In this document: positions 1-37,458 of the stretch, piece by piece | Numbering within the stretch: position 1 is the stretch's first letter | Layout of the letters: every line of letters begins with the position of its first letter | IMG/VR virus record: IMGVR_UViG_3300035070_002537 | Coordinates: 1 to 37,458 of that record | Length of the DNA stretch: 37,458 bases | Origin: a virus | Reading direction: 5' to 3' (one strand) | The notes under the pieces: model-generated | Seen by the model: the letters and a program-made list of their open reading frames with translations, nothing else | The model's database searches: none | What the model was told of the DNA's origin: nothing | Translations under genes and position numbers: made by a program

Positions 1-76
1 AGGTGACCCGTTTATAGGCGGGATTACCAAAGTTGTTTTTAAGGTGCCCACTGCACATGGGTACAGGTACGCCTAA
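1..76 (+). CDS. 3' end of a small reading frame entering from the left edge
   Basis: An open frame runs from base 2 to a TAA at 74-76, reading G-D-P-F-I-G-G-I-T-K and ending H-G-Y-R-Y-A. No start codon lies inside the window. If the window is circular, the frame begins at an ATG at 37,448 and encodes 28 residues that overlap the end of the gene at 37,096. I recognise no family. It could equally be non-coding sequence. A 14-codon frame at 92-136 also overlaps the next start by ATGA, but it is too short to call. Confidence 0.3.
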   Translation, partial: GDPFIGGITKVVFKVPTAHGYRYA

Positions 77-132
77 CACATTATTAGACGCATGGCGTAT
101 TTTGCAGCATTAGCCGACAGGAAGTATAACAA

Positions 133-351
133 ATGACTGACTCTACATATGGTGTAAAAATTGGCTCGTTATGGCGACATAAAAACGGAATTATGTATAA
201 AGTAATTGCGCTTGCTAACACACGCACCAAAAAACCAGAGGAGTATCCGATTATTGTTGTTTATGAAAATATCCACAATGGAGCCGTATGGTGTAGAGAG
301 CTAAGTGATTGGCACAGATCAATGACTTCTATTGGCATAACCACAAGCTAA
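133..351 (+). CDS. Small DUF1653-like phage protein (72 aa)
   Basis: This soluble 72-residue protein starts at an ATG preceded by an AGGAAG ribosome site eight bases upstream. It opens with a G-S-L-W-R-H-K-N-G-I-M-Y core and continues with V-V-Y-E-N and W-C-R-E-L-S-D-W-H-R-S-M. This resembles the small DUF1653-type proteins of many phages and bacteria, in which a short beta-rich fold carries a tyrosine/tryptophan-rich core. Its function is unknown. It is the last plus-strand gene before the leftward late operon, whose final stop lies 23 bases away, so the two units converge tail to tail here. No clear hairpin terminator is visible in the gap. Confidence 0.7.
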   Translation: MTDSTYGVKIGSLWRHKNGIMYKVIALANTRTKKPEEYPIIVVYENIHNGAVWCRELSDWHRSMTSIGITTS

Positions 352-373
352 CTGGCGCGATCAAAACACACTT

Positions 374-676
374 TTATAACTGTCTATCAGCAAACGCGGT
401 TAGTAGTTTATCTAACCGCTCGTTTTGACCTCGGATGCTTTTGTTAACCTCTGCAACCATATCATATATCCTGTTAAGATCCCTGTCCAAGTCAACTCGC
501 TTGACATACGTGTCTTTTACTTCGTTAACGCGCTGATGAAGGGCACTTATTTCACCGTGATATTCTGTGTGTTTAGAGTCTATTTTAGCATTCATCCACT
601 TAATAACCCCTAACGCCTGTGCAAACAGGCCGATAAAAATCCCGACAATGGTCATCAGATCGTTTAGTTCTATCAT
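374..676 (-). CDS. Membrane-anchored coiled-coil protein, possible inner-membrane spanin or lysis accessory (100 aa)
   Basis: The protein has one N-terminal hydrophobic segment (about residues 8-28, I-V-G-I-F-I-G-L-F-A), then a charged heptad-like helix running to the C-terminus (Y-V-K-R-V-D-L-D-R-D-L-N-R-I). This shape, a membrane anchor plus a periplasmic coiled coil, matches inner-membrane spanins. It is the last gene of the late operon, directly downstream of a lipoprotein gene that looks like an outer-membrane spanin. Canonical pairs usually have the inner spanin first and overlapping, so the assignment is an inference. It could also be a tail or holin accessory protein. The ribosome site is weak. 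Confidence 0.6.
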   Translation of the reverse strand: MIELNDLMTIVGIFIGLFAQALGVIKWMNAKIDSKHTEYHGEISALHQRVNEVKDTYVKRVDLDRDLNRIYDMVAEVNKSIRGQNERLDKLLTAFADRQL

Positions 677-711
677 TAGTTACAGCTCGCTGATAAATTT
701 TGATGATTGTA

Positions 712-912
712 TCAAAACCCGCGCTCTAACTCCAAAATATACACGCCAAGTTTGACGGCATCGTCATTTGTCATACACATAAATTGATCATCCCTTATCG
801 GGTCGATCATCGGTCTTGTTGGTCTCTGCTTTGTCGTTGTCGTCGCGCAACCCGCCATCAAAATGATCATCAAACCACTGCACAGGATCATTCTCAAGTT
901 TGTTTCTGTCAT
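712..912 (-). CDS. Small lipoprotein, Rz1-like outer-membrane spanin candidate (66 aa)
   Basis: I start the gene at base 912 because an AGAGG lies about ten bases upstream and the signal peptide is then of normal length. A longer in-frame start at 954 exists. The N-terminus is hydrophobic (M-I-L-C-S-G-L-M-I-I) and ends in a lipobox L-M-A-G-C with the lipidated cysteine at residue 22. A Thr/Pro-rich stretch follows, then a C-terminal D-D-A-V-K-L-G-V-Y-I-L-E-L-E helix typical of phage outer spanins. Such proteins sit in the outer membrane and help fuse the two membranes at lysis. The gene overlaps the preceding 66-residue gene by 125 bases in another frame, as Rz1 genes often do. Confidence 0.7.
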   Translation of the reverse strand: MTETNLRMILCSGLMIILMAGCATTTTKQRPTRPMIDPIRDDQFMCMTNDDAVKLGVYILELERGF

Positions 913-988
913 TTTGTGCCATCCTCTCAAGCACCAGCTTAGCAAGCCGATCAATGTAGTCGAGTATTTTAAAGCCCCAATAATTCAT
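788..988 (-). CDS. Small phage protein with W-F-D-D-H-F motif, lysis cassette (66 aa)
   Basis: This charged protein has an amphipathic N-terminal helix (I-L-D-Y-I-D-R-L-A-K-L-V-L-E-R) followed by N-D-P-V-Q-W-F-D-D-H-F and an acidic, disordered tail. Small proteins with a D-P-x-x-W-F-x-x-H-F core are common beside phage lysis genes, but their role is unknown to me. There is no clear membrane segment, so it is a poor classical inner spanin even though the lipoprotein gene overlaps its 3' half. Its ATG overlaps the stop of the upstream 48-residue gene (ATGA), which implies translational coupling. Confidence 0.65.
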   Translation of the reverse strand: MNYWGFKILDYIDRLAKLVLERMAQNDRNKLENDPVQWFDDHFDGGLRDDNDKAETNKTDDRPDKG

Positions 989-1131
989 TTCCGCCCCGTC
1001 AATTTCTTAAAGACGTTGTTTACGCGTGACATTACACCATCGTCTTTGTCAGTGGGTGTTATAGCGGCTATCAGTGTTAACAGCGCAATAACAGCACCAG
1101 CAATATTAATATATGTATCTATGTTTTCCAT
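985..1131 (-). CDS. Single-span membrane protein, holin-like (48 aa)
   Basis: A short frame starts at base 1131 and ends in TGA at 985-987. It encodes about 48 residues with one hydrophobic segment (Y-I-N-I-A-G-A-V-I-A-L-L-T-L-I-A-A-I), then T-P-T-D-K-D-D and a basic C-terminus ending L-T-G-R-K. The T-P-T-x-K-D-D turn after a single membrane span is seen in small membrane proteins next to phage endolysins. It starts two bases after the endolysin stop and overlaps the next gene by ATGA. A holin or holin-like role fits, but the sequence alone cannot tell a holin from an antiholin. Confidence 0.7.
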   Translation of the reverse strand: MENIDTYINIAGAVIALLTLIAAITPTDKDDGVMSRVNNVFKKLTGRK

Positions 1132-1133
1132 TG

Positions 1134-1523
1134 TCAAACTCCAATCAATTCAAAATGCGCGCCATCAAAAAAGCCATCAAAATGACCTCCCCAGCGCAAG
1201 CGATGCGACATTAACCCCTCGTAGTGTAGCATTGCAGCAATGCCCATGACAAAACCACCAAAGTACACAAACGACTCTTTGTCGTCCCAATCGCATGGAT
1301 AGGGTACAACATCGACCGCCATCGACGGTGTTTTGTTGTGCTTGCTGTTGGGAAACTCCACGCGAGATTTACCATCAGAAAATGCCTGGTTTTGCTCTAA
1401 CTCGCCGCGGCGCCCACATATAACACTACAGTCATGCATGTGGATGACTGTGTTAAACAACATTTGTAGGTCTTTATGACAAGACCCAAGTCTTGCTAAG
1501 CTTGCAGGGCTAAACTTAGGCAT
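1134..1523 (-). CDS. Endolysin, M15-family peptidase (129 aa)
   Basis: This is a compact peptidoglycan peptidase of the VanY/M15 type, related in length and motifs to T5-like L-alanyl-D-glutamate endopeptidases. Zinc ligands are visible as S-K-H (H62), A-V-D (D71) and the terminal H-F-E-L (H123). An Asp within W-G-G-H-F-D-G-F-F-D (residues 111-120) is the likely catalytic base. The H62-to-D71 spacing fits the family pattern S-x-H-x(6)-A-x-D. There is no signal peptide or cell-wall binding domain, so it should need a holin for release. Its start overlaps the upstream membrane-protein gene by 28 bases, and the holin-like gene follows immediately. Confidence 0.88.
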   Translation of the reverse strand: MPKFSPASLARLGSCHKDLQMLFNTVIHMHDCSVICGRRGELEQNQAFSDGKSRVEFPNSKHNKTPSMAVDVVPYPCDWDDKESFVYFGGFVMGIAAMLHYEGLMSHRLRWGGHFDGFFDGAHFELIGV

Positions 1524-2032
1524 AAAGCAGACACTCCAAACAACAAACCGCCGATTAACTCTCTCGTTTGCCAGCTATTGTCCAAACGCATGACACGCTC
1601 AAGTTGCACGGTTAGATAAATCGACAGCGGAAAAGTAACAGTCATAACAAGTGCACTGAGCGCCGCTATGTCCCAAAACGCCAACAGCGCGCATGGTGCA
1701 CCCCAGATAAAACCACGCAACGAACACGCGGCGACAGCGTTAGTCTCAAAAAGCTTTCCGCGTTGCCACCACTCCAGACCATCTTTGTGCATGGCGTGGC
1801 CGTACAACATGCTACCCAAAGGCGTACCCCAGCCGGGAGACATGCCGACAAAAAAAAGGGCCGCAAAAGCGACCCAAACAACAACGGAGGATGAAAACGA
1901 CAAACAAACCAATGCAGCAGTTAGACTGTACATCAATTTAAACATAAAACGTGGAAAACTATCAAGATCTTTACCACGTTGTAAATCAAAATAACCACAC
2001 AGCAGAGCAGCTAGCACTTTAATTGTCAGCAT
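1496..2032 (-). CDS. Multi-span membrane protein of unknown role (178 aa)
   Basis: About five hydrophobic segments are visible: roughly residues 33-50, 51-64, 105-120, 123-142 and 158-177. A polar loop contains G-S-M-L-Y-G-H-A-M and E-W-W-Q-R-G. I do not recognise a named family, but proteins of this size and shape occur next to lysis or tail genes of short-tailed phages. It lies between the small 89-residue gene (14-base overlap) and the endolysin (28-base overlap), so it is translated with the late lysis genes. A holin-like or superinfection-related role is possible but unproven. Confidence 0.6.
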   Translation of the reverse strand: MLTIKVLAALLCGYFDLQRGKDLDSFPRFMFKLMYSLTAALVCLSFSSSVVVWVAFAALFFVGMSPGWGTPLGSMLYGHAMHKDGLEWWQRGKLFETNAVAACSLRGFIWGAPCALLAFWDIAALSALVMTVTFPLSIYLTVQLERVMRLDNSWQTRELIGGLLFGVSALCLSLALQA

Positions 2033-2288
2033 GATTTGACGCCTCGGTCAACAAATCATCTATGTCGATTAATAATGCATCACACACTGCTTTTAGTCCA
2101 GCGTTACGGTTGTCAAACCCGTCTGAGTGTCTAAAAAATATACGATGACGTTTTGATAATACCGAATCATCAAAATCAAAATGCCCACGCTTGTTAAGCT
2201 CAAGCATGACTTTTAGCCTGCTAACAGTTAACCTGCGCGGCTCTATTTTTTTGAGCTTTCCGGTTTCGTCGTATCTGTATTTTGGCAT
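2019..2288 (-). CDS. Hypothetical late protein, basic N-terminus (89 aa)
   Basis: This soluble protein begins with a Lys/Arg-rich stretch (K-L-K-K-I-E-P-R-R-L) and has an acidic C-terminal helix (L-L-I-D-I-D-D-L-L-T-E-A). No membrane segment, cysteine motif or known domain is visible. It starts one base after the fibre gene stop and overlaps the membrane-protein gene by 14 bases, so it belongs to the late operon. It could be a fibre chaperone or a small regulator, but nothing in the sequence decides this. Confidence 0.55.
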   Translation of the reverse strand: MPKYRYDETGKLKKIEPRRLTVSRLKVMLELNKRGHFDFDDSVLSKRHRIFFRHSDGFDNRNAGLKAVCDALLIDIDDLLTEASNHADN

Positions 2289-2289
2289 T

Positions 2290-4008
2290 TTACAATCCTG
2301 TTTTTATGTAAGCTTTAACGTCCGGCACAGTAGTAAATTCAACGTCCGGGAGGAGCGCTGTTTTTTTATAGACAGCCCCAGTGGCCGTGTTGTTAGCAAT
2401 CGCAATATAGCTATCATCGTCACTGATCGCTACGCCATAGCCGCTTGAGATGGTCGTTATTGGATTGAGTCGTGATAGTTTATTGTTTGATATTTTGTAT
2501 GAGTAAACATTAGATGATGACGCTAATGCAGTGTAAATTTTATCCGATGTCGAGTTAAACACAATGCCGCCATCAGTGCTCGATGGTAACGCAACACCAG
2601 GGTTATCAAGCTTGGTTAAAACACCAGCAGCGTTTGCGTATACTGTAAAAAATGGGCTACTGGCGTGACCTACTGCTACAAAATTATCATCAGGGCTACA
2701 TGCAACGCAATTACCTGTGCCAGTTGGCAGAGTTGCAGGGTTTGCCAGTTTGGTGAGTGTTGATCCACTGATCGAGTAAACGGTCACAAACGGAGTGGTA
2801 GCATGTGCTACAAACAACAGAGAACCATCTGTACTAAAAGCAACACCGTTACACGTGTCTGGCGGCAGAGTTGCAGGGTTTGCCAGTTTTGTAAACGTTG
2901 TACCGCTGATCGAGTAAACAGTCACAAATGGACTAGTGGCGTGTGCCACTGCTAAAAACTGACCATCTGCACTAAAAGCAACCCCGTTACCTGTACCAGT
3001 TGGTAGAGTTGCAGGGTTTGCCAGTTTTGTAAAGGTTGTGCCGCTTATTGTGTAAATTGTCACAAATGGACTAGCGGCATGCGATACTGCTAAAAATTGC
3101 CCGTCAGCACTATACGCACAATCAGACGCCGCCCCAGTCGGCAGTGTTGCCGGGTTTGTTAGTTTGGTTAAAACGTCAGATATTAACGTGTAATTTGTCA
3201 CATACGGAGTGCCAACTGACGCAAAAGATACAAGCGCTGATCCTGCTTGTATTGCACATCCTCGCTCGTTTGCTCCCGGCACGGTAGCAGGTGTTGCCAA
3301 TTTTACATATTGCCCACCGATTTTATTGTAAAGCAATGCGTAGGTTGTTGAGTCGTAAGCGGTACCGTCACACTCAAGCCAATAGGGTGCATAATATTTA
3401 TCAAGATCGCCGCTGATTACTAAGTCGCCGGTCGTCTTTTCAGTTATTAGCTCCCATTTTGTCAAATCGTTAGCTGTTGGATTGTTGTTTAAATTGCTGG
3501 CAATAACCGACCTGTATAAACCACCATCGCTACCTAGTGACAATGCATCAACATCATATGATTTGCTGGCATTCCACGCGGTTATGATTTTTAACTCTAC
3601 CCATGCAGTTGTCGCCGTTGTTGGGTCGTTGCCGATATTGCCGGACGCTAATGATTGATAAAAGTTGCCGTCAGATCCCAAGACAACAGCATCAATATCA
3701 TAACCAACCGCAGATACCCATGGTTGTAATGCAGAGTCAGTGCTACCGCCGACTGGATCCCTGACCTCAACTTGCACGTAGTCACTACTGGTCAAAATAA
3801 CCTTGGCTACGCCATCAAAAAAAACGTTAGGTTGTCGCCCAGAAGCACTAAGCACAACAGGGTTAGTGTTAGGTATTGTCAGATTAACATCAGCGTAAGT
3901 CGTTTTTGCTGTAGTAGTACCAGTCTCATAAAAATACAACAAACCGCTAACAAGAGGATCACCAGCGTCATCAAAATATTGCGTTCCTATCGTTCCAAAT
4001 CTGCTCAT
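2290..4008 (-). CDS. Tail fibre/receptor-binding protein with beta-propeller repeats (572 aa)
   Basis: The N-terminus (about residues 1-90) has the G-D-P-L-V-S-G-L-L-Y-F-Y-E-T-G-T-T-T and A-S-G-R-Q-P-N-V-F-F-D-G segments typical of virion-attachment domains of short-tailed phage fibres. Two similar blocks of about 46 residues follow (roughly 92-188), each with W...Y-D-x-D-A...L-G-S-D-G and resembling carbohydrate-binding modules. Next is a tail-collar-like stretch (Y-W-L-E-C-D-G-T-A-Y). The rest, about residues 230-550, is six to seven repeats of 46 residues (A-F-S-A-D-G-Q-F-L-A-V-x-H-A), which read like blades of a WD40/YVTN-type propeller. It presumably sits at the tail tip and binds the host surface. 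No glycan-hydrolase motif is visible. It overlaps the upstream ejection gene by ATGA. Confidence 0.8.
   Translation of the reverse strand: MSRFGTIGTQYFDDAGDPLVSGLLYFYETGTTTAKTTYADVNLTIPNTNPVVLSASGRQPNVFFDGVAKVILTSSDYVQVEVRDPVGGSTDSALQPWVSAVGYDIDAVVLGSDGNFYQSLASGNIGNDPTTATTAWVELKIITAWNASKSYDVDALSLGSDGGLYRSVIASNLNNNPTANDLTKWELITEKTTGDLVISGDLDKYYAPYWLECDGTAYDSTTYALLYNKIGGQYVKLATPATVPGANERGCAIQAGSALVSFASVGTPYVTNYTLISDVLTKLTNPATLPTGAASDCAYSADGQFLAVSHAASPFVTIYTISGTTFTKLANPATLPTGTGNGVAFSADGQFLAVAHATSPFVTVYSISGTTFTKLANPATLPPDTCNGVAFSTDGSLLFVAHATTPFVTVYSISGSTLTKLANPATLPTGTGNCVACSPDDNFVAVGHASSPFFTVYANAAGVLTKLDNPGVALPSSTDGGIVFNSTSDKIYTALASSSNVYSYKISNNKLSRLNPITTISSGYGVAISDDDSYIAIANNTATGAVYKKTALLPDVEFTTVPDVKAYIKTGL
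2590..3310 (-). repeat. Tandem 138-bp repeats inside the fibre gene
   Basis: The word AGTTGCAGGGTTTGCCAGTTT (plus-strand reading, beginning about 2731) recurs near 2869 and 3007 with a spacing of exactly 138 bases. A diverged copy near 3145 keeps the period, and further diverged copies flank the block. Each unit encodes one 46-residue propeller blade. The near-identity of the inner copies at DNA level suggests recent duplication, which would let the blade number change by recombination. Confidence 0.85.
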
Positions 4009-5771
4009 TTATTGACCCCTTGCTTTAAAAGTTCCCTTATTGATTTAAATGCATTTTCTTCGTTTATGCCTCGCAATTTTTCAGCACCTTTCCCAACAGC
4101 GCTAACAACAGCGTCAACTGCACCTGCTTTACTCGCCATTCCAGCACCCCTTTGAATCGCTTGATCTATTTGCCCCTGAAAAGAAGTTCGGGCGACAGGC
4201 TTAAAAACTCTATCGAGCTCATCAGCATAAAGTGACTGCATTAAAAAATTGTCATTAAAAGATGCGCCATACTTTTTGGCTATGTCTTCTACATTACCGA
4301 TAGTCTCGTATAGTCTCACTCTTGATTTGTTGTTGCTCATCACACCGCGAGCCAACTGACCAATAGATTTATCTGCGTTCTCGCCTCTAAGATCTATTTT
4401 TGACCCTACAACATCCTGCAAATCGTCTATTGCCTTTATAGTATCTGAATATTGCGTATTTACTTTGTCGTATTTTGGAAAATTCTTGTCAAGAACCGAG
4501 TCCACATCACGCCGCAGGCTTTTTAATATGTTTTCTGTTTTTCCTTTTAGACCCTCACCACCTCCGCCGTAGGTTACGTTTTCGTCTATGTATTTTTTTA
4601 ATCTATGAAGATCATAAGCATCTGGCGGCCTTGTGTCTGACATGCGAGATACAATTCTATTTATGACTCGTTGCGGCCCGTCCAAACCTTCTATGTCTGA
4701 TCCTTCGAAAACCGCTTTGATCTTTCCTCCACCTTCTCTTTTTAACTTTACACCCATACCATCAAGATTGTTAATAAAGTTATTGATAGGGCCAGTGTAA
4801 TCAATGTTTTTACCTTGAAGAGATTTAGCAACGCCATCTAACGACCTCCCGGCTTCTTTGTTTTTAGAAAAAACATATTTTAACCGCTCTTGCAGCGTCT
4901 GACCTACAACATCTGTAGGTCTGTTTGTTGTAGCATACAATTTATCTTTTACACCTTTCTCCATGATGTTTGTCATTTTTAGCATTTTAAGTTTGTCTGT
5001 GTTAGATGCATTTTTTAACGGAGAAATAACACCTTCGTCAAAGCCCTGCTTTATCGCCTCTTTAGCAAAAGCGTCTGGCTTTGCTTTACCGTTAACAAGT
5101 TTATATGCCGCAATCTTTGGATCGTTAGAGCCTTCAAGTAATTTTTGAGCAATAGCAACCCTCTCAGGTGTTTGATATTGTAGTAATTTTTTAGCTCCTT
5201 CGTTCAATGCTTCTGCTGCTACCGGTGCATAATCTTTTACAACACGAGCAGCACCTTTACCTACACCTAACCCAAAAGCTTCTAAAGCCGCAGTTGGACC
5301 AGAGTGGGCTGCGGCAGCTAACAAGGGACTCCCAGTGACGTCTAGTGTTTTTTCACCTAATGTTGTTTCCAATTCGCTGAATTTTTCAGCAAGTGGTTGT
5401 ATTGCCTCGCCTAAGTCTCCGGCTGTTTTTTGTGCCTCTGGGGTTTTTGGAAGATAGGTCAATGCTTCTCTGGTTGCTTCAACAGCTTCTGTACCGCTAC
5501 CTTCGCCGCTAAACGGGTTTAATGATTGCGCTATTCCAGCAATACCACTACCTATTTCAGCCATAGCGCCTGTAGCCATTGACCCAACAAGTTCGGCCAT
5601 GGCTTCTGGGTTTCCTAATGCTCCTAGCTTTTCTTTTAACATTTCGCGCCGAGAAGGAAAATCAGACTCACTCGCCAAGCCTGCACGAATCAACTTTTCT
5701 CGAATCTGATCTTCTGGAGTTCCTTCAGGTATTCCGCTAATCACTTGCCCGTTAGGTAGAGTAAAATCCAT
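4005..5771 (-). CDS. Internal virion/ejection protein candidate (588 aa)
   Basis: This long, soluble, helix-rich protein begins with an I-P-E-G-T-P-E-D-Q-I-R-E-K-L segment. A short Gly/Ala-rich hydrophobic region follows (G-S-M-A-T-G-A-M-A-E-I-G-S-G-I-A-G-I-A), then long charged helices to the C-terminus. There are no catalytic motifs. It is the last of four consecutive genes (8814-9452, 7093-8814, 5771-7093 and this one) in the position of P22 gp7, gp20 and gp16, which are ejected with the DNA and form a channel through the periplasm. By position and composition it is the gp16 counterpart, but no residue-level homology was tested. The start shares one base with the upstream stop. Confidence 0.65.
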   Translation of the reverse strand: MDFTLPNGQVISGIPEGTPEDQIREKLIRAGLASESDFPSRREMLKEKLGALGNPEAMAELVGSMATGAMAEIGSGIAGIAQSLNPFSGEGSGTEAVEATREALTYLPKTPEAQKTAGDLGEAIQPLAEKFSELETTLGEKTLDVTGSPLLAAAAHSGPTAALEAFGLGVGKGAARVVKDYAPVAAEALNEGAKKLLQYQTPERVAIAQKLLEGSNDPKIAAYKLVNGKAKPDAFAKEAIKQGFDEGVISPLKNASNTDKLKMLKMTNIMEKGVKDKLYATTNRPTDVVGQTLQERLKYVFSKNKEAGRSLDGVAKSLQGKNIDYTGPINNFINNLDGMGVKLKREGGGKIKAVFEGSDIEGLDGPQRVINRIVSRMSDTRPPDAYDLHRLKKYIDENVTYGGGGEGLKGKTENILKSLRRDVDSVLDKNFPKYDKVNTQYSDTIKAIDDLQDVVGSKIDLRGENADKSIGQLARGVMSNNKSRVRLYETIGNVEDIAKKYGASFNDNFLMQSLYADELDRVFKPVARTSFQGQIDQAIQRGAGMASKAGAVDAVVSAVGKGAEKLRGINEENAFKSIRELLKQGVNK

Positions 5772-7093
5772 TATAAATCACTCCAGTTTATTGGCTTTTT
5801 TTGCTCAGGTGGTTGATTTAATATCTGATTTCTTGCGCCAGTTTCTGGTAACATTTCAAGAGATGAAGGCTCCCCTCTCTGTATTTTGCCTCGCATATTT
5901 TGAATATCGTCAGCGGTAAGTATATTGGCACCTGAAAGAGTATTTTTTAACCTTGTTACATCGCTTCTAAACCGTTCTTCACTTCTTATTCTAGACAGCG
6001 CCCCGCCTGAAATATCCTTTAACATTTTAATGTCAGACTCAGACAATACACCTGACATTAAATCCATGTTATCTGCTGTTAAGATGCTTTTTGCCTCTTC
6101 TATATCATTTATTAGCTCGGCTTCGGCATCACTTAGACGAAAATTCAGATTCCCTTCTATCGAGCCTATTACATCAGATAATTGATCATTCGATAAGATT
6201 TTATCAATAAGATTTACCGCCCTATCTTTGAACGTTTTTGCTTTAACTATCCTTCGTTGTTCTTCCCTTAATTTTACGGCTTTTGATAATCCCTCTTCTG
6301 TTGTTTTAGAGGCGTCCATAGTAGCTTGTAATTGATTAAGTTCAGCTTCAGAAGCCTTCGGGAAGTTAGCTCTAAGAAGGTTTGGAGATAACGTTTTACG
6401 CTCTATCTCACCGGCTTGATCTAACATTTTAGACAAAGCCACCATACCTTTATCGCCACCGCCAGCCGCCTTAAAAGCTGCGTCCGCTCTCTGCGCAACG
6501 TCAGTGGTTAACCCTTGCAGTAAAGCAGGTGGAGTAACAACCTCTCTTTGCTCTAATGGTACCTTGTAGCCTGGGATGTCAACAGCAACAATTCTACCGT
6601 CAACCTCTTTAAAAACCTGCCCTTGTGGGGATACTTTTCTGGCATCGTAAATTTCCCCGCTGTTAAACTTAGGCGGTTCATACTTAGACACAAGCCCGCG
6701 CTCTTGGGCGCCCATATCAAACCCACGTATTGTATTCAGTGCTTGCATTGGGTCTTGCTCAAGAGCAGAAACAAAAGCCTGTGTTTCTGATGGATCGCCG
6801 CCAAGCTCAGCAATCTTCTGCTCACGGCTTTTTGCAAGCTGCATGGCAAGGCTTAACCTTTTCTGATCTCTCACTGTGCCATCAGGGTTCAATGCGTTTT
6901 CCAGATGATCACGCACGACACGCGCATCAATCGCCATCGCCTGCTGGCGCTCCATTGACAACCTTTGACGCCTTGCTTCATCCGCTTGCTGCTGCTGTGC
7001 CATCGAGCTGGCAAACTCTGCACCTCTGCCGCTTATACCAGCCGATAGTCCAGACAACGCCATGCCTATATTTTTGAGTGTATCAGCATTCAT
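5771..7093 (-). CDS. Internal virion/ejection protein candidate (440 aa)
   Basis: This helix-rich soluble protein starts with a Gly/Ala/Ser segment (M-A-L-S-G-L-S-A-G-I-S-G-R-G) and a Gln-rich coiled stretch (M-A-Q-Q-Q-Q-A-D-E-A-R-R-Q-R). It continues with charged helices and a short Pro-rich tail (N-Q-P-P-E-Q-K-K-P-I-N-W-S-D-L). The composition is like other podovirus ejection proteins, and the gene sits between two other candidates with one-base overlaps on both sides. No enzymatic motif is visible. It probably travels inside the capsid and exits with the genome. Confidence 0.62.
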   Translation of the reverse strand: MNADTLKNIGMALSGLSAGISGRGAEFASSMAQQQQADEARRQRLSMERQQAMAIDARVVRDHLENALNPDGTVRDQKRLSLAMQLAKSREQKIAELGGDPSETQAFVSALEQDPMQALNTIRGFDMGAQERGLVSKYEPPKFNSGEIYDARKVSPQGQVFKEVDGRIVAVDIPGYKVPLEQREVVTPPALLQGLTTDVAQRADAAFKAAGGGDKGMVALSKMLDQAGEIERKTLSPNLLRANFPKASEAELNQLQATMDASKTTEEGLSKAVKLREEQRRIVKAKTFKDRAVNLIDKILSNDQLSDVIGSIEGNLNFRLSDAEAELINDIEEAKSILTADNMDLMSGVLSESDIKMLKDISGGALSRIRSEERFRSDVTRLKNTLSGANILTADDIQNMRGKIQRGEPSSLEMLPETGARNQILNQPPEQKKPINWSDL

Positions 7094-8814
7094 TAAGAAA
7101 CCCTCGCATAGTCAACACGCAAGAAGCCATCAGACCCTACATCTGCAACGTCTGCATTTTCCTGGGCTATTACACCAAATGCCGGTTGATCTGTGTCAAT
7201 TAACCAGTCCCATTTGTACCAAGCGCGCCCGCCTGCCGTTTCGCCAACTTTGCGGATATTGGTTTTTAGCCGGGCGTCAGAAAGCGCTGCCAAGCCCATT
7301 GCCAACCCGCCCAAACCGCCAGCCGCACTACCAATCTGCTGCAACGGGTCGGCGCCTTGTTGTATGCCGGGTATCCCCGGTAACCCACCTGCCTGCGATC
7401 CTTGCCCCGTAGCTATATTAGCTAAAATTGCAGCGAGCTGCTGATCAACTCCGGATATACCCTGCCCGGTTTGCTGTAACAACCCTGCAATATTACCACC
7501 GTATGCACCGTACAGGTCGGCCAGCGTTGACCCCTGAATGTTTTGCAAGTTGGCCAGTGCTGTGTTTTGTGTGCCAAGGTTTTGCGCCAGTAACGTGCCT
7601 GCATTATAGCGTTGAGCGCCAACAGTACCTGCCGTGTTACCGATAGCATTAGCACCTGCCATGCTCATGTTTTGCGCAACATTACCAAGGTTTTGTCCGG
7701 TTTGCGCCTGCAACCCTGCACCCGTTAAATTTGCCTGACCAACCTGTCCGAGCACATCACGTCCCAACTGACCGGCGATATTAACACCAGTTTGGTTTGT
7801 GCTGCCAATCTGCCCTAGCACGTTTTGACCTAGGTTACCCGCGAGCGTACCTAACGCCTGCCCTGTGCCGCTGATCAGTCCAGACTCTAACCCTGCCTGC
7901 GCGCCGCGTAACTGACCTATTTGCCCTGCCGCTTGCTGACCCATACCTGACAATCCAGCTAGGCGGTTATACTGGTTACCGTAATCCTGCGCCGCCAAGC
8001 CTATAGCATTTTGCTGTAACTCTTGTCTGACGTTACCACCCCCCAAACCACCAATAGCAGCTTGGTTCCTTAATAACGCCTTCTCTGACTGGTCAACTAA
8101 ATATTGCTGCCCAGGAGACTGGCTAAAGTTCTGGTACGCCAGCTGCTGCGCTTGTGGCCCATACGCGCCGCTAAGTGCTGACTGTAGATCAAACGCCGCA
8201 TTACCCCCCTGTGCATAGCCTGCCATAGGTGCGACAGCCTGATCAAACCTACCTGCCGATTGTGTCAGTCCCTCGCCTTGCGCCTGTCTTAACGGGTCAC
8301 CAGCTATGCCGTAAATCTTCATGGCCTCATTGGCTATCTGCGCGTTGCTTGCCCCAGCCTGCCGCTGAACAATGTCGTTAATATTCATTCCCATGTCGGC
8401 GGCTTGTTGTTTGCCAGCATTTAGCGATTGCTGCCCAGCTAACGCGCCGCCAGCTATATCACCACGCGCAATATCGGCACCGTATTGTAGTGTGTCGAGT
8501 TGTCCGGTTAGACCAGCTTGCAACGCCTGTTCGCTACCTGCCAACCCAGAGACTGGTTGATTTGTGCCTCTGTATTGCGCTGCACCAGGAAGCATTTGCA
8601 CGTCAGGCGCCTTGCCGGTATTAACAGTTTGGTTTACATTGTCTCTAAACACCTCAAACGAGGGCGCGCCCTCTATCGGTCTACCTGCCGTGTCAACAGC
8701 CACACCATCAACATAATCTACCGGCACAGAGCGCAAGCCATATCGTCTAGCCATCTCAAAGATGGCCTCTTTTATTTCAGGACCACCCCATTTTGCCCAT
8801 GCATCAACTGCCAT
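7093..8814 (-). CDS. DNA-transfer/ejection protein with C-terminal S74-like segment (573 aa)
   Basis: The protein is dominated by Gly, Ala and Gln, with many repeats of the form A-G-x-x-G-Q-x-L-G and Q-A-N-L-T-G-A-G across residues 90-500, as in podovirus DNA-transfer proteins. The last 60 residues begin S-D-A-R-L-K-T-N-I-R-K-V-G and include F-G-V-I-A-Q-E. This is the signature of the S74 intramolecular-chaperone family, usually found at the end of tailspikes. Here it is short, with no room for the full helical chaperone part, so self-cleavage is doubtful. It may instead be a structural leftover used for assembly. The gene lies in the P22 gp20-like position. Confidence 0.72.
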   Translation of the reverse strand: MAVDAWAKWGGPEIKEAIFEMARRYGLRSVPVDYVDGVAVDTAGRPIEGAPSFEVFRDNVNQTVNTGKAPDVQMLPGAAQYRGTNQPVSGLAGSEQALQAGLTGQLDTLQYGADIARGDIAGGALAGQQSLNAGKQQAADMGMNINDIVQRQAGASNAQIANEAMKIYGIAGDPLRQAQGEGLTQSAGRFDQAVAPMAGYAQGGNAAFDLQSALSGAYGPQAQQLAYQNFSQSPGQQYLVDQSEKALLRNQAAIGGLGGGNVRQELQQNAIGLAAQDYGNQYNRLAGLSGMGQQAAGQIGQLRGAQAGLESGLISGTGQALGTLAGNLGQNVLGQIGSTNQTGVNIAGQLGRDVLGQVGQANLTGAGLQAQTGQNLGNVAQNMSMAGANAIGNTAGTVGAQRYNAGTLLAQNLGTQNTALANLQNIQGSTLADLYGAYGGNIAGLLQQTGQGISGVDQQLAAILANIATGQGSQAGGLPGIPGIQQGADPLQQIGSAAGGLGGLAMGLAALSDARLKTNIRKVGETAGGRAWYKWDWLIDTDQPAFGVIAQENADVADVGSDGFLRVDYARVS

Positions 8815-9452
8815 TATACGCTACCTCCCGGACCATCACCGCGCGCTCCACCAGCACTGTTTCTTCCGCCTCTGCTGCTGCCGCCATCACCACCCGAGCC
8901 ACCTCTGTCGCCTTGCCCCTCAGTCTGACCACCGCTACCTTGCCGACTATTGTTATACATGCCACCTAGCGCCACCTGCGGTTGTTGTGGTATAGCCTGC
9001 TGTAACTGCAACATAAACGACTGCATCTCTTTTGCGCGTTGCGACTGTATTTCTTGTGGAGTTAACGCCAGTGCCTGCTGTGGCGTAGTAAACTGCGGAA
9101 TCTGTACGTTTTGCATCCAGCTTGTATCGGCTTGGATTTGTTGCGGCTGAAACGCACTGTAATCAACCGGCATACCCATCAACGCATTTTGCATCTGCGG
9201 TAGGCCACGGCTTATCTGCTGTTGTGCGCCCATGTTACCCTGCAAAAATGCATCTGCTTGCCTCGGTGCCGCCTCACCAAAAATATTTAACGCCGCTTGC
9301 TGTCCAGCAAGATAGTTATCCTGAGCGGCAGGGAACAACATCGACACATCACGCCGCGCCTGTTGTGCCAACTTGTCTTGTAGTGCAAGCGTTTGTTCAT
9401 TGCTTGCTATCTGCGCATTTTGTGCGCTCTTGTCTGTGCCGCCACTGCCCAT
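8814..9452 (-). CDS. Gln/Gly-rich internal virion protein candidate (212 aa)
   Basis: The N-terminal two thirds are Gln/Ala-rich helices (L-A-L-Q-D-K-L-A-Q-Q-A-R-R-D-V). The last 45 residues are almost all Gly, Ser, Arg and Asp (G-G-S-G-G-D-G-G-S-S-R-G-G-R) and are likely disordered. It is the first gene of the ejection block, in the P22 gp7-like position. Its start lies 56 bases inside the 3' end of the DUF2824-like gene in another frame, an unusually long overlap that suggests translational coupling. Function is inferred from position and composition only. Confidence 0.62.
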   Translation of the reverse strand: MGSGGTDKSAQNAQIASNEQTLALQDKLAQQARRDVSMLFPAAQDNYLAGQQAALNIFGEAAPRQADAFLQGNMGAQQQISRGLPQMQNALMGMPVDYSAFQPQQIQADTSWMQNVQIPQFTTPQQALALTPQEIQSQRAKEMQSFMLQLQQAIPQQPQVALGGMYNNSRQGSGGQTEGQGDRGGSGGDGGSSRGGRNSAGGARGDGPGGSV

Positions 9453-9924
9453 TTATTAGATGCTCCCGTAATTGCTGGCGCGTTGCGCCGTACAAATATA
9501 CGTCTATTATATTCCCATTTTTCATAAAAGACGACCGCCTAATTCCTTCAAGTTCTAATCCCATTAATTCAGCAAATCGCCTGACGTGCTTGTAAATCAC
9601 AGGTATCTCTGCAATGATTTTTTGATAATGCTCTGGCGCATGAGTTACCCACCAGACTATCAGTGCCCTGATTATCTCTCGCGACTTGGCGCGTTTACAT
9701 GGTAAAACCATCGGATGGACGTTTAAGGTAACTTGGTTAACATGGTCAAATGCAACCAGCCCAACAAGCGTATCGCTATCCATAAGCGTTACCCATGCCT
9801 TGTTTTGCAGGACTGGTTCATAATATTCTGGTTGGTGCCCGTCCTCTGTGATAACGTCCCAGATTACCGGCATTGTGACAACAGACTTGATAAGATCAAC
9901 ATCAAAAGTCTGCTGGATATTCAT
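9397..9924 (-). CDS. GNAT-fold protein, DUF2824/P22 gp14-like (175 aa)
   Basis: The sequence has an acetyltransferase-like layout. A strand pair W-V-T-L-M-D-S-D-T-L-V-G-L-V-A-F precedes a V-L-P-C-K-R-A-K-S-R-E segment in the acetyl-CoA loop position. Helical R-A-L-I-V-W-W-V and R-R-F-A-E-L-M-G-L-E-L-E-G segments follow. This matches the DUF2824 family, which includes P22 gp14, a protein placed between the tail-plug genes and the ejection genes and linked to head assembly. Whether it acetylates anything is unknown. The basic C-terminal tail (R-H-R-Q-E-R-T-K) is encoded in the overlap with the next gene. Confidence 0.7.
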   Translation of the reverse strand: MNIQQTFDVDLIKSVVTMPVIWDVITEDGHQPEYYEPVLQNKAWVTLMDSDTLVGLVAFDHVNQVTLNVHPMVLPCKRAKSREIIRALIVWWVTHAPEHYQKIIAEIPVIYKHVRRFAELMGLELEGIRRSSFMKNGNIIDVYLYGATRQQLREHLINGQWRHRQERTKCADSKQ

Positions 9925-10178
9925 ACAGCTATCCAGCCCTGAGTTTTATCGCCACCGATGTCAGGTAACATTTTGCGATACTGGATAGACCCGGCAGATC
10001 CTGCTGTGTCAAGATACAGCGCGTATTGTTGCGCCTCAACAACACCTTCAGGTGATCCACTGCCAATAATCGGCATCAGATCGGACACCAACAAAACCCA
10101 TTGTTGAAACGTTGGTTGCATCACACCGGATGGCGTCACTATCGGCCATGCCGCGTTTAGTCTCCTGATGTCTGCCAT
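9921..10178 (-). CDS. Small virion-module protein of unknown function (85 aa)
   Basis: This short soluble protein has aromatic and proline residues near the start (A-A-W-P-I-V-T-P-S-G) and the segment M-Q-P-T-F-Q-Q-W-V. Its Gly-containing C-terminus ends T-Q-G-W-I-A-V. Proteins with this layout are often found just after the gp10-like gene in short-tailed phages. It overlaps the next start by ATGA and begins one base after the gp10-like gene. In P22 this position is taken by the gp26 tail needle, but this protein is far too short and lacks a coiled coil, so it is not a needle. Confidence 0.6.
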   Translation of the reverse strand: MADIRRLNAAWPIVTPSGVMQPTFQQWVLLVSDLMPIIGSGSPEGVVEAQQYALYLDTAGSAGSIQYRKMLPDIGGDKTQGWIAV

Positions 10179-10179
10179 T

Positions 10180-11616
10180 TCAGCCCCTTATGTCAGCTGT
10201 CAGCTGGATAATGACAACCTTGACCGGCGCGCTTATCGTAAATTTAAACACAGAAAACCTCGGTATTCTACCATTCCTGCGCCAGATTGCTCGCCGCGTA
10301 TACTCGCCGATACGTCCCATCGAGCGCAATCGCTCATCGGCGTATGTCTTGCCACCATCTTTGCTGATTGATAACCCTATTTGTGGGTCATTATCTGCAC
10401 TGTTACCCACGCCTGATTCAACAGTTAATTCGAGTGTCGGCAATTTAAAAGACTGCATGTTGTTTTGGAAAGGTTGTGTGCTAACTATACGCCTGATGTT
10501 TGCGCCGTACTCTGTGTAAACATCAGTATTAAGATCGCCAATACGTCCGTCTACATTATCGCCGACTATGATTTTACCGTATGCCTGCACAATGGAATTA
10601 GCTCTAAAACGGGATAATGACACACCACCAACAGCGTTAGTAATCGCTGATTTTCTCTCGTGCCACCTGCCAGTTATTGTGTCTATAACTATTGTTGTAG
10701 ATGGCAGATTAAACCCAACAAAATAGGCGCCTTTTTGAGCGTAGGCCCACGCCGTTATAGACGCAACCTCGGCACCGGTTAGCGCATGTAACAGCGTGTC
10801 GATCGCCGTTGTACTGACTTTTTGTACAGTGTTTCCTGTAAATGACCAGATTGCCGGGGACTCGTTTTTACCTGCGCCAACAAACATAAATGTATCATTT
10901 GCATTAACGACAGAAAAAGTGGCGCTAATACCTTTGTCAAGATACAAGCCGCTACGACGGAACGGGAACCCTGATCCTCCAACGTTTTGAAACGCCTCGC
11001 AGGTTGAGGCCCCACCAATAAATAGTTGATTTTTAAATACCAATGGTGCGGTAATATAGTCAGGGTCAGCCTCCGCTGTGCCGAAATCTAACGCGTTATA
11101 TGATGTGCCATCATTCAGCGCTGAGATAATAAATTTTTTGCTGTCTGTGGTTACAACAAAATACCCATCTAAAAAAACCACCGACTGCGGCAATCCATTG
11201 GCCTTAAAATCAGCATCAGCGATTATGGCGAGCACACCTGTTGACGCGGTATAAATATACCCGTCAACGCCCGGCACCAGTATAAACAACTGGCTACCAT
11301 TGTCAGCCATGCTCACCCTTGCTGTTGTTGGTATAGCGCCTAGACTTGTTAACGAGTTGTCAGAGTTTAGCCTGTAGATCGCCTGTCCGTTTACAAAGTA
11401 TGGCACGCCGTCCATCACATGCGCACCGCGGTTTGCGTTTTGTACCTCGCCACTAGTGGCAAGTTGAGCAATACCTGGCGTACCAAACAACGTCTCTTGC
11501 GCCAAGGCTTGTGACTGCACAACGTTGACATACAGGTTAGTACATTGTTGCGCGCTCACCGGCATGGAGTCGGATAAATAAAATCCGTTTGTGATCGGTA
11601 AAGGAGTAATAGCCAT
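10180..11616 (-). CDS. Packaged-DNA stabilisation protein, P22 gp10-like (478 aa)
   Basis: The size matches P22 gp10 (about 470 residues). The beta-rich sequence has the opening common to this family: G-F-Y-L-S-D-S-M-P followed by Q-C-T-N-L-Y-V-N, then T-P-G-I-A-Q-L. Blade-like repeats follow, such as G-Y-I-Y-T-A-S-T-G and G-Y-F-V-V-T-T-D-S-K-K-F, and a C-terminal D-P-Q-I-G-L-S-I-S-K-D-G-G-K-T. In P22, gp10 hexamers close the tail hub below gp4 and stop DNA leaking from the filled head. The gene is in the expected place between the gp4-like gene and the gp14-like gene. Confidence 0.85.
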   Translation of the reverse strand: MAITPLPITNGFYLSDSMPVSAQQCTNLYVNVVQSQALAQETLFGTPGIAQLATSGEVQNANRGAHVMDGVPYFVNGQAIYRLNSDNSLTSLGAIPTTARVSMADNGSQLFILVPGVDGYIYTASTGVLAIIADADFKANGLPQSVVFLDGYFVVTTDSKKFIISALNDGTSYNALDFGTAEADPDYITAPLVFKNQLFIGGASTCEAFQNVGGSGFPFRRSGLYLDKGISATFSVVNANDTFMFVGAGKNESPAIWSFTGNTVQKVSTTAIDTLLHALTGAEVASITAWAYAQKGAYFVGFNLPSTTIVIDTITGRWHERKSAITNAVGGVSLSRFRANSIVQAYGKIIVGDNVDGRIGDLNTDVYTEYGANIRRIVSTQPFQNNMQSFKLPTLELTVESGVGNSADNDPQIGLSISKDGGKTYADERLRSMGRIGEYTRRAIWRRNGRIPRFSVFKFTISAPVKVVIIQLTADIRG

Positions 11617-12038
11617 TATGTAAGGGACACTACAATTGTGTTGCCGCTAGGCGTTATCGTTATGCCAGCGCCTGCGATTATTGATACCATCGTCGGGCTT
11701 GTTGCATTTGTGTTTAGCATAATAGGCGCCCCTGTGGTGTCCACTGTAAAGTTATGCGACAACTTAAGCCCGTTCTGTGGCGACACAGATGCAGCTATGC
11801 CAGAGCCATTTTCGATGTTGCGTATCCTGTTAACGCTGCCGCTTTTTTCAAGCACCGGCGTACCTGTAACAGACCCTGCTTGCACAATGGTACCAGTAAC
11901 ACCAAGTGCCGTTTGAAAACTTGCAAGATCAATCTTGTAGTTAACGCCACTTGCAAAATACGTTAGGTATGCCCCACTTGGCAGATCCGTGCTAGACGGA
12001 AAATTGCTCTCTTTGCGTCCGTTACTCTGCTGCGTCAT
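11616..12038 (-). CDS. Beta-rich virion protein of unknown function (140 aa)
   Basis: The protein is Thr/Ser/Gly/Asn-rich, with repeating beta-prone segments (V-L-E-K-S-G-S-V-N-R-I-R-N-I-E-N and G-A-G-I-T-I-T-P-S-G-N-T-I-V-V). This suggests a fibrous or decoration fold. It lies between the gp4-like and gp10-like genes, overlaps the former by 17 bases and shares one base with the latter. The position suggests a tail-hub or fibre-associated part. No named family is recognised. Confidence 0.6.
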   Translation of the reverse strand: MTQQSNGRKESNFPSSTDLPSGAYLTYFASGVNYKIDLASFQTALGVTGTIVQAGSVTGTPVLEKSGSVNRIRNIENGSGIAASVSPQNGLKLSHNFTVDTTGAPIMLNTNATSPTMVSIIAGAGITITPSGNTIVVSLT

Positions 12039-12510
12039 TTGTGCCGATCTCCAGTGCTATCGAACCTGTTGTTTCTGCCAGTATTGCCGACTCATCGTCT
12101 TGGTAAAAATGCGTACCATATGCCACGCCTTGCATATTGCCGCTGCCGACCGGCAATGTTGACGGGTACCGCATACGATACATAACCTGACCCAATTTAC
12201 GCATAGTGCTCATACCATCAGCCGCCGCTGCAACCAACAGAGGTGAGATTTCACCACCATAATCAGGGGCGACCTCTAACGCCATGTTTGCGATTAGGCC
12301 GCGTAGTGCGCCCGTTGGGATTGTTACCTCATCACCAAGGTTTGATACCTCTGTAAACCCAAGCGATACGCCATCAGCATCAAGCGCCAACATGAAGTTG
12401 TTTAGTGCAAAAATAAAATCCTGGTACTCGTCAGGTTCCAGATCTGCCTCGCTGGCTTGCACTAAAATCCGTTGCAAACTTGCCTTTGCTACTTGCGCTA
12501 CCGTTGCCAT
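12022..12510 (-). CDS. Tail accessory factor, P22 gp4-like (162 aa)
   Basis: The length is close to P22 gp4 (166 residues). It has the helical N-terminus of the family (A-S-L-Q-R-I-L-V-Q-A-S-E-A-D-L-E-P-D-E-Y-x-D-F) and the L-N-N-F-M-L-A-L-D-A-D-G and G-A-L-R-G-L-I-A-N-M-A-L-E-V-A-P-D-Y segments. In P22, gp4 binds the portal after packaging and connects the head to gp10. The gene begins within the 58-residue gene that follows the coat terminator and lies in conserved P22 order. Confidence 0.85.
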   Translation of the reverse strand: MATVAQVAKASLQRILVQASEADLEPDEYQDFIFALNNFMLALDADGVSLGFTEVSNLGDEVTIPTGALRGLIANMALEVAPDYGGEISPLLVAAAADGMSTMRKLGQVMYRMRYPSTLPVGSGNMQGVAYGTHFYQDDESAILAETTGSIALEIGTNDAAE

Positions 12511-12607
12511 CTTCCCGCACCCAACCCAGTTTTAAAGCCGCTTCGATATTTTCTTTGCGGTCGTTTGTCTCAACAATAACACCGCTTTTCTTACGCCATT
12601 TTATCAT
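12431..12607 (-). CDS. Small head-module protein after the coat gene (58 aa)
   Basis: The frame starts at ATG 12,607 behind a GGTGA ribosome site and ends with TGA at 12,431-12,433. The N-terminus is basic (M-I-K-W-R-K-K-S-G-V-I-V-E-T-N-D), followed by I-E-A-A-L-K-L-G-W-V-R. Small proteins with this W-R-K-x-x-G-x-x-x-E-T-N-D pattern are common between coat and head-completion genes of phages; their function is unknown. The last 26 codons overlap the gp4-like gene in another frame. It is the first gene after the coat terminator. Confidence 0.65.
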   Translation of the reverse strand: MIKWRKKSGVIVETNDRKENIEAALKLGWVREDGNGSASSKGKFATDFSASQRGRSGT

Positions 12608-12624
12608 AAAATCACCAATACAAA

Positions 12625-12648
12625 CAAAAAAAGGGGCCGAAGCCCCTT
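12625..12648 (-). terminator. Intrinsic terminator after the coat gene
   Basis: Read on the minus strand, AAGGGGC-TTCG-GCCCCTT forms a perfect seven-base-pair stem with a stable TTCG loop, followed by a run of T. It starts ten bases after the coat stop codon. It should end or attenuate transcription so that coat mRNA greatly exceeds mRNA for the tail genes downstream. Confidence 0.92.
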
Positions 12649-12658
12649 ATGGTTTTGG

Positions 12659-13939
12659 TTAGCTCGCGCCCCATCCTTGCCCGGCAAAAAACGGATTAAG
12701 CACAGCGTAAGCAGGCCGCAAATCAAACCGCACAATCTGTTTGTTTTCGCGGATGCTTGAACCACGGCTTATACGGATATTGATACCGTCTTTGGTAGTC
12801 ATAACCGTATCCTGAGCGTTCAATTTCTTCATCGGCACGAAACCGATTGAAAACGCCTTTTTATGCCAAAACATATTTGGCTGATACAGTGTTGACGCAC
12901 TACCCAGCAGTGTAACCACATCACCAGACACAGGCGCGGAGTCCACCGTGTTATAAGCACCGCCAGCCTCATAAATTGCAGGGCCTTTGATCTTAATCAC
13001 ACCTGTGCCGGTACCTGAAAGCGTTACTGCCTCGGACACCACACCGGTGAACAACACGTTAGCACCAGCAGCGTTGATAACTGGCTGTCTTGTTGATAGG
13101 TTTAGCCTGTTACGACCCGCAATCTGCAACACCTCGCCAGCACGAACCTGCAAGTTAGCTTGGAATCCAGCCACTGTTAGGGACTGCTCAAAACTATCTT
13201 TGTGCGTCACATAGGTAACATCGGGGTTTGCGCCCAGTGTGCCCGCGCGATCAGCACCGGAGTGCGTGGTCACAGTATGCAATGCATCGGCGGTCATAAC
13301 GCGCATACCTGCAAAACGCTCTGCAATTGTTGCCATGCTGTTAGCGTTGTCGATGTTTTTACCGGCTACACCACCTGCACCAAGCGACCGCTGATCAGAC
13401 GCCAAGGATACTTGTGTGTAGGGGTTGACAAAATAACACCAGTCGTCATCCATCGGTACGCCTGCTGAGCGCATTACCGCGCCCGCAGCGGCAACATGCG
13501 ACCACGTTGATGCTGCTGTCCCGAATGTACCTGCCAGCAAGCCAGCATTTTCTGTACAAAACTGAGCAAAATCAACTTCCAAGTCTGTGACGATACGGCT
13601 TGCAATCGGCTTCAGCAATTCGTCAAGCTGACCCATCTTGATTGCTTCGTCTGCTTCGTAAAAATCGACTTCCTCGGTAAAATAATCCTGTACCGTACCA
13701 GTTGCCTTGCCGGTTATGATGCTCGTTGCAGTCGTCGCTGATATATCGCCATTGCTTGTACGCTTGGTGACGTAATCAGTTGGCCGCTTAAAATCTACGT
13801 TATCGCCAGAATCGGGGTTAAATCTGCCCTGTAAAAGTTGGGTATCCACGTTTTTAGACAACACTCGCGCATTGTCAAACGCGGGTAAAAACACTTTTGC
13901 AAGTTGCCGCGTAAAGTTACTATCAAAATTGTTAGCCAT
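12659..13939 (-). CDS. Major capsid protein, P22 gp5-like coat (426 aa)
   Basis: The length (P22 coat is 430 residues) and the opening M-A-N-N-F-D-S-N-F-T-R-Q-L-A-K-V-F fit the P22 coat family. So do R-F-N-P-D-S-G-D-N-V-D-F-K-R-P and the D-L-E-V-D-F-A-Q-F segment. Gly-rich and beta-rich middle parts match the HK97 fold with the P22 insertion domain. It is preceded by an AGGAG ribosome site eight bases from the ATG and followed by a strong terminator, as expected for the most abundant virion protein. The scaffold gene lies 16 bases upstream. Confidence 0.93.
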   Translation of the reverse strand: MANNFDSNFTRQLAKVFLPAFDNARVLSKNVDTQLLQGRFNPDSGDNVDFKRPTDYVTKRTSNGDISATTATSIITGKATGTVQDYFTEEVDFYEADEAIKMGQLDELLKPIASRIVTDLEVDFAQFCTENAGLLAGTFGTAASTWSHVAAAGAVMRSAGVPMDDDWCYFVNPYTQVSLASDQRSLGAGGVAGKNIDNANSMATIAERFAGMRVMTADALHTVTTHSGADRAGTLGANPDVTYVTHKDSFEQSLTVAGFQANLQVRAGEVLQIAGRNRLNLSTRQPVINAAGANVLFTGVVSEAVTLSGTGTGVIKIKGPAIYEAGGAYNTVDSAPVSGDVVTLLGSASTLYQPNMFWHKKAFSIGFVPMKKLNAQDTVMTTKDGINIRISRGSSIRENKQIVRFDLRPAYAVLNPFFAGQGWGAS

Positions 13940-13955
13940 GAGTGGCTCCTATAAA

Positions 13956-14801
13956 TTATTCAAAGATGACGCCATCTAGCGCCGGATGATCTGTTTTAGC
14001 GCCGCCACCGCGTAGGGGTTCTACTGGTGCCGGTGCTCTGGTTGTTTTTTTGCCTGAGACCGCTGCATTTTTTCTGACAACATTTTCGATATATGCTGCC
14101 GCCTTCATTGGGGACATTTTCGTTAACTTTTCCAGTTCGGCAAGATTGCGCCCAAGATAAGTCGTTATCAATGGCCCTTGGTCGTCGGTCAAAATATAAT
14201 TTGCAATGTCCTCACTAACCCCAAACGTCGCCACTGCTTGACCAGCCTTTGCAAGATCTTCTGCGGACACTCCCAACTTTTTAGCGCGCTCAGAGTATGC
14301 TGTTACTGTCTCAACATACTCGCGCTGTCTGTTTGCTAGTGTCTGCTGCTCTAATGCAATTTGCTGTTCACGCAATGCCGCTTGTTTAGCGTCATACGCT
14401 GCCCTGCGCTGTATTGCTTGGTCGCGCTGCGCCATTTTTTCGGCATAGTCGTCATCCCATGCATCCGGTAGCGCCGGTATCTCAGGCTCGCGCTCTTTGG
14501 GGATCTTGGCTTCAAGCTCTGCAAGCTTTCTTTTCAGCTCTTCCGCCTGCCGCTCTGTCTCTCTGAGTTTGTAGGTTTTTTTGGCTACAATCTCATCAAC
14601 AATCCGCTGTTGATCCTCGCTAAAACGCGTTTTTTCGTGTTCTTCGGGTGCTAACTCCGAAGCAGGTTCACCGCGCTGTTCATCATGCTGGTCGCCATGC
14701 TGTTCAGTCTCCACAAGCCCTGTTTCTTCCTCCGCCGCATCGTTTTCAGTTACGCCAGAATCGTAAATTACACCTGTTTCGTCTGCTTGTAGCTCACTCA
14801 T
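13956..14801 (-). CDS. Capsid scaffolding protein (281 aa)
   Basis: This acidic, coiled-coil protein has a disordered N-terminus (E-E-E-T-G-L-V-E-T-E-Q-H-G) and a long charged helix (about residues 70-165, R-E-T-E-R-Q-A-E-E-L-K-R-K-L). It ends with a basic segment near K-K-T-T-R-A-P-A. This composition and the position between portal and coat match P22 gp8 (303 residues), which guides procapsid assembly and then leaves. There is an AAGGG ribosome site before the ATG. Confidence 0.85.
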   Translation of the reverse strand: MSELQADETGVIYDSGVTENDAAEEETGLVETEQHGDQHDEQRGEPASELAPEEHEKTRFSEDQQRIVDEIVAKKTYKLRETERQAEELKRKLAELEAKIPKEREPEIPALPDAWDDDYAEKMAQRDQAIQRRAAYDAKQAALREQQIALEQQTLANRQREYVETVTAYSERAKKLGVSAEDLAKAGQAVATFGVSEDIANYILTDDQGPLITTYLGRNLAELEKLTKMSPMKAAAYIENVVRKNAAVSGKKTTRAPAPVEPLRGGGAKTDHPALDGVIFE

Positions 14802-14864
14802 GTTTTTGCCCTTTCGGTAATAGCCGCGATAAAGGTCGCGTACCTTATAACCAAATGTTATACG

Positions 14865-17048
14865 TTAACCATTGTCTTTGTCAATTAGTTCTAATGCCGT
14901 GTCATTATAAGCTTGCACAACAACCGGGCTTGCAACTGCACTTGCACCCATTGCCTCCCTGATAATGTTCAGCGTTTCAGCCTGCATTTTGTGCATCTTA
15001 GCCATTGTTTCATCGTTTTTGCGCTGCTGTTCTTGCATTGCAAGCAGCAAATCCTGCTGCTTTTTCTGCATATCAAGATCAATTTGCTGCTGTTTCTGGC
15101 TCGCGCTCATATAGTCACGCTGCCCAGATTGTTGCAGTTTTGCCATTTCAATCTGCTGTTTTTGCTGATTAATCTGCGCGTTGAATTGCGCTTCTGCTTG
15201 CTTGGTTTGCGCACTAACCATTTCAGCTTGCGCCTTCATCACTTCAGCCTGTGCCAGTATTGCGGCAGGATCTTGCTGTTGTTGTGCGTTTTGTTGCTGC
15301 TGTGCGTACTGCTGTTTTTCTTCGTCCGTCATCTGCTCGACCGGGATCACACCACTTGCAAACAGCTGTTGTCGCTTGCGCTCTGCGATCTTATCCATAC
15401 CTGGCGCTGAAATATTGTGTAGTAAAATGTCACCGCCAAGCTGTATTACAGTAGGATCGACATTGGCAATCTCAACCAGTGCCGCAACCATTTCTTCCTG
15501 CCGATTTTTAAAAGATGGCCCGCTACTGCAAATAACATCGTACTGCCCCACAGACAAGTCGTTAAGCGTTACAGGACGCCCGGTCTGCTGATCTATAACC
15601 GTTTGGTTGAGCCAGACCATATCAAAACTTCCGTCCTCTTTTAAAATCCTGATCTGGCGCTCACTGTCATAAACCCTTGGTATTGCGTCTACAATAATCC
15701 GCGCCGTGTGCCTGATAGCAATCTCTTGCGCTTTAAAGTAAGCAATCGTCCCGTTGTCGCCTTTGTTTTGCAGGCGCTCTATAGCTATACCTGATTGCAG
15801 ACCAGGATTATCACCCATACTTGCCGCAAACATACCGGCGGTCTGGCCCATCATCTGCCGCATAGTCTCTGAGATAGTGCGCAAGCCGGGATTGATCTGT
15901 GCACCACCATTTTGCTGCGGTGATCCTGGTGCCATTGGGTCCGGGTTATAAAACTGCACTGGATCGCTATTGGTATTGAGAGTTGCCAGCGTGTCCTCAA
16001 ACCCTGCCGCCTGCGCTTGTGTTACCCAATATTTCGCACGTGGAGCTAGTGCCCCTTCTTCAATCTCTCTACTCATCGAGTAGTTTAAAACGCGCTGCTG
16101 GTCTAGCAGTCTGCGCACAATGCCAGAGTAGATAACTTTTGATTCCAGCACATCAAAATTGGCAATCGTCGGCACAATCGGGATATAGCTAAAAACAGTT
16201 TCCCGCTCATCATCAAGCCAATCGCCCCCGTCAAAATGCCGCACACAACAGACGTTACGCGCTCGCTCACGTCGATTACGCTCAGTTATGCCCGCTGCCG
16301 CCAGCTCATCAGATACCGTTTTATAATCATCGTTATCTTCGTACACCGCGCCATTGCTCATCATAATAAGCGTGCGCTTTACTTTTTTGATGTAAAAATA
16401 TTCGCCGACAGTTATAAATTCTCGCTTGTTAAAATAGGCATTATTTTCCCTGTCCGCGCCTACCGACACACCGGAGCCATCGGGCCAGCGCCGCTTATAC
16501 TCCTCTGTAGATATGTCTTGCAGCACAAAACACCACTTGGCATCTGACCAGTCGGGTGCCTCACTTGACTTATCACACCAGACGCGATCAATGAAATTGT
16601 GCACGGGTTCTATGACAATGTCCTGATCAAAACTGTCAGCGTCAACATAGCGCTGAGCAACGCGCCAACCATCTATACCTGTGCCGATCATCCTCTTGGC
16701 TGCCGCGTTAAATATATTCGATGCGCCGCTAATGTTTTCGATGTTGCGGATTATCCCGTCATACAACATCGACACGTCTTTAGTTGCGTCACCACCAGCT
16801 GGACGTATCTTGATATCAAAGTCAGCCCGCATCAGCTCGCCGCTAATCTGGTCAACTATCGGGTTAGTCATATCAAATGTGTAGCGCGGCTTACCAACAT
16901 TTGCACTCCACCACGTTGGCTCCCATTGGCCATCTTTTTTATGCAAAAATAGCTGAGCCTCTCGGACCTCCTCGCGGTTATCGTGGTCGGCTTCTTGCGC
17001 CTCTTGTAGCCGCTTAATGCACTCGTTAAATTCCATCATCCACCCCAC
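14865..17048 (-). CDS. Portal protein, P22 gp1-like (727 aa)
   Basis: The length is nearly that of P22 gp1 (725). Features include an N-terminal D-G-Q-W-E-P-T-W-W-S segment, D-M-T-N-P-I-V-D-Q-I-S-G-E near residue 60, and a central Q-Q-N-G-G-A-Q-I-N-P-G-L loop. A long C-terminal Gln/Ala/Lys-rich helix (about residues 560-690) has runs such as Q-Q-Q-Q-N-A-Q-Q-Q-Q-D and matches the barrel of P22-type portals. The dodecamer forms the DNA channel at one vertex and measures headful packaging. It overlaps the large-terminase gene by 13 bases. Confidence 0.93.
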   Translation of the reverse strand: MGWMMEFNECIKRLQEAQEADHDNREEVREAQLFLHKKDGQWEPTWWSANVGKPRYTFDMTNPIVDQISGELMRADFDIKIRPAGGDATKDVSMLYDGIIRNIENISGASNIFNAAAKRMIGTGIDGWRVAQRYVDADSFDQDIVIEPVHNFIDRVWCDKSSEAPDWSDAKWCFVLQDISTEEYKRRWPDGSGVSVGADRENNAYFNKREFITVGEYFYIKKVKRTLIMMSNGAVYEDNDDYKTVSDELAAAGITERNRRERARNVCCVRHFDGGDWLDDERETVFSYIPIVPTIANFDVLESKVIYSGIVRRLLDQQRVLNYSMSREIEEGALAPRAKYWVTQAQAAGFEDTLATLNTNSDPVQFYNPDPMAPGSPQQNGGAQINPGLRTISETMRQMMGQTAGMFAASMGDNPGLQSGIAIERLQNKGDNGTIAYFKAQEIAIRHTARIIVDAIPRVYDSERQIRILKEDGSFDMVWLNQTVIDQQTGRPVTLNDLSVGQYDVICSSGPSFKNRQEEMVAALVEIANVDPTVIQLGGDILLHNISAPGMDKIAERKRQQLFASGVIPVEQMTDEEKQQYAQQQQNAQQQQDPAAILAQAEVMKAQAEMVSAQTKQAEAQFNAQINQQKQQIEMAKLQQSGQRDYMSASQKQQQIDLDMQKKQQDLLLAMQEQQRKNDETMAKMHKMQAETLNIIREAMGASAVASPVVVQAYNDTALELIDKDNG

Positions 17049-18466
17049 GCGGTAAAGTTAATCTTCTTGACTGCAATCTTTGCAGCCGGTCTATACATGC
17101 TCATCATAAGTGCGTCCGCCATGTTTGGAGACGGTAGCTGATACGGCTTTTTACTCATTTCCAATTTGCTCATAATTTGTATCTTGCCGTTGTTGTTGCG
17201 TTTTATAGGTATCCTGCAAACCTCTGAGCGCAACTGATCAATATTGGCAATCTCGGACGATAAACTGATCATGTTATCCGGGTTGATATACTCGCCGTTA
17301 TTTACCGCCCTGTAAGTAGCATACATCCTATCGCGCAACGCCCAGTAATATTGAGCGCGTTTGTTTATAAACGTTTCACGGTTTGTTTTGCGCTTGCCGC
17401 TATCAAATGTAGTTACGTCAACATAATCCAGATCAGGGTCATCAGGCGTTTCAGAGCCGCGAAACATGTAGTAATCTATTTTTTTGCCCTGCAACGCTGT
17501 GTCAACCTGCCGTTTTAACGATATTCCAAGACCGTCACAATCCCAACCAAACCAATCAGCCCGCGCCTGTATCGCCAGGTCTAACGCCCAGTCTGTACCC
17601 TGCGCAACATCGCCGTGCTCGTTTTCCTGCACGTCCAGCACCACCGATCCATGACGCAAACAATAACCTTTTGCGTCCTCTCCCTCATCACTAGGATCGT
17701 AAGCGGCTATCAGTGCACCCTCACCTTTAAACCCTAGTTTTTTATGCGCATCAATGCAGGCGTCAAACCATTTGACCGGGATGATACACCCTTCAACCTC
17801 GTCATAAAACTTGCCAAGCCAAATGTGCTCATACAGTGCACGGCTTAGCGTTGCTTCATCATGCGCCCGCTCTTGCTCAAGCACGGAAGGAAAAAGTTTG
17901 TTGTCGCAGTAGTTAACGACAATGATAAGGTGCATATCATCTTCATAATATCCATCGCGCAGTAGTTCTTTTTCGTATGGCACGATAAAACGCTGGCTAA
18001 ACGGATCTGCACGACTTCCGGGGTTTGCAGTTATAAATATCTGCGAGCCCTCTTTGCGCAAAGTTGGCGTCAAAGCTTTTAGACTTTTAAAGCTGATCGT
18101 CTGCCCCTCTTCAACCCAAAAAACATCAAAACCGTGCATAGATTTGACGGACTCGGGGTTACGCGCCAACCCTTTAAACTTAAACTCTGCCCCGTTTTTG
18201 TGTAGGACTTGCGTGTTTTGTATCTCAAAATCAGCCAACCCTAGCCGCTCTATCTCGCTAGATAGTAATGACAAAACAGAGTCATCAATCGAGTTTTGAA
18301 ACTCACGGAAGCAGCCTACCTTGATACCCTCGACCTGTGCACGCATTAACAGCACATCGCCGACAGTCATTGATTTGCCGCTACCACGGCCACCGATCAT
18401 CACTGTAAACCGCTTTGGCCGCTGCACTATCGGCAACAACTTTTTTGGTATCTGCATCTCAGGCAT
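17036..18466 (-). CDS. Terminase large subunit (476 aa)
   Basis: The ATPase domain shows a Walker A motif G-G-R-G-S-G-K-S (residues 25-32), a Walker B with catalytic Glu in F-W-V-E-E-G-Q (116-122) and a coupling motif near F-I-T-A-N-P-G (144-150). The nuclease half has A-A-Y-D-P-S-D (D257), F-G-W-D-C-D-G (D309, D311) and N-M-A-D-A-L-M-M near the end. These are the acidic residues of the RNase-H-like packaging nuclease. It pumps DNA through the portal and cuts after a headful in P22-like phages. Unlike in P22, the small subunit is not adjacent: six virion genes separate them. Confidence 0.94.
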   Translation of the reverse strand: MPEMQIPKKLLPIVQRPKRFTVMIGGRGSGKSMTVGDVLLMRAQVEGIKVGCFREFQNSIDDSVLSLLSSEIERLGLADFEIQNTQVLHKNGAEFKFKGLARNPESVKSMHGFDVFWVEEGQTISFKSLKALTPTLRKEGSQIFITANPGSRADPFSQRFIVPYEKELLRDGYYEDDMHLIIVVNYCDNKLFPSVLEQERAHDEATLSRALYEHIWLGKFYDEVEGCIIPVKWFDACIDAHKKLGFKGEGALIAAYDPSDEGEDAKGYCLRHGSVVLDVQENEHGDVAQGTDWALDLAIQARADWFGWDCDGLGISLKRQVDTALQGKKIDYYMFRGSETPDDPDLDYVDVTTFDSGKRKTNRETFINKRAQYYWALRDRMYATYRAVNNGEYINPDNMISLSSEIANIDQLRSEVCRIPIKRNNNGKIQIMSKLEMSKKPYQLPSPNMADALMMSMYRPAAKIAVKKINFTAWGG

Positions 18467-18792
18467 CAGACTGACAGCACCGTAAATTCAACTGTGTCGC
18501 CGATAAAGTTTTTGGGTGTTGCATCGTCATACTCACCACGGACGAACCACCGACCTGCCTGATCCAAGTCACCACTAGCAAAGTCATATTCAAAATACTC
18601 ATTAGCCTCGAACACCTCACCGTCTGGCGAGGTAACATCAACACCTGGCGCGGACACTCCGTCTGCTTTGACTTTGGTCAGCGTTGTGCCGTCCGGTTTA
18701 GTGAAAACCAACGTCAATTCTGTGTTAGCCGTTAGATCAAAATCAGAGTCAACTCTAATCGTTTTGCCGTACTCACCTACTTTCAAGCTCAT
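18466..18792 (-). CDS. Small beta-rich protein upstream of terL (108 aa)
   Basis: The sequence alternates short strands (T-E-L-T-L-V-F-T-K-P-D-G-T-T-L) and acidic loops, ending G-D-T-V-E-F-T-V-L-S-V, which suggests an immunoglobulin-like or BppU-like fold of baseplate or fibre proteins. It shares one base with the upstream 443-residue gene and one with the large terminase gene, so it is part of the adhesin-like block placed between the terminase subunits. A role as a fibre partner or capsid decoration is inference. Confidence 0.6.
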   Translation of the reverse strand: MSLKVGEYGKTIRVDSDFDLTANTELTLVFTKPDGTTLTKVKADGVSAPGVDVTSPDGEVFEANEYFEYDFASGDLDQAGRWFVRGEYDDATPKNFIGDTVEFTVLSV

Positions 18793-20123
18793 TAGCAGAG
18801 GTCTCCAATTAAATACAAATCATCGCCGTCGATAGTAGAAACAACATAGGACGGGTCGCCATTGATTGTCGATACAACATAAGTCGGGCTTGCGTCGATC
18901 AGACTGCTATACCATTCAACATCTGTGATGGTTGACGTTAGCCATGTGTAGCAGTTGGGTGTTTCCAGTATGCCCAAAACAAGATTAACAGCGTCCGACC
19001 CAAGCGTATAAACACCCGCCTCTGCCGTTAGTATTTCAGCATAGGTCAGGTTAATCGCATCACTGCCAAGCGTGAAAACACCAGGCTCTGCTGATATCGT
19101 GCTTACCGGCGTGTAGGTCAGGTTTACTGCATCCGATCCCAACGAATATACGCAAGGATCAGTGACCAACACCTCACTCAACAACAGGTTAACCGGATCA
19201 GAACCAAGTGAGAACACGCCCGCATCAGCGGTTAACGTGTACGCGCCAGCAGGGGTTAGCGTTAGGTTTACATCGTCCGAACCTAACGTAAAAACACCCG
19301 GCTCAGCGGTCAGTATCTCAGCATAAGTCAGGTTAACCGGGTCAGAGCCTAGTGAGTAAACGCCGGGCTCTGCGGTTAGTGTGTATGCGCCACTGGCCGC
19401 ACTGGGAAAATAATAAACGTCATTTGCTGGTTTTAGGATCTGATACGGATTGTTTGACAGCTCTAACAACCGTTGCGCCGACACCACACCCGGCATCGCG
19501 GCTACCATGTGGCATTTAAAAATGCCCTCGCTGATGAACGCCCCCGTCCTCCACGCACCACCTATGACAAATTTTGATCCTGTAGTTGGGGCGTTTAGAT
19601 TACCCATCGTTATTGTCTGTACCACACCGTTAACCGCAACGATGACGTTAGTACCCGAAAACGTAACCGCGATTACAACCCGCTCGCTTGTCGGGCATGT
19701 GATTGTTGTTGCACCATCGGCAATACCAAACTTGGTAAACCCAACCCGGTTAGTCGTCGCGTACTGATCATATCTGAGCGTCCAACCTTGTGTGCTAGAC
19801 GTTGCACCATAGCCACAAAGCGATTGAGATGAGTAACCCAAGTTGAAATCACTGCACACAGTAACGAGTGTGAACGTCTCATCTGCCATAAAATCATATG
19901 AGCCACCACAATCAAGATAGTCACCTGTACCACCAAAATTAAAATAGTCATTGATGTATAGCGCGTCACCATGCTTTGTAAATGTACCGCCAGACATTTC
20001 GCGATCAGGATAAAACCAGACTTTTGATCCAGATGGCGCTACTGAGTAATCAATCTCAACCGGCCCTGTCGGCTTGATTTTAGGCTGTGGGAAACTAAAC
20101 CTTTTAGGGAGCTTTAGCATCAA
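18792..20123 (-). CDS. LamG/concanavalin-like virion protein with six short repeats (443 aa)
   Basis: Residues about 60-225 resemble a laminin-G/concanavalin-type lectin sandwich (E-T-F-T-L-V-T-V-C-S-D-F; V-I-V-A-V-N-G-V-V-Q-T; S-E-G-I-F-K-C-H-M). Six repeats of 22-26 residues follow (about 240-385) with the pattern A-E-x-G-V-[FY]-x-L-G-S-D-x-V-N-L-x-[YL]. Similar A-x-A-G-x-F-x-L-x-G-x-D repeats are common in phage and prophage surface proteins. The C-terminus carries two V-S-T-I-[ND]-G-D units. It is likely a glycan-binding or capsid-surface protein. There is no signal peptide. Confidence 0.72.
   Translation of the reverse strand: MMLKLPKRFSFPQPKIKPTGPVEIDYSVAPSGSKVWFYPDREMSGGTFTKHGDALYINDYFNFGGTGDYLDCGGSYDFMADETFTLVTVCSDFNLGYSSQSLCGYGATSSTQGWTLRYDQYATTNRVGFTKFGIADGATTITCPTSERVVIAVTFSGTNVIVAVNGVVQTITMGNLNAPTTGSKFVIGGAWRTGAFISEGIFKCHMVAAMPGVVSAQRLLELSNNPYQILKPANDVYYFPSAASGAYTLTAEPGVYSLGSDPVNLTYAEILTAEPGVFTLGSDDVNLTLTPAGAYTLTADAGVFSLGSDPVNLLLSEVLVTDPCVYSLGSDAVNLTYTPVSTISAEPGVFTLGSDAINLTYAEILTAEAGVYTLGSDAVNLVLGILETPNCYTWLTSTITDVEWYSSLIDASPTYVVSTINGDPSYVVSTIDGDDLYLIGDLC
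18960..19395 (-). repeat. Six degenerate repeats of 66-78 bases in the LamG-type gene
   Basis: The DNA words encoding L-G-S-D-x-V-N-L recur at irregular spacing near 18,985, 19,055, 19,130, 19,190, 19,270 and 19,335 (plus-strand positions, approximate). Copies differ at many third positions, so they are older than the fibre-gene repeats. Confidence 0.75.
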
Positions 20124-20132
20124 AAGCCCCTG

Positions 20133-20600
20133 TTAGGCGTGCGGCCCAATTGTTTTTGGAGTTACTTTGAGAGTCCATGCCGCTGACATGGTTTGCCCGC
20201 CGTTGTTTTGAATGTAAAACTCATAAACTTGGCTGGTGTATGTGTTCGGCAAGCGCACATCAATAGCGATATATTGCGTAGATGTAGTGTCGTCAAGTGG
20301 GAAGCTGCCAAGGTAGACATGGCCGAAGTTGGCATCAGGCGTGATCTGATCGTTAGTGCTGTCAATGTTCATTAACCGCGCATAAAGATTTACTGAAGTG
20401 TTAGCGGTTGGTGCGGTGCCGTATGCACATTTCAGAACCATTGACGCCATGGGCGCGTCATCGTCATTAGTCCAGCCGCCTGACACAACATCACCGGACA
20501 CGCTAAACGCCGCGCTAGCAACAGAAGATGTACCACCGCCAGCGGTTACCGTGTCTTGTGTGCCGTAAAACTCAATAGCCGATCCGGTGCTAATCGCCAT
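20133..20600 (-). CDS. Beta-rich virion protein of unknown function (155 aa)
   Basis: Short strands and Ser/Thr/Gly loops dominate (G-T-Q-D-T-V-T-A-G-G-G-T-S-S-V; V-Y-E-F-Y-I-Q-N-N-G-G-Q). The closing part V-R-L-P-N-T-Y-T-S-Q-V-Y-E-F fits a jelly-roll-like carbohydrate-binding or decoration fold. It lies in the block between the terminase subunits, shares one base with the upstream gene and ends nine bases before the LamG-type gene. Its role in the virion is inferred from context. Confidence 0.58.
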   Translation of the reverse strand: MAISTGSAIEFYGTQDTVTAGGGTSSVASAAFSVSGDVVSGGWTNDDDAPMASMVLKCAYGTAPTANTSVNLYARLMNIDSTNDQITPDANFGHVYLGSFPLDDTTSTQYIAIDVRLPNTYTSQVYEFYIQNNGGQTMSAAWTLKVTPKTIGPHA

Positions 20601-20893
20601 TACGCCACCCCTACAAGATTAGGTACAACAGCATTGACTTGGTTTTGTATTGCCGTATCACTCGCTGACCGCATTTGCGCAACTGAGGCGCTGCTATTAG
20701 CAGCCAGCACGGCCATTGTTACGATAGATCCAACGGCCACCGGCGACTGAAACACCAACTTTGCAAACGCTTTTTCGTCAACTGTGGGTGTGCCACTCAA
20801 TAAAGCGTTAGCTGCTATGACAGTTGCAGATGTCACCCGGTTACGAAAATCATCATCTGCAAACATTTGTCTAATTTCTAGCAATGTAGCCAT
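20600..20893 (-). CDS. Small Ala/Val-rich helical protein (97 aa)
   Basis: This mostly helical protein opens T-L-L-E-I-R-Q-M-F-A-D-D-D-F and has a moderately hydrophobic middle (V-G-S-I-V-T-M-A-V-L-A-A-N). It is not long or hydrophobic enough to be a clear membrane span. It shares one base with the next gene and starts four bases after the upstream gene. No family is recognised. A small structural or assembly role is the simplest guess. Confidence 0.55.
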   Translation of the reverse strand: MATLLEIRQMFADDDFRNRVTSATVIAANALLSGTPTVDEKAFAKLVFQSPVAVGSIVTMAVLAANSSASVAQMRSASDTAIQNQVNAVVPNLVGVA

Positions 20894-20897
20894 GTTA

Positions 20898-21320
20898 TCA
20901 ACTCAACGTAATAAAATTGCCGGTGAAATCAATGGTGTATGTCTCGCCAGTGGTCATCGAGACAACAGATCCGTTGTCATAATATCCTATCAGATCTTTA
21001 TTTGTTGCCGTATTATCCACTACATACACATAACGAAAATCTGCAACAGTTCCAGTCGCTGACAGCACCAAATCATTTAACACCAGCGCATAGGTTCCAG
21101 ATGTTTGCGCACTGGAACTAGTTGTTAATATTCTGCTAGATAGGTTTGTGTAAGATATTACTGTAACTGTTGCCAGCACTGCCGCTGCCGTGGATGCTTG
21201 CACACCGTCCGTTGTCGGATCTGTATTAGATAGCTCAATAATTAGCTGATTTGACCCAAGATTATGCACACCCTCCGGCAAATGCTCAGCAAAGCCGTTT
21301 ATTTTAGTAAGAGCTGTCAT
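20898..21320 (-). CDS. Beta-rich small virion protein (140 aa)
   Basis: After a short helix (I-N-G-F-A-E-H-L-P-E-G-V-H) come Thr/Ser/Val-rich strands (T-A-A-A-V-L-A-T-V-T-V-I; Y-A-L-V-L-N-D-L-V-L-S-A-T-G) and an F-T-G-N-F-I-T-L-S end. This resembles minor capsid or decoration proteins of other phages in general style, but I cannot name a family. The start overlaps the upstream coiled-coil gene by ATGA. Confidence 0.58.
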   Translation of the reverse strand: MTALTKINGFAEHLPEGVHNLGSNQLIIELSNTDPTTDGVQASTAAAVLATVTVISYTNLSSRILTTSSSAQTSGTYALVLNDLVLSATGTVADFRYVYVVDNTATNKDLIGYYDNGSVVSMTTGETYTIDFTGNFITLS

Positions 21321-21583
21321 AATTTGCCCTCAATTTCTGCCAACAGTTTTGCGGCTGTATCTTTGTTAGTCAGCTTGCCAGCTTGTGCCGCGTCAACCAT
21401 CAGCTTGTCAAGCGGTTTTACCAGCTCTTGCACAGCTTTAATCTCAGATCGGATGGCCGCCTCTTCGTCGCGGATTGACGCTAAAAGCGCATCTAGTTTA
21501 GACCACAATGCAACGCGCTGTTGCTCCAGCGGCTCTTTTTTTGCATTGATCTTCTGTATGATCTCAAAAGACTTGGATTTCAT
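21317..21583 (-). CDS. Small coiled-coil protein after the small terminase (88 aa)
   Basis: I start it at base 21,583, where an AGGTGG ribosome site precedes the ATG and ATGA overlaps the terminase stop. An in-frame start seven codons earlier has no such support. The whole protein is a charged coiled coil (L-E-Q-Q-R-V-A-L-W-S-K-L; E-E-A-A-I-R-S-E-I-K-A-V-Q-E). Possible roles are a terminase partner or scaffold-like factor, but nothing decides between them. Confidence 0.62.
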   Translation of the reverse strand: MKSKSFEIIQKINAKKEPLEQQRVALWSKLDALLASIRDEEAAIRSEIKAVQELVKPLDKLMVDAAQAGKLTNKDTAAKLLAEIEGKL

Positions 21584-21951
21584 TCTACCACCTTTACAGT
21601 CCAAACCATATCAACAGGGCCACCATCGGCGCCCGTTATTTCTGTTTCTGTTTTGTCTTTCCATCCAAAATTCTTGAGAGCAAAAATAGACCCAGCAACG
21701 TTGCTCTGATGTAGTCCACCCTCATATTGCATCTCGATAAAAAGCTTGGCACGCTTTACGGAGTTAAAAAACTCTGGCCTCTTCTCATACTCATCAAGTG
21801 CCGCGCGAGAGTTCAAGCCGAGATGTAAAATCATTCCAGTTAACAGTAATGGCTTATCTTTTGCTTCACATTCAGCTACATAAGCATCAACAAGCGCATC
21901 CATTTTTTCTGGAGATTTTATAATTCTTGGCCTTCCACCAGGATGCGCCAT
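21580..21951 (-). CDS. Terminase small subunit (123 aa)
   Basis: I start the gene at 21,951 (M-A-H-P-G-G-R-P), since this matches the usual opening of phage small terminases. Longer in-frame starts add a hydrophobic, unlikely extension. The H-P-G-G-R-P-R, M-D-A-L-V-D-A-Y-V and G-L-N-S-R-A-A-L-D-E-Y segments form a helix-turn-helix core. F-A-L-K-N-F-G-W-K-D-K-T is a hallmark of P22 gp3-type and related small terminases. It recognises the packaging start site and brings it to the large subunit. It is the first late gene. Confidence 0.85.
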   Translation of the reverse strand: MAHPGGRPRIIKSPEKMDALVDAYVAECEAKDKPLLLTGMILHLGLNSRAALDEYEKRPEFFNSVKRAKLFIEMQYEGGLHQSNVAGSIFALKNFGWKDKTETEITGADGGPVDMVWTVKVVE

Positions 21952-21985
21952 GATCTTATCCCAAATCGTTATTAAACACGCCATG

Positions 21986-21996
21986 AGTATATAACA
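21986..21996 (-). promoter_or_regulatory. Possible late promoter, extended -10
   Basis: Read on the minus strand, TGTTATATAC carries an extended -10 (TG-T-TATATA) about 35 bases before the small terminase start and downstream of the strong terminator at 22,049. No good -35 is visible, which would fit a late promoter needing an activator. The site is suggestive only. Confidence 0.3.
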
Positions 21997-22048
21997 CATA
22001 CAGGCATAAAAAAAGCCACTACTTTTTAATGATTTGATCTCAAAATTA

Positions 22049-22076
22049 TAAAAAAAGGCCCACATCCGTGCGAGCC
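22049..22076 (-). terminator. Intrinsic terminator separating early and late leftward genes
   Basis: On the minus strand, AGGC-TCG-CAC / GTGGGCCT pairs with a small internal bulge and is followed by seven T. It lies 30 bases after the ParB-like gene and before the small terminase, so it should block early leftward transcripts from entering the late operon. Confidence 0.75.
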
Positions 22077-22105
22077 TAAAAGTTTGTTAAGCAGCAAAGC
22101 AAGCC

Positions 22106-22408
22106 TTATATCTCGATTGAGTAGTTTTCCCAATCTCCAATTTCTGAGATTTGGGCTTCAGGGTTGCCGTTGTCAAAATCAATGCCAGCATCTCCGATCG
22201 TTGTTTCCGGGTCTAAAAAAACAAGATCTGGCGTAACCCCTAATATTTCACATGCCCTTATTCTATGAGTGCCCTCTACGGCCTGCAATAGGCCATCAAA
22301 TCCCAAATCAAAGCATTTGATTGTTGGTGTTCCGAGGACTCTCATATCCTCTACAACTGCCGCAAGGTGCTTAGCATCAAAATGATTGTGCGCGGTCACT
22401 AATTTCAT
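22106..22408 (-). CDS. ParB/sulfiredoxin-like early protein (100 aa)
   Basis: I start it at 22,408 (M-K-L-V-T-A-H-N), where GGAGAT lies eight bases upstream. The upstream in-frame ATG falls inside the promoter. The core V-E-D-M-R-V-L-G-T-P-T-I-K followed by V-E-G-T-H-R-I-R-A-C-E-I-L-G matches the substrate-binding G-x-H-R-x-x-A motif of ParB-like domains. The C-terminus is acidic. ParB-like phage proteins can bind DNA, cut DNA or modify proteins, and the sequence does not show which. It is transcribed from its own matched promoter and followed by a terminator, so it is a single-gene unit. Confidence 0.6.
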   Translation of the reverse strand: MKLVTAHNHFDAKHLAAVVEDMRVLGTPTIKCFDLGFDGLLQAVEGTHRIRACEILGVTPDLVFLDPETTIGDAGIDFDNGNPEAQISEIGDWENYSIEI

Positions 22409-22444
22409 TTTTTTTATCTCCGTGTTTGCTGTTTCAGTAAGTTC

Positions 22445-22490
22445 ATTATCTCTGATCACCAACACTAAGTGAAATACCGTTTTGTTATAA
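22445..22490 (-). promoter_or_regulatory. Matched early promoter 1 (leftward)
   Basis: Minus-strand reading: the box TAACAAAACGGTATTTCAC ends in -35 TTCACT (22,468-22,473), then 17 bases, then -10 GATAAT (22,445-22,450). The transcript would start about 30 bases before the ParB-like gene. The upstream part of the box contains the stop codon of the preceding gene. It is one of four near-identical promoters. Confidence 0.8.
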
Positions 22491-22826
22491 CGATATAACC
22501 AAACGCTTTAAAACATCATTAGCCGCACGCACATCCCACGCCAAACCATCAAACTGCGACCAGTCGAACGGCTTGATCTTGCGCGGCTCTATAAGCCCAT
22601 CAGCCCTGCGTTTGTTATAATCCCGCTGCCGCTTTAGCTCGCGGTCTAACTTGCGGCGGCAGACTATGCACGTCTTATCTCGGTACAGCTTACCGGACGT
22701 GCTAGTCTCACGTAGTCTAAAATCATCTGGCGTAAGAGAGCCGTTTTTTGGATTAAAACACCTGTCATCACGCGCGCATGACATCCCGTCCTGCGGTCTT
22801 ACAAACACGCCGGCGTATCTAGCCAT
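22485..22826 (-). CDS. Small Cys-containing early protein (113 aa)
   Basis: The protein is basic, with cysteines at about residues 17, 23, 53 and 56. The last pair forms K-T-C-I-V-C-R-R-K, like half of a zinc ribbon, followed by an Arg/Lys-rich helix (R-E-L-K-R-Q-R-D-Y-N-K-R-R). A zinc-binding nucleic-acid role is plausible. No HNH or known domain is complete. A GGGAGG ribosome site precedes the start. It follows the 61-residue gene by 51 bases and is probably transcribed with it. Its stop codon lies inside the next promoter box. Confidence 0.6.
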   Translation of the reverse strand: MARYAGVFVRPQDGMSCARDDRCFNPKNGSLTPDDFRLRETSTSGKLYRDKTCIVCRRKLDRELKRQRDYNKRRADGLIEPRKIKPFDWSQFDGLAWDVRAANDVLKRLVISL

Positions 22827-22877
22827 AGCTCTACCCTCCCGGATTCAATGTCTTTTATGAGTTGTTCCTATGCCTGG

Positions 22878-23063
22878 TTAATAAATGCCTCTTTCACCAC
22901 GTCTCATTGAGTGATCCGTATAGTTTCCTTCGCACCCACATTTACAGCCAACCAACTCACGAGGATAATACCCGGTTTTTGACTTTTCACCTTCCGCGCA
23001 ATGCTGAATTTTTCCACCGTTCCTCAGGAACTCTTCAACCTGGCTTGCAACTTGATCTTTCAT
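22878..23063 (-). CDS. Small Cys-rich early protein (61 aa)
   Basis: The N-terminus is a helix with V-E-E-F-L-R-N-G-G-K-I-Q-H-C. The second half carries G-C-K-C-G-C-E-G-N-Y-T-D-H-S-M-R-R, giving cysteines at 22, 40, 42 and 44. Small phage proteins with a V-E-x-F-L-x-x-G-G start are thought to be regulators, but their partners are unknown. A GGAGAT ribosome site is correctly placed. It is the first gene behind the matched promoter at 23,099-23,144. Confidence 0.62.
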   Translation of the reverse strand: MKDQVASQVEEFLRNGGKIQHCAEGEKSKTGYYPRELVGCKCGCEGNYTDHSMRRGERGIY

Positions 23064-23098
23064 TTTTCTTATCTCCGATTTCGTTATTCGATGGTTTC

Positions 23099-23144
23099 AG
23101 TATAGGTATCCAGTTCGGTGTTGTGAAATATCGTTTTGTTATAA
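23099..23144 (-). promoter_or_regulatory. Matched early promoter 2 (leftward)
   Basis: Minus-strand reading: the box TAACAAAACGATATTTCAC ends in -35 TTCACA (23,122-23,127), then 17 bases, then -10 TATACT (23,099-23,104). It differs from copy 1 by one base in this 19-base word. It drives the 61-residue gene and lies just beside the origin-like region. Confidence 0.82.
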
Positions 23145-23170
23145 AAAAACATAATCAAATAACAAATTTT

Positions 23171-23271
23171 AGCTGCTTAGTGCTAAATAGTGTCAGGATA
23201 GTGAGACAAAACTGCTCTACAACCCGCGCCAGCTGTGAGGTTAGTCTAAATAGTCAGATTAGCTAAAGATA
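23171..23271 (+). repeat. Left arm of origin-like inverted repeat
   Basis: It carries AATAGTG at 23,186 and GATAGTG at 23,197 (11-base spacing), AACCCGCGCC at 23,221-23,230, then TTAGTC/ATAGTC nine bases apart and GATTAGCTAAAGA. All of these elements recur in reverse complement at 23,530-23,630. Confidence 0.8.
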
Positions 23272-23400
23272 ATATCATAAAAAAATCAGCTAACATGCTA
23301 AAAATTAGCTAAGTCATTGAAATATATAACGATAGTGCTGGATAGTGACAGGATAGTGTCGATAAGTTATTGATTTATATAACGATAGTCTGAATAGTAG

Positions 23401-23419
23401 GATAGTATAAGATACTATC
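23401..23419. repeat. Perfect hairpin GATAGTAT-AAG-ATACTATC
   Basis: An eight-base inverted repeat with a three-base centre lies in the middle of the origin-like region and reuses the ATAGT word of the iterons. No T-tract follows, so it is more likely a protein-binding site or origin structure than a terminator. Confidence 0.7.
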
Positions 23420-23529
23420 TAAAAAGAGGTGTGGTTTTTAATTATCTATATTATAGATGTGGTTATACCTACCAATATCTCTATATTATATATATATATA
23501 TATAGATCTATAGTAAGTTAGTTTCTAAC

Positions 23530-23630
23530 TTGTCTTTAGCTAATCTGACTATCCTGACTATCGTTAGCATTGGCGCGGGTTACAGAGCGATTTTCTTCAC
23601 TATTCTGTCACTATTCAGCACTAACTAGCC
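23530..23630 (-). repeat. Right arm of origin-like inverted repeat
   Basis: Read on the minus strand it gives TTAGTGCTGAATAGTGACAG, a second ATAGTGA 11 bases on, CGCTCTGTAACCCGCGCCA, then two ATAGTC copies nine bases apart and AGATTAGCTAAAGA. This follows the left arm element by element. The arms differ by point changes and small indels. Confidence 0.8.
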
Positions 23631-23634
23631 AGTT

Positions 23635-23669
23635 TCCAAAAAGAACAAAACCAGCGCGAGGGCTGGTTT
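23635..23669 (-). terminator. Terminator after the primase gene
   Basis: Minus-strand reading: AAACCAGC and GCTGGTTT form a perfect eight-base-pair stem around a six-base loop, followed by TGTTCTTTTT. It lies 33 bases after the primase stop and would shield the origin-like region from leftward transcription. Confidence 0.75.
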
Positions 23670-23701
23670 CAGTGGTTACTATAGCATTTGTGGCGTATGT
23701 G

Positions 23702-25978
23702 TCAACAAGCAAAATACCTATCTACCGGTTTTTTATTTGCTGGGTGCTGATCCTGCACTATGTGCAACAAATTGTTATCAACCAGGGATTTTACGCCACG
23801 CTCGACGGCAGCGCGTTTGTGCGGCCTGCATCGATTAACGATGACGCCCATTGTTTCGCCGTGGTCTTTTGTGACGCATGACATAATACGCGCTAAAACA
23901 GCATCTGAAGCGTTTTTGTCGTGCTCCTGCACGTTAGCATGGGCGAGCATTAGTTTATGCTCAACATCGAGCATGGCGAGCTTATACGCATATCTAACAT
24001 GCTCAGACTCTCTAACCCCTGTTGGCGCGGCTAATATTGTGCTTATCTTTGCGCATAACTCATAACCTCGGCGTGGGATCGCCTCCAACCCTGACCGGCC
24101 TTTGTGCAGCTCAGCCAGATCCCAAAATTTTTGATAAACCTGGTCAAGCATGCCTGCCGCCTCGCTTGTCGTTAGTATTTTTATGCGATCGCCAAAATAC
24201 TCTATCCTGTCCTCACCAAGGACAGAGCATTCTCCTGGCGCCACCAGGCCAATTATTTTTAATCTGAGATTTTCCGGCATATCGGGTTTTTTAAAATGCT
24301 TTTTGCGTTGAGGGTTAGTCTCCAGCTCACTAAAAATCAACGCACGCGACATAAAACCGTTTGTTGCTTGCTCAAAATCCATCAATCCGTTAAATGTCAC
24401 TGGTGTGGTAAAACCGATCATTGACAAAAAAGGGCGCTCTAAGCCATGCTCTATGTTGTCTAGTGCGTGCTCCAGCTGTTTTACTCTGCGAGTGTGGCGG
24501 CCACCTGGATCATCGTTTTCTGAGATTTTTTTATTACACTGCGACATTTCGCCAAGCAATATTTTTTTAACCTCATCCCTAACATCGCCGCTAACAGGCA
24601 TAAAACCTGTGGCTTTTGAGTAGGCCATCATGATGATGCCCAGCAAATCTTCTAAATAAGACGCCCCGCCCTTGGTTTGCGCGTTGATTATCTTTTTTAC
24701 AGTGATACCCAGCTCGTCAATCATATAGCTGCACATCTGATGCCTAAGCAAATTCCTGACGACTTCCTGACCCGACTTCATTGCGCCATGCATTGCTGGC
24801 GTTAGCTCACCGGCGCGCATTATCTGCATGTATGCTTGCTGCACAGCCTCTTTGCCGGTAGATGACCCGGACACGCAAAACGCCAGCAGATTGGTTGATA
24901 TATTATCATGCGTATCCTCGTATCGCAGACCACACAGGTTGCCGACCGCAACCAGGGCAGCGGCGACAGCTAGCGACTCTCGTGGATAGAGGCATTGACT
25001 ATTGATCCACGCGCATACCTCGCCGACAAAACCCGGAGGCCGCTTTATGTCCACGTTATTTGTGTCAATGTCTCCTGTATCGTCTACGGAGTCAAAAACT
25101 GCATCGCTGATAAACGTCACTGACTCCCAAGGTGCCACCCATCCGCCATAAACGGCATGGTGTATCAGCGTACCTAGCGTGGCAGGCGTGGCCGATTTAC
25201 CAAAACTGTGCCAGCGCCTGGGCATCTCGGACGGGTTATATTTGTCGCTACGCTGGCTCCACTCATCCCATAAATCGTAGCCGGTACCACCTGTCCCATG
25301 GTGTATTGCCATGCCGATCAGTAACCAAAACTCATAATCAACATCTTTGTTTTGGATAAATTTTAACAAATCACGTATGTCTTCAATCGTCATATCGACT
25401 GTATGGCCGTTGTGCGTAGTCCTGTGTGTTGCCGGTTTTGCGAGTAGATCAAGCAACGCTTTTGGCGCTGGTGTTATATCGGCTGGCGATCCATACAAAA
25501 CTTCGTAAGTATTTCCGCTCGCGTGCAACGATCCCGGACCGACAACAAAACCACTACTCTTAAAATCAATCCCGTCATAGTCGTGGTGATGCTGTACTAA
25601 AGCCACGTCCGGAGGGACGCTAAAATACAGGTGTTTACTGGCACCACCAGACCCGGTTTTAACAATAAGTCCGGCCCCGGCAATCTCCGGCACAGCCTCG
25701 AGCAACACTACGTATGAGTCTGCGCCGCCATTGCGCTCATCAACGTCAATCACTAGCAGTCCGGCACACAAAACGCCGTACCCGGTGCTAAACTGGCCCA
25801 TCAGCTCCATTGTTTCCAGCTGGTCGTCAGACCACAATGGCGAGTGTTGCCAGTTTGCCGCAATCGGGTGTTTTCCGGGCACTGGACAATCCACACGCCC
25901 GCATGTGCACTGTCCGTTTTTGACTGGGTTTAACCCAAAAACACGATATCCAGAATAAATAAAGTCGTTATATATCAT
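23702..25978 (-). CDS. Primase-polymerase/helicase replication protein (758 aa)
   Basis: An N-terminal archaeo-eukaryotic-type prim-pol domain (about 1-185) has C-T-C-G-R-V-D-C and the catalytic L-L-V-I-D-V-D-E-R (77-82). It also has S-G-G-A-S-K-H-L-Y-F and G-F-V-V-G-P-G-S. A PriCT-like helical part follows (about 195-275). The C-terminal half looks like a DUF3987-type helicase, with S-G-S-S-T-G-K-E (370-377) as Walker A and M-I-D-E-L-G (419-424) as Walker B, ending in a winged-helix-like tail. It should open the origin, unwind DNA and make primers. It is translationally coupled (ATGA) to the Cro-like gene and lies next to the origin-like region. Confidence 0.85.
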   Translation of the reverse strand: MIYNDFIYSGYRVFGLNPVKNGQCTCGRVDCPVPGKHPIAANWQHSPLWSDDQLETMELMGQFSTGYGVLCAGLLVIDVDERNGGADSYVVLLEAVPEIAGAGLIVKTGSGGASKHLYFSVPPDVALVQHHHDYDGIDFKSSGFVVGPGSLHASGNTYEVLYGSPADITPAPKALLDLLAKPATHRTTHNGHTVDMTIEDIRDLLKFIQNKDVDYEFWLLIGMAIHHGTGGTGYDLWDEWSQRSDKYNPSEMPRRWHSFGKSATPATLGTLIHHAVYGGWVAPWESVTFISDAVFDSVDDTGDIDTNNVDIKRPPGFVGEVCAWINSQCLYPRESLAVAAALVAVGNLCGLRYEDTHDNISTNLLAFCVSGSSTGKEAVQQAYMQIMRAGELTPAMHGAMKSGQEVVRNLLRHQMCSYMIDELGITVKKIINAQTKGGASYLEDLLGIIMMAYSKATGFMPVSGDVRDEVKKILLGEMSQCNKKISENDDPGGRHTRRVKQLEHALDNIEHGLERPFLSMIGFTTPVTFNGLMDFEQATNGFMSRALIFSELETNPQRKKHFKKPDMPENLRLKIIGLVAPGECSVLGEDRIEYFGDRIKILTTSEAAGMLDQVYQKFWDLAELHKGRSGLEAIPRRGYELCAKISTILAAPTGVRESEHVRYAYKLAMLDVEHKLMLAHANVQEHDKNASDAVLARIMSCVTKDHGETMGVIVNRCRPHKRAAVERGVKSLVDNNLLHIVQDQHPANKKPVDRYFAC

Positions 25979-26148
25979 AAATTCCCCGCACTTACTTTGA
26001 GTTTGCCGCCTGTCTTTACCTGGATCTCATATTGCTTGCTTTTTGGTGGGTACTCACCCCACTTATAGATGGCGTGTGGCCATATATCTAACGCCGTGGC
26101 CAGTTCTTTAATGCCGCCAAAAAAATCTATCGCTTGCTGTGTCTTCAT
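25975..26148 (-). CDS. Cro-like transcriptional regulator (57 aa)
   Basis: I start at 26,148 (M-K-T-Q-Q-A-I-D-F-F), which has AAGGA nine bases upstream. A longer frame to 26,184 would begin inside the promoter. The F-F-G-G-I-K-E-L-A-T-A-L-D-I-W-P-H-A-I-Y-K-W helix-turn-helix is typical of lambda Cro/CII-style small repressors, and Y-K-W-G-E-Y-P-P is the usual recognition-helix end. It is the first gene leftward from the divergent switch and probably binds the palindrome there. There is no partner CI repressor in the window. Confidence 0.82.
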   Translation of the reverse strand: MKTQQAIDFFGGIKELATALDIWPHAIYKWGEYPPKSKQYEIQVKTGGKLKVSAGNL

Positions 26149-26177
26149 ACTTTTTAATCCTTTTGTTAATAAATTTG

Positions 26178-26206
26178 TTGACAATACTATAACGCGTTAT
26201 TAGTAT
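26178..26206 (+). promoter_or_regulatory. Rightward promoter for the recombination/early operon
   Basis: A consensus -35 TTGACA (26,178-26,183), 17 bases, then -10 TAGTAT (26,201-26,206). The first gene starts at 26,251 behind GAGGAGAT. This is the best sigma-70-like promoter in the window. Confidence 0.85.
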
Positions 26207-26207
26207 T
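26183..26207. promoter_or_regulatory. Operator palindrome in the divergent switch
   Basis: ATAACGCGTTAT (26,189-26,200) is a perfect 12-base palindrome in the shared spacer. It extends outward as AATACT / TAGTATT with one extra base on the right side. A dimeric Cro-like protein bound here would cover both promoters. Confidence 0.7.
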
Positions 26208-26212
26208 TGCAA
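26184..26212 (-). promoter_or_regulatory. Leftward promoter for cro-like and primase genes
   Basis: Minus-strand reading: -35 TTGCAA (26,207-26,212), 17-base spacer, -10 TAGTAT (26,184-26,189). It overlaps the rightward promoter almost completely and in the opposite direction, so both cannot be occupied at once. Confidence 0.75.
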
Positions 26213-26250
26213 CGCAGAGTAGGAAATTAACCCAATGAGGAGATAAATAA

Positions 26251-27006
26251 ATGAGCATATTGAGCTCTATTTCAAAGCCCGTTGACCGTCCGGTCATTGG
26301 CACAATTATAGGCGATGCAGGTCTAGGTAAAACCAGTCTGGCATGCACCTTTCCAAAACCCATCATTATCAGAGCAGAGGACGGTTTACAGGCGATCCCA
26401 TCCGACAAGCGACCTGATGCTTTCCCCGTCATACACAAAGAGTCCCAACTCTGGGATCAGTTGATCGCACTACTGCAGGAGCAGCACGACTATAAAACCG
26501 TTGTGATAGACTCAGTAACAGCGTTAGAGAGGCTGTTCATTCAACACGTAGTTGATAGTGATCCCAAAAACCCGCGCACGATTAACCAAGCATTAGGCGG
26601 TTATGGCGCAGGATTGGCAGCGGTTGGCGCTATGCACCAGCGCGTAAGAAAAGCGGCTGGCATGCTTAATGAGCGTAAAAACATGAACGTCGTCTTTGTC
26701 GCACACGCTGACACTGAAACAATCGAACTGCCAGATCAAGATCCGTACACACGCTACAATCTGCGGCTTGGTAAACGTAGTTCCGCGCCGTATGTCGATG
26801 ATTCTGACTTTGTGGGGTTCCTGAAACTGGAAACTTTTACAACAGGCGATGGCGAGCGCAAAAAAGCCATAAGCGATGGCACGAGGGTTTTAGTCACCTA
26901 TGCAACCGCTGCCAGCGTGAGCAAAAACCGCTACGGGATCACAGAAGACTTAATCGTTAAACAGGGCGAAAACCCACTTGTAAATTATATCGGAGCATTG
27001 AAATGA
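26251..27006 (+). CDS. Sak4-like RecA-fold ATPase (251 aa)
   Basis: This is a small P-loop ATPase with Walker A G-D-A-G-L-G-K-T (21-28) and Walker B T-V-V-I-D-S (83-88). The G-L-G-K-T form and the single-domain length fit the Sak4/AAA_24 group of phage recombination proteins, which act with an SSB to anneal or exchange single strands. It opens the rightward operon, overlaps the SSB-like gene by ATGA and is followed by a YqaJ exonuclease. Together they make a complete recombination module. Confidence 0.82.
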   Translation: MSILSSISKPVDRPVIGTIIGDAGLGKTSLACTFPKPIIIRAEDGLQAIPSDKRPDAFPVIHKESQLWDQLIALLQEQHDYKTVVIDSVTALERLFIQHVVDSDPKNPRTINQALGGYGAGLAAVGAMHQRVRKAAGMLNERKNMNVVFVAHADTETIELPDQDPYTRYNLRLGKRSSAPYVDDSDFVGFLKLETFTTGDGERKKAISDGTRVLVTYATAASVSKNRYGITEDLIVKQGENPLVNYIGALK

Positions 27007-27530
27007 GTTTTTGGAATTTATCGGACAACACTGCAATTGAAAAAACCGGCGAATTTGAGTCAGGCGGCGGCGGGTTTGAGCCGTTGCCAAATAACACAGA
27101 TTGCCTGGCGGCGGTAGATGAGGCGAAGTGGGATAGCCACGAAGGTGAAGAGTATATAAGCCTTCGTTGGGTTGTCTTGAAGCCTGACGGCTACAAGGGC
27201 CGTAAGATTTTCCAGAAGATCAAAGTCAACGAGTCCGACAGCAAAAAGGCAGACAAGGCAAAGCGAATGCTTGCCGCTATTGACACCAATGCTGGCGGTA
27301 AGCTGATGGCTAGTGGTGAAGCGCCTACAGATTTGAGTTTGATGCAGTCGCTGTCTAACAAGCCGATGGTTATCAAGCTGATGATCTGGGAAATTGACGG
27401 TAAGCGCGGGAATTGGGTTTCAAAAGTCAGTCCAAAAAAGGCAGCACCTGCACCAGCACCAGTGCCAGCACCAGTGCCGGTTAAAGAAGAAGTTATTGAA
27501 TATGATGATGATGATGATATTCCATTTTAG
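27003..27530 (+). CDS. Single-stranded-DNA-binding-like protein, DUF669 type (175 aa)
   Basis: The body (about 1-140) matches the DUF669 style of phage proteins next to Sak4 genes (Y-I-S-L-R-W-V-V-L-K-P-D-G-Y-K-G-R-K-I-F). A Pro/Ala-rich linker (A-P-A-P-A-P-V-P-A-P) leads to an acidic tip, D-D-D-D-D-I-P-F. This is the classic SSB C-terminal peptide that recruits recombination and replication partners. It is probably the phage SSB. The linker is encoded by a short near-repeat of GCACCAGCACC. Confidence 0.82.
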   Translation: MSFWNLSDNTAIEKTGEFESGGGGFEPLPNNTDCLAAVDEAKWDSHEGEEYISLRWVVLKPDGYKGRKIFQKIKVNESDSKKADKAKRMLAAIDTNAGGKLMASGEAPTDLSLMQSLSNKPMVIKLMIWEIDGKRGNWVSKVSPKKAAPAPAPVPAPVPVKEEVIEYDDDDDIPF

Positions 27531-27544
27531 TCATTAACCAATCA

Positions 27545-27563
27545 TGGCCGCAATGCGCGGCCA
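27545..27563 (+). other. Perfect hairpin before the exonuclease gene
   Basis: TGGCCGC-AATGC-GCGGCCA forms a seven-base-pair GC-rich stem between the SSB-like stop and the AGGAGA ribosome site of the next gene. No T-run follows, so it is not an obvious terminator. It may stabilise mRNA or tune translation. Confidence 0.55.
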
Positions 27564-27581
27564 ACAATCAGGAGAACAATA

Positions 27582-28451
27582 TTGGAACAAAGATCAGAGG
27601 AATGGTTTGAGGCGCGTAAGTGCCGTGTTACTGGATCTGTAGTGGGCGCTATTTTAGGCCTCAATAGCTGGATGACCGCAGACGATGTGATGCGTCAAAT
27701 GGTTAGGCAGTATCATGGTGCGGATCGTGAATTTAAGGGCAATGTTGCCACTGAATACGGCTCGTTTCACGAAAACGGCGCATGCCGTGATTATGAAATG
27801 GAGACCGGAAACAGGATTGAAGAGTGCGGGTTTTTTGTGCATGAGGACTGGCTTGGAGCGTCACCGGACGGGCTGCTGGACAACGGTGGACTGATCGAAA
27901 TTAAGTGCCCGTACTCGTTGCGTGACAACAAGCACCCTATCTTTAAAACACCAGAACAACAGCCGCACTATTACGCACAGATGCAAATTGAGATGTTTTG
28001 TGCTGGTCGCCAGTGGTGCCATTTTTACCAGTGGACACCGTTTGCAACCAGTTTGGAAACTGTGTTTAGAGATGATGAGTGGCTGATTCATAACGTGCCG
28101 ATACTGCGCAAATTTTATGATGATTATCTTGTTGAGCGTCAGCCAGTTAACGCTAAAAAACATCTTGAAGAGAAGGTGAAGCAGGTGAACACGTTACGCG
28201 CAAAAAAGCTGGTAGAGGATTATCAGAAATTAACGGAGCTGATAAAAGATGCGGAGCAGCGGAAAAAGGACGTGCTTTCAGAAATGGTAGCTATCTGCGG
28301 CGAGCGAGACAGCGAGATTCACGGTCATAAGCTGACGAAAGTTAGCAGACAAGGCGCGGTTGCTTATGCGCAAGTGGTTAAAGAGCACTGCAAAGGTGTT
28401 GATTTAGAGCAGTACCGTGGGAAGCCATCTGAGTATTGGAGGTTTAGCTAA
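27582..28451 (+). CDS. YqaJ-type viral recombinase/exonuclease (289 aa)
   Basis: The start codon is TTG at 27,582, chosen because AGGAGA lies a few bases upstream and the family opening (E-Q-R-S-E-E-W-F-E-A-R-K) begins there. Nuclease residues are visible as G-A-S-P-D-G (D96) and L-I-E-I-K (E106, K108), the lambda-exonuclease/PD-(D/E)XK pattern. The C-terminal third is a charged coiled coil. It resects double-stranded ends to give the single strands used by the Sak4 and SSB proteins. The stop overlaps the next start. Confidence 0.88.
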   Translation: MEQRSEEWFEARKCRVTGSVVGAILGLNSWMTADDVMRQMVRQYHGADREFKGNVATEYGSFHENGACRDYEMETGNRIEECGFFVHEDWLGASPDGLLDNGGLIEIKCPYSLRDNKHPIFKTPEQQPHYYAQMQIEMFCAGRQWCHFYQWTPFATSLETVFRDDEWLIHNVPILRKFYDDYLVERQPVNAKKHLEEKVKQVNTLRAKKLVEDYQKLTELIKDAEQRKKDVLSEMVAICGERDSEIHGHKLTKVSRQGAVAYAQVVKEHCKGVDLEQYRGKPSEYWRFS

Positions 28452-30187
28452 TGCTCCGCCCATACCAACAAGCCGCACACGATGCGGCTATTTCAACCAT
28501 AAAAAAATGCCTCGACCCTGTGTTGATCGAGGCGGCAACCGGCAGCGGGAAAAGCCACATCATTGCAGAGATAGCAAAAACGCTGCACAAAGTAAGCAAC
28601 GGTAAAAAAATATTATGTTTAGCACCGAGCGCCGAACTTGTTGTCCAAAACCGAGAAAAATACCTGGCAACCGGAAATCCTGCTAGTGTTTTTTCAGCGT
28701 CAGCAGGTGGCGCTTGTTTGCGTCATCCAGTGGTTTTTGGCACACCAGGCACCGTTAAAAATAAAATAGAAAGATTCGGCCCAGAGTTTTGCGCTATTGT
28801 GTTAGATGAGGCGCACAGGATAACGCCAACGGTTATTACAATCATAGAATCAATACAGTCTGTTAATCCAAACCTGCGGATTATTGGATTGTCTGCAACG
28901 CCTTACCGCCTTGGAAGCGGGTATATCTATGATTTCGATGAAAAAATGCGAAAGATGGACGAAACAATAGATCCATATTTTAAGCAGCGTGTTTATACTG
29001 TTGGTGCGCATGAGCTTATATGTCAGGGGTTTCTAACGCGTCCAGTCATCGGCGGGATAAACGCTGAAAACTACGACACAAAAAACATGCAGTTAAACAG
29101 CATGGGCAAGTTTAACCAAGCTGATATAGATCAAGCTTTTCACGGGCAGGGGCGCAAAACCGCGAAGATCATCGCGGATATTGTTGACCAGTCGCGTGAT
29201 AGGTGTGGCGTTATGATATTTGCAGCGACAATACAGCATGCTAATGAGTGCCTTGAAAGTTTGCCGCCTTCGCTGTCGGCCATTGTGACTGGTGGCACCA
29301 GCAAAAAAGAAAGGGCGGCGATACTGAAAAGATTTAAGTCACGGCAGATTAAATATCTAGTTAACGTGTCTGTGTTAACGACTGGGTTCGACGCCCCTCA
29401 TGTTGATGTTGTTGCGATACTGCGAGCCACTGAGTCTGTGGCATTACTGCAACAAATAATAGGGCGCGGGTTGCGCATAGATAGCGGTAAAACTGACTGC
29501 TTGATACTGGACTATGCGGAAAACGTTGATAGGCACTGTCCAGACGGGGATCTGTTTGACCCTGACATTACAGCAAAAAAGAAAGGTGACGGCGGCGCAC
29601 TGCCGGCTAAATGCCCAATGTGCAACTATGAAAACCTGTTTGCTGCGAGGCATAACGATGACGGGTTTGCGGTTGATGAGTTTGGCTATTTTGTTGATTT
29701 ATCAGGGCATAGAATAGAGACCGAGTTTGGTGAAATGCCAGCACACCACGGGAGGCGCTGTAATGGTGAATTACTGATAGCTGGCAGGTTTACCAGGTGC
29801 GCTTACAAATGGACGTTTAAAAAATGCCCAGAATGCGATGCTGAAAACGATATTTCGGCACGGTATTGCAGTGCGTGCAAGTGCGAAATTGTTGACCCAA
29901 ACGAAAAACTGCGGATTGAATTTAAAAAACTGAAAAAAGATCCTACAAGATTGCAGACTGACAGCGTTGTAGAGTGGTCGTACTGCGAAACAATTAGTAG
30001 AGCCGGTAACGAGGTGTTAAAAGCGACATACAGAACAGAGCACAGAACATTTGAGGTGTGGTATAACGCAAAAATGAAACGTGATCTTGATCTTTTTTTA
30101 GATGCAAAAGAGCGGGGCATAAAAACTATCACATACAAAAAAGATACTGATTCACGGTTTTATAAAATTTACGCATACAACCAATAG
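28451..30187 (+). CDS. SF2 DEAH-type helicase with zinc-ribbon tail (578 aa)
   Basis: Helicase motifs are complete: Q-like L-R-P-Y-Q, Walker A E-A-A-T-G-S-G-K-S (27-35), D-E-A-H (119-122), L-S-A-T-P (147-151), T-T-G-F-D-A-P (310-316) and Q-Q-I-I-G-R-G-L-R (334-342). After it come cysteine pairs C388/C391 and C459/C462 with C473/C476, which read as zinc ribbons. Related phage helicases act in replication or recombination. The gene shares one base with the exonuclease gene and belongs to the rightward operon. Confidence 0.9.
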   Translation: MLRPYQQAAHDAAISTIKKCLDPVLIEAATGSGKSHIIAEIAKTLHKVSNGKKILCLAPSAELVVQNREKYLATGNPASVFSASAGGACLRHPVVFGTPGTVKNKIERFGPEFCAIVLDEAHRITPTVITIIESIQSVNPNLRIIGLSATPYRLGSGYIYDFDEKMRKMDETIDPYFKQRVYTVGAHELICQGFLTRPVIGGINAENYDTKNMQLNSMGKFNQADIDQAFHGQGRKTAKIIADIVDQSRDRCGVMIFAATIQHANECLESLPPSLSAIVTGGTSKKERAAILKRFKSRQIKYLVNVSVLTTGFDAPHVDVVAILRATESVALLQQIIGRGLRIDSGKTDCLILDYAENVDRHCPDGDLFDPDITAKKKGDGGALPAKCPMCNYENLFAARHNDDGFAVDEFGYFVDLSGHRIETEFGEMPAHHGRRCNGELLIAGRFTRCAYKWTFKKCPECDAENDISARYCSACKCEIVDPNEKLRIEFKKLKKDPTRLQTDSVVEWSYCETISRAGNEVLKATYRTEHRTFEVWYNAKMKRDLDLFLDAKERGIKTITYKKDTDSRFYKIYAYNQ

Positions 30188-30197
30188 GCCGACAGAT

Positions 30198-30605
30198 GTG
30201 AAGTTTAATCCAGATATACCAGTTTATGGGGATACATCATATAGAGGGCCGTGCGCCTCTGAAACTAACGAGCAAACCACGTTTTTTAATGAGTTGCGGC
30301 GCAAGTATCCAGACATTGCGCTAATCGCTCTGCACCCTCGTAATGAGGGTAAACGCACGTATCAACAAGCGATGAGGCATAAAGCTGAAGGCATGGCCGC
30401 CGGTGCCAGTGACATTATTATTTGTGGTTCGCCAACGTTTGTTTGTGAGCTAAAGCGGCAGGATCACACCAAAAGCAAATGGCAGGACAGCCAGGAAGAT
30501 TTCTTAACGACGGCTAAAAGCTACGGCGCTTTTGTGTGTGTAGCACTTGGTTATAAAGCAGCGTTAGAGGCGTTAGAAAGATGGCTAGAGTTACAGATCA
30601 GGTGA
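30198..30605 (+). CDS. VRR-NUC domain nuclease (135 aa)
   Basis: This small PD-(D/E)XK nuclease of the VRR-NUC group has an N-terminal E-x-N-E-Q-T-T-F-F helix, then H-P-R-N-E-G-K-R, G-A-S-D-I-I-I (catalytic Asp) and F-V-C-E-L-K-R (catalytic E-x-K). VRR-NUC proteins in phages are structure-specific endonucleases, possibly resolvases. The start codon is GTG at 30,198; no better ATG is in frame. It follows the helicase by ten bases and overlaps the next gene by 25. Confidence 0.85.
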   Translation: MKFNPDIPVYGDTSYRGPCASETNEQTTFFNELRRKYPDIALIALHPRNEGKRTYQQAMRHKAEGMAAGASDIIICGSPTFVCELKRQDHTKSKWQDSQEDFLTTAKSYGAFVCVALGYKAALEALERWLELQIR

Positions 30606-30820
30606 TAGAGGTTTTGCATAACAAGCGTAACTATGATGATTTAAACGACTCAGGCCGATCTGTCATATCGTTGCACATATACATTGCAGCGGCGCATGTT
30701 ATGACGTTTAAAACCAGAGAAGAACGGCGGCAAGAGCTTAGCAGGATGCCGGAGACTATCAGGCCAATGGTGGAGCTGGAAGTTCTCAAACTATGGAATA
30801 AGAGCCGCAAACGCTTATAA
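30581..30820 (+). CDS. Small helical phage protein (79 aa)
   Basis: The protein is charged and helical, opening M-A-R-V-T-D-Q-V-I-E-V-L and containing R-E-E-R-R-Q-E-L-S-R-M-P and M-V-E-L-E-V-L-K-L-W. Similar small proteins follow VRR-NUC or helicase genes in many phages, but no function is known. Its start lies 25 bases inside the nuclease gene. Its TAA stop is part of the matched promoter box that follows. Confidence 0.62.
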   Translation: MARVTDQVIEVLHNKRNYDDLNDSGRSVISLHIYIAAAHVMTFKTREERRQELSRMPETIRPMVELEVLKLWNKSRKRL

Positions 30821-30860
30821 CAAAACGGTATTTCACAGCCCAGCTAATAGGGGCTATATT
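30815..30860 (+). promoter_or_regulatory. Matched early promoter 3 (rightward)
   Basis: The box TAACAAAACGGTATTTCAC (30,818-30,836) ends in -35 TTCACA (30,832-30,837), then 17 bases, then -10 TATATT (30,855-30,860). The 19-base word is identical to copy 1 on the other arm. It drives the 141-residue gene and the helicase-methylase, clamp and dUTPase genes. Confidence 0.82.
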
Positions 30861-30887
30861 TACAACACACACAACGGAGACAGAGAA

Positions 30888-31313
30888 ATGAAAATACAAG
30901 AAACGGATTGGATTGAGTGGGACGCATCGGGAAAAAAATGCGGAGACCTTCCACAAGGCATTACTGATGGCACGATGGTTAAGGTCGCATTTGATAGCGG
31001 TTCTACTGGCGATATATTGCAGGCCGGTGAGTTGTATTGGGGTGATTCTCTGGCTGGGCCTATCAAAAAATACAGGATTTGCACCTTAGTCCCAGACACA
31101 CCAGCGAACACAAACAAATACAGCCGCATGATTGCGCCAGGCGTATATGTTGATGTGTACGATGTACTAAAAGCTTTTGGCGTTAAGTGTCCAGCATTAC
31201 AACACTTGATTAAAAAAGCTTTGGCAGCTGGAAATAGAGGCCATAAAGATTTGTTGACCGACTTGGACGACATTATAGACAGCGCACACAGGGCGAAGGA
31301 GCTTGCAAAGTGA
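30888..31313 (+). CDS. Conserved phage protein upstream of the helicase-methylase (141 aa)
   Basis: The first half is beta-rich (W-I-E-W-D; G-T-M-V-K-V-A-F-D-S-G). The second half is helical with V-Y-D-V-L-K-A-F-G-V-K-C-P-A-L-Q-H-L-I-K-K and L-D-D-I-I-D-S-A-H-R-A-K-E-L. The C-P-A-L-Q-H-x-x-K-K-x-L-x-x-G segment recurs in small early proteins of many phages, with unknown function. It is the first gene from promoter 3, has a GGAG ribosome site and overlaps the next start by ATGA. Confidence 0.65.
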   Translation: MKIQETDWIEWDASGKKCGDLPQGITDGTMVKVAFDSGSTGDILQAGELYWGDSLAGPIKKYRICTLVPDTPANTNKYSRMIAPGVYVDVYDVLKAFGVKCPALQHLIKKALAAGNRGHKDLLTDLDDIIDSAHRAKELAK

Positions 31314-33511
31314 ATTATGAATCTTTCATAAAAACAAAAGAGTTTATACCGGTTGTTTCTGGGTTTCAGGTTGATGTTTCTACACTGAATAGCAATCTGT
31401 TTGATTTTCAGATTGCCATAGTTGAATGGGCATTAAAGCGAGGGCGAGCCGCATTATTTGCAAACACAGGGCTAGGAAAAACAATAATGCAAATGTCATG
31501 GGCTGATGCTGTTGTAAACAAAACTGATGATCCAGTGCTGGTTGCCGCGCCGTTAGCGGTTGCGAAACAGTCAGTAAAAGAGGCTGCAAAGTTTGGCATA
31601 GAAGTTGAATATGTTAGAGATCATCCAAGCGTTTTAAAAAGCAAAATTTATATCACAAACTATGAAATGCTTGATAATTTCAACATGGATGACTTTTCTG
31701 GGATTGTATTAGATGAGTCTAGCATCATTAAAAACAGGGATGGAAAGACTAGAAAAGCAATCATCGATAGTTGTTTGAATGTGCCTTACAAGCTTTCATG
31801 CACTGCAACGCCAAGCCCTAACGATTACATGGAGCTAGGCAACCAGTGCGAGTTTTTAGGCATTATGTCTATGACTGAAATGTTAGCCATGTTTTTTACG
31901 CACGATGGCGGTGAAACCAGTAAGTGGCGATTAAAAGGGCATGGTGCGCGTAAATTTTGGGAATGGATGTCAACATGGGCGATCACGATAACAAATCCTA
32001 GCGATATAGGTTTTGATGGTTCGCGATATGTGCTAGACCCATATTTGATGCACGAGCATCAAGTGAAATCGCCAGTTTCTGACAATCAGTTATTTGCTGA
32101 TATTGCTCAAACACTAACGGAAAGACGCGCAGCAAAAAAAGCAACCGTAGATGCAAGGGTTGATGAAGTTGCTAAGTTGTGCAATGAGTCAGACGAACAA
32201 TGGATAGTGTGGTGCCACACGAACGATGAATCGGCCATGCTATCTAAATCAATTATTGGAGCGGTTGAGGTTAAAGGTTCTGATTCTATTGAGCATAAAG
32301 AGTCTGCGATGCTTGGATTTTCTGACAATAATTTTAAGGTTTTAGTAAGCAAGCCTTCTATATGCGGATTTGGCATGAACTGGCAGCACTGCCGTAATAT
32401 GGCTTTTGTTGGGCTTGATGACAGCTACGAACAGATGTACCAGGCTATCAGAAGATGCTGGAGATTCGGTCAGGACAAGGTTGTTAATGTTCACATCATA
32501 ACCGCCGAATCATTGGGAGCAATAAAACAGAACATCGAACGAAAGGAAAAACAAATGGAACAAATGCAGATAGCTATGGTTGATCATATGCGAGAGTCGA
32601 TGCAGAAAGAAATAAAAAGCGCAGGGATTGAGAAAACAGATTACAACCGGAGAGTTGAATTAGGTGCTGATTTTGAAATACATAACGCTGACTGCGTGCA
32701 TTTAGCTAGTGAAATAGAATCTAATACCGTTGGGTATACTATTTTCAGCCCGCCATTTGCATCATTGTACACGTACAGCAATAGCGATTATGACATGGGT
32801 AATGTCAAAGATGATGAAGAGTTTTATAAGCAGTTTAGGTTTCTTGTCAAAGAAATGCTAAGAATAACCAAGCCTGGGCGATTGCTTTCTTTTCATTGCA
32901 TGAACCTTCCGACAAGCAAACAAAATAACGGGTTTATAGGTATTCGTGATTTCAGGGGTGAGCTAATCAGAATGTTTGTGGATGAGGGGTGGATATATCA
33001 TTCAGAGGTGTGCATCTGGAAAGACCCGGTAACAGCAATGCAACGAACAAAGGCTCTTGGCTTGCTGCACAAAACGATTAGGAAAGACAGTTCAATGAGT
33101 CGCCAGGGGATTCCTGACTTTTTAGTGACAATGCGCAAGCCTGGCGACAATGACGACCCTATCAGTCATACGCATGATGAGTTTCCTGTTAGCCTGTGGC
33201 AAAAATACGCCAGCCCTGTCTGGATGGACATTAACCCATCCAGGACTCTAAATTACAGAGATGGTCGAGATGATGACGATGAGCGCCACATTTGCCCATT
33301 GCAACTTGATGTGATCGAACGAGGGTTAGAATTGTGGAGCAAGCCTGGTGATCTTGTTTTTAGCCCATTTACAGGGATAGGGTCAGAGGGTTATTGCGCG
33401 GTAAAGGCAGGCAGAAGGTTTATCGGATCAGAACTAAAACCAAGTTATTTTGATTTGGCAATAAAAAACATTCAATCAGCATACAACACAACAATGGATC
33501 TATTCGCATGA
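31310..33511 (+). CDS. SNF2-like helicase fused to a DNA methyltransferase (733 aa)
   Basis: The N-terminal two thirds form an SF2 ATPase: Walker A A-N-T-G-L-G-K-T (51-58), D-E-S-S (135-138), T-A-T-P (165-168) and Q-A-I-R-R-C-W-R-F-G-Q (378-388). A charged linker helix (about 405-450) leads to a methyltransferase. Its catalytic S-P-P-F (480-483) comes before the cofactor motif F-S-P-F-T-G-I-G-S-E-G (684-694), the permuted order of beta-class enzymes. S-P-P-x motifs are frequent in N4-cytosine methylases, but the target base is not certain. It may protect phage DNA from restriction or mark replicated DNA. It overlaps both neighbours by ATGA. Confidence 0.85.
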   Translation: MNYESFIKTKEFIPVVSGFQVDVSTLNSNLFDFQIAIVEWALKRGRAALFANTGLGKTIMQMSWADAVVNKTDDPVLVAAPLAVAKQSVKEAAKFGIEVEYVRDHPSVLKSKIYITNYEMLDNFNMDDFSGIVLDESSIIKNRDGKTRKAIIDSCLNVPYKLSCTATPSPNDYMELGNQCEFLGIMSMTEMLAMFFTHDGGETSKWRLKGHGARKFWEWMSTWAITITNPSDIGFDGSRYVLDPYLMHEHQVKSPVSDNQLFADIAQTLTERRAAKKATVDARVDEVAKLCNESDEQWIVWCHTNDESAMLSKSIIGAVEVKGSDSIEHKESAMLGFSDNNFKVLVSKPSICGFGMNWQHCRNMAFVGLDDSYEQMYQAIRRCWRFGQDKVVNVHIITAESLGAIKQNIERKEKQMEQMQIAMVDHMRESMQKEIKSAGIEKTDYNRRVELGADFEIHNADCVHLASEIESNTVGYTIFSPPFASLYTYSNSDYDMGNVKDDEEFYKQFRFLVKEMLRITKPGRLLSFHCMNLPTSKQNNGFIGIRDFRGELIRMFVDEGWIYHSEVCIWKDPVTAMQRTKALGLLHKTIRKDSSMSRQGIPDFLVTMRKPGDNDDPISHTHDEFPVSLWQKYASPVWMDINPSRTLNYRDGRDDDDERHICPLQLDVIERGLELWSKPGDLVFSPFTGIGSEGYCAVKAGRRFIGSELKPSYFDLAIKNIQSAYNTTMDLFA

Positions 33512-34494
33512 AAATTACAGTAGCAAAAAACAGCATAATGCCAATTTTGAAAAAAGCGGCAAAAGTCTCTAACGCAAAATCAACTGTTATGATTTTGGGC
33601 CATGTTGCAATCAAATCGTCTGGCGGAATTTTGAATATTACCGCAAACGACAGCAGGAAAACCTATTCAGAATCTTGTGAATGTTCTGGCGATGACTTTG
33701 CTATGACTCTTGACTTGCAAAAACTGGTCAGGGCTGTAAACGCATTTAAATCTGGCGATATTGACATTTATGATGACGGACATGTAAACCAGGGGCGCTC
33801 AAAAATACAGATTGACCATCTCCCTTACGATCATTTTCCAATGCCAAATTACGAAAAAGCAGAAAAAACATCGTTAAAAAGTTCTGATTTAAATGCTGCT
33901 ATCGCTGTTGTGTCGCATGCTATGGCGGTTAAGGATGTTAGGCCGATGCTTAATGGTATACACCTTACCAGTGGTTATGTTGTTGCAACAGACGGGCATA
34001 GACTTGCGTATTTGAAATCAGACTATGACGGTATTGACTTGATCATCCCATCAGATGCAGCTAATAGCATAAACATAGATGGTGATGTTTATGTTTCTGA
34101 AAATCAGCTAATTGTTAGAAATTATAATTCTGTGTTTTCGACTGGGCTGCTAACGTCCAGATACGTTGATTGGAGGAGGGTGCTGCCATCTGGTAACGAA
34201 GATTCAATGTTTGTTTTGAGAAAGTCATTATTAGATGCGCTTGATATGTGCTCAATAAGTGAATCAAAAGTTTTGTTCACGATAAAAAATGGAGATCTTA
34301 AATTATCAAACAACGGATCAGAGGTTTTTGTCGAGATTGATTCAAAAATTGATATGCAAATTGGATTTAATATTCAATATTTTCAGGATGCATTGAGAAT
34401 GATTGAAAAAGAAACAATAGAAATAAAGTTTTTTGGAGAATCAAAACAGATTTTGATTGAAGATTCTTTTGTAATAATGCCAATGAGGGTTTAA
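33508..34494 (+). CDS. DNA sliding clamp, DnaN-like beta subunit (328 aa)
   Basis: The protein follows the beta-clamp plan. Domain 1 includes V-M-I-L-G-H-V-A-I-K and an F-A-M-T-L-D-L-Q-K-L strand. The most telling segments are D-V-R-P-M-L-N-G-I-H-L, V-V-A-T-D-G-H-R-L-A-Y and I-I-P-S-D-A-A, which mark the middle domain. The C-terminus, S-F-V-I-M-P-M-R-V, matches the conserved last strand. It is shorter than the bacterial clamp (about 366 residues). As no polymerase is seen, it probably tethers host polymerase III, or replaces the host clamp to favour phage DNA. It is coupled to the helicase-methylase gene by ATGA. Confidence 0.85.
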   Translation: MKITVAKNSIMPILKKAAKVSNAKSTVMILGHVAIKSSGGILNITANDSRKTYSESCECSGDDFAMTLDLQKLVRAVNAFKSGDIDIYDDGHVNQGRSKIQIDHLPYDHFPMPNYEKAEKTSLKSSDLNAAIAVVSHAMAVKDVRPMLNGIHLTSGYVVATDGHRLAYLKSDYDGIDLIIPSDAANSINIDGDVYVSENQLIVRNYNSVFSTGLLTSRYVDWRRVLPSGNEDSMFVLRKSLLDALDMCSISESKVLFTIKNGDLKLSNNGSEVFVEIDSKIDMQIGFNIQYFQDALRMIEKETIEIKFFGESKQILIEDSFVIMPMRV

Positions 34495-34496
34495 CA

Positions 34497-34961
34497 ATGC
34501 ACAAAATAACGATGATACCGAAGCAAAGCGTGTTAAATGCCAGAATGATCAAATTCAAAAAACTACACGAACTGGCAAAGATTCCTGCTAGGGCAACCGC
34601 CGGCAGTGCAGGCTTTGACTTGTACGCCATATCGCACTGCATTATCTGGCCTTTTGCACAGGTTAAAATAGCCACCGGGATCGCTACTGCTATCCCGGAA
34701 GGATATGCAGGATTTGTCTGGCCGCGATCTGGAATGGCTGTTAAACACGGTATAAATGTGCATGCTGGGCTGATTGATAGCGACTACAGAGGTGAAGTGC
34801 ACGTTTGCCTGATCAACCACGGTGATAAGATGGTTGAGATTTACCCGGGTGATAGGATTGCTCAGCTAGTCGTTAGTGCTGTGATGACAGAGGCAGTAGA
34901 AGTTGATGAGCTGGATGACACTGAAAGGGGCATCGGCGGTTTTGGGAGTACTGGCGCATGA
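34497..34961 (+). CDS. dut: dUTP diphosphatase (154 aa)
   Basis: All five dUTPase motifs are intact: A-G-S-A-G-F-D-L (35-42), P-R-S-G-M-A (76-81), G-L-I-D-S-D-Y-R-G (91-99), P-G-D-R-I-A-Q-L (117-124) and R-G-I-G-G-F-G-S-T-G (144-153). The trimeric enzyme turns dUTP into dUMP, which lowers uracil in new DNA and feeds dTTP synthesis. It starts three bases after the clamp gene and overlaps the next gene by ATGA. The length is normal for bacterial and phage enzymes. Confidence 0.95.
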   Translation: MHKITMIPKQSVLNARMIKFKKLHELAKIPARATAGSAGFDLYAISHCIIWPFAQVKIATGIATAIPEGYAGFVWPRSGMAVKHGINVHAGLIDSDYRGEVHVCLINHGDKMVEIYPGDRIAQLVVSAVMTEAVEVDELDDTERGIGGFGSTGA

Positions 34962-35158
34962 AGACAATAACGTTAGATGAATGGAGAAACATAAATGGAC
35001 TAAAGTGGATAACGATAGCCAGACTACTATCAGAGCAGTGCCGTGGTCCGATCTACGAAGGCAGGCTGAACAAGCTACGCAGAGGGTCGCCGCCGACGAT
35101 GGACGAATTGGCTGCACTTATGAAGTTAACGTCTAATCAGTGTGATTCATATAGCTAA
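34958..35158 (+). CDS. Small basic protein, possible helix-turn-helix (66 aa)
   Basis: The opening L-D-E-W-R-N-I-N-G-L-K-W and the basic centre Y-E-G-R-L-N-K-L-R-R-G-S-P-P-T-M-D-E-L-A-A-L-M-K resemble a compact DNA-binding helix bundle. I cannot place it in a family. It is the last gene of the unit driven by promoter 3, and promoter 4 follows directly. Confidence 0.55.
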   Translation: MKTITLDEWRNINGLKWITIARLLSEQCRGPIYEGRLNKLRRGSPPTMDELAALMKLTSNQCDSYS

Positions 35159-35194
35159 ACGGTATTTCACACCAGAGTCACGGACGACTATAGT
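35155..35194 (+). promoter_or_regulatory. Matched early promoter 4 (rightward)
   Basis: AAACGGTATTTCAC (35,157-35,170) keeps the right part of the box, but the left part is changed (AGCT in place of ATAACA). -35 TTCACA (35,166-35,171), 17 bases, -10 TATAGT (35,189-35,194). It drives the run of small genes starting at 35,222. Confidence 0.75.
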
Positions 35195-35221
35195 TAACTA
35201 AACCAACAGGAGAAAAGAAAA

Positions 35222-35353
35222 ATGACACACAGAAACTACATACAAATCAGAGCAATCAAACGTTACGCACATTCACTGCACACAGACTGCGAAACAGCAG
35301 CACGGATGTGGTGTGAACATGGATTGGCAGCACAATGGGCGGAGCAGAATTAA
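35222..35353 (+). CDS. Very small early protein (43 aa)
   Basis: The frame opens M-T-H-R-N-Y-I-Q-I-R-A-I-K-R-Y and ends A-A-Q-W-A-E-Q-N. It follows AGGAGAA at a good distance and is the first gene behind promoter 4. It is basic and His-rich at the N-terminus and helical toward the end. No family is recognised. The strong ribosome site and promoter argue that it is translated. Confidence 0.6.
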   Translation: MTHRNYIQIRAIKRYAHSLHTDCETAARMWCEHGLAAQWAEQN

Positions 35354-35354
35354 T

Positions 35355-35636
35355 ATGAAAACCAACATTATGCTAAGCATCATCGGTTTATCAGCGTTAG
35401 CAGGCCTAGCAATGCTGGACGACGATAGCCGCAACATACCAAGCATCCAGCAAAACGCTATTGGAGTAATCGTGAACGCAGGTGTTGAGTTTGCAGACAT
35501 TGACTACCACGCGGCTTACGATACCAGGAATGGCGGCCAGATATGTTATAGAGTAAAGCAGTATGTAGGTACCTATAATCGTATATTGTGCGTTGAGTTG
35601 GTCGGAAATGAATACGTTTTGAGTGTAGATCTATGA
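35355..35636 (+). CDS. Small exported or membrane-anchored protein (93 aa)
   Basis: I start it at 35,355 (M-K-T-N-I-M-L), one base after the preceding stop. The longer in-frame start overlaps the 43-residue gene and would bury the signal. Residues 1-22 form a hydrophobic signal or anchor (I-M-L-S-I-I-G-L-S-A-L-A-G-L-A-M-L). The mature part has N-G-G-Q-I-C-Y-R-V-K-Q-Y-V-G-T-Y and V-E-L-V-G-N-E-Y. It may act at the membrane during infection, for example in superinfection exclusion, but no evidence decides this. Confidence 0.6.
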   Translation: MKTNIMLSIIGLSALAGLAMLDDDSRNIPSIQQNAIGVIVNAGVEFADIDYHAAYDTRNGGQICYRVKQYVGTYNRILCVELVGNEYVLSVDL

Positions 35637-35854
35637 AATTTAAAACGACTATTGAACTTGAAGTAGAAATAACAGCTTATACGCCTTATGAGCCAGGCAA
35701 CTTAAACAACCCTCCGGTTGATGAGGATATAGAGTGGCAGTTAACGCAAGATACTCTAAATGAAATTACTGAAGAGGCGTATAAGGCGTTAGAAGAAGCA
35801 AGTAAGCAGGCAGATTATGAACGTTGCTTTGCACGGAATAGGTTGAGTATATGA
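35633..35854 (+). CDS. Small acidic early protein (73 aa)
   Basis: A short strand region (F-K-T-T-I-E-L-E-V-E-I-T-A-Y) is followed by an acidic loop and a long helix (L-N-E-I-T-E-E-A-Y-K-A-L-E-E-A-S-K). It overlaps both neighbours by ATGA, which supports translation as part of the operon. Its function is unknown. Confidence 0.6.
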   Translation: MKFKTTIELEVEITAYTPYEPGNLNNPPVDEDIEWQLTQDTLNEITEEAYKALEEASKQADYERCFARNRLSI

Positions 35855-36123
35855 GCTATACACTAGACGAAAATGGTAGAGCACTAACAGAAACACGGGA
35901 TGGCGTGACCATGCCCGTTGATTGCAGCTTTGAAAAAGTGAACGACTGGATACACGGCATTGATGTGCAATTTGAAGAAGTGCAGGCGCTGTGCTTGGGC
36001 ATGGCCAGCGAAAATGACAGGCTCCGAAAGGCGTTGCAGGACATAGCAGAGTGGACAGATCGCTGGACAAGTGGCGATCACCCTGTCGGCAATGTGGCCC
36101 GTAAGGCGCTTGATAACACATAA
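35851..36123 (+). CDS. Small early protein with coiled-coil middle (90 aa)
   Basis: It opens S-Y-T-L-D-E-N-G-R-A-L-T-E-T-R-D-G and then forms a helix rich in Glu and Leu (F-E-E-V-Q-A-L-C-L-G-M-A-S-E-N-D-R-L-R-K-A-L-Q-D-I). This type of E-N-D-R-L-R helix is common in small phage proteins. It ends just before a strong hairpin. No function can be assigned. Confidence 0.6.
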   Translation: MSYTLDENGRALTETRDGVTMPVDCSFEKVNDWIHGIDVQFEEVQALCLGMASENDRLRKALQDIAEWTDRWTSGDHPVGNVARKALDNT

Positions 36124-36170
36124 CCGCGAGCACACGCGGTATCGCGTGCTGCGGGTTGTTAATTGTTTTT
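36122..36170 (+). terminator. Hairpin and T-run, likely rightward terminator
   Basis: AACCGCGAGCACACGCG pairs imperfectly with CGCGTGCTGCGGGTT around a GTAT loop. It is followed after a short gap by GTTTTT at 36,165-36,170. It begins inside the stop codon of the 90-residue gene. Because the next gene has its own ribosome site but no clear promoter, read-through is likely. Confidence 0.6.
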
Positions 36171-36180
36171 GGAGGCTGGC

Positions 36181-36387
36181 ATGGAATCACCATACGACAA
36201 GCGAAACACAATACAGAAAGCCGCCCAACTGGCTATGGGCACCCGGCTAACCGTGCTTTATACAATCTGTGAGAAACAGAAAACAATTAGCACGGCAAAG
36301 CTAGAAGCGTACTTGGATGCGCTTCATGAAGCCATGAAACTGGATGCCATCCACTTCCGAGCACTGGCGGACAAGATGGACAGTTAA
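36181..36387 (+). CDS. Small helical early protein (68 aa)
   Basis: I choose ATG 36,181 because GGAGG stands six bases upstream. The in-frame start 18 bases earlier overlaps the terminator tail. The protein has helices A-A-Q-L-A-M-G-T-R-L-T-V-L-Y and L-E-A-Y-L-D-A-L-H-E-A-M-K-L. Nothing marks a function. Confidence 0.58.
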   Translation: MESPYDKRNTIQKAAQLAMGTRLTVLYTICEKQKTISTAKLEAYLDALHEAMKLDAIHFRALADKMDS

Positions 36388-36401
36388 CACTTTATTAGGC
36401 G

Positions 36402-36415
36402 GAATCAATTGATTC
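36402..36415. repeat. Perfect palindrome GAATCAATTGATTC
   Basis: This 14-base perfect palindrome lies in the gap between two small genes, six bases before a second palindrome. It could be a binding site for a dimeric regulator. Confidence 0.6.
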
Positions 36416-36421
36416 AGAAAA

Positions 36422-36438
36422 TAGACGGAATCCGTCTA
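36422..36438. repeat. Perfect palindrome TAGACGGAATCCGTCTA
   Basis: An eight-base inverted repeat surrounds a single central A. As RNA it would form a seven-pair stem with a three-base loop and no T-run. Together with the palindrome at 36,402 it suggests an operator or an mRNA-processing site before the 43-residue gene. Confidence 0.6.
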
Positions 36439-36464
36439 GTTAAAATAAGTCGGAGAAAAAAGTT

Positions 36465-36596
36465 ATGAAATTTATTTATAAAAACTGGTTCGTACATAAT
36501 GTTATAGCGCACCCGCTAATGCAGATATTAAAGCCTGTATCAGGAAAACTCTCGACGATGGTGCATGATTCGACCCTGCCTATTGAATCAAAATAA
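36465..36596 (+). CDS. Small conserved phage protein with H-N-x-I-A-H-P-L motif (43 aa)
   Basis: The frame starts behind CGGAGAA and reads M-K-F-I-Y-K-N-W-F-V-H-N-V-I-A-H-P-L-M, then M-V-H-D-S-T-L-P near the end. The combination H-N-x-I-A-H-P-L...H-D-x-T-x-P recurs in very small proteins of unrelated phages, which supports a real gene. Its function is unknown. The TAA overlaps the next ATG (TAATG). Confidence 0.75.
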   Translation: MKFIYKNWFVHNVIAHPLMQILKPVSGKLSTMVHDSTLPIESK

Positions 36597-36682
36597 TGTC
36601 GGGAAAGAGAGTAGGTATGAGCTGGATGCCACTGCCGTCAATTGAGGATGCGAATGATGCAATGTCTGCCAACACTGGATAG
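36596..36682 (+). pseudogene. 5' part of a probable frameshifted gene
   Basis: The frame starts at ATG 36,596 (or ATG 36,617 behind GTAGGT) and gives W-M-P-L-P-S-I-E-D-A-N-D-A-M-S-A-N-T-G before a TAG at 36,680-36,682. The other frame continues directly with R-Y-Y-H-H-V-R-M-A-R-I. A W-x-x-L-P-S-I-E-D-A start joined to such a C-terminal part looks like one small phage protein split by one base. It could be a mutation, an assembly error or a programmed +1 shift at GGA-TAG. Confidence 0.45.
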
Positions 36683-36845
36683 ATACTATCATCACGTGCG
36701 CATGGCTCGAATCTATCTACATGAGGCGAGCCGGACGATACACCGCGACTGGGCAATAACACTGCTGGCGTGGGCAGGCGAGCGCCGCCGACGATCCATG
36801 CAATTGAGTCCAGCGCCGCAGATCGGGCAGATTGATTTATTTTGA
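36648..36845 (+). CDS. 3' part of the probable frameshifted gene, or a separate small protein (up to 65 aa)
   Basis: The frame has possible starts at TTG 36,642, ATG 36,648 and ATG 36,654, none with a good ribosome site. It encodes a basic helical protein with H-H-V-R-M-A-R-I-Y-L-H-E-A, L-L-A-W-A-G-E-R-R-R-R-S and a terminal G-Q-I-D-L-F. That last motif resembles clamp-binding peptides (Q-x-D-L-F), which is notable because a clamp gene is present. Read with the upstream fragment it would be one protein of about 75-82 residues. Confidence 0.5.
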   Translation: MRMMQCLPTLDRYYHHVRMARIYLHEASRTIHRDWAITLLAWAGERRRRSMQLSPAPQIGQIDLF

Positions 36846-36853
36846 GGTGAGAA

Positions 36854-37099
36854 ATGAAATACCAGACAGTGATAACACAAATGACAGTAACGCCAGAAGG
36901 GTCGAATACACTGGCTTCAGAGGCTACCGAAATTCTGATAGAGGATCAGGGCGCAGGGCCGTATGTTGCACTGAGACAACAATCGCGGTCAATCGGAGAA
37001 GGTATAACGATAGACGGCGACTCATGGCCGACTATCAGAAAAGCCATAGACGATATGCTCGCGGTTTGCGAGCAGCTGGATGCTGAGTGCGAAAAATGA
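36854..37099 (+). CDS. Small acidic early protein (81 aa)
   Basis: A GAGGTGAG ribosome site stands before ATG 36,854. The sequence has a beta-rich first half (Q-T-V-I-T-Q-M-T-V-T-P-E; P-Y-V-A-L-R-Q-Q-S-R-S-I) and a helical C-terminus (I-R-K-A-I-D-D-M-L-A-V-C-E-Q-L-D). It overlaps the next gene by ATGA. No family is recognised. Confidence 0.62.
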   Translation: MKYQTVITQMTVTPEGSNTLASEATEILIEDQGAGPYVALRQQSRSIGEGITIDGDSWPTIRKAIDDMLAVCEQLDAECEK

Positions 37100-37458
37100 A
37101 ACACAATGACAGTCATTTAAAACGGATGCAGCGGTCGCTCAGCGGCCTGCGCGTCTGGCTCTGGCAGAGTGACACCGCAGAAAACGGCCTGCCGGCCTAC
37201 TACATGGAAGCCAAGCGCCATCCTTTTGCACCGTACCATGCGTGCTCTGAGCAGATCGCCCGGTCGGTGGTGCATTATCCGTTTAACTGGAAAATATGCG
37301 CCAGGGTGCTGTGCTCGAACGGATCTGATTCTTGGCTGGAGACTGTTGACACTGTCGCGCATCAGCGACCAATCAATGCAATATCTGAAATCTACGCAGC
37401 AATGGAGCGCGAAGCCGTCAACGCCGTGCAGTCTCGCCAGATCGTCGATGTCGGATGG
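37096..37458 (+). CDS. Hypothetical protein running off the right edge (121 codons in window)
   Basis: The frame starts at ATG 37,096 (ATGA overlap with the previous stop) and is open to the last base. It reads M-K-H-N-D-S-H-L-K-R-M-Q-R-S-L and later W-L-W-Q-S-D-T and Y-H-A-C-S-E-Q-I-A-R-S-V-V. If the window is circular, the next codons are AGG TGA, giving a 122-residue protein. The stretch is more GC-rich than its neighbours, a possible sign of separate origin. No domain is recognised. Confidence 0.65.
   Translation, partial: MKHNDSHLKRMQRSLSGLRVWLWQSDTAENGLPAYYMEAKRHPFAPYHACSEQIARSVVHYPFNWKICARVLCSNGSDSWLETVDTVAHQRPINAISEIYAAMEREAVNAVQSRQIVDVGW

Follow-up and report, generated by a model that had tools for sequence, protein, structure and literature searches.

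Layout of the Window

The window, i.e., the whole stretch of DNA analysed here, spans a 37.5-kb virus record. Its left arm, on the minus strand, carries the genes of the terminase, a phrog_156 portal, the scaffold, the major head protein, the ejection protein and the endolysin; in the middle, the genes of a DNA primase and of a P22-Cro protein face an operon of Sak4, SSB, a RecE-like exonuclease, a helicase and a nuclease; and the right arm contains a helicase-methyltransferase, a clamp and a dUTPase. The helicase and the DNA methyltransferase are fused in a single 733-aa ORF (31310-33511), which is 48–55% identical to proteins of very different phages. As shown in Table 1, four promoters sharing one long upstream box are distributed over both arms, while the cro/sak4 intergenic region has a promoter of another kind, which encloses the palindrome ATAACGCGTTAT (26189-26200), unrelated to the box. 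With this promoter in addition to the box promoters, the phage has two promoter types.

The AT-rich gap between the primase and box 2 (23145-23702) contains TAGTGCTAAATAGTGTCAGGATAGTG-like repeats in direct as well as inverted orientation and looks like a replication origin; GATAGTAGATAGTAG repeats occur in the equivalent gap of phage H103. At the primase end there is also a near-consensus extended -10 promoter, TTGACA-16-TATAGT (23705-23646, minus strand), whose predicted start would land on a terminator-like hairpin, and which may possibly give a small RNA or an origin primer.

Table 1. Box promoters and neighbouring features of the window.
Feature	Position	Strand	Details
Box promoter 1	22445..22491	-	Box 22491-22468, dyad 22488-22474; upstream of ParB-like ORF (ATG 22408)
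Box promoter 1 hexamers		-	-35 TTCACT 22473-22468; -10 GATAAT 22450-22445
113-aa ORF	22485..22826	-	TAA stop within box 1
61-aa Cys-containing protein	22878..23063	-	First gene after box 2; SutA-domain match
Box promoter 2	23099..23145	-	Box 23145-23122; upstream of 61-aa ORF 22878-23063
Box promoter 2 hexamers		-	-35 TTCACA 23127-23122; -10 TATACT 23104-23099
P22-Cro family protein	25975..26148	-
Early-type promoter TTGACA-17-TAGTAT	26178..26206	+	cro/sak4 intergenic region; not a box promoter
Small gene G_79	30581..30820	+	Ends inside box 3
Box promoter 3	30814..30860	+	Box 30814-30837, dyad 30817-30831; upstream of ORF 30888-31313
Box promoter 3 hexamers		+	-35 TTCACA 30832-30837; -10 TATATT 30855-30860
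L_66, 66-aa HTH-like protein	34958..35158	+	Stop codon within box 4; candidate regulator
Box promoter 4	35148..35194	+	Box 35148-35171; upstream of ORF 35222-35353
Box promoter 4 hexamers		+	-35 TTCACA 35166-35171; -10 TATAGT 35189-35194

The Four Box Promoters

First of all, the four matched promoters of the original prediction are present where it had placed them. The 19-mer TAACAAAACGRTATTTCAC occurs exactly at 22469-22487 (-), 23123-23141 (-) and 30818-30836 (+), and with two mismatches at 35152-35170 (+); at three mismatches or fewer, these four matches compare with 0.03 expected by chance, and four were reached in none of 100 shuffles. Within the whole record, exact copies of the 12-mer ACGRTATTTCAC are found only at the four box sites. 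Every site has the parts of a sigma70-type core, that is, two hexamers (the -35 being TTCAC[AT]), the predicted spacer of exactly 17 bases, and a -10 with A at position 2 and T at position 6; an RBS and an ATG then follow 21–30 nt past the predicted start at all four. Upstream genes had been predicted to end inside the box, and they do, but in three cases (stop codons at 22485, 30820 and 35158) rather than two. A scan for consensus promoters alone does not make these sites distinctive, with 24 promoter-like sequences in the window vs 32 in shuffles; what distinguishes them is the shared box, the exact spacer, their placement and their recurrence elsewhere.

Box 3 leads into ORF 30888-31313 and then the helicase-methyltransferase, clamp and dUTPase. 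Between the gene after box 1 and the terminase lies a strong terminator-like hairpin (22077-22056), so that the structural block is not necessarily driven from box 1. Just past this hairpin, the leader of the terminase small subunit contains a degenerate box-like sequence (21955-21978, matrix score 23) without a -10.

Recurrence in Other Phages and Contigs

The relaxed box, WTAT-NNC-WAAACGNTATTT[C/A]ACA-N17-TATNNT, is found one to five or more times per genome, on both arms, in about 12 metagenomic contigs and at least seven cultured Pseudoalteromonas siphophages. The box core together with its -10 led to contigs with several variants, and the relaxed pattern and the matrix then gave the 12 or so. 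The contigs carrying the box with a -10 at 17 bases are unrelated ones, and a search for direct relatives of ORFs flanking the window's boxes gave none. Short-query blastn located the box in the Pseudoalteromonas siphophages PS_L5, SL25, Pq0, HS1, HS5, PHS3, PHS21, C7 and AL, mostly in annotated intergenic gaps. Whole-genome scanning of seven of them (PS_L5, SL25, Pq0, HS1, PHS3, C7 and AL) gave two to five strong sites each, with a 17-base spacer and on both arms, while the complement control gave 0; no box was seen in the whole-genome scan of H103, a phage of the same host species.

The original prediction had taken a box longer than a -35 to suggest binding by a phage regulator or a phage-modified host polymerase, had described a dispersed early regulon and had proposed a matrix search of relatives. 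Conservation in other phages supports a dispersed regulon with such a long box, and the search yielded the recurrence in the contigs and Pseudoalteromonas phages just described; lack of conservation, which had been named as one of the observations that would speak against the prediction, is not what was found. The four sites are real and belong to a wider, apparently undescribed promoter class. An Rfam search returned nothing, and no description of the box was found in the open-access literature or in the records of the HS1/SL25/AL group; as far as this literature shows, the motif is new, while its general kind, the phage activator promoter, is known.

The placement of the sites is equally regular. 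An RBS and an ORF lie 10–40 nt past the predicted start at 41 of 45 sites, vs 6% at random, and because some sites were picked with the -10 in view, it is this placement at gene starts that counts as independent evidence. In addition, the box stands behind different genes and in different reading frames and runs past their stop codons, which shows that it is conserved at the DNA level. Five further records with boxes have a G_79 homologue, and in each of them the box or a variant comes after it (six records with the window), while relatives of G_79 in further contigs have no box behind them. The box is not linked to the primase/Cro/Sak4 module: 51 relatives of this module, partial contigs among them, contain 0 boxes in 571 kb.

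Other repeated sequences were met in the same searches. The exact 17-mer gave 23 matches in viral contigs, mostly belonging to another repeated leader (ATATCGAAACAAACAAAACGATATTTCACCAC...) without a -10, and these were set aside. A repeated leader different from the box, ATATCGAAACAAACAAAACGATATTTCACCACTTAAAAAACAA, lies mostly right before the ATG in many virus contigs (L008-L010, L012-L016, L018, L019, L021, L024, L026 and L027). Box variants also occur within the structural operon (L142-L147, in G001 and G009, e.g., at G001 36012 and G009 42913) in the form TTTAGAACAAAACGGTATTAGACAGGAGGCCC...TATGGT with a G/T-rich leader behind it, and there too the upstream genes stop in the box.

Anatomy of the Box

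The matrix of 34 sites reads WTAT, NNC, WAAACG, N, TATTT, [CA]ACA, 17 bases and TATNNT, with columns TAT, A, A and TATT at 2 bits; since the sites were partly picked by pattern and -10, part of its spacing signal is selection. When a matrix of the box only is used, 61 of 75 matches have [TG]ANNNT at a spacer of 17, and no other spacing has more than 8. The third base of the -35 is C or A, with G in 1 of the 34 sites, and the -35 beside the box is almost never TTGACA, the hexamer carried by the control-region promoters of several box phages.

In the Pseudoalteromonas phages the box contains an inverted repeat, ATAAC-N5-GTTAT, which abuts the -35 and is centred near -42/-43. Exact ATAAC-Nd-GTTAT occurs at d = 5 in 19 cases in seven genomes, which are related, so that the cases are not independent; each other spacing has about one. 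Many Pseudoalteromonas sites are perfect, the window's sites keep four of the five half-site pairs, and many metagenomic sites have ATTCC as the left half. Pooled over the 34 sites, the dyad symmetry is modest (0.48 complementary, other centres reaching 0.51), and this was counted against a simple palindrome reading. The arrangement has the geometry of a class II activator site, that is, a dyad abutting the -35 and centred at about -41.5 to -43.

Operon Context and Timing

In phage AL, the right-arm box comes right after an intrinsic terminator, the downstream operon includes lysozyme, and the left-arm box is just beyond the primase end on the circular map. Likewise, the right-arm box of the Pseudoalteromonas phages stands behind the early/recombination block and starts the operon with lysozyme. 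From these positions, the box sites look like the starts of post-early operons. The original prediction had described an early regulon, and this label is doubtful for the box sites: the cro/sak4 control region uses a different promoter, the boxes lie outside that region with a -35 off consensus, and the Pseudoalteromonas right-arm box comes after the early block.

Proposed Mechanism and Alternatives

The recurrence of the box, the spacer and the gene-start layout points to one shared regulator of non-early phage genes, and the pairing of a non-consensus -35 with a fixed operator next to it is suggestive of activation. We consider it probable that the box defines a conserved class of phage promoters, in which an operator and a sigma70-type core would serve post-early operons under a phage helix-turn-helix activator. 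The core would consist of an imperfect -35 (TTCACA/TTTAACA), a spacer of exactly 17 bases and a -10 of the form TATNNT; directly upstream would lie an operator of about 15 bp, WTATNNC-N4-CGNTAT, ideally ATAAC-N5-GTTAT. Its binder would be a small helix-turn-helix protein that acts as a dimer, is most likely phage-encoded and may recruit host RNA polymerase via sigma region 4, like lambda CI at PRM. Several separate operons of both arms would thus be switched on in concert, later than the control region with its early promoters of consensus type.

Known systems share parts of this design. At lambda PRM/OR2, where CI acts as a class II activator, the operator dyad at about -42 likewise adjoins a poor -35 with a sigma70-type -10, but the box class comprises several dispersed promoters on both arms, with no recognised CI. 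T4 middle promoters, a post-early class, are also dispersed and have a conserved box by a degenerate -35; the MotA box, however, replaces the -35 and lies near -30, whereas the window's box, which is longer and in part palindromic, precedes a -35-like hexamer that is kept, and no MotA or AsiA was found among the proteins scanned, a subset of the ORFs. In P2 (Ogr/delta) and Mu (C), one type of phage activator site serves several late operons, as the box would do; Ogr, in contrast, is a zinc-finger protein with sites centred near -55, and there is no Ogr relative among the proteins scanned. The stoperators of mycobacteriophage L5 resemble the box as short conserved sites at gene ends, oriented with transcription, but have no promoter cores, whereas 41 of 45 box sites lead into an RBS and an ORF. 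A further counterpart is the Pseudoalteromonas HS1/SL25/AL group, which shares the box class, the 17-base spacer and the two-arm layout with the window but has the fuller dyad and a left-arm -35 of TTTAACA, its replication and structural genes being mostly unrelated to the window's.

As for the protein, no family common to all box phages was found. The best local candidate is L_66, and a narrower form of the preferred reading, to which we give a tentative and rather low probability, holds that the window's lineage uses L_66 as its regulator. Its homologues in G001, G004 and G009 lie 5–600 bp upstream of a box, two of three further homologues found by protein alone have a box 37 bp downstream, and its AF2 model (pLDDT 85) is compact and helical, with XRE proteins as the best matches in the PDB. 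Against this, every PDB match has an E above 1, L_66 is absent from the Pseudoalteromonas box phages and G006, and its adjacency to the box may merely reflect the end of the previous operon.

Other proteins were tried and rejected. The Cro-like protein is unlikely to own the box: its homologues in the partial contigs L037, L038, L039, L046 and L048 are 65–67% identical and accompanied by 0 boxes, and its divergent promoter carries ATAACGCGTTAT, with a gap of 2 bases vs 5. G_79 was dismissed on account of its homologues with no box behind them. phrog_16845 (108 aa) and phrog_27187 (81 aa), which all seven box phages of Pseudoalteromonas have and which a search of H103 did not find, show no DNA-binding signature and are absent from the window. 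The 61-aa protein after box 2 matches the SutA RNAP-binding domain PF20661 (E 2e-7; 30.5 bits, cut-off 29.3), for which binding to RNA polymerase has been described (PMC9300723). It has the SutA motif VEEFLRNGGKI and then a CxC..C cluster, but lacks the acidic N-terminal region and is thus not a full SutA; the protein is suggestive of polymerase modification, and as a common factor it was rejected, since among the box phages it occurs only in the window.

The box could also be the operator of a repressor, with a phage HTH protein sitting beside and over the -35 in coordinated shut-off. The dyad does abut the -35, and XRE-type proteins are encoded in the control regions examined of most box phages. 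Repressed promoters, however, usually keep strong hexamers, and here G at the third -35 position is nearly absent while the control-region promoters keep TTGACA; moreover, the operator stops at the -35 and covers neither the -10 nor the start. We therefore regard repression as unlikely and infer activation.

A host transcription factor whose site was borrowed by different phages would explain why the box phages, whose replication modules differ completely, have no regulator family in common. However, 369 gammaproteobacterial genomes, among which Pseudoalteromonas was not counted separately, gave 5 box matches vs 5 control matches, so that at the sensitivity tested the box is not a host regulon. 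Of the single matches in these genomes and in GTDB contigs, some have no proper -10 (G266, G315, G057 and G082 among the host matches) and others lie inside ORFs, and one in Pseudomonas putida (L133/L138), before a host GntR-type gene, was taken as chance. H103 infects the same host species without the box. A host factor is a still less probable reader of the site. Plain strong sigma70 promoters, duplicated in the genome with an A-rich UP-like stretch and no regulator, would fit the A-rich core AAAACG and the AT-rich stretch with TTGAC at the equivalent place of H103, but are improbable, since the box is position- and base-specific, stays conserved in genomes whose flanking sequences are unrelated, and has a -35 kept off consensus.

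Significance of the Promoter Class

Under the preferred reading of a phage-activated promoter class, the question raised is which protein reads a site common to unrelated phages that have no recognisable common regulator. The modules of the box phages include DnaB-, RepL- and primase-type replication and both sipho- and P22-like structural genes. It is conceivable, though we would not assume it, that a single promoter code is common to otherwise unrelated aquatic phages and is read by a factor that has spread among phages; if this is true, inserted accessory genes would carry the box too, and phages infecting the same cell could switch on each other's late genes. In summary, the box provides a simple sequence rule marking where operons begin in a large group of aquatic phages with poor annotation, and this rule also covers cultured Pseudoalteromonas phages.

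Follow-up and report, generated by a model that had tools for sequence, protein, structure and literature searches.

A probable phage replication origin of opposed iteron clusters adjoining a Prim-Pol/MCM-like primase gene

In PICI/SaPI origins, an AT-rich region with a set of iterons on each side lies immediately 3' of the initiator gene, and in these elements primase and initiator are sometimes fused (PMC6092414). The origin of pRN1 is a stem-loop of about 100 nt situated directly 3' of the Prim-Pol helicase gene, an arrangement also predicted for phage BIP-1, and both origins are reported without iterons (PMC4234260). In SCCmec, the helicase Cch2 uses its C-terminal domain to bind iterons at a putative origin downstream of its operon, and the related Cch has been described as MCM-like (PMC7581432). 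In phage P4, a single protein, alpha, binds origin repeats through a winged helix, unwinds and primes. P4 replication also requires a second site, crr. Our literature search returned no published origin specific to the phage group described here.

The window, i.e. the whole stretch of DNA that we analysed, is a 37,458-base virus record of a tailed phage whose portal, head, scaffold and terminase genes are transcribed leftward. Approximately 640 bp of non-coding DNA separates its primase gene from the next small gene, and this gap holds an element that, judged by sequence comparison with relatives, is very probably the phage replication origin. The element and its surroundings comprise the following features:

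22878-23063, minus strand: small leftward gene, left neighbour of the non-coding gap
23127-23099, minus strand: promoter-like site at the left edge of the element (10/12, consensus match only)
23172-23272, plus strand: left inverted arm, with three ATAGT words (23187, 23198, 23250)
23310-23336, plus strand: repeat TAAGTCATTGAAATATATAACGATAGT, an IHF-like half element fused to an iteron
23332-23358, plus strand: central cluster of three iteron words set 10-11 bases apart, containing the exact 18-mer described below
23363-23375, minus strand: AATCAATAACTTA, an exact match to the IHF consensus; the window has only one other
23385-23419, plus strand: second central iteron cluster, with a hairpin at its end
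23480-23512, no strand: TA tract, probable DNA unwinding element on the stability profile
23530-23629, minus strand: right inverted arm, with four minus-strand ATAGT words (23548, 23557, 23599, 23610)
23646-23671, minus strand: intrinsic-terminator-like hairpin 3' of the primase gene (consensus match only)
23702-25978, minus strand: replication protein (primase), the proposed initiator, with Prim-Pol, PriCT-2, MCM-like AAA+ and C-terminal winged-helix domains
25975-26184, minus strand: P22-Cro-like small regulator, immediately upstream of the primase gene and overlapping it
26251-30187, plus strand: divergent replication and recombination operon (Sak4-like annealing protein, ssDNA-binding protein, YqaJ/RecE-like exonuclease, helicase), its gene order matched in Pseudoalteromonas phage H103

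The two arms (101 and 100 nt, the right one read as its reverse complement) are approximately 79% identical, with three short gaps. Their inverted self-alignment scored 132, where 200 dinucleotide shuffles averaged 31.9 and never exceeded 51, and a separate search paired them at an E-value of 1e-17, confirming the imperfect inverted copies of about 100 bases described in an earlier note on this DNA. The same independent search found no third arm copy anywhere in the genome, and a second copy of the element region is absent from it, unlike the ori and crr of P4. Repeat words, a perfect hairpin and a TA tract do lie between the arms, as had been described. Between 23065 and 23701, ATAGT occurs 16 times against 1.0 expected at the genome rate (shuffles: mean 4.0, maximum 10), and ATAGTG alone seven times against 0.16 expected. 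These words had been assigned to a central array; they are present in the centre, but the arms carry them too. The 18-mer RATAGTGWCAGRATAGTG occurs three times and nowhere else, once in the left arm, once centrally and once, in inverted orientation, in the right arm, while the perfect 8-bp hairpin GATAGTAT-AAG-ATACTATC occupies 23401-23419. The IHF-like half of TAAGTCATTGAAATATATAACGATAGT differs by one mismatch, on the minus strand, from the IHF consensus WATCAANNNNTTR.

Overall, an iteron-rich left half, made up of arm and central clusters, is followed by the TA tract and then by the inverted cluster of the right arm. In the duplex-stability profile, one of the proposed checks, the least stable 50 bp of the examined 10-kb stretch falls in this region (−0.92 kcal/mol per step, the rest of the stretch reaching −1.08 at most), and the single-strand fold of 23145-23640 has a z-score of −10.6. 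The location between a primase terminator (23671-23646, −) and a promoter (23127-23099, −) also stands, both being consensus matches only. A helical phasing of about 11 bases is not borne out: successive words are spaced by 11, 10, 11, 9, 8, 9 and 11 bases in the window and mostly by 7-11 in relatives, which leaves the argument for a shared helical face weak. GC skew, another suggested check, was uninformative and gave no support for the placement of an origin, with third-position values of 0.054 ± 0.051 for the primase gene and 0.118 ± 0.018 for the leftward genes.

The earlier statement that no named origin has this build was mistaken, given the PICI/SaPI origins (PMC6092414) and the pRN1 origin 3' of a primase-helicase gene (PMC4234260). 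As in PICI/SaPI, the site lies immediately 3' of the initiator gene, a likeness that here is one of position only, and we propose a fused primase-initiator, as some of those elements have. Unlike in PICI/SaPI, the iteron sets sit within inverted arms of roughly 100 bp, IHF-type sites lie between the clusters, and the proposed initiator is a Prim-Pol/PriCT-2/MCM-like fusion. Moreover, PICI/SaPI are satellites without their own capsid genes, whereas this phage has major head, portal, scaffold and terminase genes. By analogy, the element would work like a PICI origin that is carried by a phage, uses another initiator and additionally has long arms and IHF-type sites. Like pRN1 and BIP-1, it has a large stem-loop immediately after a replication gene of Prim-Pol/AAA+/winged-helix type; however, iterons dominate here alongside the stem-loop potential, and the helicase, called SF3 in those systems, matches MCM in our model. 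The putative SCCmec origin likewise has downstream iterons, but these are three AAGTG copies in an integrated staphylococcal element with a separate primase-polymerase. The activities combined in P4 alpha are those that we propose for the primase of this phage, although alpha has a Toprim primase (PMC4234260) where this protein has Prim-Pol PF09250.

The primase matches Prim-Pol PF09250 and PriCT-2 PF08707, both above the gathering score. In its AlphaFold model (mean pLDDT 86), the Prim-Pol domain resembles those of pRN1 ORF904 and NrS-1, and the AAA+ domain matches the MCM fold (3f8t, Z 17.8, 250 residues, 3.7 Å). Pfam gave no MCM match in the primase, only DUF3987 below threshold, and a PDB sequence search with the primase profile returned no matches. 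AAA+ domains of uncharted type, including DUF3987, are found behind such primases and are predicted helicases (PMC5862659). SF3 helicases are absent among the structural matches listed, although the domain may still be related to them. A C-terminal winged helix is predicted at about residues 690-757, in agreement with a separate model; its best match has a Z-score of 8.4 over 63 residues at 1.6 Å, with many unrelated winged-helix proteins scoring alike. On these models, the primase-helicase is the likely iteron binder, through its winged helix.

We collected relatives through the primase, from phage records first and then from viral contigs with an alignment. A nucleotide search of phage records and a single-protein scan of viral contigs found no relatives, but the alignment-based search did recover some; bacterial genomes yielded only seven related loci, all from metagenome bins. 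The relatives come mostly from metagenomic contigs. In a first set of 55 distinct primase relatives, with the window left out, we counted all 5-mers in the 700 bp 3' of the primase gene. TA/A-run low-complexity words aside, ATAGT was the most enriched (170 versus 87, z 9.3, against shuffled controls that preserve dinucleotides only), and no such signal was seen upstream of the primase in this set. A held-out set was assembled with other queries; 50 loci with at most 80% identity to any earlier primase were kept, 48 of them with enough downstream sequence. Here ATAGT was again in excess downstream (142 seen, 73.9 expected, z 9.9), with no excess in the coding control (31 versus 30.9).

At least four ATAGT words, above all of the locus's own shuffles, were found at 12 of 55 loci in the first set and 10 of 48 in the held-out set; a dense cluster of the same word adjoins the primase gene in about a quarter of distantly related phages. 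Close relatives often retain an array, with at least five downstream ATAGT words in 6/7 of the window's primase clade, so the origin reading stands against its earlier proposed refutation, absence of the array in relatives with the same primase. Phage H103, whose primase is 51% identical and whose gene order around the primase matches, has the same words in inverted clusters at the equivalent position in the gap 3' of its primase gene. When arrays of any word are considered, significant ones, in many cases built of another word, occur downstream at 26 of 56 loci (window included), versus 4/59 upstream and 3-4/59 in coding controls. About half of the relatives are without a significant downstream array, and the origins of those with no clear array may lie elsewhere.

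The enrichment of the IHF consensus was first noticed at the first-set loci with ATAGT arrays (6 versus 0.7 expected). In the held-out set it reached 22 seen against 2.4 expected downstream, with some enrichment on the upstream side of the primase as well (9 versus 1.8); promoter-like elements could add to intergenic ATAGT and IHF counts. Such sites are present in some loci only. In the window, the consensus occurs once within the element, at 23363-23375 (−), where IHF would bind. DnaA boxes are not enriched downstream of the primase, and the window's only exact box lies at 21262. At 16 loci the words tend to run in plus orientation first and then in minus orientation along the region, forming opposed clusters (p 2e-4). 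The mean fold z-score is −2.69 downstream of the primase, to which terminators contribute, versus −0.85 upstream and −0.33 in coding sequence.

In one subclade (L050, L052 and L099), the array is instead upstream, ahead of both the primase gene and the small gene before it, keeping the layout of a cluster, a TA tract and an inverted cluster. The words of these upstream arrays are ATAGT in L052 and L099 and CCAAGCAA in L050. The arrays of other members use other words (ATACACA, ACACTTA and CCAAGCAA), with the word varying by subclade. Because the array of this subclade is upstream of the primase, we conclude that its position is linked to the primase rather than to the terminase. Separately, at 2230-2720 of L010 (Vibrio phage pYD21-A), the gap on the upstream side of the primase has TTATGATCAC repeats in both orientations and is probably another origin that uses yet another word.

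The occurrence of the array on either flank of the primase argues against both a packaging site and an operator tied to the leftward operon. A cos or pac site or terminase-binding region, which repeats can mark and for which the terminase genes within about 5 kb would be suitably near, is very improbable, since the array is not tied to the terminase across relatives and is also present in H103, despite quite different virion genes. We likewise find it unlikely that the repeats are an operator cluster through which a Cro-like regulator or other repressor controls the leftward operon or the primase. A promoter-like site does lie at the left edge of the array and a P22-Cro-like gene precedes the primase, but an operator would hardly need three clusters spread over 440 bp, long arms and a TA tract well away from the promoter; the array also moves from downstream of the primase in most relatives to upstream in others with its TA core kept, and its word varies by subclade. 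Somewhat less remote, though still doubtful, is a pRN1-style origin in which the long hairpin of the arms is the recognised element, the repeats having arisen incidentally when the arm was duplicated. The strand fold (z −10.6), the strong inverted structure downstream in many relatives and the pRN1 precedent all speak for such a hairpin; however, the word is kept across relatives whose remaining arm sequence is not, and several loci, such as L042 and L044, have dense word arrays with little hairpin potential (z near 0).

We consider it likely that the element is an origin bound and opened by the neighbouring Prim-Pol/PriCT-2/MCM-like/winged-helix protein with the help of IHF. From the observed anatomy, the conservation beside this primase family, the movement with the primase, the IHF-consensus enrichment and the predicted folds, we infer origin activity, iteron binding by the winged helix, ring assembly, IHF binding and a direction of melting. 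The winged helix of the primase would bind the (R)RATAGTG/C iterons, and AAA+ rings would assemble on the oppositely oriented iteron sets flanking the TA tract, with host IHF bending the DNA between the clusters. ATP-driven remodelling would then melt the TA tract, the rings would travel outward, the Prim-Pol domain would make the first primers, and the host replicase could extend these together with the sliding-clamp protein and ssDNA-binding protein of the phage.

More tentatively, and with somewhat less than an even chance, the locus may represent a widespread phage cassette in which a Prim-Pol/MCM-like initiator with an exchangeable winged helix is paired with a PICI-style two-sided origin of iterons and IHF sites on either flank. 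Such a cassette would provide a minimal natural example of origin loading of an MCM-type helicase with no ORC-type loaders, and word and winged helix would change together. The recurrence of these arrays across a family of phages that have their own virion genes ties satellite replication to that of phages and supplies a sequence rule by which origins can be predicted in many phages not yet characterised. It also provides a compact setting in which to study DNA opening by an MCM-like primase-helicase that has no separate loader.

In most of the primase pairs compared, conservation is lowest in the winged helix. Primase pairs that share a word have winged helices somewhat more similar than their overall identity would suggest, the pairs not being independent. 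Because a partial Mantel test of word against winged helix was weak (r 0.059, 9/300 permutations), with the AAA+ domain doing as well, we do not claim coevolution of the two as shown. In L030 and L038, the primase bodies are approximately 84% identical and the winged helices 52%, and the words differ (ATACACA versus AAATAG); these loci (L030 4840-5340, L038 6250-6750) present a possible natural specificity switch.

Some further features of the genome were observed. A near-consensus promoter (11/12, with TG before the second hexamer) lies at 23705-23678 (−), at the end of the primase gene, and is aimed into the origin; its expected start falls on the terminator hairpin, and it could drive transcription across the origin. 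The 61-aa product of the small gene at 22878-23063 (−) matches the SutA RNA-polymerase-binding domain (PF20661, 30.5 bits versus a cut-off of 29.3), and this SutA-like phage protein may act on host RNA polymerase. A single open reading frame at 31310-33511 (+) combines an SNF2-type helicase region with an N6/N4 DNA methyltransferase domain.

Follow-up and report, generated by a model that had tools for sequence, protein, structure and literature searches.

The window analysed here is the full 37,458 nucleotides of IMG/VR virus record IMGVR_UViG_3300035070_002537 (positions 1 to 37,458), and all features described in it lie on the plus strand. An uninterrupted open reading frame with a GTG start, at 31310..33511, encodes a 733-aa helicase–methyltransferase fusion with matches in Pfam, PHROG, and NCBIfam. 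The helicase portion comprises an SNF2 ATPase N-lobe (residues 33-190, 31406..31879; Pfam SNF2-rel_dom, 5e-9) carrying Walker A ANTGLGKT, motif II LDESS, and motif III SCTATP, followed by a helicase C-lobe (residues 286-387, 32165..32470; Pfam Helicase_C, 3.6e-9) with motif VI QAIRRCWRFGQ, which makes the motif set complete. The C-terminal part is a permuted beta-class N4/N6 DNA methyltransferase (MTase) domain (residues 478-718, 32741..33463; Pfam N6_N4_Mtase, 1.2e-13), which also matches PDB 2zie at 3.5e-13. All three Pfam matches exceed their cut-offs.

The MTase was considered permuted because its catalytic motif IV, S480-P-P-F483 (32747..32758), precedes motif I, F687-T-G-I-G691. This motif order, the SPPF and FxGxG motifs themselves, and the fold of the Thermus MTase TTHA0409 are all those of a beta-class amino-MTase. 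In an alignment of 67 homologues that are 29-78% identical to the window protein, most active-site residues of both enzymes were invariant or nearly so, including the N-lobe motifs, motif VI residues Q378, R382, R385, F386, and Q388 (invariant), and MTase motifs IV and I (at least 90% conserved at most positions). An AlphaFold2 model of the whole protein (pLDDT 85.5, pTM 0.75) contained both folds, and Foldseek connected it to the SNF2 remodellers CHD1, INO80, and ISW1 (probability 1.00) and to TTHA0409 (TM 0.81-0.83 over the TTHA0409 chain). A preliminary description made from the sequence had proposed a complete SNF2-like ATPase joined to a permuted MTase, with S-P-P-F before F-x-G-x-G, and had suggested predicting the structure of the two domains together; domain matches, conserved motifs, and the predicted structure all agree with this proposal. 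The base predicted to be modified is probably N4-cytosine, since SPP[Y] has been reported as the catalytic motif of m4C enzymes (PMC10855626), and possibly N6-adenine. Pfam, PHROG, and NCBIfam scans of the fusion found no nuclease domain, its ResIII match reflecting the ATPase fold only, and a type I/III restriction-modification enzyme was thus ruled out, as the helicase has no linked endonuclease domain.

Genomic context of the fusion gene

The fusion gene shares an ATGA overlap at 33508..33511, exactly as first described, with a gene at 33508..34494 whose 328-aa product is a true three-domain DnaN beta sliding clamp. This product scores 149.2 bits against TIGR00663 (cut-off 137.65), and its structural model (pLDDT 92.7) matches solved beta clamps at Z about 36, the top ones superposing on 324-328 residues at rmsd 1.6-1.8. 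One of the listed clamps is in complex with the peptide Ac-QADLF. Most canonical residues of the peptide-binding pocket are kept, namely (in E. coli numbering) R152, L155, T172, G174, H175, R176, L177, R246, V247, V360, M362, P363, M364, and R365, with valine replacing P242. The next downstream gene encodes a dUTPase (34497..34961; Pfam dUTPase, 3.7e-37). Directly upstream, the stop of a gene at 30888-31313 overlaps the fusion start (GTGA), and its 141-aa product resembles the C-terminal part of several PHROG families of unknown function, phrog_2452 among them.

Further upstream, PHROG and Pfam matches delineate a recombination module (26251..30605) including a Sak4-like annealing protein, a single-stranded DNA-binding protein (SSB), a YqaJ/RecE-like exonuclease, a ResIII helicase, and a nuclease-like phrog_824 protein, and homologues of the fusion repeatedly have exonuclease, RecT/RecA-like, and SSB genes nearby. 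These neighbours would suit a recombination or fork-repair factor, whose SNF2 motor would remodel forks or joint molecules as a component of the Sak4/SSB/exonuclease module, with its position set by the clamp and methylation either marking strands or being secondary; a role in recombination has also been proposed for jumbo-phage Snf2 helicases (PMC7824862). We nevertheless consider this function improbable, as helicase and MTase remain together even when split into separate genes, and the catalytic motif of the MTase reaches 90% conservation or more within the clade that shares the window's SPPF motif, which suggests that methylation itself is under selection.

A widespread phage helicase–methylase family

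Any impression that the fusion is unusual did not withstand database searches. A tblastn search with the fusion protein yielded 352 phage records, 305 of them at ≥80% coverage with the two domains either fused or in two adjacent genes, and each of two queries against viral contigs recovered more than 500 candidate relatives. Hence rarity was dismissed, and given so many full-length homologues, the open reading frame is not a chance one. The window protein is homologous from end to end (SNF2, then N6_N4 MTase) to a phage “DNA helicase/methylase” family corresponding to phrog_16 with phrog_67, named examples of which include Mycobacterium and Arthrobacter phages (Violac, Auxilium), Flavobacterium FCV/FCL-2, and Synechococcus S-CBS3. 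Actinobacteriophage annotations already read “DNA helicase/methylase”, and the coupling of SNF2 and MTase in phages, in a single polypeptide or in gene neighbourhoods, was published in 2017 as a methylase–helicase dyad (PMC5512222). The fusion itself is therefore not new, but part of a widespread and already annotated family.

Members of this family may differ from the window protein. Often the domains are encoded by two neighbouring genes, and a clade of long proteins (~840-880 aa; L093-L095, L098, and L101-L318, in Mycobacterium, Pseudomonas Hollowayvirus, and Flavobacterium FCL-2 phages) has S-I-P-F rather than S-P-P-F at catalytic motif IV, together with a strongly conserved C-terminal tail xP[T/S/D]LFD. 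Separately, Mycobacterium phage Job42 (L097, 3989-7501) encodes a 1170-residue member annotated as “anaerobic ribonucleoside reductase large subunit”. Its surplus ~330 residues are probably an intein, so this annotation is likely wrong; inteins have been reported in the N6_N4 MTases of cluster F phages (PMC5050341). In four other loci, a lone family MTase ending in an LF tail lies near a ResIII-type helicase related to the one at 28451-30187 of the window, immediately upstream of it in L416, L422, and L427 and downstream in L431.

The combination of a SWI2/SNF2 ATPase with a DNA MTase in a mobile element is also found in P1 DarB and the related polyvalent dyads (PMC5512222), which suggests that the fusion might be a virion protein injected with the DNA to counter type I restriction. 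This function appears extremely unlikely. The virion-borne DarB has a gamma-class NPP(Y/F) MTase located N-terminal to its helicase (PMC5512222), whereas the 733-aa window protein has a beta-class SPPF MTase at its C-terminus and is encoded among replication and recombination genes, adjoining both the recombination module and the clamp gene. Membership in the DarB family was rejected based on this opposite domain order and different MTase class, even if the fusion may work on a similar principle. The preliminary description had already separated the two by size and gene location.

A clamp-binding-like motif at the MTase C-terminus

The fusion protein ends in T-M-D-L-F-A, beyond the last helix of the MTase domain. 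Within this otherwise little conserved segment, L731 and F732 stand out with 90% conservation or more in the 67 homologues, and conservation, clade consensus, and shuffle tests together delineate a clamp-binding-like motif T-M-D-L-F at residues 728-732 (33491..33505). In the AlphaFold2 model, the preceding helix ends at residue 728 and pLDDT averages 52 over residues 731-733, in line with a free linear motif. To survey such tails more broadly, ~400 loci were gathered and their MTase proteins reduced to representatives. Among 72 representatives below 70% identity, 50 tails contained [SDTGENQ][LM]F, as opposed to 4.3 on average and never more than 11 across 1000 shuffles, and the same pattern occurred in the last 28 residues of only 79 out of 2194 other ORFs from these loci.

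Bacterial clamp-binding motifs follow QL(S/D)LF and are C-terminal in several clamp partners (PMC9690074); more generally, they are defined as Q-aliphatic-x-[L/M][F/L], or the same with one more residue before the last, and are sometimes C-terminal (PMC11139829). When tails of the SPPF clade, which includes the window, were aligned on L-F, Q occupied position -3 in 28 of 69 sequences (background 4%) and T did so in another 14, while 58 displayed D, T, G, or S at position -1. In sequence, the tail of this clade converges on Qx[D/T/G/S]LF, i.e., on the bacterial clamp-binding motif, which it fits apart from a relaxed position 2. A pentapeptide clamp-motif pattern was likewise detected in 36 of 92 tails (mean of 2.5 and maximum of 10 in 2000 shuffles). 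Even among the 23 tails lacking LF, 9 still matched the penta- or hexapeptide pattern (1.06 expected), with endings that include LL and LW (QLSLL, QASLL, and QISLW). Since leucine is a known substitute for phenylalanine in clamp motifs (PMC11139829), these endings are more readily explained by a clamp motif than by an LF with a fixed structural role. Taken together, this suggests that the SPPF-clade tail is probably a genuine clamp-binding motif. The window's own copy fits the definition at positions 2, 4, and 5 but has T rather than Q at position 1. This glutamine is important for affinity yet dispensable, and its loss weakens known peptides (PMC11139829), so that binding by the window's Q-less copy is plausible rather than secure.

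The tail motif was present in 61 of the 71 MTase domains included in a tree. It is retained by MTases split from their helicase (L035, L080, L086, L383) and by lone MTases of the family near a different helicase (DDLF, QTSLF), and from these sequences the tail goes with the MTase rather than with the fusion. We also considered that Q might be lost where a phage has its own clamp. This idea was dropped, as the window, L001, and L058 lack Q while three other tails from clamp-encoding phages keep it (L086 QTELF, L327 QMSLF, and L383 QGNLF). Elsewhere in the window, a small ORF of 67 aa without PHROG match (36642-36845) has GQIDLF as its very last residues, which is a textbook example of the clamp-binding motif. 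Its product might be another partner of the clamp in this phage, or the ORF might be a chance one.

The main alternative to clamp binding is that the protein is an ordinary helicase–methylase protecting against restriction, with an LF tail that packs on the protein itself, on a dimer, or on another partner, and a clamp neighbour resulting from coincidental clustering of replication genes. The offset of the tail is fairly constant, mostly 14-18 residues, hence common descent or a structural role could account for part of its conservation, and Q is absent both from the window tail and from the long SIPF clade, in which all 47 representatives carry a Q-less xP[T/S/D]LF tail. Phages with multiple MTases are moreover thought to use them to overcome several host restriction systems (PMC7824862). 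Conversely, convergence on the clamp consensus with Q at the right spacing, replacement of LF by LL or LW, and low model confidence at the tail count against this alternative, as does the absence of the motif from a small control of three plasmid-borne SPPY MTases of the ordinary kind, whose annotation is that of restriction-modification enzymes.

Clamp genes near relatives and a proposed mechanism

The distribution of clamp genes provided evidence in both directions. An HMM derived from the clamps of these loci identified clamps within a few kb of the family that formed 16 clusters at <35% identity. In 8 of these clusters the clamp gene overlaps the family gene or is separated from it by no more than about 60 bp, before or after it (window/L001, L013, L058, L086, L148, L309, L382, and L383); the C-terminus of the clamp ORF is atypical in L148. 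The genes of Alteromonas phage XX1924 follow the order MTase (ending in QTELF), clamp, and helicase, each overlapping or abutting the next, and in L383 the MTase stop overlaps the clamp start, with QGNLF located a few residues before that stop. In the Auxilium phage, the clamp gene lies two genes downstream of the helicase/methylase. A contig from a Clostridia genome (L382, 4934-9475) displays an overlapping cluster of clamp, SNF2 helicase, beta-class MTase, and C5-cytosine MTase genes.

Such adjacency involving eight dissimilar clamp clusters argues against coincidental clustering. No clamp was found in 33 control loci, a sample too small to be informative. Across entire records, however, a clamp was detected in only 3 of 40 close IMG/VR relatives versus 1 of 32 controls, which is not a significant enrichment over this small control set, and known phages exist that encode a clamp with no helicase–MTase gene nearby. 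Co-occurrence with a clamp as a general rule is thus unsupported, and clamp adjacency is a recurrent arrangement rather than a rule. The link between methylation and a sliding clamp proposed in the preliminary description hence gains from the conserved tail and the eight abutting clusters, and is limited by the scarcity of clamps in close relatives. Weighing all these observations, we consider a family of ordinary helicase–methylases with no clamp contact rather unlikely, at roughly one chance in four.

Because most relatives have no clamp gene, any general link to a clamp must usually involve the clamp of the host. This raises the question of whether the protein could instead serve host takeover by filling the pocket of the host clamp and thereby stopping the host from replicating, as the toxin SocB is known to compete for this pocket (PMC9690074). 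We regard this as very improbable, since such a task would not call for a large enzyme whose two active sites are both conserved, and the window phage encodes its own clamp next door.

We instead propose, at slightly better than even odds, that a clamp-tethered and translocase-driven MTase acts on newly replicated phage DNA and pre-empts host restriction. The SNF2 domain, as a double-strand DNA translocase, would carry the MTase along DNA, and TMDLF, the short and flexible motif at the C-terminus that varies on Qx[D/S/G/T]LF, would tether it to a beta sliding clamp. The partner would be the phage's own clamp, from the overlapping next gene, in the window phage, and the host clamp in most relatives. 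Clamps remaining on freshly copied DNA would recruit the fusion protein, so that methylation of new phage genomes would follow the fork and precede any action of restriction or modification-sensing systems of the host. The tail motif, which the preliminary description did not mention, is the new element of this analysis and the strongest support for a connection to replication. One caution comes from DnmA of B. subtilis, whose replisome-proximal location was explained by the unmethylated substrate available there (PMC9973331): an MTase can sit near the replisome without any clamp tether because this is where unmethylated sites are found.

The proposed arrangement would resemble eukaryotic DNMT1–PCNA, in which a sliding-clamp motif brings a DNA MTase to newly made DNA (PMC9690074). 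Binding has been shown in that system and would be predicted here, where MTase class and clamp family are unrelated to the eukaryotic ones and a translocase, which DNMT1–PCNA lacks, is included. The available part of a report on the plasmid MTases M.EcoGIX and M.BceJIII describes another physical coupling of mobile-element MTases to replication, with DNA polymerase I and with single-stranded DNA as the substrate modified, and mentions neither an SNF2 domain nor a clamp-binding motif of their own (PMC7736820). Searches of the open-access literature found no paper matching a phage MTase with a clamp-binding motif and no clamp link for the helicase/methylase family, and the word methyltransferase is absent from a 2024 review of the beta clamp (PMC11139829).

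Overall, the pairing of helicase and methylase is common in phages, yet came without a tested mechanism in the literature searched, and the tail motif allows what had been a vague argument from gene neighbourhood to be tested by mutating two residues. It is nearly an even question whether many tailed phages encode a clamp-riding, motor-driven MTase as a prokaryotic counterpart of DNMT1–PCNA, with the host clamp as the default partner and a phage clamp repeatedly paired with it within one operon. If the conserved tail does bind clamps, it would explain how phage DNA can be methylated soon after it is copied and why some phages carry a clamp gene beside the methylase, and DNA MTases would join the list of beta-clamp partners.
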